DNA from: Thioclava atlantica
GTDB lineage: Bacteria > Pseudomonadota > Alphaproteobacteria > Rhodobacterales > Rhodobacteraceae
Direction of reading: 5' to 3'
Assembly (NCBI RefSeq): GCF_000737065.1
Contig: NZ_AQRC01000007.1
Coordinates: 124,001 to 188,000 of the forward strand
DNA: 64,000 bases
Shown: positions 1-64,000 of the stretch, one piece after another
Position numbering within the stretch: position 1 is the first letter of the stretch
Layout of the letters: each line of letters opens with the position of its first letter
Translations under genes and position numbers: made by a program
The notes under the pieces: model-generated
The model's input: the letters and a program-made list of their open reading frames with translations, nothing else
Databases searched by the model: none
What the model was told of the DNA's origin: nothing

Positions 1-467
1 GGCGAGCGGAATTCCAGCGTGTCCGAGAGGATGCAGCTCAGCATCGCGCCCTTCACCCCGCGCGGAGCCTTGGCCACGTCATCGCCCATCAGGTCGTACA
101 TGATGGTGGCGGTGCAGGCGAGCGGGCGCATGGTGATGTCGATCGGCGTGGTGGTCTCGATCCCGCCGGTCAGCTTGTGGTGGTCGATGATCTGCACGAT
201 CTCGGCCGCGTTGATCCCCTCGGGCAGCTCGGCGGGATTGTTGGTGTCGACGATGACGACCTTCTCGCCCTCGGCGATGGTCTCGATGATCTGCGGCTTC
301 TCGAGGCCCCAATGCTCGATCACGAAGGCGGCTTCGGTATTGGGTTCGCCCAGCAGGCAGGGAACCGCGGGGGTGCCCTTCACCTCGCTCAGATACCAGG
401 CCCAGGCGATGGGCGATCCGGTCGAGTCGGTATCGGGGGCCTTGTGGCCGAAAACCTTGGTGGTCAT
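1..467 (-). CDS. ppaC: Manganese-dependent inorganic pyrophosphatase (family II), 3' part outside window
   Basis: Hydrolyses pyrophosphate to two phosphates in the cytoplasm. Only the N-terminal 155 codons lie in the window; the gene continues past the left edge on the minus strand. Start is the ATG at 467. Visible family II (DHH superfamily) signatures are GHKAPDTDS at residues 7-15, VDTN at 73-76 and DHH at 95-97, the metal-ligand motifs of this enzyme class. Family members are about 305-310 aa, so roughly half is seen. No frameshift in the visible part. It reads in the same direction as the TraB/GumN gene upstream, about 110 bp away, but need not be co-transcribed. Confidence 0.93.
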   Translation of the reverse strand, partial: MTTKVFGHKAPDTDSTGSPIAWAWYLSEVKGTPAVPCLLGEPNTEAAFVIEHWGLEKPQIIETIAEGEKVVIVDTNNPAELPEGINAAEIVQIIDHHKLTGGIETTTPIDITMRPLACTATIMYDLMGDDVAKAPRGVKGAMLSCILSDTLEFRS

Positions 468-579
468 GGGTCTTCCTTCGGATGTTCGTCTGTCGCGCGC
501 CTTATAGGCGGTGCAGAAACTCTTGTCACGATTCTGCGGAACGGGAACGCGCCCGGCAACGCGACCGGGCGCCGCGCCC

Positions 580-1581
580 TCACCCGTCGAGCCGGGTGAT
601 CGTCCAGCCATCCTCCTGCAGGAGCTTCAAGAGCCCCTGCTCGCCCGAGAGATGCAGCGCGCCCACCGCGACCACGACGGGGCCTTTCACGGCGGCGGCC
701 TCGATCTTTGGCAGCCAGTTGCGGTTGCGCGCATCCATCATCAGATCCTCGGAAAGCTTCATCTGGCGCTCGACCTCGGCCGGATCCATTCCGCCCGCGA
801 CCGCCTGCTGACGCGCGAGCTCCCAGATGATCCGCGGCTCGCCCCGGAAATAGAGATCGCCCATGGTCACGCCCATGTCCCCCGCAAGCGGCGCGCCGAT
901 CACCGCGGCGCGCAGCATCTCGAGCGCCTCGGGCTCGCTGATCGCGTTGAAGAGCGTGAAGACCGTATCCCACGGCTCGAGCGCCTCGATCGCCACGCCC
1001 CGGCCCTGCGCGCTCTCCATCACCAGCTTGTCGAGCCCCTTCCCGCCCTTGGCGATCTCCTCCATCGCGCAGGGCGGAAGCGAGAGCGTCATCGCCACGA
1101 AGGCGGGCCGCATCTTGGCGGCAAGGAAGGCGGGCATCCCATGCGCGGCAAGCGCGGCCTTGGTCAGATCCCAGTCCTTTTCGGAGAGAAGTTCGGGAAG
1201 CGTCTTGCCGGTCGAGAACATCAGGCTCGGATCGGTGGTCATCGCCTTTTGAAGGCGCGCCTCCTCATTCGGCCCGGCCTCGACCAGAAGCACCGAGGCC
1301 TTGGCGAGCGCCTCCTTGACCCGACCGGCCAGGGCGGCATGGCGCGGATCGGGAAGATGGTAGGTGCCGGCCAGCGTGATCTCCTGCCCGTCCTTGCGGG
1401 CCGCGAACAGGAGCCCCTGAGCGAAGGGCGCGGCATGCGCGGCCTGTTCGAGCTTGGCCTGCTCGGCCTTGGGCATCGCATCGAAGAGGTCGCTGCCGAC
1501 ACATTCCGCGCGCGCGGAAGCGACGAGGAAGAGCCAGACCGGAAGGGCGAGCAGAGCACGCAAGAGAACGCTGTTTTTCAT
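580..1581 (-). CDS. TraB/GumN family protein with signal peptide
   Basis: 333 aa. The start at 1581 is chosen because it gives a classical signal peptide (basic KNSVLLR start, hydrophobic core, SARA cleavage region); the frame stays open to 1716, so longer versions are possible. The family (PF01963) is known by two GxxH motifs: GTYH at about residues 72-75 and GALH near the C-terminus, both present. Members are predicted metal-dependent hydrolases or erythromycin-esterase-like proteins; the bacterial function is not established. The export signal suggests a periplasmic or membrane-bound enzyme. It is divergent from groESL, whose promoter sits in the shared upstream region. Confidence 0.8.
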   Translation of the reverse strand: MKNSVLLRALLALPVWLFLVASARAECVGSDLFDAMPKAEQAKLEQAAHAAPFAQGLLFAARKDGQEITLAGTYHLPDPRHAALAGRVKEALAKASVLLVEAGPNEEARLQKAMTTDPSLMFSTGKTLPELLSEKDWDLTKAALAAHGMPAFLAAKMRPAFVAMTLSLPPCAMEEIAKGGKGLDKLVMESAQGRGVAIEALEPWDTVFTLFNAISEPEALEMLRAAVIGAPLAGDMGVTMGDLYFRGEPRIIWELARQQAVAGGMDPAEVERQMKLSEDLMMDARNRNWLPKIEAAAVKGPVVVAVGALHLSGEQGLLKLLQEDGWTITRLDG

Positions 1582-1697
1582 GCCCGCACAGTGCCACGCG
1601 GCCACGTTCAGGCAAAGCGCGAATATCGCCCCCGTTCCATACGTCATCCGCCCTGCCCGCCGAGCCCCGAAGAAGAAAAATTTTCGCAACGAAGGAG

Positions 1698-1726
1698 TTG
1701 ACGGGCGCATTCTCACCCACTAATTC
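1698..1726 (+). promoter_or_regulatory. Probable groESL housekeeping-type promoter
   Basis: TTGACG at 1698-1703 and TAATTC at 1721-1726 with a 17-bp spacer: a near-consensus -35/-10 pair. Predicted transcription start is near 1733, so the CIRCE operator (1735-1761) covers the initial transcribed region. Sequence match only; the start site is inferred. Confidence 0.65.
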
Positions 1727-1734
1727 CGCTCCTG

Positions 1735-1761
1735 TTAGCACTCCCCTGATGAGAGTGCTAA
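1735..1761 (+). promoter_or_regulatory. CIRCE operator (HrcA site) of groESL
   Basis: Perfect TTAGCACTC (1735-1743), nine-base spacer (1744-1752), GAGTGCTAA (1753-1761). This is the consensus inverted repeat bound by the heat-shock repressor HrcA; it lies 36 bp before the groES ATG. Confidence 0.97.
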
Positions 1762-1797
1762 AGCATTTCAGACCTGGAACCTTAGGGAGTGAGCCAG

Positions 1798-2085
1798 ATG
1801 GCATTCAAACCGCTTCATGACCGTGTGCTGGTCAAGCGCGTGGAGAGCGAAGAAAAAACCAAGGGCGGCCTGATCATCCCCGACAGCGCGAAAGAAAAGC
1901 CCGCCGAGGGCGAGATCGTCGCGGTTGGCGAAGGTGCGCGCAAGGATTCGGGTGAACTGATCGCGCCGGCGGTGAAGGCGGGCGACCGCGTTCTCTTCGG
2001 CAAGTGGTCCGGCACCGAGGTCACGCTCGATGGGCAAGAACTGCTCATCATGAAGGAAAGCGACATCATGGGCATCATCGAATAA
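1798..2085 (+). CDS. groES: Co-chaperonin GroES
   Basis: 95 aa, the standard Hsp10 length. It forms the heptameric lid of the GroEL folding chamber. Recognisable features are the N-terminal [12 protein letters not shown] strand, the mobile-loop region [12 protein letters not shown] and the C-terminal [11 protein letters not shown]. Start: the ATG at 1798 follows a TTAGGGA ribosome-binding site; an in-frame GTG at 1789 overlaps that site and is less likely. Transcribed with groEL, 64 bp downstream, and repressed through the CIRCE operator upstream. Confidence 0.98.
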
Positions 2086-2128
2086 GGCGACAGCCCTGTT
2101 CGAGACCCCTGATTTCCCAACGAAATAA

Positions 2129-3796
<1,668 letters not shown>

Positions 3797-3823
3797 TCAG
3801 CCGTTCCCGCTTCGGGATCACGG

Positions 3824-3851
3824 AAAGGGCGCCTCTCGGGGCGCCCTTTTC
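3824..3851 (+). terminator. Rho-independent terminator of groESL
   Basis: Stem AAAGGGCGCC / GGCGCCCTTT followed by a T-rich run (TTTTCTTTTT), 28 bp after the groEL stop. Confidence 0.9.
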
Positions 3852-3931
3852 TTTTTGCGGATATTGGGATCTTTCCGGTCGGCGACGCGCCCGAAATTGA
3901 CATCGCCTGCGAAGGTGCGGAGCATCGCCAT

Positions 3932-4822
3932 GTGACGAAAGCGGATCTTCATACCCACTGGATTGCCTCCTCCGGACGCGAGGGCGGCAGCGGAGCCTCG
4001 CAGGTCCGTTTCCCCTATTGGAGCTTCACCAAAACGGTGATCGCCATCTGCGCGCTCAATCTTGCCGAGAGTGGCGCTCTGGACCTGGATGCGCCACTGG
4101 CCGGCGAGCCCTACAGCCTTCGCCACCTCCTCGCGCACACCTCCGGGCTGCCCGATTACGCGCAGCTTGCGGAGTATCATCGCGCCGTCAGCCGTGGGGA
4201 GCCGCCCTGGTCGCGCGACGCGCTTCTCGACAGGGTGATGCGCAACGGCCCGTTGTTTCGACCGGGCGTGGGCTGGTCCTACTCGAATGTCGGCTACATG
4301 CGTGCGCGGGAGGAGATCGAGCGGGCGACCGGGAAGCCGCTGAAAGACCTTGTTTCCGATCTGATCTGCGCGCCGCTGGGGTTGGAGAGCGTGCGACTGG
4401 CGGAAACAGAGGCGCAGTTCGCCTCTCTGCACTGGACAGCCGCCGGAGATTACGATCCGGGCTGGGTCTATCACGGCTGCCTGACCGGCACTGCCGCGGA
4501 TGCCGCCCGATTGCTGCACGCTCTGTGTTCGGGGCATCTGCTGTCCCCCGAGGCCCGCGCGCAGATGCTCCAAGAGCGCCCGGTGGGAGGCGCCCTGCCG
4601 GGTCGTCCCTGGACGAGATGCGGATATGGACTCGGGCTGATGCGCGGGGAAATGCAGCGCGTGGGCGCCGCGATCGGGCATTCGGGAAGCGGCCCCTTCA
4701 GCGTGAACGCCGTCTATCATTTTCCCGAAGCGCCCGAGCCCGTTACCGTCGCCTGCTTCACAGATGGCACCGATCCGGGCGTCGCGGAGTTCGAAGCCGT
4801 GACCATCGCTGAGGGCATCTGA
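3932..4822 (+). CDS. Serine hydrolase of the beta-lactamase / penicillin-binding protein family; start uncertain
   Basis: 296 aa from a GTG at 3932. Carries the three serine-beta-lactamase-fold motifs in order: SFTK (SxxK, about residues 31-34), YSN (117-119) and HSGSG (about 250), so the nucleophile Ser and general base are intact. Substrate unknown; the family includes esterases, peptidases and beta-lactamases. Odd point: the nucleophile lies only 31 residues from this start, whereas family members usually have an extra N-terminal strand region. The same frame stays open and protein-like upstream to about 3842 but offers no ATG, GTG or TTG, and there is no ribosome-binding site at 3932. The gene either uses a rare start (ATT/ATC near 3863-3869) or has lost its 5' end. 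No signal peptide is visible. Confidence 0.75.
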   Translation: MTKADLHTHWIASSGREGGSGASQVRFPYWSFTKTVIAICALNLAESGALDLDAPLAGEPYSLRHLLAHTSGLPDYAQLAEYHRAVSRGEPPWSRDALLDRVMRNGPLFRPGVGWSYSNVGYMRAREEIERATGKPLKDLVSDLICAPLGLESVRLAETEAQFASLHWTAAGDYDPGWVYHGCLTGTAADAARLLHALCSGHLLSPEARAQMLQERPVGGALPGRPWTRCGYGLGLMRGEMQRVGAAIGHSGSGPFSVNAVYHFPEAPEPVTVACFTDGTDPGVAEFEAVTIAEGI

Positions 4823-4935
4823 GCGCTCCCGTTACGCGAAGCCGGGAAATCCGGCATGCGAAAGAGGTCCGTTGTATTGACACTGGAACCCTGCCCCGCC
4901 CCGCGCTAGCGTCGGGGAAACTGCGGGAGGGAACG

Positions 4936-5691
4936 ATGATAAATCTGGCACTCGTCACGGGCGCGGCGCGCGGGATCGGACTGGCGACGACGCAGCTCTT
5001 TCTCGAGATGGGCTGGCAGGTGGTGATGGTCGATCGCGACAGCGACGAGCTGGAAGCGGTGGCCGGCGAATTGAAAGGCGTGCATCCGATCCTGTGCGAT
5101 GTCGGCAGCGCGGAGAACGTGGCGGTGATGGCCGAGGAGGTCGGCCGGATCGCGCAATACGGGCTCAACGCTCTGGTGAACAATGCCGGCGTGGCCGAGT
5201 TCATGCCGATCGGCGAGACCGATTTCGCGACGTGGGATCGGGTCATGCAGGTCAATCTCGACGGGGTCTTCCTGATGAGCCAGGCGCTCACGCCGCTCCT
5301 CGCGAAAGCGAGGGGGTCGATCGTGAACATCTCCTCGATCTCGGGGCTGCGCGCCTCGACGCTGCGGGTCGCCTATGGCACCTCGAAGGCGGCGGTGAAC
5401 GCGCTCACCCGGCAACAGGCGGTGGAGCTGGGCGAACTCGGCATCCGCGCCAACGCGGTCGCGCCGGGGCCTGTGCGCACCAAGCTCGCGATGGCGGTGC
5501 ATAGCGAGGAGATCATCGCGGCCTATCACGACGCGATCCCGCTCAATCGCTACGGCTCGGAACGCGAGATCGCGGAAGCCGTCTGCTTCCTCGCCTCCGA
5601 CCGCGCAAGCTATATCACCGGGCAGGTGCTCGCCGCCGATGGCGGGTTCGAGGCGACCGGTATCGGCCTCCCCGCGCTCCGGAAGAAGTGA
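4936..5691 (+). CDS. SDR-family NAD(P)-dependent oxidoreductase
   Basis: 251 aa classical short-chain dehydrogenase/reductase. Cofactor motif TGAARGIG at residues 8-15, NNAG at 82-85, catalytic serine in NISS (about 133-134) and YGTSK (Tyr147, Lys151). A C-terminal ADGGF segment is typical of the FabG-like subgroup. The substrate cannot be read from sequence. A GGGAGGG ribosome-binding site precedes the ATG. It lies 190 bp upstream of the valine-degradation operon on the same strand, but operator-like palindromes and a promoter-sized gap separate them, so co-regulation is possible and co-transcription unproven. Confidence 0.88.
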   Translation: MINLALVTGAARGIGLATTQLFLEMGWQVVMVDRDSDELEAVAGELKGVHPILCDVGSAENVAVMAEEVGRIAQYGLNALVNNAGVAEFMPIGETDFATWDRVMQVNLDGVFLMSQALTPLLAKARGSIVNISSISGLRASTLRVAYGTSKAAVNALTRQQAVELGELGIRANAVAPGPVRTKLAMAVHSEEIIAAYHDAIPLNRYGSEREIAEAVCFLASDRASYITGQVLAADGGFEATGIGLPALRKK

Positions 5692-5767
5692 GATGAAGGT
5701 CGCGGTGGCCCCGTCCGACGAAAGCGGCGGAACGTCGTGCCCCGCGCTCGCGGCCAGATGACGGGCC

Positions 5768-5781
5768 GAACACGGGTGTTC
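5768..5781. promoter_or_regulatory. Palindrome GAACAC-GG-GTGTTC, candidate operator
   Basis: Perfect 6-bp arms with 2-bp centre, about 100 bp upstream of the acyl-CoA dehydrogenase. The 10-mer ACGGGTGTTC at 5772-5781 recurs at 5833-5842 inside a second palindrome, which suggests two sites for one dimeric (for example TetR/AcrR-type) regulator. The regulator is not in the window. Confidence 0.45.
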
Positions 5782-5799
5782 CCGATACGCCACCTCCCC

Positions 5800-5820
5800 C
5801 CTTGCAAAACTCCTGCAAGG
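5800..5820. promoter_or_regulatory. Inverted repeat CCTTGCA-N7-TGCAAGG
   Basis: Perfect 7-bp arms at 5800-5806 and 5814-5820 in the leader of the valine operon, between the two GTGTTC palindromes. Could be an operator or a small hairpin; no T tract, so not a terminator. Confidence 0.35.
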
Positions 5821-5828
5821 ATTCGAAA

Positions 5829-5844
5829 TTAAACGGGTGTTCAA
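5829..5844. promoter_or_regulatory. Palindrome TTAAAC-GGGT-GTTCAA, candidate operator
   Basis: Arms match at 5 of 6 positions; 39 bp upstream of the acyl-CoA dehydrogenase ATG. Shares ACGGGTGTTC with the 5768-5781 palindrome. Fits the usual form of TetR-type operators of acyl-CoA catabolism genes; assignment is inference. Confidence 0.45.
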
Positions 5845-5882
5845 TTCATCCGTCCAATCGGCGAACTCGGGGGAGGAGTTTC

Positions 5883-7028
5883 ATGGATTACGCGCTCAGC
5901 GAGGAACAGCAGGCCATTTTCGACATGGCCCATGCCTTCGGGCAGGATGAGATCGCGCCCCATGCGGCGGATTGGGAAGGGGCCGGCACGATCCCGAAGG
6001 AGCTTTGGCCCAAGGTCGCGGAGCTGGGGCTGGGCGGGATCTACGTCTCCGAGGAGTATGGCGGCTCGGGCCTGTCGCGCCTCGATGCGACGCTCGTCTT
6101 CGAGGCGCTCGCGATGGCCTGCCCCGCCGTGGGCTCGTTCCTGTCGATCCACAACATGTGCGGCGGGATGATCGACAAGTTCGGCACCGAGGAGGACAAG
6201 GCGCGCTGGCTGCCCGACCTCACCAGCATGACCAAGATCTTCTCCTATTGCCTGACCGAGCCGGGATCGGGTTCGGACGCGGCGGCTTTGCGCACCCGCG
6301 CCCAACGCACCAATGAGGGCTGGAAGCTCAACGGCACCAAGGCCTTCATCTCGGGCGGCGGCTATTCGGATGTCTATGTGACGATGGTGCGCTCGGGCGG
6401 CGACGGGCCGAAGGGCATCTCGACGATCGTCGTCGAGGATGGCACCGCGGGGCTCAGCTTCGGCGCGCTCGAGAAGAAGATGGGCTGGAAGGCGCAGCCC
6501 ACCGCGCAGGTGCAATTCGACGATTGCGTGGTCCCGGCCGAGAACCTGCTGGGCGAGGAAGGCCGCGGTTTCGCCTATGCGATGGCGGGTCTCGATGGCG
6601 GGCGTCTCAACATCGCGGCCTCGGCGCTCGGCGGCGCGCAGACCGCGCTGAACCAGACGCTGAGCTATATGGGCGAGCGCAAGGCGTTCGGCAAATCGCT
6701 CGACCAGTTCCAGGCGCTGCAATTCCGCCTCGCCGAGATGGAGGTGAAGCTGCAATCGGCCCGCACCTTCCTGCGCCAGGCCGCGTGGAAGCTCGACAAC
6801 AAGACCCCCGACGCGACCAAGTTCTGCGCGATGGCCAAACTCTACGTGACCGATGCCGCATTCGAGGTGGCCAATCAGTGCCTGCAATTGCATGGTGGCT
6901 ACGGATACCTTGCCGATTACGGGATCGAGAAGATCGTGCGCGACCTGCGCGTGCACCAGATCCTCGAAGGCACCAACGAGATCATGCGGCTGATCGTGAG
7001 CCGCGCGATGCTGGCGGAACGGGGCTGA
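5883..7028 (+). CDS. Acyl-CoA dehydrogenase, probably isobutyryl-CoA dehydrogenase
   Basis: 381 aa FAD enzyme that oxidises acyl-CoA to the 2-enoyl-CoA. Start is the ATG at 5883 (MDYALSEEQQ) behind GGGGGAGGAG. Visible family features: the FAD-binding stretch FSYCLTEPGSGSDA, the C-terminal HGGYGY and the catalytic-base region LEGTNEIMR. With 3-hydroxyisobutyryl-CoA hydrolase and 3-hydroxyisobutyrate dehydrogenase immediately downstream, the likely substrate is isobutyryl-CoA in valine breakdown (isobutyryl-CoA to methacrylyl-CoA). The context makes this specificity likely; the sequence alone would not separate it from short-chain acyl-CoA dehydrogenases. The next gene starts 1 nt after the stop. 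Confidence 0.9.
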   Translation: MDYALSEEQQAIFDMAHAFGQDEIAPHAADWEGAGTIPKELWPKVAELGLGGIYVSEEYGGSGLSRLDATLVFEALAMACPAVGSFLSIHNMCGGMIDKFGTEEDKARWLPDLTSMTKIFSYCLTEPGSGSDAAALRTRAQRTNEGWKLNGTKAFISGGGYSDVYVTMVRSGGDGPKGISTIVVEDGTAGLSFGALEKKMGWKAQPTAQVQFDDCVVPAENLLGEEGRGFAYAMAGLDGGRLNIAASALGGAQTALNQTLSYMGERKAFGKSLDQFQALQFRLAEMEVKLQSARTFLRQAAWKLDNKTPDATKFCAMAKLYVTDAAFEVANQCLQLHGGYGYLADYGIEKIVRDLRVHQILEGTNEIMRLIVSRAMLAERG

Positions 7029-7029
7029 G

Positions 7030-8076
7030 ATGTCCGACGAGACGATGATCGCACGCAAGGAGGGCCGCGCCGGGCGGCTCACCTTCAACCGGCCGAAAGC
7101 GCTCAACGCGCTCGACCATGACATGGCGATGGCGATCGAGGCCGCGCTCGACGCGTGGCGCGACGATCCGGAGGTGGATCTGGTCGTGATCGACGCCGAG
7201 GACGAGCGCGCCTTCTGCTCGGGCGGGGACATTGCCGCCGTCTATCGCGCCGGGATCGCCGGGGATTACGCGCCCGGGCGCGATTTCTGGCGCGACGAAT
7301 ACCGGATGAACGCGAAGATCGCCGAGTTCCCGAAACCGATCGTCGCCTTCATGCAGGGCTTCGTGATGGGCGGCGGCGTGGGCGTGGGCGGCCATGCGAG
7401 CCACCGCATCATCGGCGAGAGCACCCAGGTCGCGATGCCCGAAAGCGGGATCGGCCTCATTCCGGATGTGGGCGGCACGCTGCTGCTGGCGCGCGCGCCC
7501 GGGCGCGTGGGCGAATATCTGGGCGTCACCGGCACGCGGATGGGAGCGGCGGATGCGCTTTACGCGGGCTTCGCCGACCGCTTCCTGCCCGAGACGACAT
7601 GGGACACGGTGAAGGCCAGGCTGATCGAGAGCGGCGATGTCGCCACCCTGCCCGAGGGTGAAGCGCCCCCCGAGCCCGGCAGCCTCGCCTCCCTTCAGCC
7701 CGAGATCGACGCCGCCTTCGCGGCCCCCGACATCCACGGCGTGATCGACGCGCTCGAGGTCGAGGGCGGGGACTTCGCGGGACGCTGCCTGAAAGCGATC
7801 CGCCGCAATTCGGCGCTCTCGATGGAGGCGACGATGCGGCTGATCCGGACGACCCGCGCCGAGAACACGATCCGCGCCGCGCTCGAACACGAGTTCCGCT
7901 TTACCTGGCGGGCGGCGGAGCTAGGTGACTTTCTCGAAGGGGTGCGGGCGCAGATCATCGACAAGGACCGCAACCCGCATTGGAAATACGCTCTGGACAC
8001 GCTGCCCGAGGAGGCGGTGGCGCGCATGCTGGAGCCGCTGGGGCCGGACTGGGCCATCTGGGAGGAGACAAAATGA
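7030..8076 (+). CDS. Enoyl-CoA hydratase/isomerase family, probable 3-hydroxyisobutyryl-CoA hydrolase
   Basis: 348 aa, longer than plain enoyl-CoA hydratases (about 260 aa) and matching the hydrolase subgroup. Crotonase-fold oxyanion-hole segments are present: FCSGGDIAAVY and GGGVGVGG, then MPESGIGLIPDVGG, which is characteristic of the hydrolase subgroup. It releases free 3-hydroxyisobutyrate from its CoA ester, the step before mmsB. No crotonase for the methacrylyl-CoA hydration step is encoded next to it, so that enzyme must be elsewhere. It sits between the acyl-CoA dehydrogenase and mmsB and overlaps mmsB by 4 nt (ATGA), implying translational coupling. Confidence 0.88.
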   Translation: MSDETMIARKEGRAGRLTFNRPKALNALDHDMAMAIEAALDAWRDDPEVDLVVIDAEDERAFCSGGDIAAVYRAGIAGDYAPGRDFWRDEYRMNAKIAEFPKPIVAFMQGFVMGGGVGVGGHASHRIIGESTQVAMPESGIGLIPDVGGTLLLARAPGRVGEYLGVTGTRMGAADALYAGFADRFLPETTWDTVKARLIESGDVATLPEGEAPPEPGSLASLQPEIDAAFAAPDIHGVIDALEVEGGDFAGRCLKAIRRNSALSMEATMRLIRTTRAENTIRAALEHEFRFTWRAAELGDFLEGVRAQIIDKDRNPHWKYALDTLPEEAVARMLEPLGPDWAIWEETK

Positions 8077-8945
8077 AAATCGCATTCATCGGACTTGGCA
8101 ACATGGGCGGGCCGATGGCCGCCAATCTGGTCGCGGCGGGCCATCAGGTGATCGGCTTCGATCTGACCGCACCGATGCCCGAAGGCGTCGGGCAGGCGAC
8201 CACCGCCGCGGCCGCGGCGCAGGAGGCGGAGGTCGTCATCACCATGCTGCCCAATGGCCAGATCCTGCGCGAGGTCGCCAAGGAGGTGATCCCGGCGATG
8301 CAGGACGGCGCGGTGCTGTGCGATTGCTCGACCGTCGATGTGGAAAGCGCGCGTGCGGTCGCGAAGATGGCGGCCGATCGGGGCCTCGGCGCGCTCGATG
8401 CGCCCGTCTCGGGCGGCGTCGGCGGGGCCACGCAGGGCACGCTCACCTTCATGGTCGGCGGCCCGGCAGACGCCTTCACCACCGTCAAGCCGCTCTTCGA
8501 CGTGATGGGCCAGAAGGCGGTGCATTGCGGCGATGCGGGCGCGGGCCAATCGGCCAAGATCTGCAACAACATGATCCTCGGCGTCACGATGCTCGCCACC
8601 TGCGAGGCCTTCGCGCTGGCCGACAAGCTCGGCCTCGACCGGCAGAAGATGTTTGACGTGGTCTCGACCTCCTCGGGCTATAGCTGGTCGATGAACGCCT
8701 ATTGTCCGGCGCCGGGCGTGGGCCCGCAAACCCCCGCCGATAACGACTACAAGCCCGGTTTCGCCTCGGAACTGATGCTCAAGGACCTGCGGCTGAGCCA
8801 GCAGGCCGCCGAAGGCGCGGATGCCGACACCCCGATGGGCAAGCTCGCCACCGCGCTCTATGCCGCCTTCGTCGAGGCCGAGGACGGCAAGGGCAAGGAT
8901 TTCTCGGCCATGCTGCCGCGTTTCGAAAAGCGCGGGCGCAGCTGA
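8073..8945 (+). CDS. mmsB: 3-hydroxyisobutyrate dehydrogenase
   Basis: 290 aa beta-hydroxyacid dehydrogenase that oxidises 3-hydroxyisobutyrate to methylmalonate semialdehyde with NAD. N-terminal Rossmann motif GLGNMGGPMA (residues 7-16), the substrate-binding DAPVSGGVGGA segment and the catalytic lysine in GQSAKICNNMIL. The ATG at 8073 overlaps the preceding stop. The next enzyme of the pathway (mmsA) is not in the window. A GC hairpin follows the stop. Confidence 0.93.
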   Translation: MKIAFIGLGNMGGPMAANLVAAGHQVIGFDLTAPMPEGVGQATTAAAAAQEAEVVITMLPNGQILREVAKEVIPAMQDGAVLCDCSTVDVESARAVAKMAADRGLGALDAPVSGGVGGATQGTLTFMVGGPADAFTTVKPLFDVMGQKAVHCGDAGAGQSAKICNNMILGVTMLATCEAFALADKLGLDRQKMFDVVSTSSGYSWSMNAYCPAPGVGPQTPADNDYKPGFASELMLKDLRLSQQAAEGADADTPMGKLATALYAAFVEAEDGKGKDFSAMLPRFEKRGRS

Positions 8946-8954
8946 CGCAATCGC

Positions 8955-8982
8955 GGGCGCGCGCGGGATCTCGCGCGCGCCC
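8955..8982. terminator. GC-rich hairpin after the valine operon
   Basis: GGGCGCGCGCG / CGCGCGCGCCC, 11-bp stem and 6-base loop GGATCT, beginning 10 bp after the mmsB stop. No T tract follows, so intrinsic termination is doubtful; it may be a 3'-end stabiliser or Rho-assisted site. A hairpin sharing the GGGATCTCGCGCGC core occurs at 63967-63990. Confidence 0.5.
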
Positions 8983-9077
8983 CCTCTCCTGCCTGTGCCC
9001 CCGAGTTTAATCCTTGCCGCCGCGCGACGCGTAGAGTTATCAATATCTTACGCAATCGCCTCGAAGGAGGGGACATC

Positions 9078-9275
9078 ATGTTCAAACGCAATGTCGGCGG
9101 CATCGACCGCATCGTGCGCATCGTGGTCGGGCTCGGCCTGATCCTCGGCTACTTCCTGAACCCGGAAGGCGCCTATAGCTGGCTTTACTGGCTGGGGGTG
9201 ATCCCGCTCGCCACGGGCCTGCTCGGGACCTGCGGGCTCTATACCCTGCTCGGGATCAATACCTGCAAGCGCTGA
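9078..9275 (+). CDS. DUF2892 (YgaP-type) small inner-membrane protein
   Basis: 65 aa. N-terminal FKRNVGGIDRIVRIVVG is the hallmark of DUF2892, followed by two hydrophobic helices (about residues 13-30 and 35-57) and a C-terminal cysteine pair region (GTCGLYTLLGINTCK). Family members are membrane anchors, sometimes fused to rhodanese domains; the role here is unknown. A strong GAAGGAGG ribosome-binding site precedes the ATG. It stands alone between two hairpin-bounded transcription units. Confidence 0.85.
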   Translation: MFKRNVGGIDRIVRIVVGLGLILGYFLNPEGAYSWLYWLGVIPLATGLLGTCGLYTLLGINTCKR

Positions 9276-9397
9276 AGCGGACCGCCTAGGCGCCCTGACC
9301 TTCTTCTGTCCCGCCGCGTCTCGGCAGTCTTTCGCCGCGTCATGCGCCAAGCCTTGCCGAGCCGCGAAAAGCCCGATGGAACAGCAGCGGGCCTCCG

Positions 9398-9420
9398 TTC
9401 ATTACTGCGTGCAGAATGAA
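9398..9420. promoter_or_regulatory. Imperfect palindrome in front of the first RcnB-like gene
   Basis: TTCATTACTGC-GT-GCAGAATGAA: two arms that pair except for one extra base, ending 17 bp before the ATG and just upstream of the ribosome-binding site. Possible operator or leader hairpin. Confidence 0.3.
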
Positions 9421-9437
9421 TGGAAAGGAGTGGTCGC

Positions 9438-9842
9438 ATGCGACGCATGTCTCGCCTCACGTTGATCGCGGCGCTCGGCGCCGGCCTTCTGCCCGGCGCG
9501 GCGCTGGCCGACGGGCACGGCAAATGGAAAGAGCGCGGAGGTCATTACGAACATGACTATCGCGGCTGCCCGCCGGGACTTGCGAAGAAGCACAATGGCT
9601 GCCGGCCTCCGGGGCTGGTGCGCGAGCATCACGAAGACCGCTATGACGAGGACGAGCATCATCGCTGGCGCCGTGGCGAGCGGATCACCCGCAACTACAT
9701 CGTGCTGCGCGAGCCCGCGCGCTACGGGCTCGACCCGCGCGACACCTATTGGCGCGCCGACGGCTATGTCTATCGCGTCGACCGCAAGACCGGCGAGGTT
9801 CTTGCCCTGATCGGCCTCGCGCAATCGCTTCTGGGCAACTGA
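9438..9842 (+). CDS. RcnB-like periplasmic protein A (Cys/His-rich)
   Basis: 134 aa. Start at 9438, 7 nt after AAAGGAG; an ATG at 9447 is an alternative. Signal peptide MRRMSRLTLIAALGAGLLPG...ALA. The mature N-terminal half has CPPGLAKKHNGC (two cysteines) and a charged HHEDRYDEDEHH run that could bind metal. The C-terminal half, GERITRNYIV...YGLDP...YWR...VYRVD..TGEVLALIG, resembles the RcnB fold (PF11776). It shares this half with the two genes downstream. E. coli RcnB acts in periplasmic nickel/cobalt homeostasis; whether these proteins do is unknown. Its own hairpin terminator follows. Confidence 0.75.
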   Translation: MRRMSRLTLIAALGAGLLPGAALADGHGKWKERGGHYEHDYRGCPPGLAKKHNGCRPPGLVREHHEDRYDEDEHHRWRRGERITRNYIVLREPARYGLDPRDTYWRADGYVYRVDRKTGEVLALIGLAQSLLGN

Positions 9843-9867
9843 TCCTCCCCCAGTCCCAGGACCGAGA

Positions 9868-9897
9868 GAGCCCGCGCATCTACCCCTGCGCGGGCTC
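9868..9897 (+). terminator. Hairpin terminator after RcnB-like gene A
   Basis: GAGCCCGCGCA / TGCGCGGGCTC, 11-bp perfect stem, 8-base loop, 26 bp after the stop. No long T run follows. Confidence 0.55.
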
Positions 9898-10071
9898 GAA
9901 TTCTGCCTGAACCCGCCCAATTCAATTCGTGATTGTGCTGCCGCAGCGTAAGCGCGCGGAGTTGTGACGGAATGTCAGCTAGGTGCATAGCGGAAATGCG
10001 AAATCTGCAATAGATTATTTTTCTGCGATGCGGCATTTATCCCGGCGAACAGGACGGAAAGGAATATGCGC

Positions 10072-10419
10072 ATGGCTTATTTTTCGCGTTTCGCCGTGAT
10101 CGCGGTTGTTGGCGCCTCGCTGCTGCCGGTCGCCGTTATGGCTGACGGTCCGAGCAAGTGGTCGAAATCCGAAGCCCCCGCGAAAGTCACCTTCGTGAAC
10201 GCCCGCATGGACGAGCTCCCCTCGGTCCGCAACGAGCGTCTGTGGCAGAAGGGCGAGCGGATCTCCCGCAACCACGTCCGCATTCGTCAGCCGGGGCAGT
10301 TCGGCCTCGACCCGAACGCGACCTACTGGCGCTCCTATGACTACATCTACCGCGTGAACAACGAGACCGGCGAAGTCCTCGCCCAGGTCGGCTCCGCGGA
10401 CCGGGTCATCGGTCAATAA
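10072..10419 (+). CDS. RcnB-like periplasmic protein B
   Basis: 115 aa from the ATG at 10072, which is 9 nt from the AAAGGA ribosome-binding site; an ATG at 10066 lies too close. Signal peptide MAYFSRFAVIAVVGASLLPV with AVMA cleavage region. The mature part contains KGERISRNHVRIRQPGQFGL, then YWRSYDYIYRVNNETGEVLA, paralogous to genes A and C. It lacks the Cys/His-rich insert of A. Flanked by hairpins on both sides, so probably transcribed separately. Function unknown. Confidence 0.75.
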   Translation: MAYFSRFAVIAVVGASLLPVAVMADGPSKWSKSEAPAKVTFVNARMDELPSVRNERLWQKGERISRNHVRIRQPGQFGLDPNATYWRSYDYIYRVNNETGEVLAQVGSADRVIGQ

Positions 10420-10446
10420 CAGGTCGCACACGCGATCCGGATGAGG

Positions 10447-10474
10447 AGACGGGCGGAACCAGTTCCGCCCGTCT
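10447..10474 (+). terminator. Strong hairpin after RcnB-like gene B
   Basis: AGACGGGCGGAA-CCAG-TTCCGCCCGTCT: perfect 12-bp stem with a 4-base loop, 27 bp after the stop. Confidence 0.7.
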
Positions 10475-10527
10475 TGCGTTTGCCCCGAAAGAAACCGGGG
10501 ACAGAAGATGAACAGAATACGGCGCAT

Positions 10528-10547
10528 CGCCAGCTTGGCGCATTTTT
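10528..10547 (+). terminator. Short hairpin plus T run between RcnB-like genes B and C
   Basis: CGCCA-GCT-TGGCG followed by CATTTTT. Small stem but good T tract. The rest of the 303-bp gap 10420-10722 shows only this and the 10447 hairpin; the short ORF starting at 10508 has no protein-like features. Confidence 0.45.
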
Positions 10548-10722
10548 CCGGCAGCACCTCCGATAGGGAGCCAGGCCGGTCGCCGCACCTCCCCCTTTCA
10601 TCCGCTCCCGAACCCATAACAGGCGCCACGAGTGGCGTCCTGGCCGGACGGCGCATGCCGATCCATGTTGATTTCGAGCTATGCTTTTCCCGTCGCGTTT
10701 GCGACGCGCCCGGAGGTTGACC

Positions 10723-11118
10723 ATGCGACCGTATTTCCTGATCCCGCTCCTGTCCCTGCTCGCCCTGCCCGCTCAGGCCCAGGACGTTCAGATCATGCGC
10801 GGCGGCAAGATCGCTCCCGAACCCTCGGAGGCCGTCGCCAAGACCGCGGCGCCGGAATGCAAGAAGCTCTCGACGGGAGATACCTTCTGCAAGGTCGCGC
10901 AAAACGGCGTCTCGCGGTGGGTCCTTCAGGGAAGGATGCGCCCGGGCTTCCAGGTCGGCGACGAGTTTCCCGTCTACCAGCACTCGATGATCATCAACCT
11001 CAACCGCTATGACCTGCCGGCGGTCACCGGCGCCTGGCGCTATTACGCGGTGCAGGGCGTGATCTACCGGGTCGGCGCCGAGGACCACAAGGTGCTCGAG
11101 GTGATGGGGCGGCACTAA
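10723..11118 (+). CDS. RcnB-like periplasmic protein C
   Basis: 131 aa. Start at 10723 behind GGAGG; signal peptide MRPYFLIPLLSLLALPAQAQ. Mature part has a cysteine pair (ECKKLSTGDTFCK) and the C-terminal block VGDEFPVYQHSMIINLNRYD...WRYYAVQGVIYRVG..VLEVMG. The alignment with A and B (G-E-F/I, Y/F-D/G-L, WR, YRV, VL, G near the end) makes it the most diverged of the tandem paralogues. Converges on uvrA with only about 12 bp between stops. Confidence 0.7.
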   Translation: MRPYFLIPLLSLLALPAQAQDVQIMRGGKIAPEPSEAVAKTAAPECKKLSTGDTFCKVAQNGVSRWVLQGRMRPGFQVGDEFPVYQHSMIINLNRYDLPAVTGAWRYYAVQGVIYRVGAEDHKVLEVMGRH

Positions 11119-11130
11119 GGGCGCGGCGCC

Positions 11131-13986
11131 CTACTCCGCCGCCACCTTCACCCCCAGCATCGGCGCGAGATACTGCCCGGTATGACTGCGCGGGTTCGAG
11201 GCGACGACTTCGGGCGTGCCCTCGGCCACGATCTCGCCACCGCCATCGCCACCCTCGGGACCGATATCGATGATGTGGTCGGCCGTCTTGATGACATCGA
11301 GATTGTGCTCGATCACCACCACCGTATTGCCCTGCTCGACCAGCGAATGGAGCACCTCCAGCAGCTTGCGCACGTCTTCGAAATGCAGACCCGTGGTCGG
11401 CTCGTCGAGGATGTAGAGCGTGCGGCCCGTGGCGCGCTTCGAGAGCTCCTTCGAGAGCTTCACTCGCTGCGCCTCACCGCCCGAAAGCGTCGTCGCTTGC
11501 TGGCCGACCTTGATGTAACCGAGACCCACCTCCATCAGCGCATCCATCTTCTCGCGGATCGCGGGCACGGCCTTGAAGAACTCCTGCGCGTCCTCGACGG
11601 TCATATCAAGAACGTCGGCTATGCTCTTGCCCTTGTAGAGAATTTCCAAGGTCTCGCGATTGTAGCGCTTGCCCTTGCAGGTCTCGCATTCGACATAGAC
11701 GTCGGGCAGGAAATGCATCTCGATCTTGATGACGCCATCGCCCTGACAGGCCTCGCAGCGCCCGCCCTTGACGTTGAAGCTAAACCGCCCCGGCTTGTAG
11801 CCGCGCGCCTTCGCCTCGGGGAGCCCCGCGAACCAGTCGCGGATCGGGGTGAAGGCCCCGGTGTAGGTCGCCGGGTTCGAGCGCGGCGTCCGCCCGATCG
11901 GGCGCTGGTCGATATCGATGACCTTGTCGAGATGCTCGAGCCCCTTCACCGTGTCGCAGGGCGCGGGCGTCTGGCGCGCGCCGTTGAGGCGCATCGAGGC
12001 GGTTTTGAACAGGGTCTCGATCGTCAGCGTGGATTTGCCCCCGCCCGACACACCCGTGACGCAGACGAACTTGCCGAGCGGAAAATCGACGGTCACGTCC
12101 TTGAGGTTGTTCCCGCAAGCACCGACCACGGTGAGCTTCTTCTTGTTGCCCTTGCGCCGGTCCATCGGCACCGCGATCTCACGGCTGCCGGAGAGATACT
12201 GCCCGGTGATGGAGGCCGGATCCGCCGCGATCTCCTCGGGCGTTCCGCGCGCGATGATCTGGCCGCCATGCACGCCGGCGCCGGGACCGATATCGAAGAC
12301 GTAATCGGCATGACGGATCGCATCCTCGTCATGCTCCACCACGATCACCGTATTGCCCTGATCGCGCAGGTTCTTGAGCGTCTGCAGGAGCCGGTCATTG
12401 TCGCGCTGGTGCAGACCGATCGAGGGCTCGTCGAGAACGTAGAGCACGCCTGTCAGCCCCGAGCCGATCTGGCTCGCGAGCCGGATCCGCTGGCTTTCCC
12501 CGCCAGAGAGCGTGCCGGCGGCGCGGCTCATCGTGAGATAGTCGAGCCCGACATTCACAAGGAACCCGAGGCGTTCTCGGATTTCCTTGAGGATGACCGT
12601 CGCGATCTCGTTCTTCTGCTGGCTCAGCGCCGCGGGAACCGTCGCCACCCAGTCATGCGCATCCTTGATCGACATCTCGACGACCTGGCCGATATGCAGC
12701 CCGCCGATCTTCACGGCGAGCGCCTCGGGCCGCAGACGGTAGCCTTCGCAGGCATGGCAGGGACGGTTGTTCTGGTAGCGCTCCATCTCCTCGCGCGACC
12801 AGGCGCTGTCGGTCTCGCGATAGCGGCGCTCGAGATTCGGGATGATCCCCTCGAAGGTGCGGCTGACCTCGTAGACCCGTCCGCCCTCGTCGAAGCGGAA
12901 CTTGATCTCTTCCTCGCCCGAGCCGAACAGGAAGAGTTGCTGCACCTTCTCGGGCAGATCCTTCCAGGGCTTGCGGCGGTCGAAGCCGTAATGCTTGGAC
13001 AGCGCCTCGATCGTCTGGGTGTAATAGGGCGATTTCGAGCGCGCCCAGGGCGCGAGCGCCCCCCCCATCACCGAAAGCGTCACATCCGGCACCACGAGGC
13101 GTTCGTCGAAGAACAGCTCCACCCCGAGCCCGTCACAGACCGGACACGCCCCGAACGGCGCGTTGAACGAGAACAGGCGCGGCTCGATTTCCGGGATGGT
13201 GAAGCCGGAAACCGGGCAGGCGAAGTTCTCCGAAAAGGTCGTGCGTTCGGGATCGCCTTCCTTCGGGGCGCTCTCGAAAATCGCGATCCCGTCGGCCAGA
13301 TCCAGCGCGGTGCGGAAACTGTCGGCCAGCCGCGTCTCCATCCCCTCGCGCACGACGACGCGGTCCACCACCACGTCGATATTGTGGCGGAACTTCTTGT
13401 CGAGTGTGGGCGGCTCCTCCAGCTCGTGGAACTCGCCGTTCACCTTCACGCGCTGAAAGCCCTGTTTGCGCAGCTCGGCGAATTCCTTGCGATACTCGCC
13501 CTTGCGATCGCGCACGATGGGCGCGAGCAGGTAGCCCCGCGTGCCCTCTTCCATGCGCATCACCGCATCGACCATGTCCTGCACCTGCTGGGCCTCGATC
13601 GGCTGGCCGGTGGCAGGGCTGTAGGGCGTGCCCGCGCGGGCAAAGAGGAGACGCAGGTAATCGTAGATCTCGGTCACCGTGCCCACTGTCGAGCGCGGGT
13701 TCTTCGAGGTCGTCTTCTGCTCGATGGAGATCGCCGGCGAGAGACCCGAGATATGATCCACATCGGGCTTGCCCATCATGTCGAGGAACTGGCGCGCATA
13801 GGCGCTCAGGCTCTCGACATAGCGGCGCTGCCCCTCGGCATAGATCGTATCGAAGGCGAGCGAAGACTTGCCCGAGCCCGACAGGCCCGTGATCACCACG
13901 AACTGGTCGCGCGGGATATCCAGATCCACGCCTTTCAGGTTGTGCTCGCGTGCGCCGCGGACTTCGATGTATTTCTGCTCGGCCAT
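11131..13986 (-). CDS. uvrA: Excinuclease ABC subunit A (UvrA)
   Basis: 951 aa, typical length. DNA-damage recognition ATPase of nucleotide excision repair, working with UvrB and UvrC. N-terminal Walker A GLSGSGKS (34-41), two ABC signature regions ([19 protein letters not shown] and [12 protein letters not shown]), second Walker [10 protein letters not shown], and zinc-binding cysteines in CPVC and the CEAC...CETC module. The LexA-type box 66 bp upstream indicates SOS control. A 946-codon open frame on the opposite strand (11182-14022) is a GC-bias shadow. Confidence 0.99.
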
Positions 13987-14051
13987 GAATGCCCCCTGAC
14001 ATTACCGCTCCTAGATAGGTGAGACGGGACGAGTCTCCAATCGAAAAACGC

Positions 14052-14066
14052 GAACGAAGAGGGAAC
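14052..14066 (-). promoter_or_regulatory. LexA (SOS) box of uvrA
   Basis: GAAC (14052-14055), seven bases, GAAC (14063-14066); read on the minus strand this is GTTC-N7-GTTC, the alphaproteobacterial LexA consensus. It lies 66 bp upstream of the uvrA ATG. Confidence 0.85.
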
Positions 14067-14273
14067 TCTTCAAATTCCCTTGCTCTGCCGGCGCTTCCTT
14101 GCGCGCCTTCCTGCCCCGCGGAGCGCCCGAAAACGTGGCAATCACGCCTCGAATTCCATTTCTTGAATATAATTTTGCTTTCCGTGAGGAAAACAGCCTT
14201 GAATGAGGGGCGCGATCTGCCACATCTGGCACAGACCGGGCCAAGAGCCCAAGAGAGTGCAAGAGGTATCGAC

Positions 14274-14639
14274 ATGCTGAACTTCCTTCGCCCCTCGGGC
14301 GCACGCGTGGAACGGATCCATCCCAAGGACGCCGTGAGCAAGGCCAAGGCCGGTGAGATCACCGTGGTCGACGTGCGCGAACCGATGGAAGTGAAAAGCT
14401 CGGGCAAGGCCAAGGGCGCCCTGCACATTCCGCTCGCCACGATCCGCATGAAGGCCGATCCGGCGAGCCCCGAAAAGCATCCCGAGCTCGACACCGGCAA
14501 GCCGGTGGCGCTCTATTGCGCCTCGGGTGCGCGTTCGGCGGGCGCGGCGCAGATGCTGACCCAGATGGGCTACCAGGAGGTCTACAATATCGGCGGGCTG
14601 GGCGACTGGCACGCGGGCGGCGGCGAGATCGAACGCTGA
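14274..14639 (+). CDS. Rhodanese-like domain protein
   Basis: 121 aa single-domain sulfurtransferase. The active-site loop CASGARS has its catalytic cysteine at residue 82; VVDVREPMEV is the conserved N-terminal part of the fold. Natural sulfur donor and acceptor unknown. The frame is open back to 14019, but MLNFLRPSGA at 14274 is the natural start. A perfect TATAAT at 14168-14173 could be its -10, though no good -35 precedes it. Divergent from uvrA and convergent with lpd across a shared terminator. Confidence 0.88.
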   Translation: MLNFLRPSGARVERIHPKDAVSKAKAGEITVVDVREPMEVKSSGKAKGALHIPLATIRMKADPASPEKHPELDTGKPVALYCASGARSAGAAQMLTQMGYQEVYNIGGLGDWHAGGGEIER

Positions 14640-14661
14640 GCCGGACCTTCGAAGAATAACG

Positions 14662-14688
14662 AAAAGGGGCCCACCTGGGCCCCTTTTT
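14662..14688. terminator. Bidirectional intrinsic terminator between rhodanese gene and lpd
   Basis: AAAAGGGGCCC-ACCT-GGGCCCCTTTT: 11-bp stem with A run on one side and T run on the other, so it can stop transcripts from both directions. Confidence 0.9.
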
Positions 14689-14729
14689 GATTGTCAGACG
14701 GATGGGCGGGGGAAGCGCCCCCTGCCCGA

Positions 14730-16124
14730 TCAGAAATGGATCGCGCGCCCGTAGGCGTCGAGCACCGACTCGTGCATCATCTCGCTGAGCGTCGGGTGCG
14801 GGAAGACCGTGTTCATGAGGTCTTCCTCGGTGGTCTCCAGCTGACGGCCCACGACATAGCCCTGGATCAGCTCGGTCACTTCCGCGCCCACCATATGCGC
14901 GCCCAGAAGCTCCCCGGTCTTGGCGTCGAACACGGTCTTCACCATGCCTTCGGGCTCGCCGAGCGCGATCGCCTTGCCATTGCCGACGAAGGGGAAGCGG
15001 CCGACCTTGACCTGATAGCCCGCCTCTTTCGCCTTGGCTTCGGTCATCCCCACCGAGGCGACCTGCGGCTGGCAATAGGTGCAGCCCGCGATCGAGCCCG
15101 GCTTGATCGGGTGAGCATGCTTGCCCGCGATCAGCTCGGCGACCATCACGCCCTCATGGCTGGCCTTGTGCGCGAGCCAAGGCGCGCCGGCGATATCGCC
15201 GATGGCATAGAGCCCGTCGACGCCGGTGCGGCAGAACTCGTCCACCACGACATGGGTGCGGTCGATCTTCACGCCCGCCTCTTCGAGCCCGAGATCCTCG
15301 ACATTGCCGACGATACCCACGGCGGAGATCACCGTATCGACCTCGAGCGTCTCGCTCTTGCCACCCGACTCGAGCGTCGCGATCACCTTGTCGGCCTTGC
15401 GGTCGAGCTTGGTGACGGTGGTCTTCTCGCGGATCGTCATGCCCTGTTTCTCGAACTGCTTCTTGGCGAATTTCGAGATTTCCTCATCCTCGACGGGCAG
15501 CACGCGGTCCATCACCTCGACGACGGTGGTCTCGGCGCCGAGCGTGTTGAAGAAGGAGGCGAATTCGATGCCGATCGCGCCCGAGCCGATCACCAGCAGT
15601 TTCTTCGGCTGGTGCGGCGGCTGCAGGGCGTGCTTGTACGACCAGACGCGCTTGCCATCGGCCTCGAGCCCGGGAAGGTTGCGGGCGCGCGCGCCGGTGG
15701 CGAGCACGATATTCTTGGCGGTGAGCTCCTCGGTGCCCTTCGCGGTCTTGACCGTCACCTTGCCCTCGCCGGCAAGCTTGGCCGCACCCATCACCACATC
15801 GACCTTGTTCTTCTTGAGAAGATGGGCCACGCCGGAGGAAAGCTGCTTGGCGACCCCGCGCGAACGCTTCACCACCGCATTGAGATCGTAGCCGATCTTC
15901 TCGGCGCTCAGGCCGAACTCCTTCGCGCGCTCCATCAGGTGGAACACTTCGGCCGAACGCAGCAGCGCCTTCGTCGGGATACAGCCCCAGTTCAGGCAGA
16001 TCCCGCCAAGATGCTCGCGCTCCACGACCGCGACCTTGAGGCCCAGCTGCGCGCCCCGGATGGCGCAGACATAGCCCCCCGGGCCCGCGCCGATCACGAT
16101 CATGTCGTAGCTTTTCGATGCCAT
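14730..16124 (-). CDS. lpdA: Dihydrolipoyl dehydrogenase
   Basis: 464 aa FAD-dependent E3 component that reoxidises dihydrolipoamide of 2-oxoacid dehydrogenase or glycine-cleavage complexes using NAD. FAD motif GAGPGG (12-17), redox-active disulfide C43-LNWG-C48, NAD motif GSGAIGIEF, and the C-terminal catalytic His-Glu region FPHPTLSEMMHE. A GGAGGATGAC ribosome-binding site precedes the ATG. It stands alone without E1/E2 genes, so the partner complex cannot be read from the window. Confidence 0.97.
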   Translation of the reverse strand: MASKSYDMIVIGAGPGGYVCAIRGAQLGLKVAVVEREHLGGICLNWGCIPTKALLRSAEVFHLMERAKEFGLSAEKIGYDLNAVVKRSRGVAKQLSSGVAHLLKKNKVDVVMGAAKLAGEGKVTVKTAKGTEELTAKNIVLATGARARNLPGLEADGKRVWSYKHALQPPHQPKKLLVIGSGAIGIEFASFFNTLGAETTVVEVMDRVLPVEDEEISKFAKKQFEKQGMTIREKTTVTKLDRKADKVIATLESGGKSETLEVDTVISAVGIVGNVEDLGLEEAGVKIDRTHVVVDEFCRTGVDGLYAIGDIAGAPWLAHKASHEGVMVAELIAGKHAHPIKPGSIAGCTYCQPQVASVGMTEAKAKEAGYQVKVGRFPFVGNGKAIALGEPEGMVKTVFDAKTGELLGAHMVGAEVTELIQGYVVGRQLETTEEDLMNTVFPHPTLSEMMHESVLDAYGRAIHF

Positions 16125-16159
16125 GTCATCCTCCGGTTGGAAACTGGTTTGGCGTTAAA

Positions 16160-16744
16160 CTATTTTTCGTCCACATTCAACTCGCCCTGCGCCGCAAGCG
16201 CCTTGCGGTAGCCGCCCTCACGCAGAAATGTCTCTTCCTCGGGGGTGGTCTCGCGTCCCAGTGCGGCGTTGCGCCAGGGGAAGCGGCCGAATTGTTCGAT
16301 GATTGAACGATGGGCCCGCGCGTGGCGAAGGTTGTCGGCCGAGCGCCACCGGTCGCGGAAGCACGCCACGGCGCGATCCTGATCCGCAAGCGCCTCGGAA
16401 TGCATGAAAGGCAGGTAGAAGAACTGCTGCATCGGCGGCCCGATCTTCAGGTCGAACCCCTCGGCGATCGCGCGCTCCGCATGTCCGCGCGCCGCCGGAT
16501 CCGTCGCGAAGCTGCGCGGATCGTCGCGGAACATGTTGCGCGGGAACTGGTCGAGCAGGAGGATCAGCGCCAGCGCCCCGCGCGGCCCGCGATCCCAATC
16601 GGCCAGTGCGCCTTGCGTGGCGACCTGCCAGAGCGGCGCGAAGCGGCGGCGGATCGCCGCGTCGATCTCTTCGGTCGACTGATACCAATTCGCCTCGCCG
16701 ACCTCGCTGCGCCAGAAACGCAGAATTTCCTCGATCCGGTCCAT
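16160..16744 (-). CDS. DUF924 family protein
   Basis: 194 aa from the ATG at 16744 (an in-frame GTG directly precedes it). Recognised by ILRFWRSEV near the start, the LLDQFPRNMFR block, FYLPFMHSE, and HRSIIEQFGRFPWRNAALGR, all conserved in DUF924 (PF06041), an all-helical TPR-like family of unknown function. Lies 35 bp downstream of lpd's reading start on the same strand and between lpd and the MFS gene; no function can be inferred from this context. Confidence 0.88.
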   Translation of the reverse strand: MDRIEEILRFWRSEVGEANWYQSTEEIDAAIRRRFAPLWQVATQGALADWDRGPRGALALILLLDQFPRNMFRDDPRSFATDPAARGHAERAIAEGFDLKIGPPMQQFFYLPFMHSEALADQDRAVACFRDRWRSADNLRHARAHRSIIEQFGRFPWRNAALGRETTPEEETFLREGGYRKALAAQGELNVDEK

Positions 16745-16816
16745 CACACGGCCCTCCCCTGCCGAACTCGTCCCAATGGTAGGGCAAGGCCGGAGGGCGG
16801 CAAAGGAGAAAGGGGG

Positions 16817-18109
16817 TCAGGCCGCGTCGTTGCGTGCGCCCTTCTCGGCCTCCGCCTCCGCCTCGGCAGCCGCCTCGGCCTCCTCCTGCGCATATTCCAG
16901 CACAGCCTCGACCGCGACCGCCGTCGCGGTGGGCGAGAGCACGGTATAGGACCCCGCCTCGTCCACCGACAGCGCTTCGCGCCGCGTCATCCGCCAGGCG
17001 GCATAGCCCGCGATCCCGAGGCAGAGCACCGCGATGTAGAAGAAGAAACCGCCCGGCCCCATCACGCCCATCAGCCAGCCGGTCACCAGCGGGCCGGTCA
17101 CCGCACCCACGCCATTGGTGAACATCAGCCCCGCCGAAGCCGAAGCCATGTCGGAATTGTCGAGATAGTCGTTCGTGTAGGCGATCAGAAGCGAATAGAG
17201 CGGATTGGCCACGCCCCCGATCAGCGTCGCCGCGATCAGCACGACCCAGAAGGGCGGGCTCAACAGGAAGACGAGGGCCGTGACGACGCCGCCGAGCAGT
17301 GCCGTGACCGCGATCACCTTGCGCCGGTCCATGCGGTCCGAGACCCAGCCGATCGGGTATTGCAGCACCATCCCGCCGACATAGATCGCCGCGACGAAGG
17401 CCGAGATCTCCTTCACGCTGAGCCCTTCGGCCGTGCCCCAGACCGAGGCCATGCCGAACATCGCCGAGAAGATCCCGCCGAGCAGGAAGATCCCGACCAT
17501 GCCGAGCGGCGAAGCCTCCCACAGCCGCTTGAAGGTCATCCGCTGGATCGTCTCGAAGGCCGGCGCGGGCGAGGCCGAGAGCAGGATCGGCGTGAAGGAG
17601 AGCGACACCAGCACCGAGGGGATCACGAAGAGCAGATAGCCTGCCGGGTCGCCCACGTTGAGCAGCGCCTGCGCCGCCACGATCCCGATCATCTGCATGA
17701 TCATGTAGAGCGAGAGCGCCTGGCCGCGGGTCTCGTTCGTGGCGCCCGCGTTGAGCCAGCTCTCGGCGGTGATGTAGACCCCCGAGAAGGAGAACCCGAT
17801 CAGCACGCGCATCAGCACCCAGGACGGCCAGTTCGGAAAGGCCGCATAGAGCACCAGCACCGCCGAGATCAGCGAGCCGAGCGCGGCGAAGACCCGTACG
17901 TGACCGACGCGTCCGATCATTTCGGGGACCATGCGCGACCCGAACAGGAAGCCCGCGAAATAGGCCGACATCACGAGCGACATGTAGAAGGTGTCGATGC
18001 CTTCGATCTTGCCCCGGATACCGAGCAGCGTGCCCTGCATCCCGTTGCCCACCATCAGCAGCATGATCCCCAGAAGAAGGGGCCAGGTCTGGCGAAGCAC
18101 TAGCAGCAT
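16817..18109 (-). CDS. MFS transporter, YcaD-like
   Basis: 430 aa with about 12 hydrophobic helices and the MFS loop-2 type motif in the first half (GSRMVPEMIGRVGHVRVF). AESWLNAGATNETRGQALSLY after helix 4 is characteristic of the YcaD/MFS subgroup, and SDRMDRRK lies between helices 8 and 9. Substrate unknown. The C-terminal cytoplasmic tail is unusual: about 30 residues almost entirely Ala and Glu. Upstream on the same strand is queA. Confidence 0.85.
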   Translation of the reverse strand: MLLVLRQTWPLLLGIMLLMVGNGMQGTLLGIRGKIEGIDTFYMSLVMSAYFAGFLFGSRMVPEMIGRVGHVRVFAALGSLISAVLVLYAAFPNWPSWVLMRVLIGFSFSGVYITAESWLNAGATNETRGQALSLYMIMQMIGIVAAQALLNVGDPAGYLLFVIPSVLVSLSFTPILLSASPAPAFETIQRMTFKRLWEASPLGMVGIFLLGGIFSAMFGMASVWGTAEGLSVKEISAFVAAIYVGGMVLQYPIGWVSDRMDRRKVIAVTALLGGVVTALVFLLSPPFWVVLIAATLIGGVANPLYSLLIAYTNDYLDNSDMASASAGLMFTNGVGAVTGPLVTGWLMGVMGPGGFFFYIAVLCLGIAGYAAWRMTRREALSVDEAGSYTVLSPTATAVAVEAVLEYAQEEAEAAAEAEAEAEKGARNDAA

Positions 18110-18201
18110 GAATCGTCCCTCAAAGCTTGGCGTGGGTCTGGGCCGTCCCAGAGGTCGGCATCTAGAACGGTATCGCTCGAAGAACAGGCCCGTTTGCGAC
18201 C

Positions 18202-19263
18202 TTACGGGATCAGAAGCGACGCGTCGCCATAAGAGAAGAAACGATACCCGTTTTCAACCGCATGCGCGTAGATCCGCCGGATCCTCTCTGGCCCCATCAA
18301 TGCCGAGACCAGCATCATCAATGTCGATTTCGGCAGGTGGAAATTCGTCATCAGGGCATCGGTGATGCGGAACTCGAAGCCGGGATAGATGAAGATGTCG
18401 GTCGCATCGCGATAGGGCACGATATGCCCCTTCGCGCCGCCCGGAGCGCGCGCGGCGCTCTCGATCAGGCGCAGCGCGGTGGTGCCGACCGGGATCACCC
18501 GACCGCCCGCGGCCTTCGTCGCGTTGATCGCGGCGGCGGCCGCTTCGCTCACCTCGCCCCATTCGGCATGCATCTTGTGCTGGGTCACGTCCTCGACTTT
18601 CACCGGCAGGAAGGTGCCCGCGCCGACGTGAAGCGTGACTTCGGTGAACTCCACCCCCTTCGCGGCGAGCGCCTCGAGCAATTCGCGGGTGAAATGCAGG
18701 CTCGCCGTGGGGGCCGCCACCGCGCCGGAATGACGCGCGAAGACGGTCTGGTAATCGCGCTTGTCTTCCTCGTCGGGCGCGCGCAGGGCCGCGATGTAGG
18801 GAGGCAACGGCATCGCGCCCGCCTCGGCCAGCGCCGCGTCGAAATCCTCGCCCTCGAGGTTGAACGCGACGCGCATCTGTCCGTTCTCGATCGCCGCGAC
18901 ACGGGCCGAAAGCGCTTCGGAGAAGACGATCTCCTCGCCCTCCTTCACCTTGCGCAGCGGTTTGGCGAGCGCGGTCCATTCGCCGCCCGGGGCGGGCTCG
19001 AGAAGGGTGACCTCGATCTTCGCGACCACCTCTCCCTGCGCCGATTGCCGCGTCCGCGTGCCCATCAGCCGGGCCGGGATCACCTTGGTATTGTTCAGGA
19101 CCAGCCGGTCGCCGGGGCGGAAAATCTCGAGAAGATCATAGACATGGCGGTCGGTGATCGTGTCGCCCTCCGCCAGCAGCAGCCGGGCGGAATCGCGCGG
19201 CCGCGCGGGTCGCGTCGCGATCAGCCCCTCGGGCAGGTCGAAGTCGAAATCCTCGAGTTTCAT
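18202..19263 (-). CDS. queA: S-adenosylmethionine:tRNA ribosyltransferase-isomerase
   Basis: 353 aa. Transfers the ribosyl part of SAM to 7-aminomethyl-7-deazaguanine in tRNA, making epoxyqueuosine. Start taken at the ATG 19263 ([20 protein letters not shown]), 5 nt after the stop of the AsmA-like gene; a GTG at 19272 is an alternative. Conserved blocks [39 protein letters not shown]-type [12 protein letters not shown] and FHLPKSTL are present. Tgt, the earlier queuosine enzyme, is encoded at 40670-41797. Confidence 0.97.
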
Positions 19264-19268
19264 CCGGA

Positions 19269-22200
19269 TCACTCGCTGAGAACCTTGGGCGGCGCGGCGC
19301 GGAACAGCTCGCGCGTCGCGCCCGGCGCGAGCACCGAGAGCGGGTTGATCGAGACCTTCGGCCCCTCGGTCGGACCGCGGAGCGAATAGGAAAAGCCGAA
19401 GAGACCCTCTCCCTTCTTGGAGAAGATCTGCCCGATCCCGTTGATCAGATAGAACGGAGAAATCACGCCCTTCATGTCCAGCTGCTTGCTCTGCGGATAG
19501 TAATTGCCCGCCATCGTCACCCCCATCGAGGCGCCCACGGCGGCGCCCCTTGTGACGCTGACCCCCTTGGGCGTCAAGCGGAACTCTCCATCCACGTCCG
19601 AGAACAGGATCCCTTCGCCGTTGAGCTGTTCGAGCAGGCCGATCCCCGACGCCGCGGAAAGCAGCGAGGCGAGAACGGGCGCGTCCTGCACCCGCAGATT
19701 GGTGATCTTGAGCGTACCGTCATAGCTTTGCCGCTCGACCGGGTTGAGCACCAGCGTCCCGGCGCCGCCGCGCGCCTTGGTGAAGATCCCGGTCGCGGCG
19801 AGCACCGCCCCGGCATCCTCGGCCTGAGCCCGGATCGCCACCCGCCCCCCGGGCGCAGGCGTCACCGTACCCGAGACCGGGGCCGCGCCGTTCACCCGGC
19901 CCTGAAACTGCCCCGAAAAGCCGCCGCCCGCCGAAAACCGGCCGCGAAAGCCCGTAAGCCCGATCCCGTCGGTGATGCGCACCTGGTCGAGCGCTGCGGT
20001 GATCGTGCTGCCCTTGCCGCCGCTTCCGCCGCCGGTGACGCCGCCTGCGCTCCCTGCCCCGCGGCCGAAATCGGCCGCCGCGAGGTTCAACTTGCCCGAA
20101 TGCACGTCGACATCGACCGGACGGCCCGGCCCGCGCCCCACCAGATCCGCGCTGCCGGTGAACCAGTTCCCGATCCGCAGATCGGAAAAGCGCGCGCGCT
20201 CCAGCCCCCCGGCCTTGACCAGCGAAAGCGCGCCCTTTGCCGTCAGCCCCGGCGCATCGAGGTTCACGCTGTCGATCCGGGGCGGCTGCCCCAGCGTGCC
20301 CGCGAGCCTCAGATCGCCCGCGGTGCCCGCGGCTTTCGACCAGCCCACTTCCGGGATCGACATCCGCAATCCCTTCAGGTCGCTCTCGAAGCTGAACCGC
20401 GTCGGCTCGTCCTTTTGCAGATCGAGCGCGATATCGCCCCAGCCCTGGCCCTGCACCATCCCCTTCGGGAGCCCGACATTGAAGCTCTCCAGCCCGTCTG
20501 GCGTCACCTCGATCTTGCCCTTCACCGTCGAGCGGCCCTTCGCCTCCGGGCCGAACCGCTGATCCCATGCCGCATCGAAGGCGACGCCCGAGAGCGATCC
20601 CTTGCCCGAGATCACCATGCCCGCATTGTCGGCCTTCAGGTCGAGCCGCGCCGCGCGCAATTCGCGTCCCGGCACGAGCGTGTCGCTCTTCACCTCGGTC
20701 AGCCGCGCGGACACGTCGAAGCCGATCTCCTCGGCGGGCACGCGCGGCTTGAGCGGCAGACGGATGACCGAGCGCGCCTCCGCCCAGCCCTGCGCGATAT
20801 CGGTCCCCATATTCGCCTTCTTGAGGAATTCGAAGGGCGGCTGGTCAAGGAGCGAAAGCGCCGCCGGGATCGGCGAGCGCGTCATCAGGGTGACGATCGC
20901 CGGGGCGGGCTTGATGCGGATATCGGGCACGATCAGCTTCGTCCCCGTGACCTCGATCCGCCCGCCCGAGGGCGCGGTGACATGCCCTTCCTCGACCTGC
21001 AGCGCCTGCCGCGTGTCGATGATGGTGGCAAAGCCCCGCCCCTGCTGCACCGGCGGCAAGGTGCGCAGCACGCGGACGTCGGCGCCGCGGAATTCGTAGC
21101 CGAGCGCCAGCTCGGGCTTCGTTCCCGGCGCGAGGCGCAAGGCCGCGCGGACATTGCGCAGCTGCCCGGTGGTGACGTTCTGCTCGAGCCAGTCGCGCGT
21201 CTCCGGCACCACCGAGGGCGGCCAGAGCGCGAGCAGCTTGGCCTGGTCGATCTGGTCGATCCCGGTATCGAGCGCGACTTTCCAACCATCCTTCTGCGCG
21301 CTCAGAACCCCTTTCGCACTGATCGTGGTCGCCCCGGCATCGTCTAGTTCGAGCTGACCCAGTTCGACCCGGAACGGATCGAAGGAGAGCCGCAGATCCA
21401 CGGCCCCTTGGGTGAATTGCGCGGGTTTCTCGAACAGCCCCGCCGGGTCGAGCTGCAGATCGGAGATCGAGATCTGGCCGAGGATCGATTGCGGCAGCCC
21501 GTCCTTGAGGTCCTTCAGATAGGCCTGCCCGTCCGCGCGCAGGCGAAGCGCGCGGCTGGTCACCGAGAGGTTCGAGACGGTGACGCGCTGGCGATCCGGA
21601 TCGTAGGTGAGATAGAGCTTGCCGCTCTCGATCGCGAAAGGCTGGACGTTGTCATTGGGCCGGATCGCCCCGCGCCCGATCTCGAGCATCGCGTTCATGC
21701 CCGTCAAATGCCCCTTGTCGTCGAGCCCCGAGCGCAGCGCGCCCGAAATCGGGGCATCGAGAACGCCAAGGGCCGCAAGCGCCGGCGACTGCACGGCCAG
21801 ATCGCGCGCCGGAAGATCGGTCACCGCCGCGCCGAAGCTCGCCTCGCGGCCCTTCTTCTGGGTGGTCATCGACAGCGCGATCCGGGCCGGTTTCGCCCCG
21901 CCCCCTCCGACGTCGAAACCAAGCGCCACCGAGATCTGCGACCCGCTCTGGGTCAGCTTGAACCGGCCCTGCGACACCTTCCACAGGCGTTCGAGCCGCT
22001 CATCCATCAGCCGGATCTCGACATCCTCCGCGGTGACCGCTTCGAGTTTGGAGAGCGCGGGAACCTCGAAGACCTTCTCGAAGGCCTCGACCGCATCGGA
22101 GGCATTGGTGAGTTCGAGATTGCCGAACGTGTCCCCGCCGCCCAGATCGAGATCGAGCCGACCGTCTGGCAGGCGATGGAGCGACAGGCTCGCGCCACGC

Positions 22201-22706
22201 ACCCGGAACGAGCGCGGCTCCACCTTCCCGCGCAGAAGCGGCTCGGCCCAGAGCGTGGCGCGCAGCTCGGGCAGCACCGCGATCGGCAGCCCCGAGGGCC
22301 GGTCGAGCCGCACCATGTTGAACCGGATCCGCGGGCGCAGCCCCTCGTCCAGGATCACGTCGACCCCACCCGCGAGCGTCACCTTCATCCGGCCCTCGAG
22401 GGCGGAATTGGCGCGCGCCTGCAACTGCGCGACGACCCAGTCGGGCATCGGCACCGGGCGATGGGTCACGACGAGCCAGCCGAAGACCGCAGCGAGCGCG
22501 AGAACCGGAAGAGTCAGCAGGAGGAGAAGGCCGGTGCGCGCGCGACGGGCGGGCGCGTCGCCATCCCCTGCGAGCGGCGGGGTTTCCGATCCACAGGCAT
22601 CACCGACAGGGCGCGCATCCTCGCGCGTATCGGCCGCGTCAGCGCGCGGCTGCCCCGTCTCGGGGCCGGTGGGGCGTTCATGCTCCATCGTCATCTTTCG
22701 GGGCAC
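19269..22706 (-). CDS. Giant AsmA-like / YhdP-type envelope protein (DUF3971 and AsmA C-terminal regions)
   Basis: 1145 aa. The N-terminal 55 residues are cytoplasmic and Pro/Asp-rich, followed by one membrane helix (about 58-80) and a very long periplasmic part with the repetitive beta pattern of AsmA/YhdP/TamB bridge proteins. A Gly/Ser-rich segment ([12 protein letters not shown]) lies near residue 910 and the AsmA C-terminal region near the end. The family is known to span the periplasm and take part in phospholipid movement to the outer membrane; this is the expected role. Starts with GTG at 22706 behind GGAGGG; ATGs at 22694 and 22688 are alternatives. Followed directly by queA. Confidence 0.85.
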
Positions 22707-22842
22707 CCCTTTTTCCCTCCGGTGCCCCTGCGCAAAGCCCGGGCCGGAGGCGGGTCGGCCTTGCCCCCCTGTCCTGCCTCGTGATTAATTCTTGCGCAAG
22801 CGGGGGCCGAAAGTAAGCCCCGATCTGTCACGGAGACCGCAA

Positions 22843-23346
22843 ATGATCGAAACAGGCGAAAACGCGCCGGACTTCACCCTGCCCGCGACCGGCGGCAAGG
22901 GGTTCGAGACACTCGGAAATCTGATCACGAAAGACGGAAGCCTCACGCTGAGCGCCGCCCGCCCGCATCCGGTCGTCCTTTATTTCTACCCGAAGGACAA
23001 CACGCCCGGCTGCACCACGGAAGCGCTCGATTTCACCCGCCTCGCGAAGGATTTCGCCGCGGAGGGCGTGGTGGTGATCGGCATCTCGAAGGACAGCCTG
23101 AAGAAACACGAGAATTTCTGCGCCAAGCACGATCTGGGCATCTATCTCGCTTCCGATGACGGCTCAGAGACCTGCGAGGCCTACGGCGCCTGGGCGGAAA
23201 AATCCATGTATGGCAAGACGTTCTGGGGCATCGTGCGTTCGACCGTGCTGATCGACAGGGATGGCAAGGTGGCGCGGGTCTGGCCGAAGGTCTCGGTCAA
23301 GGGCCATGCCGAGGAGGTTCTCGAGGCTGCCCGCGCGCTCGCCTGA
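22843..23346 (+). CDS. bcp: Thioredoxin-dependent peroxiredoxin, BCP/PrxQ type
   Basis: 167 aa. Reduces hydroperoxides with thioredoxin. The peroxidatic cysteine is Cys57 in TPGCTTEA, after FYPKDN. The E. coli Bcp resolving cysteine five residues further on is missing, so resolution must use another cysteine (NFCAK or ETCEA) or an external thiol. Start at the ATG 22843 preceded by CGGAGA; the frame is open further upstream. Divergent from the AsmA-like gene. Confidence 0.95.
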   Translation: MIETGENAPDFTLPATGGKGFETLGNLITKDGSLTLSAARPHPVVLYFYPKDNTPGCTTEALDFTRLAKDFAAEGVVVIGISKDSLKKHENFCAKHDLGIYLASDDGSETCEAYGAWAEKSMYGKTFWGIVRSTVLIDRDGKVARVWPKVSVKGHAEEVLEAARALA

Positions 23347-23645
23347 GCGGCCGATGCGGCACGGTCAACTGCCCCTCTCGGGATCGTGACCGGCCCCCGG
23401 AAACCGCGTCGAAACCCGGCCGGCGCCCCTGTGGAAATAAGCAAGAAATCGCCTATCTCGTGCGTGTGAGGGAACTGCGCCACAAGTGGAGGGCAAAATC
23501 GGTTGCCCGGCACGCCCCCCCTTGCTAATCCCGATACAACCTTGGGCGGCTTTCTTATCCACAGGGACACAGAAGCCCTCGTCGCCCCCCGCTCTTCCGT
23601 GGCCCGTCGCCACCCTGACCCAATAACAAGACAGGATCGACCGGT
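23347..23645. other. 299-bp gap between bcp and the M23 peptidase gene
   Basis: No gene, repeat or strong hairpin seen. A possible promoter region lies around 23520-23560, upstream of the TTG start, but no clear -35/-10 pair can be defended. Confidence 0.4.
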
Positions 23646-24962
23646 TTGCCCAGACGCATTCTCGACCGCCTGAACACCCGCCTCGAGCGTTGGCTCCCCG
23701 AACAGCGGCTGTTCATGAAATCGGATAGCGCGACACGGTTCGTGAGACTCCGACCCCTCACACAGGCAAGCGTTCTGGCGATCGGCGCCGGGCTGTTCCT
23801 GTGGTCCACCGTGGCCAGCGCGATGCTCTTCATCGACGGGATCTCCTCGGGAAGCGCGGTCCAGAACGAACAGGTCGCCAAGCTGGCCTTCGAACGCCGC
23901 CTCGACGCGCTCTCGAAAGAGCGCGATGCCCGCGCCGCCGAAGCCCATGCCGCCCAGCAGCGCTTCCAGACCGCGCTCGAACAGGTCTCGAAGATGCAAT
24001 CGACGCTGCTCGCCTCGGAAGAGCGCCGCCGCGAACTCGAGACCGGGATCGACGTGATCCAGTCCACCTTGCGGCGCACGATGGACGAGCGCGACACCGC
24101 GCGTCTGGCGCTCGCCAAATCCGAGGGCAAGGTCAAGAATGCCGGCCCGACGCAGGCCGCGCGCGCCGAGGACATGGCGAAAACCGTCGACATGCTGACC
24201 GCGGCGCTCGGCGAGACCGCGAAGGAACGCGACGCCGCCTCCGACGACGCCAAGTCCGCCCAGGTCGAGATGGACCGCATCGCGCTCGAGAAACGCCTTC
24301 TCGAAGAGCGCAACAACGAGATCTTCACCACCCTCGAAGGCGCCGTGAAGATCTCGATGGAGCCGCTCGACAAGGTGTTCAAGCAGGCGGGCATGGATCC
24401 CAACCATGTGCTGGCCGAGATCAAGAAGGGCTATTCGGGCACCGGTGGCCCGCTCACCCCGGTCGCGCTCTCGACCAAGGGCACGGCCGATCTCGACGGC
24501 GACACCGCACGGGCCGAAAGCATCCTGCGCAAGCTCGACGAGATGAACATGTATCGCATCGCGGTGGACAAGCTGCCCTTCGCGATGCCGGTGAAGTCGC
24601 ATTTCCGCTTCTCCTCGCCCTTCGGCTGGCGGTGGGGCCGGATGCATGAGGGCGTGGACATGGCCGCGCCGATCGGCACCAAGGTCTACTCCCCCGCCGA
24701 TGGCGTCGTCATCGCCGCCGAATGGGAGCGCGGCTATGGCAATATCGTCAAGATCCGCCACGGATTCGGCATCACCACCCGCTATGGCCACCTCAACAAA
24801 ATCCGTGTGAAGGTGGGGCAAAAAGTGTCGCAAGGGGACTGGATTGCTGATATGGGCAATACCGGACATTCCACTGGGCCCCATCTGCACTACGAGATCC
24901 GCATCAGTGGCAAACCCATCAATCCGATGACCTTCATCAAGGCTGGTAAGAATGTTTTCTAA
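23646..24962 (+). CDS. M23 (LytM) peptidoglycan endopeptidase with coiled coil, bactofilin partner
   Basis: 438 aa from a TTG at 23646. This start keeps an N-terminal LERWLPEQRLFMKSDSATRF block, which looks conserved; the first ATG (23715) would remove it. One membrane helix (about 45-65), a long coiled coil (about 75-225), then the zinc peptidase domain with both ligand sets: HEGVD (His334, Asp338) and HLH (413-415). It should cut peptide cross-links of peptidoglycan in the periplasm. The bactofilin gene overlaps its 3' end by 11 nt. Coupled M23-bactofilin pairs are known in stalked and budding alphaproteobacteria, where the bactofilin localises the peptidase. Confidence 0.9.
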   Translation: MPRRILDRLNTRLERWLPEQRLFMKSDSATRFVRLRPLTQASVLAIGAGLFLWSTVASAMLFIDGISSGSAVQNEQVAKLAFERRLDALSKERDARAAEAHAAQQRFQTALEQVSKMQSTLLASEERRRELETGIDVIQSTLRRTMDERDTARLALAKSEGKVKNAGPTQAARAEDMAKTVDMLTAALGETAKERDAASDDAKSAQVEMDRIALEKRLLEERNNEIFTTLEGAVKISMEPLDKVFKQAGMDPNHVLAEIKKGYSGTGGPLTPVALSTKGTADLDGDTARAESILRKLDEMNMYRIAVDKLPFAMPVKSHFRFSSPFGWRWGRMHEGVDMAAPIGTKVYSPADGVVIAAEWERGYGNIVKIRHGFGITTRYGHLNKIRVKVGQKVSQGDWIADMGNTGHSTGPHLHYEIRISGKPINPMTFIKAGKNVF

Positions 24963-25482
24963 GTCGAAGATCCACGAACCCGGCCCCAAGGCCGATGGTG
25001 ACAAGCCCAAAGCTCCCGAGGCTTCGTCCGCACCCGCGCGCACGTCCTCGGAGCATATGTCGAATGCGGCACCGCGTCCGAAGCCCTCGCCCTCGGTCCT
25101 TTCCACGGACCTGACGGTCACCGGGAACATCAAGACGACCGGCGACATCCAGATCGAAGGCACCGTAGAGGGCGACATCCGCGCCCATCTCCTGACCGTC
25201 GGCGAAAGCGCCACGATCAAGGGTGAAATCATGGCCGATGACGTCGTGGTGAATGGTCGTGTCGTCGGTCGCGTGCGCGGCCTGAAGGTCCGCCTGACCT
25301 CGACCGCCCGCGTCGAGGGCGACATCATCCACAAGACCATCGCGATCGAGAGCGGCGCGCATTTCGAAGGCTCGGTGCAGCGTCAGGACGACCCGCTGCA
25401 AAACGGCCAGGGCACTCCCAAACTCGCGCCCCCGACGGCCGAGGCTGCCCCGGCGCCCGCCGCCACGACCGAGAAGAAATAA
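24952..25482 (+). CDS. Bactofilin
   Basis: 176 aa. The central beta-helix domain (about residues 48-145; STDLTVTGNIKTTGDIQIEG, then repeated G-x-V/I turns) matches PF04519. It is flanked by disordered Pro/Ala/Lys-rich tails, the usual bactofilin layout. It polymerises without nucleotide at the inner membrane as a scaffold. Translation start lies inside the 3' end of the M23 peptidase gene, so the two products are coupled and probably partners. Confidence 0.93.
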   Translation: MFSKSKIHEPGPKADGDKPKAPEASSAPARTSSEHMSNAAPRPKPSPSVLSTDLTVTGNIKTTGDIQIEGTVEGDIRAHLLTVGESATIKGEIMADDVVVNGRVVGRVRGLKVRLTSTARVEGDIIHKTIAIESGAHFEGSVQRQDDPLQNGQGTPKLAPPTAEAAPAPAATTEKK

Positions 25483-25507
25483 GCCCCGGCAAGAGCCAGA
25501 GCGGATG

Positions 25508-25536
25508 AGGGCGGCCTCTCGAGGCCGCCCTTTTTC
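25508..25536 (+). terminator. Rho-independent terminator after bactofilin
   Basis: AGGGCGGCCTC / GAGGCCGCCCT, then TTTTTC. The stem can also fold with a larger loop. 26 bp after the stop. Confidence 0.9.
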
Positions 25537-25557
25537 TTTGTCGCGCGGGTCTGACGT

Positions 25558-25598
25558 GAGGGGCGCTGCCCCTTGTCGCCTGCGGCCCTCGCCCCCCG
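25558..25598 (+). repeat. Half copy of the intergenic GGGGCGCTGCCCC...CCCCCCG repeat
   Basis: Follows the same plan as the left arm of the 56433 repeat (GGGGCGCTGCCCC, variable middle, GCCCCCCG) but breaks off before GGATATT, and no inverted partner is found downstream. It lies 67 bp outside the mobile element that starts at 25665. Confidence 0.55.
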
Positions 25599-25680
25599 CG
25601 GTCATTCGGTCAATATCGAAGACAACCCACAGGCGCTGGTGCGCGGCTTGGACGGAAAAAGAAAGTAGTGTCCGCAAATC

Positions 25681-26040
25681 GTGTTGGCCCTCTTCGTTTT
25701 TGGCATAAATGGCCAATATTATTCGGCTTCTAGAAAGAAGCCGAAATTGCATCAGCACGAATTTATCCAGTTCCTCACGCATTTTGATTTGCTGGCCCCT
25801 GCGCAGATTGAAAAAGCAAGAGCTCGGATTTCCGATGTTCGCAGGAGGAATGAGGCACTCGCTCAAATCGAGGGAGGTGGCGCTCGTGAATGTCCTCGCT
25901 GCGGTAGCGGCAAGCGCCTAAGATGGGACAAGATGCGCACGAATGTGCAGCGCTACCGTTGTGGTAGCTGTAAAAAGACCTTCACTGGACGCAATGGCAC
26001 CCGGATTGCGCACATTCATCGGCCAGGACTGTTCTTTGAT
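25681..26040 (+). pseudogene. Truncated transposase, N-terminal zinc-ribbon part (IS1595-like)
   Basis: The frame encodes LHQHEFIQFLTHFD, an Arg/Ala helix region (EKARARISDVRRR), a zinc ribbon CPRCG...RYRCGSCKKTF (four cysteines) and then TFTGRNGTRIAHIHRPGLFFD. These are features of the DNA-binding N-terminus of IS1595-type transposases. After about 26040 the similarity ends and the frame (open to 26181) runs antisense to the neighbouring membrane-protein gene. The catalytic DDE/N domain is wholly absent, so it cannot transpose by itself. No convincing start codon is present; GTG at 25681 lies within the left inverted repeat. Family assignment is from memory of the motif pattern. Confidence 0.65.
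25722..25745. repeat. Hairpin TTCGGCTTC-N6-GAAGCCGAA inside the mobile element
   Basis: Perfect 9-bp arms with 6-base loop TAGAAA, 33 bp inside the left terminal repeat. Could restrict read-through from outside promoters or be a transposase site. Confidence 0.4.
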
Positions 26041-26049
26041 CGGTCAGGT

Positions 26050-26334
26050 TCAGGTTGCACCACGGATGAAGCGTATGACCCCAAGAAGGATGAGCCCGAT
26101 TGGAATCCAGAGAAAAACACCCAGCAAGTAAAATCCCAGCGACCAAAGCGGGTAGATGTATTCGCCGACATCCATTCCTAAGAATAGGCATTCTTCAGGG
26201 CCTCTTGCCCATATCTTGCAGCCATTAAGCCGGGCAAGTTGAGCGACGAAGAAGCCGATGAGCCAAAGGCCAGCCGGCCAAAGAACCACTATTAAGGCGA
26301 GAGATGTGGAAACCCTGTCATTCTTGTCTTCCAT
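26050..26334 (-). CDS. Small membrane protein of unknown function, passenger of the mobile element
   Basis: 94 aa from the ATG at 26334 (a GTG at 26346 is also in frame). Two or three hydrophobic segments: STSLALIVVLWPAGLWLIGF, and a C-terminal pair around YPLWSLGFYLLGVFLWIPIG and LILLGVIRF. Between them is an extracytoplasmic-type loop with two cysteines (NGCKIWARGPEECLFLGMD, then VGEYIYP). The Cys...Cys-(V/L)-G-x-D-x-G-x-x-(I/L)-Y pattern looks familiar from short hypothetical membrane proteins, but I cannot name a function. It lies wholly between the element's inverted repeats. No clear ribosome-binding site. Confidence 0.6.
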   Translation of the reverse strand: MEDKNDRVSTSLALIVVLWPAGLWLIGFFVAQLARLNGCKIWARGPEECLFLGMDVGEYIYPLWSLGFYLLGVFLWIPIGLILLGVIRFIRGAT

Positions 26335-26485
26335 GCCAACTGCCACCGAAATCTGGTTTAGTGGTGCATCAAGTTAGCCAGACGCCACGAAACCACAAGA
26401 TGCCTTAAACAGACCCACACGATATGCAGACACTACCAAAAAGAAAGACGCGTCGCGTGGAAACCCACGGACGCGTCAGTCTGAA

Positions 26486-26516
26486 GGCGGGGCTTGAAGG
26501 GCCGAAAGCCCCCGCC
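26486..26516 (-). terminator. Hairpin terminator of the TRAP operon
   Basis: On the minus strand GGCGGGGGCTTT pairs with AAGCCCCGCC across a 9-base loop, 10 bp after the dctM stop. A second small hairpin (CGTGG / CCACG) lies near 26457-26470. Confidence 0.6.
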
Positions 26517-26525
26517 CCGCCCGGG

Positions 26526-27914
26526 TTATTTCACCACCGTCTCGGGCCCCATCGCCATCGTCGGCAGCCAGGTCGAGAGGAAGGGGATATAGGTGATCAG
26601 GATCAGGAAGACGAAGAGCACCGCGAGGAAGGGCGCGGAGGCGCGCACCACCCGCATGATCGGCATCCCCGCCACGCCCGAGGTCACGAAGAGGTTGAGC
26701 CCAACCGGCGGCGTGATCATCCCGATCTCCATGTTCACCACCATGATGATCCCGAGATGGATCGGGTCGACGCCGAGCTCCATCGCGATCGGGAAGACCA
26801 GCGGCGCAACAATCAGGATCAGCCCCGACGGCTCCATGAACTGACCGCCGATCAGCAGGATCACGTTCACGATCACGAGGAACATGATCTTGCCCAGCCC
26901 CGCGCCCAGAAGGGCCTCGGTGATCTTCTGCGGGATCTGCTCGTCGGTAAGCACATGTTTGAGGATCAGCGCGTTGGCGATGATGAACATCAGGGTGATG
27001 GTCAGCTTGCCCGCCTCGAAAAGCGTGTCGCGCGTGCCGCGATGCCAGATCGCGGTGATCAGGGCCTGGGGCTTCTGCAGGAGCGAGGTTTTCGTCTCGC
27101 CCTGATCGAGCGGTCCCATGTCGCGATAGATGAAATTCGCCACGATCCAGGCATAGACAGCGGCCACGGCGGCGGCTTCGGTCGGCGTGAAGATGCCGCC
27201 GGTGATGCCGGGAATGCCGTAGAGGCCGATCATGATGATCGCGATCAGCATCAGCCCCCAGAACGCGTCCTTGAAGCTCGCCCAGACCTCGCCCCAGCCC
27301 AGCCAGTCGCCCTTCGGCAGGTTGCGGCGGATCGCGATGAACAGGATCGTCGCCATAAGCATGACGCCCGCGAGAAGGCCGGGGATGACGCCGGCGAGGA
27401 ACATCCGGCCCACCGAAACATCGGTCGCCGAGGAATAAACCACCATCACGATCGAGGGCGGGATCAGGATGCCGAGCGTGCCGGCATTGCAGATCACGCC
27501 GGCGGCGAAGTCCTTGGAATATCCGACCTGCCGCATCGCCGCGATCACGATCGAGCCGATCGCGACCACGGTCGCGGGGCTCGACCCCGAAAGCGCGGCG
27601 AAAAGCATGCAGGCGAAGACTCCCGAGATCGCGAGCCCGCCGGGGAAATGCCCCACCAGGGCGATCGCGAAGCGGATGATGCGCTTGGCCACGCCCCCCG
27701 TCGACATGAAGCTCGAGGCGAGGATGAAGAAGGGGATCGCCAGGAGCGTCGCGTGATTGTCCATCGCGTCGAAGAGCGACTGCGCGATCGAGGCGAGCGA
27801 GGCGTCGGAGAAGATCAGCAGGAACAGCGTCGAGGCGAGGCCCAGCGATACCGCGATCGGCACGCCGAGCAGCATGAAGCCGATCACCATCGCGAAGAGA
27901 AAGAGGATATCCAT
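26526..27914 (-). CDS. dctM: TRAP transporter large permease
   Basis: 462 aa, about 12-13 membrane helices; the transport-competent subunit of the C4-dicarboxylate TRAP system. Conserved PFFILASSFMSTGGVAKRI and the ALSGSSPATVVAIGSI / AGTLGILIPPSI loops are present. Starts 3 nt after dctQ. The expected substrates are succinate, fumarate and malate, from the DctP similarity and the dctBD genes. Sodium-driven uptake is known for the family. Confidence 0.95.
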   Translation of the reverse strand: MDILFLFAMVIGFMLLGVPIAVSLGLASTLFLLIFSDASLASIAQSLFDAMDNHATLLAIPFFILASSFMSTGGVAKRIIRFAIALVGHFPGGLAISGVFACMLFAALSGSSPATVVAIGSIVIAAMRQVGYSKDFAAGVICNAGTLGILIPPSIVMVVYSSATDVSVGRMFLAGVIPGLLAGVMLMATILFIAIRRNLPKGDWLGWGEVWASFKDAFWGLMLIAIIMIGLYGIPGITGGIFTPTEAAAVAAVYAWIVANFIYRDMGPLDQGETKTSLLQKPQALITAIWHRGTRDTLFEAGKLTITLMFIIANALILKHVLTDEQIPQKITEALLGAGLGKIMFLVIVNVILLIGGQFMEPSGLILIVAPLVFPIAMELGVDPIHLGIIMVVNMEIGMITPPVGLNLFVTSGVAGMPIMRVVRASAPFLAVLFVFLILITYIPFLSTWLPTMAMGPETVVK

Positions 27915-27917
27915 GCC

Positions 27918-28601
27918 TCAGTCGTCCTTGTTCATATGGGCCACATCGGCCACCTGGTCTTCGGCCTCGTGGCTCACGATCAGCGCGGTGCGGTCGCCGC
28001 GCGCGATCCCGATCGTCGCCTGAATGAAGCGGATCAGCAGCAACAGCACGCCCACGGGCAGGATCACATAGGGGATGAAGCGGGGCAGCTTGTCATAGGC
28101 TTCGCCCTGATTGATGAGATTGCCGAAATAGACCGCGAGCGCATGCGCGAAGGGCACCTGGTCGGTCTCGTAGAAAGCGCGGTCGCGGGTGGCGACGAAA
28201 CCGGTCGGGAACCAGCGCCCGCCCGTCTGCTCGAGCCCCGCAAACGGCGCCCAGTAATCCCAGGCCCCCTTGAGAAGAAGCACGGCATAGAGGATGCAAA
28301 GCGCCGCCGCGAACAGCCCCACGAGCCGGCGCGGGCCCGGTCGCAGCATGTTGATCACCGCATCGACCCCGAGATGCGCAGTGATCTTCACGGCATAGGA
28401 CATGCCGAAGAGCACCAGCCATGCGAACAGGATCAGCGTGACCTCCAGCCCCCAGATCAGCGAGTCGTTGAAAATGTAGCGCAGGATCACATTGATGAAG
28501 GTGATCACCGTCATCACGCCGAGGATCAGCGCGATCATGGTTTCTTCGAAATGGTGGATCGCACGCGAGATACGCGACCGCGGCTCGTAGCCCTGCGACA
28601 T
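27918..28601 (-). CDS. dctQ: TRAP transporter small permease
   Basis: 227 aa, four predicted helices (LILGVMTVITFINVILRY, WGLEVTLILFAWLVLFGM, LVGLFAAALCILYAVLL, FIPYVILPVGVLLLLIRF). Longer than the roughly 160-190 aa common in the family because of a loop of about 60 residues before the last helix, as in dicarboxylate-type DctQ. Partner of DctM in the membrane; the genes are separated by 3 nt. Confidence 0.92.
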   Translation of the reverse strand: MSQGYEPRSRISRAIHHFEETMIALILGVMTVITFINVILRYIFNDSLIWGLEVTLILFAWLVLFGMSYAVKITAHLGVDAVINMLRPGPRRLVGLFAAALCILYAVLLLKGAWDYWAPFAGLEQTGGRWFPTGFVATRDRAFYETDQVPFAHALAVYFGNLINQGEAYDKLPRFIPYVILPVGVLLLLIRFIQATIGIARGDRTALIVSHEAEDQVADVAHMNKDD

Positions 28602-28630
28602 GGGGATCTCCGTTCTAGCGTATGTGAAAT

Positions 28631-28691
28631 GCGCGCGCAGTGTGTGGGGCTGCGCGCGCCGCGGAGCGGGCGGGGCAAGGGGGCCCGCCCG
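28631..28691 (-). promoter_or_regulatory. Two intercistronic hairpins between dctP and dctQ
   Basis: GCGCGCGCAG / CTGCGCGCGC (28631-28659) and CGGGCGG / CCGCCCG (28667-28691). Such structures after the binding-protein gene commonly protect the dctP message or attenuate read-through, giving more DctP than DctQM. Effect inferred. Confidence 0.5.
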
Positions 28692-28702
28692 TCCGGTTCC
28701 GG

Positions 28703-29713
28703 TCAGTGCTTGGCGTTGATCGCCTGCGCCGCGTCGATGTTCGCCTGGCCCACATCATCGGTGAACTGGGCCCAGACGGGCTTCATCGCATCGACCCATT
28801 GCTGGCGCTGCTCGGGGGTCAGTTCGCGGATCGTCGCCCCGGTAGCGAGGATCGCCTGTTTCGAGTTCTCCTCGACCTCGTTGATCGCGGCGTTCCGCTC
28901 GACGGTGACATCGTGCAGGATCGAGGCGATCTGGTCGCGGATCGCGGGATCGAGGCTTTCCCACCAGTCGACGGAGGTCACCACCATGTAGTCGAGCAGG
29001 CCGTGATTGGTCTCGGTGATGCCGTCCTGCACTTCGTAGAACTTCTGGCCGTAGATGTTCGACCAGGTGTTTTCCTGACCGTCGACGACGCCGGTCTGCA
29101 GCGCGCCATAGACCTCCGAGAAGGCCATCGGCTGCGGGCTCGCGTCGAGCGCCTTCATCTGGGCGATCAGCACGTCGGAGGGCTGAACGCGGAATTTGAG
29201 GCCCTTCGCATCGCCCGGCACCAGAAGCGGCTTGTTGGCCGAGAACTGCTTGAGACCGGAATGCCAGAACTCGAGCCCCTGCAGGCCGCGGCGCACCATC
29301 TCGTTCTTCATCTTCTGGCCGATTTCCGAATTCTGGAACTCGTCCACCGCATCCATGTTCTTGAACATGAAGGGCAGGTCGAAGATGCGGTATTTCTTGG
29401 TGAAGGTCTCGAATTTCGACAGCGAGGGCGCGGCCATCTGCACGTCGCCCTGCAGCATCGCCTCGAGCACCTGGTCATCGTTGTAGAGGGTCGAGTTCGG
29501 ATAGACCTCGACGCAGACCTTGCCGTCCATCTCCGCATTCACGCGCTTGGCGAACAGCGCCGCGGCGATCCCCTTGGGGTGTTTGTCGGCATTGGTGACA
29601 TGGCTGAACTTGATGACCATTTCGCCATCGTCACAGCCTTCCGGATTGGCCATGGCGATCCCGGCCGAAGCCACGAGCGCAAGCGCCGAAATCGCGGCGG
29701 TAAACTTCTTCAT
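28703..29713 (-). CDS. dctP: C4-dicarboxylate TRAP transporter substrate-binding protein
   Basis: 336 aa periplasmic protein with signal peptide MKKFTAAISALALVASAGIAMA. Family features: VIKFSHVTNADKHPKG near the mature N-terminus, LKFRVQPSDV (the arginine that binds the substrate carboxylate in DctP proteins) and SEVYGALQTGVVDGQENTWS. Delivers C4-dicarboxylates to DctQM. Preceded by a 250-bp region with two dyads and followed by hairpins. Belongs to the dctB-dctD-dctP-dctQ-dctM series on one strand. Confidence 0.96.
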   Translation of the reverse strand: MKKFTAAISALALVASAGIAMANPEGCDDGEMVIKFSHVTNADKHPKGIAAALFAKRVNAEMDGKVCVEVYPNSTLYNDDQVLEAMLQGDVQMAAPSLSKFETFTKKYRIFDLPFMFKNMDAVDEFQNSEIGQKMKNEMVRRGLQGLEFWHSGLKQFSANKPLLVPGDAKGLKFRVQPSDVLIAQMKALDASPQPMAFSEVYGALQTGVVDGQENTWSNIYGQKFYEVQDGITETNHGLLDYMVVTSVDWWESLDPAIRDQIASILHDVTVERNAAINEVEENSKQAILATGATIRELTPEQRQQWVDAMKPVWAQFTDDVGQANIDAAQAINAKH

Positions 29714-29876
29714 TATGTCCTCCCAAGGTCAGTTCTTGCCGGTCCTCCCCGGCGTCCTCGACAGAAGAGGCACTGGGCGGAGGCTTTTCAACAGGTTCGT
29801 GAAGATCCCGTTACAACCAATATTTCCGTAGTTTTCTCAATCCCTTGCGCCACGAAGTTGAGGGCCGCGCATTTCA

Positions 29877-29928
29877 GCGCGTGCGAAATTCCGCACAGTC
29901 TCGACGAAGCGCGTGCGATTTTTCGCCT
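29877..29928 (-). promoter_or_regulatory. Two tandem dyads upstream of dctP, candidate DctD sites
   Basis: GCGCGTGCGAAATTCCGCAC (29877-29896) and GCGCGTGCGATTTTTCGCCT (29909-29928): same 10-base left half, starts 32 bp apart (three helical turns), about 164-215 bp before the dctP ATG. The first is a GTGCG-N6-CGCAC palindrome; the second is degenerate on its right side. From memory this resembles rhizobial DctD activator sites. No GG-N10-GC element is found in the 157 bp downstream towards dctP. Confidence 0.55.
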
Positions 29929-29963
29929 TGATGCGGGTTGCGCCCGACGCCCTTGGTGCGCGC

Positions 29964-31196
29964 CTATTTTCGGAAGTCCTCGGGCTTGAGCCCGTGCCGC
30001 GCGAGTTTGTCGTAGAAAGTCTTGCGCGGCAGCTTGAGCGCCGCCGCCGCCTCCGTCGCGCTGCCGCCCGCCTGTTCCAGCGCCTCGGCCAGAAGCGAGC
30101 GCTCCACCGCCGCCATGCGCCCGGCCAACCCGATTTCCGCCGCCGGGCTGGCCTGCGCCCCGTCGAGCCCCATCGCGAAGCGCATCGCCTCGGACATCAG
30201 TGCCCGCGCATTGCCGGGCCAGTCGCGCGCCATCAGCTGGGCGGTCAATTCGGGCGGGATCTCGGGCATGGGTCGATTCGACTGTTCGCAGGCGATCGCG
30301 ACATAATGGCGAAAGAGCGCGGGGATATCCTCGGGCCGCTCGGAAAGCGAGGGGATGCGCAGCCTCAGCGCCTCGAGCCGCCAGTAGAGATCGGGATGGA
30401 AGCGCCCTGCCCGCGCCTCGCCGGGAAGATCGCGATAGGTGCCCGCGATCAGACGCGTCGCGGGGCGGGTTTCGAGAAGCTCGATCAAGGCGAACTGGGC
30501 AGGCCGCGGCAGGTCCGCCACCTCGTCGAGATAGAGCGTGCCGCCTTCGGCTTGGGCAAACCCCGCCTCCAGCGCCTCGACCCCGAGCCCGGCCGCGGCG
30601 AGTTTCACGAAGGGCCGCCGCGCGTTGGTGGACAGAAGGTGGATCACCTCGGCGAGCTTGGAATTGCCCGCCCCCGGCGCGCCGGTGATCAGCACCTCCG
30701 CCCCCGAGCGCGCGGCCTTGCGCGCCCCCTCGCGCAGCGCCTCCGCCACCGGGGACTCGCCCACAAGCATCCGCGCCGCCGCATCGCCGCGCTTGCCCGC
30801 CGCGCGCGAGAACCGCGCCTCCATCACCCGCGCACGGGTTTCGAGCGCTTTCTCAACAACGGCCAGCAAATCTTTCCCGGAACACGGTTTTTCGAGAAAG
30901 TCGAAAGCCCCGCGCGCCATCGCGCGCACCGCCATCGGCACATCTGCCTCGCCTGTTAGCAGAACCACGGGAAGCTCCGGATCGGCCTTCTGCACCAGAT
31001 CGAGCAGCGCGAAACCGTCCTTGCCCGGCATCCTGATATCGGTCACCACGACCCCGTCGAAATCGGTCGAGATATGATCCTTGGCCTCGATATAGCTGCT
31101 CGCGAGCGTGGGCTTCAGCCCCGCCAGCTCCAGCGTCTGCCCGAGCGCCTCGCGCACCGCCCGATCGTCATCGACAAAGAGAACCCGGCGCATCAT
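29964..31196 (-). CDS. dctD: DctD-type response regulator lacking the sigma-54 contact loop
   Basis: 410 aa. Receiver domain with Asp10/Asp11, phosphoacceptor Asp53 (VTDIRMPG) and Lys103; an NtrC-like AAA+ region (about 145-360); and a C-terminal Fis-type helix-turn-helix (ATEAAAALKLPRKTFYDKLA). Two departures from the family are direct readings. The Walker A site reads GAPGAGNS (172-179), with Asn178 in place of Lys. About 20 residues between PFVKL (195-199) and the Walker B GGTLYLDEV (218-226), which normally hold GAFTGA, are absent. It should therefore not drive sigma-54 polymerase; R. capsulatus NtrC is a known relative that activates sigma-70 polymerase without GAFTGA. Overlaps dctB by 4 nt. 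Confidence 0.9.
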   Translation of the reverse strand: MMRRVLFVDDDRAVREALGQTLELAGLKPTLASSYIEAKDHISTDFDGVVVTDIRMPGKDGFALLDLVQKADPELPVVLLTGEADVPMAVRAMARGAFDFLEKPCSGKDLLAVVEKALETRARVMEARFSRAAGKRGDAAARMLVGESPVAEALREGARKAARSGAEVLITGAPGAGNSKLAEVIHLLSTNARRPFVKLAAAGLGVEALEAGFAQAEGGTLYLDEVADLPRPAQFALIELLETRPATRLIAGTYRDLPGEARAGRFHPDLYWRLEALRLRIPSLSERPEDIPALFRHYVAIACEQSNRPMPEIPPELTAQLMARDWPGNARALMSEAMRFAMGLDGAQASPAAEIGLAGRMAAVERSLLAEALEQAGGSATEAAAALKLPRKTFYDKLARHGLKPEDFRK

Positions 31197-32944
31197 GCGA
31201 TGACCTCGCCTTCCATGACCTCACGTTCCTTGGCCTCGCGCAGCTCCACGGTGAAGACCGCGCCGCCCCGCGGGTCGTTCTCGCCCCGCAGATTGCCGCC
31301 GAAGCCCTGCACGAGCCCATAGGAGATCGACAGGCCGAGGCCAAGCCCCTCGGAGGAGCCCGCCTCCTTGGTCGAGTAGAACGGATCGAAGATGCGCTCT
31401 GGATCGGCGATCCCGGGGCCCGTGTCGCGCAGCGTGAGCCGGACGATGTCGTCCTCGCGCGCGATGCGCACCGTCAGGCGCCGTTCGGGCTGTCCCTCCA
31501 TCGCGTCGATCGCGTTCGAGATCAGGTTGATCACGACCTGGCTCAGCCGAACCTCGCCGCCCATCACGATCGCGGGGAAATCGGGACGCCGCCAGTCGAC
31601 CGTCACCCCCGCGCGCTCGAGCCGCTGGTCGAGCATCTCGAGCGCGCTCTCGACCACCGCGGCAAGTCCGACCCGCGTCGCGGGCTCGCTCTCCTGCCGC
31701 GCGAAGGCACGCAGGTTGCGGATGATGCGCCCCATCCGACGCGCCATCGCCCCGATCTTGCCCAGCGTCTCGCCCGCCTCCTGCGCGCGACCGCGTTCGA
31801 GCAGCAGCTCCGCATTCTCCGCATAGGAGGAAATCGCCATCAGCGGCTGGTTGAGTTCGTGACTGATCCCCGCCGACATCTGCCCGAGCGCCGAGAGCTT
31901 GCCCGCCTGCACCAGTTCGGCCTGCGCCCGCCGGAGTTCCTCGTTCGCCGCGCTGAGTTCGGCGGTGCGCGCCGTCACCCGCGCCTCGAGCACCGCATTG
32001 GCCACGGCAAGCGCACGCCTTCGCTCCCACAGCGCGAAAAGCACCGCCCCCATGGCGAGAAACCCCGCCGCGGTCGAGAGCGCGGCGAGCCGGGCCGAGC
32101 GCAGGACGGGGGCGGCGGAGGCCAGCGCATGGCCCTGCATCTCGATCACCGGCAGGTCGCGCGAGACCTCGAGGCCGAGACCGCCGAGCGAGCCCGTCCC
32201 GGCCACCAGTTTCTGGCCGGCCAGATCATGGCTGCGCAATCGCAGCCCGTGGCTCACCGATCCGGCCGGATAGATCGCCGGATCGGGCTGCGCGCCCTCG
32301 GTGCTCAGCAGCACCAGATCCGAACGGTTGGCGAGAAAACTCACCCCGTCGGCATCGGTGAACCAGACCGGCACCGGGTTGCCGCGCCCCTCGGCCTCCA
32401 CGTCGGAGGCCGCCAGGCGCAGCAGCACGATCCCCACCACGCCGCCCGCGCGAGAAAAGACCGGTGCGGCGAAGCTGAACAGCCGTCCACCGGTCGCCGG
32501 GTCGACGAAATGATCGAAGCCCGTCGCCCCCTGCGCAGCCCGACCGAGCGCGCGGCTCATCGGCAAGCGCGCGGGTGCGCCTTCCGGCCCGGCGAGAACG
32601 GCGCCACCGGGAGCGATCAGCCAGACATCGCGCGCGCCCGCATGATCGGCGAGACGTTGCAGCGTCAGGCTGACCGCGGCATCACGCCAAGCGCCGCTCG
32701 CGCGCCCTTCGGAGGCAAAACTTTCCGCCAAGGCCACTACATCGGGATGGTCGGCCGCGAGCACCGCCACCTCGCGGAACTGAAGGAGGGCCGCAACCAG
32801 ACGATCGGACGCGAGCCGAAGGTCCGATGCCCCCTGCGCCGCGATCCGGTCAAGCCCGTCGCGCGCGGAGACACGCCAGACCCCGATCGAGGCGGCCAGT
32901 GTCAGCGCGATCCAGATGAGCAACACTGCGACCCGGCCCAGCAT
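31193..32944 (-). CDS. dctB: C4-dicarboxylate sensor histidine kinase
   Basis: 583 aa. Membrane helix at about 5-25, a periplasmic sensor region of about 250 residues (the double-PDC position of DctB), a second helix near 285-305, then a coiled coil, HisKA with GISHELNQPL (phosphorylated His362) and HATPase_c motifs VVINLISNAIDAM, DTGPGI and GLGLGLSISYGLV. Expected to sense periplasmic dicarboxylates together with DctP and to phosphorylate DctD, encoded next with an ATGA overlap. Divergent from the P450 gene. Confidence 0.92.
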   Translation of the reverse strand: MLGRVAVLLIWIALTLAASIGVWRVSARDGLDRIAAQGASDLRLASDRLVAALLQFREVAVLAADHPDVVALAESFASEGRASGAWRDAAVSLTLQRLADHAGARDVWLIAPGGAVLAGPEGAPARLPMSRALGRAAQGATGFDHFVDPATGGRLFSFAAPVFSRAGGVVGIVLLRLAASDVEAEGRGNPVPVWFTDADGVSFLANRSDLVLLSTEGAQPDPAIYPAGSVSHGLRLRSHDLAGQKLVAGTGSLGGLGLEVSRDLPVIEMQGHALASAAPVLRSARLAALSTAAGFLAMGAVLFALWERRRALAVANAVLEARVTARTAELSAANEELRRAQAELVQAGKLSALGQMSAGISHELNQPLMAISSYAENAELLLERGRAQEAGETLGKIGAMARRMGRIIRNLRAFARQESEPATRVGLAAVVESALEMLDQRLERAGVTVDWRRPDFPAIVMGGEVRLSQVVINLISNAIDAMEGQPERRLTVRIAREDDIVRLTLRDTGPGIADPERIFDPFYSTKEAGSSEGLGLGLSISYGLVQGFGGNLRGENDPRGGAVFTVELREAKEREVMEGEVIA

Positions 32945-32986
32945 CGACGATCCTCCTGATCCCTTCCTGCGGCGAAGTGCGTATCA

Positions 32987-33005
32987 ATGCAACCGGGACT
33001 TGCAT
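32987..33005. promoter_or_regulatory. Inverted repeat ATGCAA-N7-TTGCAT between dctB and the P450 gene
   Basis: Perfect 6-bp arms, followed at once by a further TGCAATT (33008-33014). Central in the 108-bp divergent intergenic region, so it could control either gene. Confidence 0.4.
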
Positions 33006-33052
33006 AATGCAATTCCTTCGGGCCAACTGAACACCGCAAAACCGGAGCGCGT

Positions 33053-34243
33053 ATGAAAGCCCTGTTCCAATCCCCGCTTGATCCCGCCTTCGTGCAAAAT
33101 CCCTATCCCTTCTATGACCGCGTTCGACAAGCCGGCCCCTTTGCCGAATGGGGGGAATACGGCCTGCCCGTCACTGCCCGCGCCACGATCACCGCCGCGG
33201 CGCTGCGCGACCGCCGGCTCGGCCGCGAGGCACCGCCCGAATTCCAATTGGAGGTCCCGCCGCATCTCGAGCCCTTCTACGCGGTCGAACGGCATTCGAT
33301 GCTCGAACTCGAGGGTCCGCGCCATGCCCGGCTGCGCAGGCTCGTCGCGAAGGCCTTCACCTCCGGCAGGGTCGCCGCGATGGAGGCGGAGATCGCCGCG
33401 CTGGTCCATCGCCTGATCGACGCGATGCCGGAGGACGGATGCGATCTGCTGGTCAATTTCGCCCAGCCCCTGCCCGTCATCGTGATCGCGCGGATGCTCG
33501 GCGTGCCCGAGATCGACGCCCCGCAGCTTCTCGCCTGGTCGCATGCGATGGTGCAGATGTATCAGGCGCGCCGCGACGAGGGGCATGAACGGGAGGCTGC
33601 GCACGCCGCGGCCGAATTCTCGGCCTATCTCGAGGCACTGATCGAGACGCGGCGCGCGGCCCCGGGTCCCGATCTGATCTCGGAGCTGATCAAGGTCGAG
33701 GAAGCCGGCGAGAACCTCACCCGCGAGGAGCTGATCTCCACCGTCATTCTGCTGATGAATGCCGGGCACGAAGCCACGGTGCATACGCTCGGAAACGCGG
33801 TGAAGACCCTGATCGAACAGGAGGTCTCCCCGCATTGGCTCGCGCCCGAACGGCTGGCCGGGACCGTCGAGGAGCTGCTGCGCTTCGATCCGCCGCTCCA
33901 TCTCTTCACGCGCTGGCTCTACGAGGATGTCGAGTTCCAGGGCCAGGTGATCGAGAAAGGCACCCAGATCGGGTTGCTGCTGGCGGGGGCGAGCCGTGAT
34001 CCCTCGGCCTGGGAAGATCCGGGCGTCTTCGCCCCTTCGCGCCCGGTGCGGACGAATTTCGCCTTCGGGGCGGGGACGCATTTCTGCATCGGCGCGCCGC
34101 TTGCGCGACTGGAATTGAGCGTGGCGATCCCGATCCTGGTCGAACGCCTCTGCGGGCTCGATCTGCCGCACCGCCCCCTCTATGCCGATCTCTACCATTT
34201 CCACGGGCTCGGGCGGCTCGATGTGACCTATTCGAAGCGCTAG
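33053..34243 (+). CDS. Cytochrome P450
   Basis: 396 aa soluble bacterial P450. Heme-binding FGAGTHFCIGAPLAR with Cys345 as the thiolate ligand; I-helix oxygen-activation motif MNAGHEAT (about 235-242); ExxR in EELLRF. No membrane anchor, so a class I type needing external ferredoxin and reductase; no ferredoxin gene is adjacent, though a ferredoxin-NADP reductase lies 5 kb away. Substrate unknown. Its stop overlaps the stop of the convergent Lrp gene through CTAG (34240-34243). Confidence 0.95.
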   Translation: MKALFQSPLDPAFVQNPYPFYDRVRQAGPFAEWGEYGLPVTARATITAAALRDRRLGREAPPEFQLEVPPHLEPFYAVERHSMLELEGPRHARLRRLVAKAFTSGRVAAMEAEIAALVHRLIDAMPEDGCDLLVNFAQPLPVIVIARMLGVPEIDAPQLLAWSHAMVQMYQARRDEGHEREAAHAAAEFSAYLEALIETRRAAPGPDLISELIKVEEAGENLTREELISTVILLMNAGHEATVHTLGNAVKTLIEQEVSPHWLAPERLAGTVEELLRFDPPLHLFTRWLYEDVEFQGQVIEKGTQIGLLLAGASRDPSAWEDPGVFAPSRPVRTNFAFGAGTHFCIGAPLARLELSVAIPILVERLCGLDLPHRPLYADLYHFHGLGRLDVTYSKR

Positions 34244-34701
34244 AGCGGCAGGGCCGTCGTCGATTTCAGTTCTTCCATCGAGAGGAGCGCGGTGACGTTG
34301 TGGATCTTCACCTCCGAGATCAGCGCCTGGTAGAAGCGGTCATAGGCACGCGCATTCTCGACCCGGACCTTGAGGATGTAGTCGATATCGCCTGCGAGCC
34401 GGTGCGCCTCGAGCACTTCGGGCCGCGCACGCAGGGTCGCCAGGAATTTCTCCTGCCATTCGGCCTCGTGTTCGGAGGTGCGGATCAGCACGAAGAAACA
34501 CGCGTCGAACCCGAGCGCTTCGGGATCGAGGATCGCCGTCTGCTTCCCGATCACGCCGGCCTCCCGCAGCTTGCGAATCCGGTTCCAGACCGGGGTCTTC
34601 GACGAGCCCACCTTGCGCGCGATCTCGTCGAGGGACTGGCTCGCATCCTCCTGCAGTTCCGCAAGGATTTTCCGATCCAGCGCGTCGATCCGTGCCGCCA
34701 T
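34240..34701 (-). CDS. Lrp/AsnC family transcriptional regulator
   Basis: 153 aa. N-terminal winged helix-turn-helix (LDRKILAELQEDASQSLDEIARKVGSS region, recognition helix KTPVWNRIRKL) and C-terminal RAM ligand-binding domain (GDIDYILKVRVENARAYDRFY). Divergent from the sulfate-assimilation operon across 141 bp that includes an AT-richer stretch (34755-34815). It is a good candidate for controlling that operon in response to cysteine or another amino acid; this is inference from position. Confidence 0.92.
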   Translation of the reverse strand: MAARIDALDRKILAELQEDASQSLDEIARKVGSSKTPVWNRIRKLREAGVIGKQTAILDPEALGFDACFFVLIRTSEHEAEWQEKFLATLRARPEVLEAHRLAGDIDYILKVRVENARAYDRFYQALISEVKIHNVTALLSMEELKSTTALPL

Positions 34702-34842
34702 TCCGCTTCTCCCCTGTGATTTGGACCGATGTCTCCCGGCCCCGTGTCGCGAGGGACGTTATTCCTTATTCGCACCGATATCTAGCGGATATGCAGAACT
34801 TTTTCCTATATTCAGCCGCAAGACAGGCGAAAGGAGAGCGAC

Positions 34843-35601
34843 ATGGCGGACACGATCACCACGCGCATCGGCGAAGTCATTCTCGCGGGTGCCGGTCCGG
34901 GCGATCCGGACCTTCTCACCGTGGCGGTGCTGCGCGAGCTGGGGCGGGCCGAGGTCATCCTGCACGATACGCTGGTGAGTGCCGAGATCCTCGCCCTCGC
35001 GCATCCGCAGGCGGTCGTAATCGAGACCGGCAAGACCGGCTTCGGCCCGTCGCGCCCCCAGCACGAGATCAGCGCCGCGATCATCGCCCATGCGCGCGCA
35101 GGCCGCCGCGTCTTGCGCCTCAAATCGGGCGATCCGGGGGTCTTCGGGCGGCTGGGGGAAGAGCTCGACGCGCTCGACGCGGCGGGTATCGGCTATCGCG
35201 TCCTGCCGGGCATCACTGCCGCTTCCGCCGCCGCGGCCAGCCTCGGACAAAGCCTGACCGAACGCGGACGCAACCGCGAATTGCGGCTGATCACCGGGCA
35301 TGACGCGCAGGGTCTAGCCGAACAGGACTGGTCCGCGCTTGCCCGCCCCGGGGCGGTGGCCGCGATCTACATGGGCAAGCGCGCCGCGCGCTTCGTTCAG
35401 GGCCGCCTGCTGATGCATGGGGCGCCTGCCGAGACCCCCGCCACCGTGATCGAGAACGCCTCGCGCCCGGACCAGACGATCCGCCCCGCGACGCTCGCCA
35501 CCCTGCCCCAAGTCACGCAAGAGGCCGAGGGCCCCGCCGTGATCCTGCTGGGCCTCGCGCCGCGCGACGCCCGCCAAAGCCTGAAGGAGATCGCGCTATG
35601 A
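34843..35601 (+). CDS. cobA: Uroporphyrinogen-III C-methyltransferase
   Basis: 252 aa SAM-dependent methylase that makes precorrin-2, the precursor of siroheme and cobalamin. N-terminal GAGPGDPDLLTVAVLRELGR and RLKSGDPGVFGRLGEE are the standard motifs; EQDWSALARPGAVAAIYMGK is also conserved. The CysG oxidase/ferrochelatase half is absent. As first gene of the sulfite-reductase operon it presumably supplies siroheme. AAAGGAGA ribosome-binding site. Overlaps the DUF2849 gene by 4 nt. Confidence 0.95.
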   Translation: MADTITTRIGEVILAGAGPGDPDLLTVAVLRELGRAEVILHDTLVSAEILALAHPQAVVIETGKTGFGPSRPQHEISAAIIAHARAGRRVLRLKSGDPGVFGRLGEELDALDAAGIGYRVLPGITAASAAAASLGQSLTERGRNRELRLITGHDAQGLAEQDWSALARPGAVAAIYMGKRAARFVQGRLLMHGAPAETPATVIENASRPDQTIRPATLATLPQVTQEAEGPAVILLGLAPRDARQSLKEIAL

Positions 35602-35885
35602 GCCGCAAATTCATCCCCGGCGTGATCAGCGCCAACGACCTGCGTGAAGGCCATGTGGTCTACATGAACGATGCGGGCCGCTGGGTGCTGCGCCTCTCCG
35701 ATGCCGCCTATCTCGACGATCCGGTGATCGCCGAGATGTGGCTGAGCATCGCCAATGCACAGACCGACCGCGTGGTGGGAGCCTATCTCGCCCCCGCGAC
35801 GCTGGGCCCCAACGGCCCCGAACCCGCCCATTTCCGCGAGGCCTTCCGCGCCTCCGGCCCCTCGATCGAGATCCCCGGGAGCTGA
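35598..35885 (+). CDS. DUF2849 protein of the sulfite-reductase operon
   Basis: 95 aa, soluble. GVISANDLREGHVVYMNDAGRW is typical of DUF2849 (PF11011). The family is found almost only between cobA/cysG and cysI in alphaproteobacteria. Biochemical role unknown; the tight coupling (ATGA overlap with cobA, 3 nt before cysI) suggests a part in sulfite-reductase assembly or function. Confidence 0.9.
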   Translation: MSRKFIPGVISANDLREGHVVYMNDAGRWVLRLSDAAYLDDPVIAEMWLSIANAQTDRVVGAYLAPATLGPNGPEPAHFREAFRASGPSIEIPGS

Positions 35886-35888
35886 GCG

Positions 35889-37556
35889 ATGTTCCAACCC
35901 TCCGAGTTCGACCGCGCCGCGATCCGCGCGCGCGCGGCCCAGTTTCGCGCCCAGGTCCAGCGCCGCCTCGATGGCAGCCTGACCGAGGACGAGTTCAAAC
36001 CGCTGCGCCTGATGAACGGGCTCTATCTGCAGCTTCACGCCTACATGCTGCGCGTCGCGATCCCCTATGGCACGCTCTCGGCCACGCAGATGCGCCAGCT
36101 CGCGATGATCGCCGAACGCTGGGATCGCGGCTATGGCCATTTCACCACCCGGCAGAACGTCCAGTTCAACTGGCCCCGGCTGGTCGATGTGCCCGAGATG
36201 ATCGACGCGCTGGCCGATGTGGGGATGCACGCGATCCAGACGAGCGGAAATGCGATCCGCAACACCACGACCGACGCCTTCGCGGGCGCGGCCGCGGACG
36301 AGATCGCCGATCCCCGACCTTACGCCGAGCTGATCCGGCAATGGTCCACCGATCATCCCGAATTCCAGTTCCTGCCGCGCAAGTTCAAGATCGCGATCAA
36401 TGGCGCGCGCGCCGACCGGGCCGCGATCCGCGCTCACGACGTCGGGCTGCAACTGGTCGAACGCGAGGGAGAGTTCGGGTTTCGGGTCTTCGTGGGCGGT
36501 GGCCTGGGGCGCACGCCGATGATCGGGCGCGAGTTGCGGGCGTTTCTGCCCGCGCGCGATCTGCTGCCTTATCTCGAGGCGGTCGTGGCGGCCTGGAACC
36601 TCGCCGGACGGCGCGACAACAAGTACAAGTCGCGCATCAAGATCACCGTCCATGAGCTTGGGATCGAACGGTTTTCCGAGCTGGTCGAGGCCGAGTTCCG
36701 GGCCCGCCGCGCGGATTTCAAGGGTGCGGATCAGGATATCCTCGCTGAACTCGAGGCGCAATTCGCCCCGCCCGTCCTGCCCGCACGCGACAGTGCCGGT
36801 TACGATCGGGCGCTTGCGGTCGATCCGCTCCTGCGGGCCTGGGCCGCACGCTCCGTCACTCCGCATCGCAACCCCGATTACGCGGTGGTCACGGTCAGCC
36901 TGAAAGAACACGGCGCACCGCCGGGCGATGCGAGCGCGGCGCAGATGCGCCTGCTCGCCGATCTGGCCGAACGCTACGGGCAAGCCGAACTGCGCATCAG
37001 CCACGAACAGAATGTCGTCCTGCCCCATATCGCGAAGGCCGATCTGCCCGTGCTTTTCGAGGTCTTGCGCAAGGGGGGGCTGGCCACTGCCAATATCGGG
37101 CTGATCTCGGACATCATCGCCTGCCCCGGCATGGATTACTGTGCGCTCGCCACGGCACGCTCTATCCCGCTGGCGCAACAGATCGCGACCCATTTCCGCG
37201 ATCTCGGGCTGGAGGAGGAGATCGGCGCGCTCAAGATCAAGATCTCGGGCTGCATCAATGCCTGCGGCCATCATCACCTGGGCCATATCGGCATTCTCGG
37301 CCTCGACCGGGCGGGGGTGGAGAATTACCAGATCACGCTCGGCGGAGACGCGAGCGAGACGATGGCGCTCGGCGATCGCGCCGGCCCCGGCTTCGCCTAT
37401 ACGGAGGTGATCCCGGCGATCGAGCGCCTGCTGCGCGCCTATCTCGAGCTGCGCGACGCGCCCGGGGAGAGCTTCCTCGACACGCTCCGCCGGCTCGGCG
37501 CCGCGCCCTTCAAGGATGCCCTGTACCAGGAGACCCAACGCCATGCCGCTCAGTGA
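35889..37556 (+). CDS. cysI: Sulfite (nitrite/sulfite) reductase, siroheme type
   Basis: 555 aa monomeric hemoprotein, two-repeat NirA/SirA fold. Ligands of the coupled [4Fe-4S]-siroheme centre are C412-PGMDY-C418 and C455-INA-C459. Reduces sulfite to sulfide with six electrons, probably from ferredoxin since no CysJ flavoprotein is encoded nearby and a ferredoxin-NADP reductase follows. The context (cobA, cysH) favours sulfite over nitrite. Its 3' end overlaps cysH by 14 nt. Confidence 0.93.
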   Translation: MFQPSEFDRAAIRARAAQFRAQVQRRLDGSLTEDEFKPLRLMNGLYLQLHAYMLRVAIPYGTLSATQMRQLAMIAERWDRGYGHFTTRQNVQFNWPRLVDVPEMIDALADVGMHAIQTSGNAIRNTTTDAFAGAAADEIADPRPYAELIRQWSTDHPEFQFLPRKFKIAINGARADRAAIRAHDVGLQLVEREGEFGFRVFVGGGLGRTPMIGRELRAFLPARDLLPYLEAVVAAWNLAGRRDNKYKSRIKITVHELGIERFSELVEAEFRARRADFKGADQDILAELEAQFAPPVLPARDSAGYDRALAVDPLLRAWAARSVTPHRNPDYAVVTVSLKEHGAPPGDASAAQMRLLADLAERYGQAELRISHEQNVVLPHIAKADLPVLFEVLRKGGLATANIGLISDIIACPGMDYCALATARSIPLAQQIATHFRDLGLEEEIGALKIKISGCINACGHHHLGHIGILGLDRAGVENYQITLGGDASETMALGDRAGPGFAYTEVIPAIERLLRAYLELRDAPGESFLDTLRRLGAAPFKDALYQETQRHAAQ

Positions 37557-38313
37557 CGGGATCGATATTGCCGACCGCGTGGCCGGGCTCAACGCGCGCT
37601 ATCGCCACCATGCCGCGACCGCGGTGATGGAACGCGCCCTGCGCGATCCGGAGGTGGGCGAGGTGGCGCTGGTCTCCTCCTTCGGGGCGGAATCGGTCGT
37701 GCTGTTGCACATGGTCTCGGTGATCGCGCCCGGCACGCCGGTCCTGTTCATCGACACAAGGATGCTCTTTCCCGAGACGCTCGCCTATCAGCGTGAGGTC
37801 GCGCGCGCCCTGGGTTTGACGAATGTGCAGCTGATCCGTGCCGCCGACGCCGAGATCGCCCGCAAGGACCCCGATGGGCATCTGCATCAAAATGACGCGG
37901 ATGCCTGCTGTGCGCTGCGCAAGGCCGCCCCGCTCGAGCACGCGTTGGAGGGATATGACGCCTGGATCACGGGGCGCAAACGCTTCCAGGGCGGCGAGCG
38001 CGCCGTGCTCGATTTCTTCGAGGTCGAGACGGCGGGCCGGATGAAGATCAACCCGCTCGCCCACTGGGACAAGAACGATCTGCAGGAGTACATCACCGAG
38101 AACCGGCTGCCCCGGCACCCGCTGGTCGCACGCGGCTACCCCTCGATCGGCTGCGCGCCCTGCACCTCGCCAGTCAAGCCGGGCGAAGACGAGCGCGCGG
38201 GCCGCTGGCGCGGCGCGGCCAAGTCCGAATGCGGCATCCATTTCATCGGCGGCAAACCCGTCCGTGTGAAAGACGCCGCGCAAGAGACTGACAAGAAGGA
38301 GAAAGTGGCATGA
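37543..38313 (+). CDS. cysH: Assimilatory adenylylsulfate (APS) reductase, CysH family
   Basis: 256 aa. The cysteine pattern C122-C123 ... C204-x-x-C207 is the [4Fe-4S]-binding signature of APS-reducing CysH; enterobacterial PAPS reductases lack it. The catalytic cysteine is Cys230 in ECGIH. SSFGAES near residue 45 is the nucleotide loop. It therefore likely reduces APS to sulfite with thioredoxin, without need for an APS kinase. Start at the ATG 37543, inside the cysI 3' end. Overlaps the DUF934 gene by 4 nt. Confidence 0.94.
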   Translation: MPLSDGIDIADRVAGLNARYRHHAATAVMERALRDPEVGEVALVSSFGAESVVLLHMVSVIAPGTPVLFIDTRMLFPETLAYQREVARALGLTNVQLIRAADAEIARKDPDGHLHQNDADACCALRKAAPLEHALEGYDAWITGRKRFQGGERAVLDFFEVETAGRMKINPLAHWDKNDLQEYITENRLPRHPLVARGYPSIGCAPCTSPVKPGEDERAGRWRGAAKSECGIHFIGGKPVRVKDAAQETDKKEKVA

Positions 38314-38681
38314 GCGTGATCGTTCGTGACGACGGCTTCCATCCGGAGGATTTCTCGGGGGAGGCGCTCGACATCCTCCCCGAGGCCGATGCCGGTCACC
38401 TGCCCGCGCTCATCGCGGGCGCGGAGCTGGTGCGGGTGATCTTCCCGAGCTTTTCCGACGGGCGCGGCTTCACGCTGGCGCGGCGCATCCGGGCGATGGG
38501 CTTCACTGGGCGGCTGCGCGCGACCGGCCCGCTGATCGCCGATCAATATGCGATGGCGCGGCGCGTGGGCTTCGACGAGGTCGAGATTCCCGACGAGATG
38601 GCCGCGCGCCAGCCCAGCCCGCAATGGCTCTTCCGCGCCGACTGGGCCGCGCATGACTACCGCGCCCGGCTCGCCGGCTGA
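38310..38681 (+). CDS. DUF934 protein of the sulfite-reductase operon
   Basis: 123 aa. RVIFPSFSDGRGFTLARRIR and the following GFTGRLRATGPLIADQYAMARRVGFDEVE are the DUF934 (PF06073) signature. Always close to cysI/cysH; function unknown. ATGA overlap with cysH indicates translational coupling. Confidence 0.9.
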   Translation: MSVIVRDDGFHPEDFSGEALDILPEADAGHLPALIAGAELVRVIFPSFSDGRGFTLARRIRAMGFTGRLRATGPLIADQYAMARRVGFDEVEIPDEMAARQPSPQWLFRADWAAHDYRARLAG

Positions 38682-38734
38682 GCCTTTCCCCCGCCCCGTT
38701 TTCCCGTTAGAACCGCCCGCGAGAGAACGCAGGT

Positions 38735-38748
38735 TTGAGCCAGATCAA
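38735..38748 (+). promoter_or_regulatory. FNR-type box upstream of ferredoxin-NADP reductase
   Basis: TTGAG-CCAG-ATCAA: one mismatch from TTGAT-N4-ATCAA. It lies 77 bp upstream of the fpr ATG, a good position for activation by an FnrL-like oxygen regulator. Motif match only. Confidence 0.5.
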
Positions 38749-38825
38749 GGTGCCGCCTCGGGGCGAGCCCCTATCGAGTTCGGACCATTGCGCGACGCGG
38801 CCGCACCCGGCCCGAGGACCCAGAG

Positions 38826-39644
38826 ATGAACGAGAGAGTCGTGACCGAGAGCCCCAAGGCAAAGACCCTTCCCGACGCCCAGACCGTGACCGAGGTCACG
38901 CATTGGACCGACCGGCTGTTTTCCTTCCGCGTGAGCCGGCCGCAGAGCTTGCGCTTCCGCTCGGGCGAGTTCGTGATGATCGGGCTGATGGGCGACAATG
39001 GCAAACCGCTGCTGCGCGCCTATTCGATCGCCTCGCCGAACTGGGACGAGGAGCTCGAATTCTACTCGATCAAGGTGCCCGACGGGCCGCTCACCTCGCG
39101 GCTCCAGCATATCCGGCCCGGAGACCAGATCATCCTGCGCCCGAAACCGGTGGGTACGCTCGTGCTCGATGCGCTCTTGCCCGGCAAGCGGGTGTGGTTC
39201 CTCGCGACCGGCACCGGCATCGCCCCCTTCGCCTCGCTGATGCGCGACCCCGAGACCTATGACAAGTTCGAGGAGGTGGTGATGATGCATACCTGCCGGA
39301 CCGTCGAGGAGCTGGAATATGGCCGCAAGCTGGTGGAGGACCTCGTCAACGACCCGCTGATCGGCGAGATGGTCGAGGGCAAGCTGAAATACTACCCGAC
39401 CACGACCCGCGAGGAATTCCACCACATGGGCCGGATCACCGACAATCTCGAGAACGGCAAGGTGTTCAAGGATCTCGGCATCGCTCCGATGGATGCCGAG
39501 CACGACCGCGCGATGGTCTGCGGCTCGCTCGCCTTCAACAAGGATGTGATGAAGGTGCTCGAGGGCTTCGGTCTGCGCGAAGGCGCGAATTCAGAGCCAC
39601 GCGAATATGTCGTCGAGAAGGCCTTCGTCGGCGACGGGATCTGA
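38826..39644 (+). CDS. fpr: Ferredoxin/flavodoxin-NADP+ reductase
   Basis: 272 aa FAD enzyme. FAD-binding RAYSIASP and SIKVPDGPLTSRLQ; NADP-binding GTGIAPFASL and CGSLAFNKDV; the C-terminal EYVVEKAFVGDG extension is typical of the bacterial subclass. Can pass electrons from NADPH to ferredoxin, and so to the sulfite reductase upstream (inferred partnership). Separated from DUF934 by 144 bp holding the FNR-like box, so it probably has its own promoter. Confidence 0.94.
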   Translation: MNERVVTESPKAKTLPDAQTVTEVTHWTDRLFSFRVSRPQSLRFRSGEFVMIGLMGDNGKPLLRAYSIASPNWDEELEFYSIKVPDGPLTSRLQHIRPGDQIILRPKPVGTLVLDALLPGKRVWFLATGTGIAPFASLMRDPETYDKFEEVVMMHTCRTVEELEYGRKLVEDLVNDPLIGEMVEGKLKYYPTTTREEFHHMGRITDNLENGKVFKDLGIAPMDAEHDRAMVCGSLAFNKDVMKVLEGFGLREGANSEPREYVVEKAFVGDGI

Positions 39645-39700
39645 GCGCGGACAGGGGGCACTGCCCTGATCGCCCGATGACGGCAAATAATGTCCGAGTA

Positions 39701-39910
39701 GGGGGCGCTGCCCCCTCGGCGCGTCCGCGCCTCACCCCCGGGATATTTGGAGCATTTGGAAGGGGGAGCCCCTTCGCGATGTCGATCTGGCGCAGATGAT
39801 CCTGCGGAACAGGCGGGGACGCCGGTGACCCTCAGGGCCGTAGGCACCCGGCGTGGCCGGGTGTTCCATCTCGGATCTGCACGAATATCCCGGGGGTGAG
39901 CGGCGCGCGC
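39701..39910. repeat. Long inverted intergenic repeat, copy A
   Basis: Left arm starts GGGGGCGCTGCCCCC (39701-39715) and ends TCACCCCCGGGATATT (39732-39747). The right arm has the exact 16-bp inverse AATATCCCGGGGGTGA (39884-39899), then a variable middle and GGGGGCAGCG (39917-39926). The 136-bp centre holds a CACCCGGC / GCCGGGTG hairpin (39845-39863). A degenerate extra half copy is visible near 39649-39675. The repeat accounts for most of the gene-free stretch 39645-40023. Confidence 0.8.
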
Positions 39911-40023
39911 CGCAAGGGGGCAGCGTACCCGCTTCCGACCCTCGTGCCCCAGCGTCATTTGGGCGCAGCGCTTGGGGGCGCCCGCTTTCGTTGTTATCTT
40001 GGCTGAATACACAGGAGCCCGAG

Positions 40024-40665
40024 ATGACCCGCCACCAGCTGCCCCATTCCTTCCGAGAACACGTCGCCGATGGCGTCGTCCATGTGCTGGGCGTCGTCTT
40101 CGCCGTGGCCGGGGTGAGCGCGCTCATCGTCTGGGCCTCGCTCGCGGCTCCTCCCGGGCGGATCTGGCCGCTTGCGGTCTACAGTGTCGGGCTGATCGCC
40201 TCCTTCTCGCTCTCGGCGGCCTATAACCTGACGCTTCACGCCCCCACGCGCGCCATCCTGCGCCGCTTCGATCATGCCGCGATCTACCTGCTGATCGCGG
40301 GCACCTACACGCCGATGGCGCTGATCGGGCTCGGCGGCACCGCCGGCTGGGTGCTGAGCGCGACGGTCTGGGGACTTGCGACGATCGGGATCGTGATGAA
40401 GCTCGGCTTCTTCCACCGCGCCGAGCGGCTGGGCTTCGTGCTCTATCTCGCGATGGGCTGGCTCGGGATGATCGCGGTGTGGCCGCTGGTCTCCGCCCTG
40501 CCCCTGCCCGCGCTCGTGCTGCTGGTCGTGGGCGGGGTGACCTATACGGTGGGCACGATCTTCTACCAGATCGACCGCATCCCGTTTTCGCGCGCGATCT
40601 GGCATGTCCATGTGCTCGCCGCCGCCGCGACCCATTACGCGGCGGTGATCGTGATCTCCCACTGA
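40024..40665 (+). CDS. Hemolysin III / PAQR-family membrane protein
   Basis: 213 aa, seven predicted helices. The conserved histidines lie in the start region (HVADGVVHVLG), in FDHAAIYLLIAGTYTP and in FSRAIWHVHVLAAAATHY, the metal-site pattern of HlyIII/PAQR proteins. Bacterial members are probably ceramidase-like or lipid-modifying enzymes; hemolysis is a historic label. Start is the ATG at 40024; the frame is open through the repeat upstream. Converges on tgt with 4 bp between stops. Confidence 0.9.
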   Translation: MTRHQLPHSFREHVADGVVHVLGVVFAVAGVSALIVWASLAAPPGRIWPLAVYSVGLIASFSLSAAYNLTLHAPTRAILRRFDHAAIYLLIAGTYTPMALIGLGGTAGWVLSATVWGLATIGIVMKLGFFHRAERLGFVLYLAMGWLGMIAVWPLVSALPLPALVLLVVGGVTYTVGTIFYQIDRIPFSRAIWHVHVLAAAATHYAAVIVISH

Positions 40666-40669
40666 GACC

Positions 40670-41797
40670 CTAGAGCGGCTCGATATCGCCCGCGTCGCGC
40701 ATCGCGTGGAACTCGGCCACGAAGCGCGCAAGCTCGCCCTCGGCGATCGCCGCGCGCAGACCTGCCATCAGTTCCTGATAGTAATGCAGGTTGTGCCAGG
40801 TCAGCAGCATCCCCGAGATCATCTCGCCCGCGCGGTAGACATGGTGCAGATAGGCGCGCGAGTAGTTGCGGCAGGCCGGGCAGGTGCAGTTTTCGTCGAG
40901 CGGGCGCGGGTCGTCCTGGTGGCGGGCATTCTTGATGTTGACCTGCCCGCGCCGGGTCCAGGCCTGGCCGGTGCGCCCCGAGCGCGAAGGCAGAACGCAA
41001 TCCATCATGTCGATGCCGCGCTCGACCGCGCCGACGATATCGTCGGGCTTGCCCACGCCCATCAGGTAGCGCGGCTTGTCCTGAGGCAGCATGCCAGGCG
41101 CGTAATCGAGCACGCCGAACATGGCCTCCTGTCCCTCGCCCACGGCGAGACCGCCGACCGCATAGCCCTCAAATCCGATTTCCTTGAGTTTCTCGGCACT
41201 TTCCTCGCGAAGCTCACGCGTCACGCCGCCTTGCTGGATGCCGAAAAGCGCATGTCCCGGACGGTCGCCGAACGCGTCGCGCGAGCGTTGCGCCCATCGC
41301 ATCGAGAGCCGCATCGACTTCGCGACCTCCTCATCGGTGGCGGGCAGCGCGGGGCATTCGTCGAAGGCCATCACGATATCCGAGCCCAGCAGCTTCTGGA
41401 TCTCCATCGAGCGCTCCGGGGTGAGCAGGTGCTTTGAGCCGTCGACATGCGAGGAAAAGCGCACGCCCTCCTCGGTCAGCTTGCGCAGGCCCGCGAGGCT
41501 CATCACCTGGAACCCGCCGGAATCGGTGAGGATCGGCTTTTGCCAGTTCATGAACTTGTGCAGCCCGCCCAGCCGCGCCACGCGCTCGGCGCCCGGGCGC
41601 AGCATCAGGTGATAGGTATTGCCCAGCAGGATGTCGGCGCCCGTCGCGGCCACGCTCTCGGGCATCATCGCCTTGACGGTGGCGGCGGTGCCCACGGGCA
41701 TGAAGGCCGGCGTGCGGATCTCGCCGCGCGGGGTCGAGATCGTCCCGGTACGCGCGCGCCCATCCGTGGCGGTGAGGCTGAAGCTGAATCTGGTCAT
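40670..41797 (-). CDS. tgt: Queuine/preQ1 tRNA-guanine transglycosylase
   Basis: 375 aa. Exchanges G34 for preQ1 in GUN-anticodon tRNAs. Conserved [11 protein letters not shown] (active-site Asp), [20 protein letters not shown], second catalytic Asp in [13 protein letters not shown], and the zinc ligands CTCPAC...HHVYR. Works before QueA (18202-19263) in queuosine synthesis; the two genes are not adjacent here, unlike in E. coli. Confidence 0.97.
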
Positions 41798-41918
41798 CGG
41801 GCTCTCCTTCGGCCCGGCTGATAGACCCGATCGCTCCGAAAGAAAAGCATCTCGCTCGTGTTAGGCCATGGACCGGAATCACCCTCTGCGTCTAAGCTTG
41901 AGTGAGGGAGACCCCGTC

Positions 41919-42740
41919 ATGTTTCGCACGCTTTGCGCCCTGATCGCCTCGCTCGTCGGCCTGCTGCCCTTCGCCGCGCAGGCGCAAGGCCGCCCGATCA
42001 GCCACTGCATCGCCATCGCGCAATCGGCGCCGGGGCTCGAATATGTCCAGAAGGCGAGCTGGGGCGAGCCGGTGCCCGCGCAATCGGTGCGGCTGCACTA
42101 CATCGCCCATTCGATGGTTCTGCTGGAGACCGAGGGCGGGCTCTCGGTCATCACCGATTACAATGGCTGGGTGGGCGGGTCGCGCTTCGCCCCTGACATC
42201 GTGACGATGAACCATGCCCATTCGAGCCATATGAGCGATCTGATCCCCGAGGGCACACGTGCCTTGCGCGGCTGGTCGGATCAGTTCGGGGTCGCGGCCG
42301 ACCACCATCTCGATCTGGGCGAGATGCTGATCCGCAACGTCCCGACCGATATCCGCAGCTGGGGCGGCGTCGAGGAGAACGGCAACTCGATCTTCGTCTT
42401 CGAGGTGGCGGGGCTCTGCATCGGCCATCTGGGCCATCTCCACCATGAACCGAACCCCGCGCAATATGCCGCACTCGGCCGGCTCGACGTGGTGATGGCG
42501 GCGGTGGACGGCTCGATGACCGTCGATCAGCCGACGATGATCCGCATTCTCAACCGGCTGCGCTCGCGGGTGGTGATCCCGGTGCACTGGTTCGGCGAGC
42601 CGACCTTGCAGAGCTTCCTCGACGGGATGGAGGGCAGTTTCGAGATCGAGCGGCCGCTCTCGAGCGATCTTATCGTCTCGGTGAGGACCCTGCCGCGCAA
42701 GCCGACGGTTGTGGTGCTGGAACGCGAGCTTCTGGACTAG
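41919..42740 (+). CDS. Secreted metallo-beta-lactamase-fold hydrolase
   Basis: 273 aa. Start at 41919 behind GAGGGAG gives a signal peptide (MFRTLCALIASLVGLLPFAAQAQ). UlaG-like features: HYIAHSMVLLETEGGLSVITD, then His99-x-His101-x2-His104 with MSD following, and GLCIGHLGHLHH. The motif departs from canonical HxHxDH (Ser replaces Asp in the H-x-H-S-S-H run), with an Asp two residues later. Substrate unknown. Its stop interlocks with that of convergent holC through CTAG (42737-42740). Confidence 0.82.
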   Translation: MFRTLCALIASLVGLLPFAAQAQGRPISHCIAIAQSAPGLEYVQKASWGEPVPAQSVRLHYIAHSMVLLETEGGLSVITDYNGWVGGSRFAPDIVTMNHAHSSHMSDLIPEGTRALRGWSDQFGVAADHHLDLGEMLIRNVPTDIRSWGGVEENGNSIFVFEVAGLCIGHLGHLHHEPNPAQYAALGRLDVVMAAVDGSMTVDQPTMIRILNRLRSRVVIPVHWFGEPTLQSFLDGMEGSFEIERPLSSDLIVSVRTLPRKPTVVVLERELLD

Positions 42741-43192
42741 CTCTCCGCCTTCTTCTCCCAGCGACCGCCCTCTTCGGACCAGTAGATCGCCTTCGCGCCC
42801 GCCCCGGTCAGCGCCTTCCACTGGCCGCGCGCGTGTTGCACCGCCTGCGGATCGTTGCCGTCGAACAGGATCCAGACCCGGTGATGGGCGTCGGTCTCCT
42901 CGGCGCTCACCTGCGCCCCGTCGACCGCCATCACCGCCTGCCGCCCATCCGCAGCCGGCATCGTCGTGAGCAGGATCGGCTGGAGCGCGTCATGGGGCCC
43001 GCCCGCGAGCCCGTGGGGGAGGAAACTCGCCTCCCCCATCAGCCAGAGCCGCTGATCGAGCCGGTCGAGCCGGTCGGCGTCGGTCCCGCGCAACTCCACC
43101 TTCCAGCCCTGTTCGAGCGCGCGCGAGGCCAGGTTCGTCAGCACCTCCTCGAGGCTCGAATGGGTCAGATGGTAGAAATTGACCTGCCCCAT
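42737..43192 (-). CDS. holC: DNA polymerase III subunit chi
   Basis: 151 aa. VNFYHLTHSSLEEVLTNLASRALEQGW and the central LWLMGEASFLPHG...PILLTT are characteristic. Chi links the clamp loader (via psi) to single-strand-binding protein. It begins 1 nt after the pepA stop, the widespread pepA-holC arrangement. Confidence 0.95.
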   Translation of the reverse strand: MGQVNFYHLTHSSLEEVLTNLASRALEQGWKVELRGTDADRLDRLDQRLWLMGEASFLPHGLAGGPHDALQPILLTTMPAADGRQAVMAVDGAQVSAEETDAHHRVWILFDGNDPQAVQHARGQWKALTGAGAKAIYWSEEGGRWEKKAES

Positions 43193-43193
43193 C

Positions 43194-44660
43194 TCAGCCT
43201 TCGAACTTGTCGCGGATCAGCCGGTCGAGCATGCGAACGCCCCAGCCCGTCGGGCCTTTCGGCGCAAGCGCCGTCTCGGAGGGGGGCAGCGCCACGCCCG
43301 CGATGTCGATATGGCACCACGGCACGTCTTCCTTGACGAAACGCTTGAGAAAGGCGGCGGCGGTGATCGAGCCGCCCCAGCGCCCGCCCACGTTCTTCAC
43401 ATCCGCGAGGCGCGACTTGATCAGCGTGTCATAGGCGGGCTGGAGCGGCATCTGCCACGCCCCCTCGCCTTCCGATTTCGCGGCCTTGAGAACATCCGCC
43501 GCGAACTTGTCGTCATTGGAGAACACGCCCGCGTTCTCGTGCCCCAGCGCGACGATGATCGCCCCGGTCAGCGTGGCGAGATTGATCATCGCCTTGGGCT
43601 TGAAGCGGTCCTGCGCGTACCAGAGCACATCGGCCAGCACGAGACGGCCTTCCGCATCGGTGTTGATCACCTCGATCGTGTCCCCCTTCATCGAGGTCAC
43701 GATATCGCCGGGACGCTGCGCACGGCCGTCGGGCATGTTCTCGACGAGCCCGACGAGACCCACGACATTGGCCTTGGCCTTGCGCAGCGCCAGCGTGCGC
43801 ATCACGCCCGAGACGACGCCCGCGCCGCCCATGTCCATCGTCATCTCTTCCATGCCCGCGCCGGGCTTGAGCGAGATCCCCCCGCTGTCGAAGACGACGC
43901 CCTTGCCGACGAGCGCGAAAGGCGCGTCATCCTTGTCGCCGCCTTTCCATTGCATGACGACGAGCTTCGAGGGCATCTCGGAGCCCTGCCCCACCCCCAG
44001 AAGCGCGCCCATGCCGAGTTTCTTCATATCCGCTTCCTCGAGGATCTCGACCTCGAGGCCAAGCTCCTGCATCGCGGCGAGGCGCGCGGCGAAATCGTCT
44101 GTCGTCAGGATATTGGCAGGCTCGTTCACCAGATCGCGGGTGAAGAACACGCCCTCGGCCAGCGCCGCATGCGGAGCGGCTTCGGCGGCCACCTCCTCGG
44201 GCTTGGCGACCATGATGGTGACCGGACCGAAAGCGTCCTTCTCGCCCGAGTGGTAATCGAAGCGATAGGCGCGCAGGGCGAGCCCGAGCGACAGATCGGC
44301 CGCGCGCGGATGGGTCTGCGCGATCACGAGGACGCCATCGCTGCCCAGCTTCGCACCGATCGCGGCCCCGGCCTTGCGCGCCTCTTCCGCGGAGGCCTTG
44401 CGGTCGAGCTTCACGACCTGCACCGCCTGCGCGGCGATCCCGGCCGGCCAGTTGAGCTCCATCGCCTCGCCCGCGCCGAGCTTGCCGTAGGGCTCCGACT
44501 CGACGGCCCGCTTCAGTGCCCCCTTCATCGCGCGATCGAGCTTGCGTCCCGCGGGGCCGAGCTTGCCCTCCTCCCCGACGACGAGCGCGATGCGACCGCT
44601 CTGGGTGGCGAAGACCTCGGGATCGGTCTCCTTGAAGGCAATGGCGACGGGTTGGGTCAT
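43194..44660 (-). CDS. pepA: Leucyl (cytosol) aminopeptidase
   Basis: 488 aa M17 family. Signature NTDAEGRLVLADVL plus GKGVVFDSGGISLKPG and MDMGGAG supply the two-metal site. Start is the ATG at 44660 (MTQPVAIAFKETD); the frame is open further upstream. E. coli PepA is also a DNA-binding protein in Xer recombination and carAB control; this need not hold here. Divergent from the lpt operon. Confidence 0.96.
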   Translation of the reverse strand: MTQPVAIAFKETDPEVFATQSGRIALVVGEEGKLGPAGRKLDRAMKGALKRAVESEPYGKLGAGEAMELNWPAGIAAQAVQVVKLDRKASAEEARKAGAAIGAKLGSDGVLVIAQTHPRAADLSLGLALRAYRFDYHSGEKDAFGPVTIMVAKPEEVAAEAAPHAALAEGVFFTRDLVNEPANILTTDDFAARLAAMQELGLEVEILEEADMKKLGMGALLGVGQGSEMPSKLVVMQWKGGDKDDAPFALVGKGVVFDSGGISLKPGAGMEEMTMDMGGAGVVSGVMRTLALRKAKANVVGLVGLVENMPDGRAQRPGDIVTSMKGDTIEVINTDAEGRLVLADVLWYAQDRFKPKAMINLATLTGAIIVALGHENAGVFSNDDKFAADVLKAAKSEGEGAWQMPLQPAYDTLIKSRLADVKNVGGRWGGSITAAAFLKRFVKEDVPWCHIDIAGVALPPSETALAPKGPTGWGVRMLDRLIRDKFEG

Positions 44661-44854
44661 GAATATCTCCGATGAAAGGGCCCGAGGCGACGTCGCGGCT
44701 GCGTGCCGGCGACTTGCGCGGGGCCCGGAATTGGCGGCTTTCCGCGCGAGCCTAGCGTTGGGCTCGGAAAATGAAAAGCGCCCCAAAGCCGGACTTTCCT
44801 CGCCCCGTGCGACAGGCTAGAGAGGGGAAAACACCCGGAGGGAAGACAGCGCAA

Positions 44855-45976
44855 GTGACCCGGCTGGACAGATATATCTTGTCCAAACTCATGACACTGT
44901 TCGGGTTTTTCGCGCTCGTTCTGGTGTCTGTCTATTGGGTGAACCGGGCTGTCCTGATGTTCGACAGCCTGATTTCTGATGGCCAGACGGCGGCGGTGGT
45001 CCTCGAATTCACCGCCCTGACCCTGCCTTACGTGATCCGGATCGTGCTGCCCGTCGCGGCCTTCGCGGCGACGATCTACGCCGTCAACCGCCTCGATCAG
45101 GACAGCGAGCTCGTGGTGATGCGCGCCACCGGCACCTCGAACTGGCGCCTTGCGCGGCCGGTGCTGGTCTTCGGTCTCATCGTGTCGGTGATGATGGCGG
45201 TGCTGGTGAATTTCCTCGTCCCCGCCGCCAAGGCGCGCCTGGCCGAGCGCCAGCAGGAAGTCGCGCAGAACATCACCGCGCAATTCCTCAGGGAGGGCAG
45301 CTTCCAGCACCCGACCGCCGGGGTCACGATCTATATCCGGCAGATCTCGGATCTGGGCGAATTGAGCGATGTCCTGCTTGCCGATAACCGCTCTCCCACC
45401 ACGCAAACGACCTATACCGCCGACAAGGCGCTGATCGTGCGCACGGAAACCGGGCCGAAGCTCATCATGTTCAACGGCATGGCCCAATCGCTGCGCAAGA
45501 CGACGGGCCGGCTCTCGATCACGCGGTTCGCCAATTTCACCTACGATGTCGGGAGCCTGCTGCACACGACGTCGATACGCCCGCCGGGCCTTGACGAGAC
45601 GATGACGCCGGCGCTTGTCGCCGCACGCGCGGCCCTGCCTGAAAGCGGCGAGCCGCGGGCGCGTCTCACGCATGAGCTCGCCAGCCGGATCGCGCTGCCC
45701 CTGCTCGCGCCCACCGCGGCGCTGATCGGCTTCGCGGCGCTGATGATCGGCACCTTCTCACGCTTCGGGATGTGGCGGCAGATGACGCTCGCGATCGGCG
45801 GGCTGGTATTTGTCCAGTTCCTCCAGAACGCCGCCGAAACCAGTTCGCGCGCGGATCCTGCGCTCTGGCCGCTGCTCTTCATCCCGGCCGTGGGCGGCGG
45901 GTTGATCGCGCTCGTGATGTTGTGGGTCTCGGGGCGGCCACGCCGCATCCGGGCGGTGCGGGAGGAGACGGCATGA
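44855..45976 (+). CDS. lptF: LPS export ABC transporter permease LptF
   Basis: 373 aa from GTG at 44855, behind CGGAGGGA. LptF/LptG topology: membrane helices at about 14-32, 55-75 and 100-120, a periplasmic beta-jellyroll region, then three C-terminal helices. LDRYILSKLMTLFGFFALVL and the Q/R-D-SELVVMRATGTS coupling region are recognisable. With LptG and LptB2 it extracts LPS from the inner membrane. Overlaps lptG by 4 nt. Confidence 0.95.
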   Translation: MTRLDRYILSKLMTLFGFFALVLVSVYWVNRAVLMFDSLISDGQTAAVVLEFTALTLPYVIRIVLPVAAFAATIYAVNRLDQDSELVVMRATGTSNWRLARPVLVFGLIVSVMMAVLVNFLVPAAKARLAERQQEVAQNITAQFLREGSFQHPTAGVTIYIRQISDLGELSDVLLADNRSPTTQTTYTADKALIVRTETGPKLIMFNGMAQSLRKTTGRLSITRFANFTYDVGSLLHTTSIRPPGLDETMTPALVAARAALPESGEPRARLTHELASRIALPLLAPTAALIGFAALMIGTFSRFGMWRQMTLAIGGLVFVQFLQNAAETSSRADPALWPLLFIPAVGGGLIALVMLWVSGRPRRIRAVREETA

Positions 45977-47091
45977 CCCTCGCGCTCTATCTCTCGTGGC
46001 GCTTCGCGAAATCCTTCCTCATCGTCGCGGCCAGTTTCTGGGGCATCCTGTTCCTGATCGATATCGTCGAGGAGATCCGTCATTTCGCGGGCGACGGCCT
46101 TTCGCTTGCGCAGATCGGGGTGCTGGCCGCGCTCAAGATCCCCGAGACGCTCTATCACATCCTTCCCCTGATCGTGATGCTCTCCGCGGTCGCCCTCTTC
46201 ATCGCGCTCGCACGTTCCTCCGAACTGGTGGTGATCCGCGCGGCGGGCCGTTCGGCGCTGCGGATGCTCGTCGCGCCGATGGGGGTCGCCCTGATCCTCG
46301 GGCTTCTGGCGCTGCTCATCGGCAACCCGCTCGTCTCGGCCACCTCGAAACGCTATGACGCGCTGCTCGATCACTACAAGCTCGATGGCGGCTCCACGGT
46401 CTCGATCGGGCGCGAGGGCGTCTGGATGCGCCAGAGCGCGGGCGTCGGCGCGAACGGCCAGGCGCAGGCGCAGGCGGTGATCCATGCCGCCCGGGCCAAT
46501 TCGGATGCGACCACGCTTTACGACGTAACCTTCCTGATCTTCGATCCCGAGCGCGGCCCGGTGCGCCGGATCAATGCGAGCACCGCGCAGCTCGCGCCCG
46601 GTGAATGGCGGCTGAGCGGGGTCAAGGACTGGCCGCTCGGAAGTTCGACCAATCCCGAGCGCGACGCGAAGACCGAGGCGAAGCTCACCCTGCCCTCGGA
46701 CCTCACCGAAGCACGCATCCGCGACAGTTTCGGCAAGCCCTCCGCGGTGCCGATCTGGCAATTGCCGAGCTTCATCGCCTCGCTCGAAGGCGCCGGGTTC
46801 TCGGCGCGCCGCCACCTCGTCTGGTTCCATATGGAACTCGCCCTGCCCGTGATGCTGATCGCGATGGTGCTGATCGCGGCGAGCTTCACGATGGACCCCG
46901 CCCGCTCCGGCGGAACCGGGCTGAAAGTCCTGCTTGCGCTCGGCGCCGGGCTGGGGCTGTTCTTCCTGCGCAATATCGCGCAAGTTCTGGGCGACAACGG
47001 AGAGATTCCCGTCCTGCTCGCGGCCTGGGCGCCGCCGGTCATCGGGCTCTTGCTGCCGCTTGCGCGGCTCTTGCACCGGGAGGACGGATGA
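45973..47091 (+). CDS. lptG: LPS export ABC transporter permease LptG
   Basis: 372 aa with the same helix layout as LptF; YLSWRFAKSFLIVAASFWGI at the N-terminus and ARSSELVVIRAAGRSA as the coupling segment. The jellyroll domain contains GVWMRQ, conserved in LptG. Start at 45973 in an ATGA overlap with lptF; its stop overlaps the lptD start. Confidence 0.95.
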   Translation: MTLALYLSWRFAKSFLIVAASFWGILFLIDIVEEIRHFAGDGLSLAQIGVLAALKIPETLYHILPLIVMLSAVALFIALARSSELVVIRAAGRSALRMLVAPMGVALILGLLALLIGNPLVSATSKRYDALLDHYKLDGGSTVSIGREGVWMRQSAGVGANGQAQAQAVIHAARANSDATTLYDVTFLIFDPERGPVRRINASTAQLAPGEWRLSGVKDWPLGSSTNPERDAKTEAKLTLPSDLTEARIRDSFGKPSAVPIWQLPSFIASLEGAGFSARRHLVWFHMELALPVMLIAMVLIAASFTMDPARSGGTGLKVLLALGAGLGLFFLRNIAQVLGDNGEIPVLLAAWAPPVIGLLLPLARLLHREDG

Positions 47092-49331
47092 TGCGGTCGC
47101 GGCTTCGCTCTGGCGCTTGGACGGGACGGGCAAGCGCGCTCGCGCTGGCTTGCGCGCTCGGGCTTGCGGGCGCCGGCAACCTGCCCGCGCAGGTGACGAC
47201 CGATCCCGCCGCCCCCAGCCCCTCGCCGGAGGCCGGCGCGACCCCGTCCTCGGAGGCGATGGCGACGCTGCTCGCCGACCGCGTCTCGATCGAGCGCGAC
47301 AACCGGCTGGTGGCCGAGGGCAATATCGAGATCTACTACCATTCGCGCCGGCTCACCGCCACGCGGGTGATCTATGACCGCAAGACGGACAAGCTTACGC
47401 TCGAAGGACCGATCAGGCTCGAGGAGCCGGGGCGCACCAATGTCGTGATCCTGGCCTCGCAGGCCGAACTCTCCTCCGATCTGCGCAACGGGATCCTGCT
47501 GAGCGCGCGGATGGTGATGGCGCGCGAATTGCAGCTCGCCGCGGCCCGGATCGAGCGTCGCGACGGCCGATTCACCGTGCTCGACAAGGTCGTGGCCTCG
47601 TCCTGCGAGGTCTGCCGCACCGACCCGACACCGCTCTGGGAGATCCGCGCCCGGCAGGTCGTGCACGATGCCGAGACCCGCCAGATCGTCTTCAGCGACG
47701 CGCAGTTCCGCGCCATGGGCGTGCCGATTGCCTATCTCCCGCGGCTTCGGATGCCCGCGCCGGGGGTCACCCGGATGTCGGGCTTCCTGCGGCCGTCCTT
47801 CCGCACCACATCCGGCCTCGGCCCAGGGATCAAGATCCCGTATTTCTTCGCGCTCGGCCCGAGCCGCGACCTCACCGTCACGCCCTATATCGCCGCGTCG
47901 CGCACCCGGACGCTCGAGGCGCGCTACCGACAGGCCTTCGACTGGGGCAAGATGGAGTGGTCGGGGGCGCTCAGCCGCGACGACATCATCGCGAACAAGA
48001 CCCGCGGCTATCTCTTCGGCGAACTCGAGGCCCGGCTGCCCGATGCGTTCAAGCTCACCGCTCAGCTGCGCATGGTGAGTGACGATTCCTACCTGCTCAA
48101 TTACGGGGTCTCGGGCGAGGACCGCCTCTGGTCGGGGGTGAATGTCGAACGGGTCCGGCGCAACGAGCTGATCTGGACACGGGTCGGGAACACCCATTCG
48201 ATCCGTCCCGACGAGAGCAACACCACCCAGCCGATGCTGTCGGGGATGGGCGAATGGGTGCGCAGCTTCCGCCCGAACGTGCTCGGCGGCGAGGCCAGCA
48301 TCCGGTATTCGATGCTCGCCACACGGCGCGCCTCGACTTCGACGCTCGACGGCGATGGCGACGGGGTGCCTGACGGGCGCGACATGGTGCGCGGCTCGCT
48401 CAGCGCCGACTGGCGGCGCAACTGGCTTCTGAGCGCGGGCATCCTAGGCTCGATCGAGGCCAGGTTCGCCGCTGACGTCATCGAGACCCAGCAGGATCCG
48501 TCCTATTCGAAGACCGTGCTGCGCGGCCAGCCGACGCTTGCGACCGAACTGCGCTGGCCCTGGGTCAAGACGAGCGGGCGCGCGGCTTACGTCATCGAAC
48601 CGGTGGCGCAGATCGTCTGGGCGCCCGATCGGCTCTCGCGTTCACCCAACGAGGACAGCCAGCTGCCCGAATTCGACGAGGGCAACCTCTTCTCGCTCTC
48701 CCGCTATCCCGGCGAGGATGCGCGCGAGACCGGACTGCGCGCCAATCTCGGTCTCAGCTTCACGCGCTACGACAATTCGGGCTGGTCGCTGGGCGTCGCG
48801 GCAGGCCGGATCTTCCGCCAGCGCGACCTGAACCAGTTCACGCCGGGCACCGGGCTCTCGGGGCTGCGCTCCGACTGGCTCCTCTCGACCCATGTCGCCA
48901 CCGTGCGGGGGCTCACGCTGTCGAACCGGGCGCTTTTCGATGACGGTTTCTCGATCTCGCGCGACGAATTGCGGCTGTCGTGGTCGGGCAAGCGCTACGA
49001 TGTCTCCACGGGCTATCTCTGGCTCGAGGCGAATCCCGCCGAGATGCGCGACACCGATATGTCCGAGCTTCTGCTCGACACGGGCTGGACCCTGGGGAAC
49101 GGCTGGTCGGGCACGTTCAGCTCGCGCTACGACTTCACCGCCCAACGCGCGGCGCGCGCGGAGATCGGACTGCGCTACACCAACGAATGCGTGGCGGTTG
49201 ATCTTTCCCTCTCGCGCCGCTTCACTTCCTCCACTAGTGTAACGCCCGAGACGAATTTCGGATTTTCGGTCCAGCTTGTCGGGTTCGGCGCCGGCGGAGG
49301 CGAACCCGTCCGCCGGATGTGCGGAAGCTGA
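47088..49331 (+). CDS. lptD: LPS assembly outer-membrane protein LptD
   Basis: 747 aa. Signal peptide, an OstA/LptA-like beta-jellyroll (about residues 60-200; ADRVSIERDNRLVAEGNIEI), then a beta-barrel of about 530 residues. Four cysteines remain in the mature protein: Cys173 and Cys176 in SCEVC, Cys701, and Cys745 three residues from the end. They may form the inter-domain disulfides required in E. coli LptD, although the arrangement differs. Start is ATG 47088 (overlapping the lptG stop) or 47091. Its chaperone surA is encoded next. Confidence 0.94.
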   Translation: MMRSRLRSGAWTGRASALALACALGLAGAGNLPAQVTTDPAAPSPSPEAGATPSSEAMATLLADRVSIERDNRLVAEGNIEIYYHSRRLTATRVIYDRKTDKLTLEGPIRLEEPGRTNVVILASQAELSSDLRNGILLSARMVMARELQLAAARIERRDGRFTVLDKVVASSCEVCRTDPTPLWEIRARQVVHDAETRQIVFSDAQFRAMGVPIAYLPRLRMPAPGVTRMSGFLRPSFRTTSGLGPGIKIPYFFALGPSRDLTVTPYIAASRTRTLEARYRQAFDWGKMEWSGALSRDDIIANKTRGYLFGELEARLPDAFKLTAQLRMVSDDSYLLNYGVSGEDRLWSGVNVERVRRNELIWTRVGNTHSIRPDESNTTQPMLSGMGEWVRSFRPNVLGGEASIRYSMLATRRASTSTLDGDGDGVPDGRDMVRGSLSADWRRNWLLSAGILGSIEARFAADVIETQQDPSYSKTVLRGQPTLATELRWPWVKTSGRAAYVIEPVAQIVWAPDRLSRSPNEDSQLPEFDEGNLFSLSRYPGEDARETGLRANLGLSFTRYDNSGWSLGVAAGRIFRQRDLNQFTPGTGLSGLRSDWLLSTHVATVRGLTLSNRALFDDGFSISRDELRLSWSGKRYDVSTGYLWLEANPAEMRDTDMSELLLDTGWTLGNGWSGTFSSRYDFTAQRAARAEIGLRYTNECVAVDLSLSRRFTSSTSVTPETNFGFSVQLVGFGAGGGEPVRRMCGS

Positions 49332-49396
49332 GACGGAACCGGAAACCAGAGGCCCGGCAGGCCGTGAATGAACGAGACGAAACGGACAGGCACGCG

Positions 49397-50629
49397 ATGA
49401 CGATGATGACCCGACTGCTCACCCTTCTGGCCTTGGTGCTGACCTTGCCTTTCGCCCCGCGCCCCGCGCTCGCGCAGGCAGGCGGCAGCTTCGCCCCGGT
49501 CGTCACGGTCAACGGCATGGGCGTCACCGATTACGAGATCAGCCAGCGCCAGCGCTTCATGGAGCTGCTCAATTCCGCCGGCACCACCCGCAAGGATGCG
49601 GAGGAGGCTCTGATCCAGGACCGCCTGCGGATCTGGGCCGGCAAGCAGATCGGGCTCCAGATCGACGATCAGGGCGTCCAGAAGGGCATGGAGGAATTCG
49701 CCGGTCGCGCCAATATGAGCGCCGAGGAGTTCACCAAGGCACTCACCCAGAACGGCGTCGACCCGAACACATTCCGCGATTTCGTCAAGGCCGGGGTGGT
49801 CTGGCGCGAAGTGGTGCGCGCCCGCTTCGGCCCCCGGGTCAACATCTCGAAAGCCGATATCGACCGCGCGATGCGGCCGGAATCGCAGACCGGGAAGGGC
49901 GTGCGCGTGCTGATCTCCGAGGCGATCATCCCTGCCCCGCCCGGACGCGAGGGCGAGGCGATGGCGGCCGCGCGACAGCTTTCGGCCGCGCGTGGTGAAG
50001 GCGCCTTCGCAGCCCTCGCCCGTCAGTATTCCGCCACCCCGTCCGCCGGGCGCGGCGGCCGGCTGGACTGGATGCCGATCGAGAAACTCCCGCCGCAACT
50101 GCGTGGCCAGATCCTCGGGCTCAAGCCCGGTACGGCGACCCAGCCGATCTCGCTCAAGGGGGCCGTCGCGGTCTTCATGCTGCGCGCGATCGGCGATGGC
50201 GCGCCCAGCTCGGGCCCGACCGATCTCAGCTACATGACCTTCGCGCTCGGCCAGAGCGGCAGCGAGCAGGCCCGGCGTCTTGCGGCGCGCGTCGCGCGTG
50301 ACGTGCGCAGCTGCAACCAGCTCTACACCGTCGCGAAGGGGATGCCCGCCTCCGCGCTCGTCTCCCATGAGCAGGTCGCGCAGTCGCAAATCCCCGCGGT
50401 GGACGGCCTCGCGCTCGCCCATCTCGATCCGGGCGAGAGCGAAGTGATGCCGCGCGGCGGGCAGGACGTTCTGGTGATGCTTTGCGACCGTCAGGTCGCG
50501 AGCGGGCCCGATTCCACCCCTCCGGGGCGCGATCAGGTGCGCGCGGCGCTCGAGAACAAGGCGCTCGAAGGCTTCGCGAAGGGCTATCTCGCCGATCTCG
50601 AGGCCGAAGCGGTGATCGTGCGGAAATGA
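49397..50629 (+). CDS. surA: Periplasmic chaperone/peptidyl-prolyl isomerase SurA
   Basis: 410 aa. Signal peptide MTMMTRLLTLLALVLTLPFA...ALAQA, N-terminal SurA domain (VVTVNGMGVTDYEISQRQRF) and a single parvulin domain (about 175-275), where E. coli SurA has two. Delivers outer-membrane proteins, notably LptD, to the BAM machinery. Start ATG at 49397; other ATGs at 49403 and 49406. Overlaps pdxA by 4 nt. Confidence 0.9.
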   Translation: MTMMTRLLTLLALVLTLPFAPRPALAQAGGSFAPVVTVNGMGVTDYEISQRQRFMELLNSAGTTRKDAEEALIQDRLRIWAGKQIGLQIDDQGVQKGMEEFAGRANMSAEEFTKALTQNGVDPNTFRDFVKAGVVWREVVRARFGPRVNISKADIDRAMRPESQTGKGVRVLISEAIIPAPPGREGEAMAAARQLSAARGEGAFAALARQYSATPSAGRGGRLDWMPIEKLPPQLRGQILGLKPGTATQPISLKGAVAVFMLRAIGDGAPSSGPTDLSYMTFALGQSGSEQARRLAARVARDVRSCNQLYTVAKGMPASALVSHEQVAQSQIPAVDGLALAHLDPGESEVMPRGGQDVLVMLCDRQVASGPDSTPPGRDQVRAALENKALEGFAKGYLADLEAEAVIVRK

Positions 50630-51636
50630 ACTCGCCTGCGCCCAAGCCTCTCACCGAGCGCCCGGTCATCCTGAGCTGCGGCGATCCCTCGGGCATCGGG
50701 CCCGAGCTCGCGGTGCGCGCCTGGGAGCATTTCGGCGCGCGCCTGCCCTTCGTCTGGATCGGCGACCCCGCGCATCTGCCGCGCGGCAGCAAGATCCGCG
50801 AGATCGACCGCGCCTCGGACGCGCTGCGCCACGCGGATGCGGGACTGCCGGTGATGGCCCATCCCTTTCCCGCCGCGGCCACGCCCGGCGCGCCCGATCC
50901 AGCCAATGCCAAGGCGGTGATCGACGTGATCGCGAAAGGTGTCGATCTGGTGATGCGCGGCGAAGGCTCGGCGCTCGCCACCGCACCGATCAACAAGAAA
51001 GCGCTCAAGGACGGGGCCGGTTTCGCCTTTCCCGGCCATACCGAGTTTCTCGCCCATCTCGCGGGCGTCGAACGGGTGGTGATGATGCTCGCCTCCTCGC
51101 GCAGCGATCCGCCGCTGCGGGTGGTGCCGGCCACGATCCATATCGCTCTGCGCGACGTGCCCGAGGCCTTCACGCCGCAGCTGTTGTGCGACACCGTGCG
51201 GATCACCGCCGAGGGGCTGCGGCGCGATTTCGGCTTCGAGACGCCGCGCATCGCCGTGGCGGGTCTCAATCCCCATGCGGGGGAAGGTGGCGCGATGGGC
51301 GCGGAAGAGACCGACTGGATCGCCGACACGGTGGCCGGTCTGCGCGCCGAAGGCTACGCGCTCGCGGGCCCCCTGCCCGCCGATACGCTTTTCCATGCGC
51401 GCGCGCGTGCCGGCTATGATGCGGCGATCTGCGCCTATCACGACCAGGCGCTGATCCCGATCAAGACCCTCGATTTCGATGGCGGGGTGAATGTCACGCT
51501 GGGCCTGCCTTTCGTGCGCACCTCGCCCGATCACGGCACCGCCTACGACATCGCGGGACAGGGCCGCGCCAATCCCGCCTCCCTGATTGCCGCGCTCGAG
51601 ATGGCCGCCCGCATGGGCGCCGCGCGCGGAGCGTGA
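50626..51636 (+). CDS. pdxA: 4-hydroxythreonine-4-phosphate dehydrogenase
   Basis: 336 aa. Vitamin B6 synthesis: oxidises 4-phosphohydroxy-L-threonine. GDPSGIGPEL at the N-terminus, ATAPINKKAL, FPGHTEFLA, GLNPHAGEGG and RTSPDHGTAYDIAG are the conserved blocks that hold the metal histidines and phosphate site. ATGA overlap with surA; an inverted repeat separates it from rsmA. Confidence 0.96.
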   Translation: MNSPAPKPLTERPVILSCGDPSGIGPELAVRAWEHFGARLPFVWIGDPAHLPRGSKIREIDRASDALRHADAGLPVMAHPFPAAATPGAPDPANAKAVIDVIAKGVDLVMRGEGSALATAPINKKALKDGAGFAFPGHTEFLAHLAGVERVVMMLASSRSDPPLRVVPATIHIALRDVPEAFTPQLLCDTVRITAEGLRRDFGFETPRIAVAGLNPHAGEGGAMGAEETDWIADTVAGLRAEGYALAGPLPADTLFHARARAGYDAAICAYHDQALIPIKTLDFDGGVNVTLGLPFVRTSPDHGTAYDIAGQGRANPASLIAALEMAARMGAARGA

Positions 51637-51646
51637 GCCCATGCAT

Positions 51647-51731
51647 CTTCACCTAGACCCAAATACCCCCGCCGGAGGCTCCCGATCGTGCCGATATCCG
51701 CTCCGCGGGGGGTATTTTCCACCAGGTGAAG
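51647..51731. repeat. Imperfect inverted repeat between pdxA and rsmA
   Basis: Left arm 51647-51678 starts CTTCACCT and includes AAATACCCCC; right arm 51700-51731 reads GGGGGGTATTTT and ends AGGTGAAG, its approximate inverse. Similar plan to the CCCGGGATATT repeats but with TACCCCC in place of ATCCCGGG. A transcript would fold a roughly 30-bp hairpin just before the rsmA ribosome-binding site. Confidence 0.65.
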
Positions 51732-51741
51732 CAGGAGCCGA

Positions 51742-52590
51742 ATGATGGCCACGATCGACGGATTGCCGCCGCTGCGCGAGGTTTTGCGCACTCATGATCT
51801 CGTGGCCAAGAAGAGCCTCGGGCAGAACTTTCTGCTCGATCTGAACCTGACGGCGAAAATCGCGCGCTCGGCGGGCGATCTGAGCGGGGCGGATGTGCTC
51901 GAGATCGGGCCCGGCCCCGGCGGGCTCACGCGCGGGCTTCTGGCCGAGGGCGCGCGCAAGGTTCTCGCGATCGAGAAGGACAGCCGCTGCCTGCCCGCGC
52001 TGGCCGAGATCGCGGCGGCCTATCCGGGCCGGCTCGAGGTGATCAATGGCGACGCGCTCGAGGTCGACCCGCTCGCGCATCTCACGCCGCCGATCAAGGT
52101 GGCCGCGAACCTGCCCTATAACGTGGGCACCGAGCTTCTGGTGCGCTGGCTCACGCCCAAGGACTGGCCGCCCTTCTGGGACAGCCTGACGCTGATGTTC
52201 CAGCGCGAGGTGGCCGAGCGGATCGTGGCCCAGCCCGGGTCCAAGCATTACGGCCGCCTCGCCATCCTCGCGCAGTGGCGCGCGGAGGCGAAGATCGTGA
52301 TGAGCCTGCCGCCCGAGGCCTTCACCCCCGCCCCGAAGGTCCATTCGGCGGTGGTGCATCTGCGCGCCCTGCCCGAGCCCCGCTACCCGGCCAAGGCCGC
52401 GACGCTCAGCCGCATCGTCGCGGCCGGGTTCAACCAGCGCCGCAAGATGCTGCGGGCCTCGCTCAAGGGTGTCGCGCCCGATATCGAGGCCAAGTTGGAC
52501 GCCGCGGGCATCGCGCCGACGGAGCGGGCCGAGCGGGTCACGCTCGAGCAATTCTGCCGCCTCGCGCGGATCGTCGACGGGCAGGAATGA
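51742..52590 (+). CDS. rsmA: 16S rRNA dimethyladenosine transferase
   Basis: 282 aa (KsgA). Dimethylates A1518 and A1519 of 16S rRNA late in 30S assembly. [11 protein letters not shown] at the N-terminus, SAM motif [14 protein letters not shown], catalytic NLPYNV and [12 protein letters not shown]. Start ATG 51742 (an ATG directly follows). AGCAGGAG ribosome-binding site; overlaps the GNAT gene by 4 nt. Confidence 0.97.
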
Positions 52591-53039
52591 GCGCGACGAT
52601 CCGTCCGGCCCGCCGCGGCGACCTGTCTGCCGTGCAGGCGCTGGTCGAGGCGGGTTTTGCCCGCTACGTCGCCGAGATCGGGCGGCGCCCCGCGCCGATG
52701 GATCACGATTATGCCGCCGCCTTGTCGGCGGGTCACCTATATGTGGCCGAGGCCGATGGAAAGATCGCCGCGGTGATGGTCACGCGCGATCTCGGATCTT
52801 TCTGGGAGATCGACGTGCTCGCGGTCGATCCCGCGCGTCAGGCCCAGGGGCTCGGCGGCCAGCTTCTTGCCTTCGCCGAGACGCGCGCGCGGGAGCGATC
52901 TGCCGAGGCTTTGCAGCTCCATACCAATGCGGCGATGCGCGCGGCGCAGGCTTTCTACCGGCAGCACGGCTTCGTTACGGTCGAGCGGCGCTGGCACAAG
53001 GGCTATGACCGCATCTTCTTGCGAAAACGGCTGGCCTGA
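52587..53039 (+). CDS. GNAT-family N-acetyltransferase
   Basis: 150 aa. Acetyl-CoA-binding motif [16 protein letters not shown] (Q/RxxGxG/A), then [16 protein letters not shown] motif B. Substrate unknown. Last gene of the lptF-to-rsmA run; the ATG overlaps the rsmA stop. Confidence 0.9.
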
Positions 53040-53044
53040 CGCAA

Positions 53045-53076
53045 AGCGCCTGCCGGGCGGAACCGCGGCAGGCGCT
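53045..53076. terminator. Hairpin between GNAT gene and DUF4167 gene
   Basis: AGCGCCTGCC / GGCAGGCGCT, 10-bp stem with a 12-base loop, in the 60 bp between convergent stops. No T run; possible bidirectional 3' structure. Confidence 0.5.
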
Positions 53077-53099
53077 CGATCTGCGGGATGCGGAAAGGC

Positions 53100-53750
53100 T
53101 TATTCGGAAGGGGTCTCCGCCGCCGGCTCGGCCGGGGTCTCATCGCCCTTCTTGGCCGCCTTCGGTGCCCGGGGCTTGCGCGGAGCGCGCGCCCGCTTGG
53201 GCTTTTCGGCCTTCTCTTCCTTGGGCGCCGCATCGGATTGCGACCGGCTCTCGGGTGTGTCGACGAGGCTCGAGCCGTCGCCCTCATCGCCAACCGGCGG
53301 CATGGGGGGCATCATCGAGCTGCTTTCCTCGGTCTTGCCGCCATCCTGCGACCGGTCCTGGGAGCGATCCTGCGAACGGTCGTCGCCGCCGCGCTGGCCG
53401 TCCTGGCCCTGCCCGCCCTGACCGCCGCCACTGCCCTGTCCGGGGTTCTGGCCTTGCTGGCTTTGTTCGCGCTGACGGCTGCGGGCTTCCTGCTCGCGCG
53501 CCTGTTCACGCTGCGCCTCGCCCAGCAGGCGCGTGTAATGCTCGGCATGCTGGAGGAAGTTCTGCTCGGCCACACGGTCGTTGGAGAGCTGCGCGTCGCG
53601 AGCGAGCGCAAGATACTTGTCGATGATTTGCTGCGGCGTACCACGCACTTTGCCTTCGGGACCGGAGCTGTCAAAGACCCGGTTGACGATGTTGCCCATC
53701 GACCGTTGACGGTTCGACTTATTGCGCGAACGGGATTTCGAAGATCTCAT
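53100..53750 (-). CDS. DUF4167 protein, low-complexity charged tail
   Basis: 216 aa from the ATG at 53750. The N-terminal 80 residues, MRSSKSRSRNKSN...RVFDSSGPEGKVRGTPQQIIDKYLALARDA...QHAEHYTRL, are the DUF4167 (PF13763) domain conserved in alphaproteobacteria. The rest is disordered: Gln/Gly-rich, a triple DRSQ repeat, Pro/Met patch, then Lys/Ala/Pro-rich. Basic N-terminus suggests nucleic-acid binding (inference). Function unknown. The 259 bp upstream hold only its presumed promoter region. Confidence 0.85.
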   Translation of the reverse strand: MRSSKSRSRNKSNRQRSMGNIVNRVFDSSGPEGKVRGTPQQIIDKYLALARDAQLSNDRVAEQNFLQHAEHYTRLLGEAQREQAREQEARSRQREQSQQGQNPGQGSGGGQGGQGQDGQRGGDDRSQDRSQDRSQDGGKTEESSSMMPPMPPVGDEGDGSSLVDTPESRSQSDAAPKEEKAEKPKRARAPRKPRAPKAAKKGDETPAEPAAETPSE

Positions 53751-54009
53751 GGCTTTCGTTTTTCTGGCCCGACATGGCGGGCTGCTTTGGATCTGGCCGA
53801 AAAGGACTGGCCTTGCGGGTGCGGATGTCCCCTGAGCAAACCTGCCCGGTCCGGTTCCATCACCCGCGCTGTGAAGCTGAGCCGTGCGGGGGATGTAGTC
53901 CGCCTCGCACAAGCTTGACTAAACATGTGCGGCAGAGGCTTTCAAGTCGGAAAATGCCGCAAATGCACGATTACCCGGATTTTCCACGATTTTTTGCGCG
54001 GTTTTGTGC

Positions 54010-54867
54010 TCAGAGAGCGCCGCACTCGGCGGGATCGCGGGGCTTGCGCGCCAGGATGACGCGGTCGCGCCCATCCAGGTCCTGACGGGTCTCGATCGCC
54101 TCGAACCCCTGGGCGGCGAGCAGCTCCGTGACGGCGGCAGCCTGGGTCGGCCCGATCTCGAGCACGATCCGCCCGCCCGCCATCAGCCGGGCGGGTGCCC
54201 CTTTCGCGATCGCGCGATAGGCGTCGAGCCCGTCTCCGCCGGGGGTCAGCGCGCCGTGCGGCTCCCAGTCGCGCACATCGGGCGAGAGCCCCTCCATCTC
54301 GGCCTCGGCGATATAGGGCGGGTTGGACACGATCAGGTCGAACCGCCCCGGCACCTCCGCGAACCAGTCGGAGCGGAGGAACTTCGCCCGATCCGCCACG
54401 CCGAGCGCTTGCGCATTTCCCCGTGCGACCTCGAGCGCGCCGGGCGAAAGATCGGTGCCCAGACCGGCCGCGAAGGGCATGGATTTGAGCAGCGAGATCA
54501 GGATGCAACCGGTGCCCGTTCCGAGATCGAGCGCATGAACGAAGGGATGTTCCAGCGCGGTCTCGACGAGGATCTCGGTTTCGGGGCGCGGATCGAGCGT
54601 GTCGCGGGTGACCCGGAAGGCATGGCCCCAGAACAGCCGCTTGCCGGTGATCTGCGCGACGGGCTGGCGCGCTTCGCGGGCGCTCAGCGCCGCCTCGAGC
54701 CGCGCATCGGCGCCCTCGGGCATCGGGTCGTGCAGCGCCAGGGTGAGCCGGTCGGGCGCGATCGCGAGCGCATGGGCCAGCAGCCGCCGCGCGTCGCCCG
54801 CGGCATTCTCGATCCCCGCCGCGCGCAAGCGGCGCGTCGCGGCCACCAGCGCGTCTTGCGCCCTCAC
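54010..54867 (-). CDS. prmC: Release factor glutamine methyltransferase
   Basis: 285 aa. Methylates the GGQ glutamine of RF1 and RF2. SAM motif [14 protein letters not shown] and catalytic NPPY in [15 protein letters not shown] start at 54867 overlapping the prfA stop by 4 nt, the usual prfA-prmC pair. Both substrates' genes are in the window. Confidence 0.96.
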
Positions 54868-55919
54868 CCTTCCATCTCCGCGAGCTTGGCCGCCTGATCG
54901 TCGGCGATGAGCGCGTCGATCACCTCGTCGAGCTCGCCCTCCATCGCCTGCGAGAGAGCGTAGATCGTCAAGTTGATCCGGTGATCGGTCAGACGGCCTT
55001 GCGGGAAATTATAGGTGCGGATGCGCTCGGACCGGTCTCCCGAGCCGACCTGGCTCTTGCGGGTCTCGGCGCGTTCGGAGGCCGCGCGGTCGCGCTCGAT
55101 CTCGTAGAGCCGGGCCCGCAGCACCGCCATCGCGTTGGCGCGGTTCTGGTGCTGGGATTTCTCCGAGGAGGTCACGACGATCCCGGTCGGGATATGGGTG
55201 ATGCGAACGGCGGAATCGGTCGTGTTGACATGCTGCCCGCCCGCGCCGGAGGCGCGCATCGTGTCGATGCGGATCTCGGTGGCGGGGATATCGATATCGA
55301 CCGCCTCGGCCTCGGGCAGCACCGCCACCGTCGCGGCCGAGGTGTGGATGCGCCCGCCGGCTTCGGTTTCGGGCACGCGCTGGACCCGGTGGACGCCACT
55401 TTCGTATTTGAGCCGGGCGAAGACGCCCTCCCCCTCGATCCGCGCGACCGCCTCCTTGACGCCGCCGAGCTCGGTCTCGCTCAGCTCCATCAGCTCGAAC
55501 TGCCAGCCGCGTTTCTCGGCGTAGCGCTGATACATCCGCAGCAGATCGCCCGCGAAGAGCGCCGCTTCCTCGCCGCCCGTGCCGGGACGGATCTCGAGGA
55601 TCGCAGGGCGCGCATCGGCCGCATCCTTGGGCAGCAGCGCGAGCCGGAGCGCCTGTTCCATCTCGGGGATGCGGGCCTTGAGGCGCGGCATCTCCTCCTC
55701 GGCCAGGTCCTTCATCTCGGGATCGGCGAGCCAGCCCCCGGCCTCGGCCAGATCGGCGCGTGCCTGCCGGTAGGCCTCGATCTGCGAGACCACCGGCTTG
55801 AGTTCGGAATATTCGCGGCTGATCTGCGCGATCTTCGCCGGTTCGGCGCCCGCGGCGAGCTGCGCCTCGAGAAACTCGAAGCGCGAAAGGATCTGGTCGA
55901 GTTTCTCTTCGGGCAGCAT
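54864..55919 (-). CDS. prfA: Peptide chain release factor 1
   Basis: 351 aa. Reads UAA and UAG. GGQ catalytic motif at residues 227-229 ([10 protein letters not shown]), and the RF1 codon-recognition P-x-T tripeptide as PET in [14 protein letters not shown]. Start taken at the ATG 55919 ([11 protein letters not shown]); an in-frame ATG at 55949 would add 10 residues, and neither has a strong ribosome-binding site. Confidence 0.96.
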
Positions 55920-56052
55920 GGGCTCGGGTTTGGCGCGAAGCGCGGGCATGGTCAAGTAGGCAGCGTAGACGGCTTCCGCGCTCCCTTTACCCGCGCCGTG
56001 CAAATCCCTATATAAACGCTCGACAAATCCGCGCCACGCGAGAGAGACCAAA

Positions 56053-56418
56053 ATGACCCCCACATCCGAAGAGCCGCTCGAAGGCACCCCGCTGATCAAG
56101 CCCTCGACGACCGATCACCCGCTCTACGAAAAGGTCGTTGAGGCCTGCCGGACGGTCTATGACCCTGAGATTCCGGTGAATATCTACGATCTCGGGCTCG
56201 TCTACACGATCGAGATCAGCCCCGAGAACGACGCCAAGATCATCATGACCCTGACCGCACCGGGCTGCCCTGTGGCCGGCGAGATGCCCGGCTGGGTCCA
56301 GGATGCGGTGGCCTGCGTGGGAGGGCTGCGCGATGTGGATGTCGAGATGACCTTCGACCCGCAATGGGGCATGGACATGATGTCGGACGAGGCGCGTCTG
56401 GAACTGGGCTTCATGTGA
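56053..56418 (+). CDS. MIP18/DUF59-family Fe-S assembly protein (SufT-like)
   Basis: 121 aa. [20 protein letters not shown] and [19 protein letters not shown] are the DUF59 signatures; the single cysteine in APGC is the functional residue of this family. Thought to help mature Fe-S proteins with SUF. No sufBCDS genes are in the window, but an A-type carrier is encoded 2.8 kb away. Divergent from prfA. Confidence 0.92.
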
Positions 56419-56432
56419 GCGGCTAGCCCGGA

Positions 56433-56572
56433 GGGGGCGCTGCCCCCGCTCGCCTGCCGCGAGCCCCCCGGGATATTTTCATCAAGAGGAAGGGCAAGGA
56501 CCTCCTTCCTCTTGACCGAAATATCCCGGGGAGTGAATGGCCGCAGGCCAGAGAGGGGCAGCGCCCCTCTTT
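56433..56572. repeat. Long inverted intergenic repeat, copy B, ending in a terminator
   Basis: Left arm GGGGGCGCTGCCCCC...CCCCCCGGGATATTTT (56433-56479), central perfect 12-bp dyad TCAAGAGGAAGG / CCTTCCTCTTGA (56482-56493 and 56504-56515) with a 10-base loop, right arm AAATATCCCGGGG...GGGGCAGCGCCCC (56518-56567). Nearly the whole 140 bp can fold as one hairpin. It fills most of the gap between the DUF59 and ene-reductase genes. Confidence 0.85.
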
Positions 56573-56578
56573 TTCTTT
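56552..56578 (+). terminator. Intrinsic terminator formed by the right end of repeat B
   Basis: AGAGGGGC-AGC-GCCCCTCT followed by TTTTCTTT. Serves the DUF59 gene 134 bp upstream. Confidence 0.75.
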
Positions 56579-56704
56579 CCTCAGGGACGTATTTTCCGCG
56601 ACTTCGCATTTTCGCACATCCCCTTGCGCGGCTCCGGGCTTGCCGGGCACCGCCCCCCGCCCCATCTCGTCGGGCCGAACCTCAAGCATCCTGAGAGGAT
56701 TTTC

Positions 56705-57775
56705 ATGACCGAGACGCTCTTCACCCCGACGAAACTCGGAGCGATCGAGATCGCCAACCGCTTCGTGATGGCCCCGCTCACGCGCAACCGCGCCCCCGAG
56801 CTGGTGCCGACCGAGATGATGATCGAGTATTACCGTCAGCGCGCGAGCGCGGGGCTGATCGTGACCGAGGGCACGCAGATCTCGCCGATGGGTCAGGGCT
56901 ATGCCTGGACGCCCGGCATCCATGACGACGCGCAGGTCGCGGGCTGGCGCAAGATCACCGACGCGGTGCATGAGGCGGGCGGCAAGATCGCGGCCCAGCT
57001 CTGGCATGTCGGCCGCGTCTCCGCGCCCGCGATCCTCGGCGGCAAGGACCCGGTCGCCCCCTCGGCGATCTCGGCCCAGGCCAAGACCTTCGACGGCGAG
57101 AGCTTCATCGAGACCACCACGCCCCATGCGCTGAGCATCGAGGAGATCCAGGAGGTGCTCGCCCAGTATCGCAATGCCGCCGAGAAGGCGAAGGCGGCAG
57201 GGTTCGACGGTGTCGAGATCCATGCCGCGAACGGCTATCTGATCGACCAGTTCCTGCGCGATACCTCGAACACCCGCGACGACGCCTATGGAGGCCCGAT
57301 CGAGAACCGCATCCGCTTCCTGCGCGAGGTGGTCGAGACGGTCGTCGACGTCTGGGGGCCGGGCCGCGTCGGCATCCGCCTCTCGCCCTGGTCGAATGCG
57401 AACAATGTGGGCATCGACAGCAACACGGCCGAGCTGTTCGGTGCGGTGGTCGATTTCCTCAACACCCAGCCGATGGCCTTCGTCCATCTCGTCGAGGGCC
57501 AGACCGGCGGCGCGCGCGACTGGCCCGAGGGCGGCATCGAGACGCTGCGAACGAAGATCGCGGCGCCCTATATCGCGAATAACGGCTACAGCCACGAGAT
57601 GGCCGAGCAGGCGCTGGCCGATGGTGCGAGCGCGGTGGCCTTCGGCAAGCTCTTCATCGCCAATCCCGACCTGCCGGAGCGCTTCGAGAAGGGCGCCCCG
57701 CTCAACGAGCCGAACCCCGCGACCTTCTATGGCGGCGGCGCGGAAGGCTACACGGATTATCCCGCACTTGCGTGA
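56705..57775 (+). CDS. Old-yellow-enzyme family alkene (ene) reductase
   Basis: 356 aa FMN barrel enzyme. NRFVMAPLTRNRA at the N-terminus, QLWHVGR, the substrate-binding His/Asn pair in VEIHAANGYLIDQFL (about residues 175-178), and NRIRFLREVVE. Reduces activated C=C bonds with NADPH; related to NemA and GTN reductases. Physiological substrate unknown. Ends just before a strong terminator. Confidence 0.92.
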   Translation: MTETLFTPTKLGAIEIANRFVMAPLTRNRAPELVPTEMMIEYYRQRASAGLIVTEGTQISPMGQGYAWTPGIHDDAQVAGWRKITDAVHEAGGKIAAQLWHVGRVSAPAILGGKDPVAPSAISAQAKTFDGESFIETTTPHALSIEEIQEVLAQYRNAAEKAKAAGFDGVEIHAANGYLIDQFLRDTSNTRDDAYGGPIENRIRFLREVVETVVDVWGPGRVGIRLSPWSNANNVGIDSNTAELFGAVVDFLNTQPMAFVHLVEGQTGGARDWPEGGIETLRTKIAAPYIANNGYSHEMAEQALADGASAVAFGKLFIANPDLPERFEKGAPLNEPNPATFYGGGAEGYTDYPALA

Positions 57776-57785
57776 CACGAAAGAT

Positions 57786-57815
57786 GATGCAGGCCTTCGG
57801 GCCTGCATCTTTTAT
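57786..57815 (+). terminator. Terminator after the ene reductase
   Basis: GATGCAGGCC-TTCG-GGCCTGCATC then TTTTATTT: 10-bp stem with a stable UUCG loop. Its core is also the first of three GCAGGC-N6-GCCTGC palindromes. Confidence 0.9.
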
Positions 57816-57866
57816 TTCGCAGGCATTTATGCTTGCCTTTTTAGCTTCGCAGGCACTATAACCTGC
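57789..57866. repeat. Three 18-bp palindromes at 30-bp spacing leading into satD
   Basis: GCAGGC-N6-GCCTGC at 57789-57806, GCAGGC-N6-GCTTGC at 57819-57836 and GCAGGC-N6-ACCTGC at 57849-57866. Starts are exactly 30 bp apart and the last ends 2 bp before the SatD ATG. The left half GCAGGC is invariant; copies 2 and 3 also share TTC before it. Probable multi-site operator or nested regulatory hairpins. Confidence 0.75.
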
Positions 57867-57868
57867 AT

Positions 57869-58474
57869 ATGGCACAGATCTGCGTTCTCACCGGAGACCT
57901 CGTCCTCTCCACACGGCTTTCGCCCCGCGAGATCGACGCGGCGCTCGCGGCGATCCCCGCCGCCTGCGCCGATCTTGACGCGCGGATCAACCCCGTCCGG
58001 CATGCGCGCCATCGCGGCGACGGCTGGCAGATCGCGATGAGCGCGCCGCGCTGGCAGGCGCGCCTTGCCCTGATGATCCGCGCCCATCTGCGCGTGAAGG
58101 GTGCGGACCTCGCCACCCGTATCGCAATCGCCGAGGGCGTGGGAGAGGTCGCGCCCGATCTGGATCTCAATGCGGCGCATGGCCCGGTCTTCACCGCCTC
58201 CGGGCAGCTTCTCGACCGGCTGGAGGGGCCGCGCATCGCCCATGCCTCGGGCGGCGCTCTCGGCGCGGCGCTGCGCCTCTTCGATCACCTCTCGGAAGGC
58301 TGGACCCAGGCGCAGGCCCGCGCGATGGTGCCGATGCTGCGTCCCGATCCGCCCACGCAGACCGCCGCGGCCGCGGAAATCGGGATCACCCGCCAGTCCC
58401 TCGCACAGGCCTTGCAGGGCGCGGGTTACGCGGCCATCGTGGAGGCCCTGACCCTGATCGAGACCGCCCGATGA
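57869..58474 (+). CDS. SatD-family protein with C-terminal helix-turn-helix
   Basis: 201 aa. VLTGDLVLSTRL at the start, RGDGWQIAM and the following ALMIRAHLR / TRIAIAEGVGE segments match the SatD family (PF16264). Residues about 155-190 (TAAAAEIGITRQSLAQALQG) form a helix-turn-helix, so DNA binding is likely. The family name comes from an acid-tolerance locus of Streptococcus mutans; the molecular function is not known. No ribosome-binding site stands in front of the ATG; the third palindrome occupies that place, so translation itself may be controlled. Overlaps the DUF3307 gene by 4 nt. Confidence 0.82.
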   Translation: MAQICVLTGDLVLSTRLSPREIDAALAAIPAACADLDARINPVRHARHRGDGWQIAMSAPRWQARLALMIRAHLRVKGADLATRIAIAEGVGEVAPDLDLNAAHGPVFTASGQLLDRLEGPRIAHASGGALGAALRLFDHLSEGWTQAQARAMVPMLRPDPPTQTAAAAEIGITRQSLAQALQGAGYAAIVEALTLIETAR

Positions 58475-59208
58475 TCGAGACCTTCGCCGCCCTGCTCTGT
58501 GCCCATGCGCTGACCGATTTCGCCTTCCAGAGCGACGCGATGGCCGGGCGGAAGGCGAAGCGCGACGTCGCCGCGCTCGCCTTGCATCTGGTGATCCTGA
58601 TGGCGCTGAGCGCGCTTGCGCTGGCGCAAGTGTCGAACGGCTTGTTCCTCGCGCTCGCCCTCGTTCTCGCCAGTCACCTTCTGATCGACCTCGCGAAAAG
58701 CCTCGCCCCGCCCACGCTCTCCGCCTTCCTCGCGGATCAGGGTGCGCATCTCGCGGCCACCGCTCTCATCGCGGCGGGGTTTCCCGGCCTCTGGGCCGGA
58801 TCGGTCTGGGCCGGACAGAGCTGGCTTCCCGCGCTCCTCGCGCTGGTCGCGGGCGCGGTGCTCACGATCCGCGCGGGCGGCTTCGCGGTCGGGCTCCTGA
58901 TGGCGCGCTACGAGGCCTCCGCCCCGCCCGAGGGCCTGCCGCAGGGCGGGCGGATGATCGGCCTGCTCGAACGCGGGGTGATCCTGCTTCTCGTTCTGGC
59001 GGGACAGCCTTCGGGGATCGGCTTCCTGATCGCCGCGAAATCCATCCTGCGCTTCGAGGCCGTGAGCAAGGATGGCGCAAACCCCAAGAGCGAATATGTC
59101 ATCATCGGCACGCTGGCCTCCTTCGGCTGGGCGCTGGCCGGGTCCTACGCGACCCTCGCCTTGCTCGCACATCTGCCGCCCCTTGGAATCCTGCCGCCCG
59201 CAAACTAG
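58471..59208 (+). CDS. DUF3307 integral membrane protein
   Basis: 245 aa with about six or seven hydrophobic helices. FAALLCAHALTDFAFQSDAMA and the ASHLLIDLAKS block with its His/Asp residues define DUF3307 (PF11750). Function unknown. Translationally coupled to SatD; this pairing recurs in many bacteria and suggests one system in which SatD senses or controls and DUF3307 acts in the membrane. Confidence 0.85.
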   Translation: MIETFAALLCAHALTDFAFQSDAMAGRKAKRDVAALALHLVILMALSALALAQVSNGLFLALALVLASHLLIDLAKSLAPPTLSAFLADQGAHLAATALIAAGFPGLWAGSVWAGQSWLPALLALVAGAVLTIRAGGFAVGLLMARYEASAPPEGLPQGGRMIGLLERGVILLLVLAGQPSGIGFLIAAKSILRFEAVSKDGANPKSEYVIIGTLASFGWALAGSYATLALLAHLPPLGILPPAN

Positions 59209-59234
59209 ATTTGGCGGTGAAGGAGAACCCACCC

Positions 59235-59606
59235 ATGTTCAACGTCCCCGGACAAGATCCCGTCACCCTCACCGATGCCGCGATCGCCCAGATCGCGAAG
59301 CTGATGGCGCGCGAGAACGCGGCCGGCTTCCGCATCGGCGTGAAGAAGGGTGGCTGTGCGGGCATGGAATACACGATGGAGGTCGCGGCCGAGGCCGGAC
59401 CGATGGATATCGTCGTGGAAAAGGGCCCCGCACGGGTGCTGATCGCGCCCATGGCGCAGATGTTCATGCTCGGGACCGAGATCGACTACGAAACCGGTCT
59501 TCTCGAAAGCGGCTTCAAGTTCCGCAACCCGAATGTGGTCGAGGCCTGCGGCTGCGGCGAGTCGATCAAGTTCGCCGATATGGACGAGGCGGCATCGAAG
59601 GCCTGA
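59235..59606 (+). CDS. A-type iron-sulfur carrier (IscA/SufA/ErpA family)
   Basis: 123 aa. Three conserved cysteines: Cys41 in GGCAGM, Cys105 and Cys107 in ACGCGES. Carries and delivers Fe-S clusters. Start ATG 59235 behind AAGGAGAA; an upstream TTG frame extension is unlikely. Alone between DUF3307 and tpiA. The exact subtype cannot be fixed from sequence reading. Confidence 0.93.
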   Translation: MFNVPGQDPVTLTDAAIAQIAKLMARENAAGFRIGVKKGGCAGMEYTMEVAAEAGPMDIVVEKGPARVLIAPMAQMFMLGTEIDYETGLLESGFKFRNPNVVEACGCGESIKFADMDEAASKA

Positions 59607-59699
59607 ACGCGCTCTTCCTAGCCCCGCGCCAATTTGCCCTTTGCGCGGTCGCGCCCCCTGCCCTAATCTTCACGGACAATCAAGATAATGGGAGGGCAC

Positions 59700-60443
59700 A
59701 TGCGCAGGAAACTGGCAGCAGGAAACTGGAAGATGAACGGGCTCAAGGCCGACCTGCACGAGGTCTCGGCCTTGATGAAAGCCCATCCCGCCCCCAAATG
59801 CGACGTGCTGCTCTGCCCCCCGGCGACGCTGCTCGCGGGGATGTCGATGACCACGGCCGGGCAGATCGCGGTGGGCGCGCAGGATTGCCACATGCAGGCC
59901 TCGGGGGCCCATACCGGGGACATTTCGGCGCAGATGATCGCGGATGCGGGCGGCTCGCATGTGATCCTCGGTCACTCCGAGCGCCGGGCGGATCACGGCG
60001 AAACCGATGATCAGGTTCGCGCCAAGACCGAAGCGGCGATCGCGGCGGGCCTGACGGCGGTGGTCTGCGTCGGCGAGACCGAGGCGCAGCGCGATGCCGG
60101 AGAGACGCTCGCGGTCATCGGCAGCCAGCTCAAGGGCTCGCTTCCCGACCGCGCGACGGGCGCGAATTGCGTCATCGCCTACGAGCCGGTCTGGGCGATC
60201 GGCACCGGGCGCACGCCGACGCTCGAGCAGATCGCCGAAGTGCATGATTTCATGCGCGAGCAGCTGATCGGCCATTTCGGCAGCGAGGGCGACGCGATGC
60301 GCCTGCTCTATGGCGGCTCGGTCAAGCCCGGCAATGCGGGCGAGATCTTCGCCGTCTCGAATGTCGATGGCGCGCTCGTGGGCGGCGCTTCGCTGAAAGC
60401 CGCCGATTTCGGCGCGATCATCGCGGCACTCGAGGCGAGCTGA
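59700..60443 (+). CDS. tpiA: Triosephosphate isomerase
   Basis: 247 aa. Interconverts dihydroxyacetone phosphate and glyceraldehyde 3-phosphate. Catalytic residues Lys11 (NWKMNG), His92 (GHSERR) and Glu162 ([11 protein letters not shown]); phosphate loop [11 protein letters not shown]. Start ATG at 59700 behind GGGAGG. A terminator follows at 60506. Confidence 0.98.
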
Positions 60444-60505
60444 CCCAGAAGGCGGAGGACGTCGTCCTCTCGCCGTGTTTCGCAGACCCGTTCACGGGAT
60501 CTCGC

Positions 60506-60531
60506 GGCCGGGCTCGAGGGCCCGGCCTTTC
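60506..60531 (+). terminator. Terminator between tpiA and prfB
   Basis: GGCCGGGC / GCCCGGCC stem with 6-base loop, then TTTCTC. A smaller GAGGAC / GTCCTC dyad lies nearer the tpiA stop (60456-60470). Confidence 0.65.
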
Positions 60532-60607
60532 TCACTTGGCCCCGCACCGCTTGCGGGCGGGCTGCCGATTTCGTATCACCCGGCTCAAGACTTTCAGAGG
60601 ATGACCC

Positions 60608-61732
60608 ATGCGCGCCGAGACGCAAAACACCGTGGACGCGATCCGCAAGTCGCTGGCCCTGCTGGGCCAGCGGATGGATATCGAGACCGCGCCCCACCGG
60701 ATCGAGGAATTCAACGCGATGATCGAGGACCCCACCTTGTGGGACGATCAGGCGCGTGCGCAGAAACTGATGCGCGACCGCCAGCAGCTGATGGACAAAT
60801 ACGACACCTACCAGCGCATCGAGCGCGATCTGAACGACAATGTCGAACTGATCGAACTCGGCGAGATGGAAGATGACGAGGAAGTCGTAAGCGATGCCGA
60901 GGCCGCGCTCAAGGCGCTCAGGGAGGACGCCGCGGCCAAGGAGCTCGAGGCGCTTCTGAACGGCGAGGCGGACGGCAACGACACCTTCCTCGAAATCAAC
61001 GCGGGCGCGGGCGGGACCGAAGCCTGCGACTGGGCCTCGATGCTGCAGCGGATGTATGTCCGCTGGGCGGAGAAGCGCGGCTACGAGGTCGAGCTGCAAT
61101 CGGAAGAAGCGGGCGCCGAGGCCGGGATCAAATCCTGCGCCTACAAGATTTCGGGGCCCAACGCCTATGGCTGGCTGAAGTCGGAAAGCGGCGTGCACCG
61201 TCTCGTGCGGATCTCGCCTTTCGGCAAGGGCACGCGCGAGACCTCCTTCGCCTCGGTCTGGGTCTATCCGGTCGTCGACGACAATATCGAGATCGAGGTC
61301 AACCCGGCCGATATCCGCATCGACACCTACCGCTCCTCGGGCGCGGGCGGTCAGCACGTCAACACGACCGACTCGGCGGTGCGGATCACCCACCACCCGA
61401 CCGGCATCGTGGTCACCAGCTCCGAGAAGTCGCAGCACCAGAACCGCGACATCGCGATGAAGGCGCTGAAATCGCGGCTCTACCAGATGGAGCTGGAGCG
61501 GCGCACCGCGGCGATCAACGAGGCCCACGAGAACAAGGGTTCGGCCGGCTGGGGCAACCAGATCCGGTCCTATGTGCTGCAGCCCTACCAGATGGTGAAG
61601 GACCTGCGCACCGGGCACGAGACCTCGGACACGCAAGGGGTCCTCGACGGGGATCTCGACGGGTTCATGGCCGCGACACTGGCGATGGGGCTCGACGGAA
61701 AGTCCCGCGCCGACGCGCAGGCGGACGACTGA
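60608..61732 (+). CDS. prfB: Peptide chain release factor 2
   Basis: 374 aa, uninterrupted. Reads UAA and UGA. SPF recognition motif at residues 203-205 and GGQ at 247-249. The programmed +1 frameshift with internal UGA found in many bacterial prfB genes is absent: the frame runs straight from MRAETQNTVD. TCAGAGGATG gives a usable ribosome-binding site. Confidence 0.97.
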   Translation: MRAETQNTVDAIRKSLALLGQRMDIETAPHRIEEFNAMIEDPTLWDDQARAQKLMRDRQQLMDKYDTYQRIERDLNDNVELIELGEMEDDEEVVSDAEAALKALREDAAAKELEALLNGEADGNDTFLEINAGAGGTEACDWASMLQRMYVRWAEKRGYEVELQSEEAGAEAGIKSCAYKISGPNAYGWLKSESGVHRLVRISPFGKGTRETSFASVWVYPVVDDNIEIEVNPADIRIDTYRSSGAGGQHVNTTDSAVRITHHPTGIVVTSSEKSQHQNRDIAMKALKSRLYQMELERRTAAINEAHENKGSAGWGNQIRSYVLQPYQMVKDLRTGHETSDTQGVLDGDLDGFMAATLAMGLDGKSRADAQADD

Positions 61733-61737
61733 TCATA

Positions 61738-62283
61738 ATGGCGGCGCGGGTCTATATCACCGGCGCCGCAGGGTCTGGCTCCTCGACGCTGGGCGCGGTT
61801 CTGGCCGAACATCTGCAGGTGCCCCAGATCGACACCGACGCCTTCTACTGGGCGCCGAGCGATCCGCCCTTCACCGTAAAGCGCGACGTCGGAGAGCGGC
61901 TCGCGCTGATCGAGGCGGCGAAATCACCCGAAGGCTGGGTGATCTCCGGCTCGCTCGACGGCTGGGGCGAGAGCGCGCTCGCGGGCGTGGACCTGATCGT
62001 CTTCCTGACCGCCCCCACCCCGATCCGCCTCGCGCGGTTGCGCAAGCGCGAGGCCGCGATTTTCGGGCCGCGCATCCGGGCGGGCGGCGACATGCAGGCC
62101 AATCACGCCTCCTTCCTGAAATGGGCGGCGGGCTATGACGAGCCCTATTTCTCGGGCCGCTCGCTCACCCGGCACCGCGAATGGCTCGCGGGGCGCAGCG
62201 AGCCGGTCCTGGAACTGTCGGGCACCCGTCCGGTCGATGACCTGGCCGCGGAAGTCGTCAGGGCGCTCAGGGTAAAACCATAA
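61738..62283 (+). CDS. P-loop NTPase / adenylate-kinase-like protein with altered Walker A
   Basis: 181 aa. N-terminal YITGAAGSGSSTLG is a P-loop in which the usual Lys before Ser/Thr is Ser; IDTDAFYWAP and WVISGSLDGWG follow the AAA_17/FlaR-like kinase pattern, and a LARLRKREAAIFGPRIR lid-like arginine segment is present. Length and order match small nucleotide-kinase-like proteins annotated as adenylate kinase. Without the lysine, kinase activity is uncertain. Starts 5 nt after prfB and is probably co-transcribed. Confidence 0.7.
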   Translation: MAARVYITGAAGSGSSTLGAVLAEHLQVPQIDTDAFYWAPSDPPFTVKRDVGERLALIEAAKSPEGWVISGSLDGWGESALAGVDLIVFLTAPTPIRLARLRKREAAIFGPRIRAGGDMQANHASFLKWAAGYDEPYFSGRSLTRHREWLAGRSEPVLELSGTRPVDDLAAEVVRALRVKP

Positions 62284-62329
62284 CGCGCCTTCCTGCGTAG
62301 TCATTCCCGACGGCAGGAAAGGACAGGCG

Positions 62330-63067
62330 ATGGGCTTTCACGGCAAACGGATCTGGATCCTCGGTGCGAGTGCGGGGATCGGGCGCGCATTGGCGCTCGA
62401 ACTGGCGCGGCGCGGGGCGCGGCTGGTGCTCTCGGCGCGTTCGGTCGATCCGCTCGAGACCCTCGCCGCGGAGATCGGCGGCGCCGAGATCGTGCCTTGC
62501 GACATCGCCGATCCCGAGAGCCTCGCCGATGCGCGCGCCGAGATCCTCAGCGACGGCCCTCTCGATGCGATGATCACCACCGCTGCGCTCTACGATCCGG
62601 GCCGGGCCTCCGACATCGAGCGGGAGGCGGCGCGCAGGCTGGTCGAGGTGAACCTGCTGGGCACGCTCTGGTTCGCGCAGGCCGCGCCGGGTCTGCTGCG
62701 CGACGGCGGACAACTGGTGATCTTCGGTTCGGTCGCGGGCTATTTCGGCCTGCCGAACGGACAGCTCTATTCCGCCTCCAAAGCCGGTGTGATCAACCTC
62801 GCCGAGAGCCTGCGGGTGGAATATGCGCCGGAGATCGACGTCCGCCTCGTCTCGCCCGGTTTCGTGAAGACTCGGCTCACGCAGAAGAACGCGTTCGACA
62901 TGCCCTTCCTGCTCGATCCGGAGGACGCGGCGCGCCGGATCGCCGACGGGCTGACCTCGAGCCGGTTCGAGATCCATTTCCCGCGCCGGCTGACCTGGCA
63001 GCTCAAGCTCCTGAAACGGCTTCCATATGCGCTTTCGCTCAGGCTGACGGGCAGGCTGGGGCGCTGA
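62330..63067 (+). CDS. SDR-family oxidoreductase
   Basis: 245 aa classical SDR. Cofactor motif GASAGIG (about 10-16), catalytic Ser in FGSVAGY and YSASKAG (Tyr and Lys). The usual NNAG is replaced by ITTAALYD. No C-terminal ADGG segment; instead it ends with a basic region (RLTWQLKLLKRLPYALSLRL), as in membrane-associated SDRs. Substrate unknown. GAAAGGAC precedes the ATG. Confidence 0.88.
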   Translation: MGFHGKRIWILGASAGIGRALALELARRGARLVLSARSVDPLETLAAEIGGAEIVPCDIADPESLADARAEILSDGPLDAMITTAALYDPGRASDIEREAARRLVEVNLLGTLWFAQAAPGLLRDGGQLVIFGSVAGYFGLPNGQLYSASKAGVINLAESLRVEYAPEIDVRLVSPGFVKTRLTQKNAFDMPFLLDPEDAARRIADGLTSSRFEIHFPRRLTWQLKLLKRLPYALSLRLTGRLGR

Positions 63068-63118
63068 GCCGCGCGGCGGCGCGGCGAGGAATTCTCTGGA
63101 CAGCTCACATTTTCGTGA

Positions 63119-63135
63119 CGCAACGTGAAGTTGCG
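63119..63135. promoter_or_regulatory. Palindrome CGCAAC-N5-GTTGCG upstream of the DUF2189 gene
   Basis: Perfect 6-bp arms, 37 bp before the ATG, followed by a GGGCCTT / AAGGCCC hairpin (63135-63154). Possible operator; no regulator assigned. Confidence 0.35.
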
Positions 63136-63171
63136 GGCCTTGGGGAGAAGGCCCCTGTCAGGGAGAGAGAA

Positions 63172-63945
63172 ATGCAACATGTCATGTCCGAACCGTCCGA
63201 ACTTCCACATTTCCGCGACATGCCGGTTTCGGCGATACCCGATGTCCTGCGCGCGGGCTGGCGCGATTTCCTGCGTGCCCCGGCCTTCGGGCTGGCCTTC
63301 TCGGGCTTTTACGTCCTGGGCGGAATCGTGCTCTGGATGGTGTTTTCCGCGCGCGGCGAGGAATGGTGGCCGATCCCCTTCGCGCTCGGCTTTCCGCTGC
63401 TCGCGCCCTTCGCGGCGATCGGGCTCTACGAGGTCAGCCGCCGCATCGAGGCGGGCCAGCCGCTGATCTGGCGCGACGTGATCGCCTGCTGCATTTCGCA
63501 AAAGGACCGGCAGATCCCGTCGATGGCGATGCTGATCCTGATGATGTTCATGTTCTGGGTCTTCGTCGCGCATACGGTCTTCGCGCTCTTCATGGGGCTG
63601 TCGGCCTTCACCAATGTCAGTTCCTCGCCCGAAATCCTGTTTTCCGCGAACGGGCTGGCGATGCTGGCGATCGGAACCGTGATCGGGGGCGTCTTCGCGC
63701 TCACCCTGTTTTCCTTCACCGTGGTCGGCCTGCCGCTCCTGCTCGAGCGCGAGATCGACATCATCACCGCGATCATCACCTCGGTGCGCGCGGTGACGGC
63801 CAACCCGGTCTCGATGGCGATCTGGGGCGGGACAATCGCGCTGAGCCTGTTCATCGGCATGATCCCGATGTTCCTCGGGCTTCTGGTGGTTCTGCCGGTC
63901 CTCGGCCATGCGAGCTGGCACATGTATCGCCGTCTTACCTTCTGA
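63172..63945 (+). CDS. DUF2189 integral membrane protein
   Basis: 257 aa from the ATG at 63172 (ribosome-binding site GGGAGAGAGA); the frame is open far upstream by GC bias. Six hydrophobic helices; the first, GLAFSGFYVLGGIVLWMVF, and LGFPLLAPFAAIGLYEVSRR are typical of DUF2189 (PF09955). Often encoded near cytochrome-oxidase genes in other proteobacteria; no such context here. Function unknown. Confidence 0.85.
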   Translation: MQHVMSEPSELPHFRDMPVSAIPDVLRAGWRDFLRAPAFGLAFSGFYVLGGIVLWMVFSARGEEWWPIPFALGFPLLAPFAAIGLYEVSRRIEAGQPLIWRDVIACCISQKDRQIPSMAMLILMMFMFWVFVAHTVFALFMGLSAFTNVSSSPEILFSANGLAMLAIGTVIGGVFALTLFSFTVVGLPLLLEREIDIITAIITSVRAVTANPVSMAIWGGTIALSLFIGMIPMFLGLLVVLPVLGHASWHMYRRLTF

Positions 63946-63966
63946 ACGCCGCTGAGGAACGAAAAA

Positions 63967-63990
63967 GGCGCGCGAGGGATCTCGCGCGCC
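63967..63990 (+). terminator. Hairpin after the DUF2189 gene
   Basis: GGCGCGCGAG-GGAT-CTCGCGCGCC, 10-bp stem, beginning 21 bp after the stop, preceded by AAAAA and followed by TATGTTCT. Shares its core with the hairpin at 8955-8982. Confidence 0.65.
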
Positions 63991-64000
63991 TATGTTCTGT

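Follow-up and report, generated by a model that had tools for sequence, protein, structure and literature searches.

A short segment of the Thioclava atlantica genome bears two inverted ends, the beginning of a transposase gene and, in opposite orientation, a gene for a small membrane protein. The locus raises the question of what kind of element this is, how a passenger gene came to stand beside an incomplete transposase, and why the element lies where it does. The whole stretch of DNA that was analysed, called the window, has 64,000 nucleotides (assembly GCF_000737065.1, contig NZ_AQRC01000007.1, positions 124,001 to 188,000). We give a probability of about 0.78 to the reading that the segment is a deleted, non-autonomous, cargo-carrying copy of an IS1595 element, whose lineage would insert by DDE transposition (a mechanism taken from the family), duplicate 8 bp of its target and favour A/T octamers and, among these, the T-tracts of intrinsic transcription terminators. 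The features are listed below, where G559 and G071 denote genomes of other genera that hold longer copies.

25656–25663, no strand: left copy of the target duplication, AAAAAGAA (sequence; in register with relatives)
25664–25689, plus strand: left terminal inverted repeat (sequence, end-pattern scan, relatives)
25747–26034, plus strand: N-terminal remainder of an IS1595-family transposase, frame open to 26181 (open reading frame, zinc-ribbon match, relatives)
26034–26035, no strand: junction of the internal deletion, at which 729 bases of the G559 copy and 679 of the G071 copy are missing (alignment)
26050–26334, minus strand: passenger gene, 94-aa predicted two-helix membrane protein with two conserved cysteines (open reading frame, alignment, relatives)
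26412–26437, minus strand: right terminal inverted repeat (sequence, end-pattern scan, relatives)
26438–26445, no strand: right copy of the target duplication, which on the minus strand forms the host terminator's T-tract (sequence, congeners)
26438–26477, minus strand: predicted intrinsic terminator of the host downstream of dctM, hairpin at 26447–26477 and then the T-tract (folding, congeners)

Comparison with full-length relatives places the element at 25664–26437 (774 bp). Direct reading of the sequence agreed with the sequence-only reading that the inverted ends (25665–25689 and 26412–26436) match at 21 of 25 positions, and the ends, of the form (A/G)GTAGTGTC, shift its boundaries by one base. 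That reading had also described a 10-mer repeated just outside the ends; the duplication is real and has 8 bp, not 10, with AAAAAGAA at 25656–25663 and again at 26438–26445, because the extra AG belongs on one side to the left end of the element and on the other to host DNA. Relatives likewise have 8-bp duplications. The right end starts with GG and the left end with AG, and GG is found at both ends in 43 of 59 IS1595-type elements. The lower GC content, noticed from the start, amounts to 0.512 for the element, and the two flanking 3-kb stretches have 0.643 and 0.633. When the 3.93-Mb genome was scanned with a 20-base degenerate end pattern at up to three mismatches, four matches were obtained, two per element, and none with the reversed control.

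With regard to the insertion site, the convergent neighbours of the element are genes that we take, from their reading frames, to be a bactofilin gene and dctM of a TRAP transporter. The fold of 67 nt of minus strand at the putative dctM terminator has an energy of -29.6 kcal/mol (z -5.3 relative to shuffled sequences), and this hairpin is the strongest among 50 scored sites. A simple terminator scan with a pattern that admits no bulge did not list it, and we counted this result against the terminator reading. A sigma-70 promoter scan found none. The sequence-only reading had looked to close strains for an empty site, and such a site does exist: 5 of 15 other congeners (G006, G007, G010, G013 and G015) keep the bactofilin gene, the hairpin and dctM together without the element, with a matching hairpin and an A-rich tract. 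Two more congeners (G001 and G003) keep hairpin and tract, with no bactofilin match in the stretch compared. Since hairpin and tract are conserved in congeners that lack the element, the terminator predates the insertion. Moreover, because the T-tract was duplicated, the hairpin keeps a tract beside it once the element is in place, so that the insertion should cost the host little, and termination is probably still functional. The left gene has a terminator-like site of its own at 25507–25540, with the same kind of T-tract; the element occupies the opposing dctM terminator and not this one. The locus is thus a clear example, because longer copies, an empty site and a terminator are all at hand.

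Target sites across relatives

To this one site we can add those of relatives. The 112 loci were searched for paired ends and target duplications with no consensus used. Duplicates (11), loci without acceptable paired ends (39) and four loci whose ends were judged by eye not to be IS1595-like (L026, L047, L092 and L108) were set aside, which leaves 59 elements with the window's own. One of the 39, L112, looks real by eye and returned in the follow-up as L222.

Duplications with at least seven A/T among eight positions are found in 47 of the 59 elements, window included, versus 1.0% of flank octamers. A divergent clade of eight elements (L039, L084, L088, L091, L094, L099, L104 and L105, with ends such as GGCGGTGTCAGC) contributes none; outside it, 47 of 51 reach seven and all 51 have at least six. 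We regard this clade as a likely switch in target taste within the family.

At 19 of the 50 sites that could be scored, the T side adjoins a hairpin of -12 kcal/mol or stronger; among 285 flank positions with identical octamers, 23 do so (Fisher, 2.9e-7). The other nine elements were left out, having fewer than six A/T or neither a clear A side nor a clear T side. The opposite side gave 5/50 in the same test, and random flank positions reach -12 kcal/mol in 8.4% of cases, about the control rate. At thresholds of -8, -10, -12 and -15 kcal/mol, 23, 23, 19 and 13 of the 50 sites qualified, and 51, 37, 23 and 13 of the 285 controls. When genes were called by third-position GC, the intergenic sites alone gave 16/34 versus 11/174 (p 3e-8); genic sites gave 3/16 versus 8/105, no significant excess. 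An earlier and cruder gene caller, which wrongly put the window site as genic, gave 7/20 versus 8/60 for intergenic sites (p 0.047) and 12/30 versus 11/219 for "genic" ones. In this sample the excess of terminators is statistically clear. It follows no rule of orientation, a candidate that we dropped, as the 19 hairpins split into 10 on the right and 9 on the left. With 31 of 50 targets lacking a hairpin at the -12 threshold, A/T content is the stronger rule.

The two longer copies of the window's element differ in this respect. The G559 copy, which is outside the 59, also adjoins a hairpin, AAAAAGGCGGCATC-CGAA-GATGCCGCCTTTT; the G071 copy (L103, among the 59) has no hairpin on the expected side. 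A small follow-up, weak in its outcome and counted against the reading, added seven elements, four of them with octamers of at least six A/T and two of those four with a hairpin; in L222 a strong hairpin stands solely on the unexpected side. Relatives in Pseudomonas supplied four further usable elements and five plasmid records one new element (L259), while viral contigs, searched with the transposase alignment, yielded 17 loci, most of them distant, and no additional usable element. Four loci were excluded by eye in this follow-up, L179 as the same site as L100, and L200, L211 and L260 for unconvincing ends. In the right flanks of L051 (by scan) and L095 (by eye), a second element end starts just beyond the target duplication, which would suit successive use of one tract by two elements.

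Two accounts of these sites have to be weighed. In one, the transposase only likes A/T octamers, and terminators are simply the A/T tracts of GC-rich genomes at which insertion harms least, insertions elsewhere having been lost. We think this has a real chance of being correct, somewhat short of even. No other signal comes near the A/T preference in strength, to the point that no element outside the divergent clade departs from it, and ISApl4 uses A/T octamers, 16 of its 35 sites being intragenic, according to the available part of its report (PMC12561309). On the other hand, the hairpin excess persists against identical octamers when only intergenic sites are compared, though promoters may have been purged from the survivors.

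The other account goes further, and we put it forward tentatively, as something that may well prove wrong. A branch of IS1595 would read terminators themselves, each a GC hairpin with a T-tract after it, as places to land, and harmless landing would enable a freely exchanged cargo, held in a single slot, across alphaproteobacteria, in the manner of a cassette system without integrase. The 8-bp duplication would copy the T-tract, and the element would enter without breaking termination or any gene. The exchanged cargo would include toxin-antitoxin pairs, acetyltransferases, transporters, immunity-like proteins and small membrane proteins. Against the main reading, given at the outset, we counted that no match to the passenger lies in the nearest intact sibling of the window's element, L087, and that two of four element-borne passenger copies are broken. 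In that reading the terminator excess would come from the transposase rather than from survival.

The passenger and the cargo of relatives

The 94-aa frame with two cysteines lies, as described from the sequence, at 26334–26053 on the minus strand, and an upstream GTG would extend it to 98 aa. The predicted protein has two hydrophobic stretches with the two cysteines between them, and P20, G38, C39, G45, C49 and L63 are invariant in nine aligned members, window included. It has nothing in NCBIfam, only a chance-level match in Pfam (E 0.24) and no match among PDB sequences, and no match was found in plasmids or in viral contigs.

When the proteins of 390 genomes of the order were searched, the passenger turned up in G559, 94–95% identical in amino acids and within the same element. 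That the same passenger stands at different sites in three genera is only indirect evidence of its movement. The passenger copy in G071 is frameshifted. That genome also has a second, truncated copy (L012:154–543), with a right end, no transposase and a passenger that is 76% identical and has one stop. Relatives of the passenger in G366, G602, G190, G326, G469, G332 and G401 have no transposase match in the stretch examined and presumably adjoin ordinary chromosomal genes, as judged from reading frames; a member of the family at L136:3188–3481 lies between what we take to be hisA and hisF.

Between the window and G559, the passenger differs by 15 synonymous and 6 non-synonymous changes. The dN/dS is about 0.11 in this pair and likewise between the window and G071 (p 7e-6 and 6e-6 for the deficit of non-synonymous changes), and the N-terminal part of the transposase gives 0.29 between the window and G559. 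Such apparent purifying selection would fit a gene useful to somebody. We infer that a role in the membrane accounts for the retention of the passenger, and the likeliest account is that it is a captured chromosomal small membrane protein, kept for the cell envelope. It is also possible, if on the less probable side, that the passenger is neutral ballast, the low dN/dS coming from unsampled copies or from the chromosomal family before capture. The broken frames in two of the four element-borne copies and a dN/dS of 0.30 between G559 and G071 would be expected of ballast; the two low ratios that involve the window, and the unbroken frames of both the window and G559, argue against it. The suggestion that the passenger is a selfish or protective factor found no direct support, PADLOC giving no match for it.

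With the window, 41 of the 59 elements carry an open reading frame of at least 65 aa outside the transposase (40 of the 58 others), and 38 of those 58 have one of at least 95 aa, the frames being called mechanically. The cargo sits in one slot, between the transposase and the right end. All-against-all blastp found only four related pairs, although some cargo shares a Pfam family despite this (Imm11, DUF4440, GNAT, LysR and MFS). Among 50 scanned frames of at least 95 aa, out of 53 listed ones that leave out L039, L103 and elements below 44% identity such as L113, 29 have a Pfam match at E up to 0.001. The families include NUDIX, GNAT, glyoxalase, LysE, MFS and APH, as well as LysR, AraC, TetR, ArsR, RelE, Gp49 with HTH partners, Imm11 and DUF4440. 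The cargo of L063, L065, L067, L054 and L075 includes RelE/Gp49-type toxin-antitoxin pairs and Imm11-like proteins. Capture of cargo by way of an old internal right end was considered and rejected, since none of the 59 elements has internal copies of its own ends at up to four mismatches.

Loss of the transposase core

The remnant of the transposase starts with TTG, where the G559 and G071 copies have ATG. Its zinc ribbon, at about 25891–25989, had been recognised from four cysteines and matches the NCBIfam profile NF050000 (IS1_IS1595_Zn; E 1.4e-7, 31.9 bits, cut-off 28), the Pfam ribbon PF12760 scoring 22.6, under its cut-off of 25.4. The catalytic domain had been described as absent, and searches with Pfam and NCBIfam profiles gave no match for it in the window copy. 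As no IS1595-type DDE domain was matched there, we file this copy as a deleted derivative and not as a full IS1595 member. Relatives do match the IS1595 transposase profile NF033547 (cut-off 75), with 124.1 bits for the own-genome relative P0003 and 137.8 for L087; on PF12762 (cut-off 27), L087 scores 32.0 and P0003 21.0, which is under the cut-off.

The nearest intact sibling, L087 of Phaeobacter italicus, has an unbroken 329-aa IS1595 transposase and is 88.6% identical in nucleotides to the left arm of the window's element; no passenger match lies inside it. The window groups with L087, L103 and L141 at 100% SH-aLRT, in a tree of a quick kind that carries a long-branch warning and in which the window fills only 29% of the columns. 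By eye, L087 is associated with a 20-nt direct repeat (4898–4917 and 6238–6257), and its right end looks overwritten by a copy of the half of the host terminator that flanks its left end.

The view of this locus as a small non-autonomous element, for which a relative elsewhere in the genome was expected, holds up: the genome has one related full-length element, a distant IS1595, and no second copy of the window's own. A short multi-copy derivative without coding sequence (MITE) was considered and set aside, as there is a single copy with an intact passenger frame. The related element, on C1 (L010), carries NUDIX and GNAT genes as cargo in addition to an intact transposase frame of 331 aa, and its target duplication is AAAAGAAA. 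That its transposase mobilised the window's element, already deleted, seems unlikely to us. Its intact frame and its ends, two and three mismatches from the end pattern, would suit such a role, but the shared part of the transposase is only about 49% identical, a single deleted copy is present, and the deletion could postdate the insertion.

The deletion itself emerges from comparison with longer elements in other genera, which bear the same kind of ends as the window's element. Searched at the DNA level, 121 genomes yielded the same element once more, in G071. The window aligns with the G559 copy, whose ends were placed by eye as there is an indel, at 89.2% nucleotide identity over 760 columns with one gap of 729 bases, and with the G071 copy at 87.7% over 741 columns with one gap of 679 bases. 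The transposase is damaged in both, by stops in G559 and by broken frames in G071. As these copies hold core and passenger and the window has one large gap, the window copy is, on this alignment evidence, an internally deleted IS1595-family element that lacks about 730 bp of transposase core, and the passenger was aboard beforehand. The sequence-only reading, that the passenger had taken the place of the core, is natural from the window alone, in which the passenger occupies the expected position of the core, but is scarcely credible given that G559 and G071 carry the same passenger beside and downstream of the transposase core in unchanged order, the window departing from them by a deletion at about 26034.

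Comparison with known systems

The IS1595 family comprises the groups IS1016, ISPna2, ISH4, IS1595, ISSod11, ISNwi and ISNha5, and has 8-bp duplications and a zinc ribbon (PMC8101967, as far as available). The window's element shares the N-terminal zinc ribbon and the 8-bp duplication, and its relatives the DDE domain; it differs in having no catalytic core, and a terminator bias does not appear in the available part of that description. IS copies with passenger genes have been named Transporter IS (Siguier et al. 2009, as cited in the available text of PMC3129680). The likeness is close, in that the ends of an otherwise simple IS enclose the 94-aa gene, a passenger that has nothing to do with transposition; what differs from that text is that a single slot is filled in 41 of 59 elements here by a frame of 65 aa or more, and that blastp relates no more than four pairs. 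The window's element itself is thus of an ordinary kind, a deleted transporter-type IS1595 copy, and both cargo in IS1595 elements and A/T-rich duplications are already known. Other relevant elements have been reported in Paracoccus (PMC3281130) and Ralstonia (PMC7371123), together with an IS66 element with a passenger (PMC12888890), each source being available in part.

Our literature searches found no report of a terminator preference in IS1595 elements. ISApl4, of the IS1016 group, has A/T-rich 8-bp duplications, one of them identical to AAAAAGAA, and 19 of its 35 tabulated sites are non-coding; unlike most of the elements studied here, it is a 712-bp element without cargo (PMC12561309, available part), and the word "terminator" has no occurrence in the main text of that paper. 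A large survey, available in part, found IS1595 over-represented between co-directional genes (PMC9208149), which we counted against the terminator explanation. Transposition of the related IS1 drops when a terminator blocks upstream transcription (PMC12428005, in its available part), a result relevant to how an insertion next to a terminator could affect expression of the transposase.

Finally, insertion on the upstream side of promoters is reported for TnGBS, ISLre2 and some ISKra4 elements (PMC3942029, in the part available). Like the elements studied here, they are DDE elements biased to a harmless intergenic landmark; they differ in belonging to the Mutator-like transposase superfamily and in using the promoter side, not the terminator. 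If terminators are indeed read by this branch of IS1595, there would be a directly testable landing rule for a widespread IS family, which would be the counterpart of the promoter-side insertion of TnGBS and ISLre2 and would suggest how simple IS elements afford a large and changing cargo.
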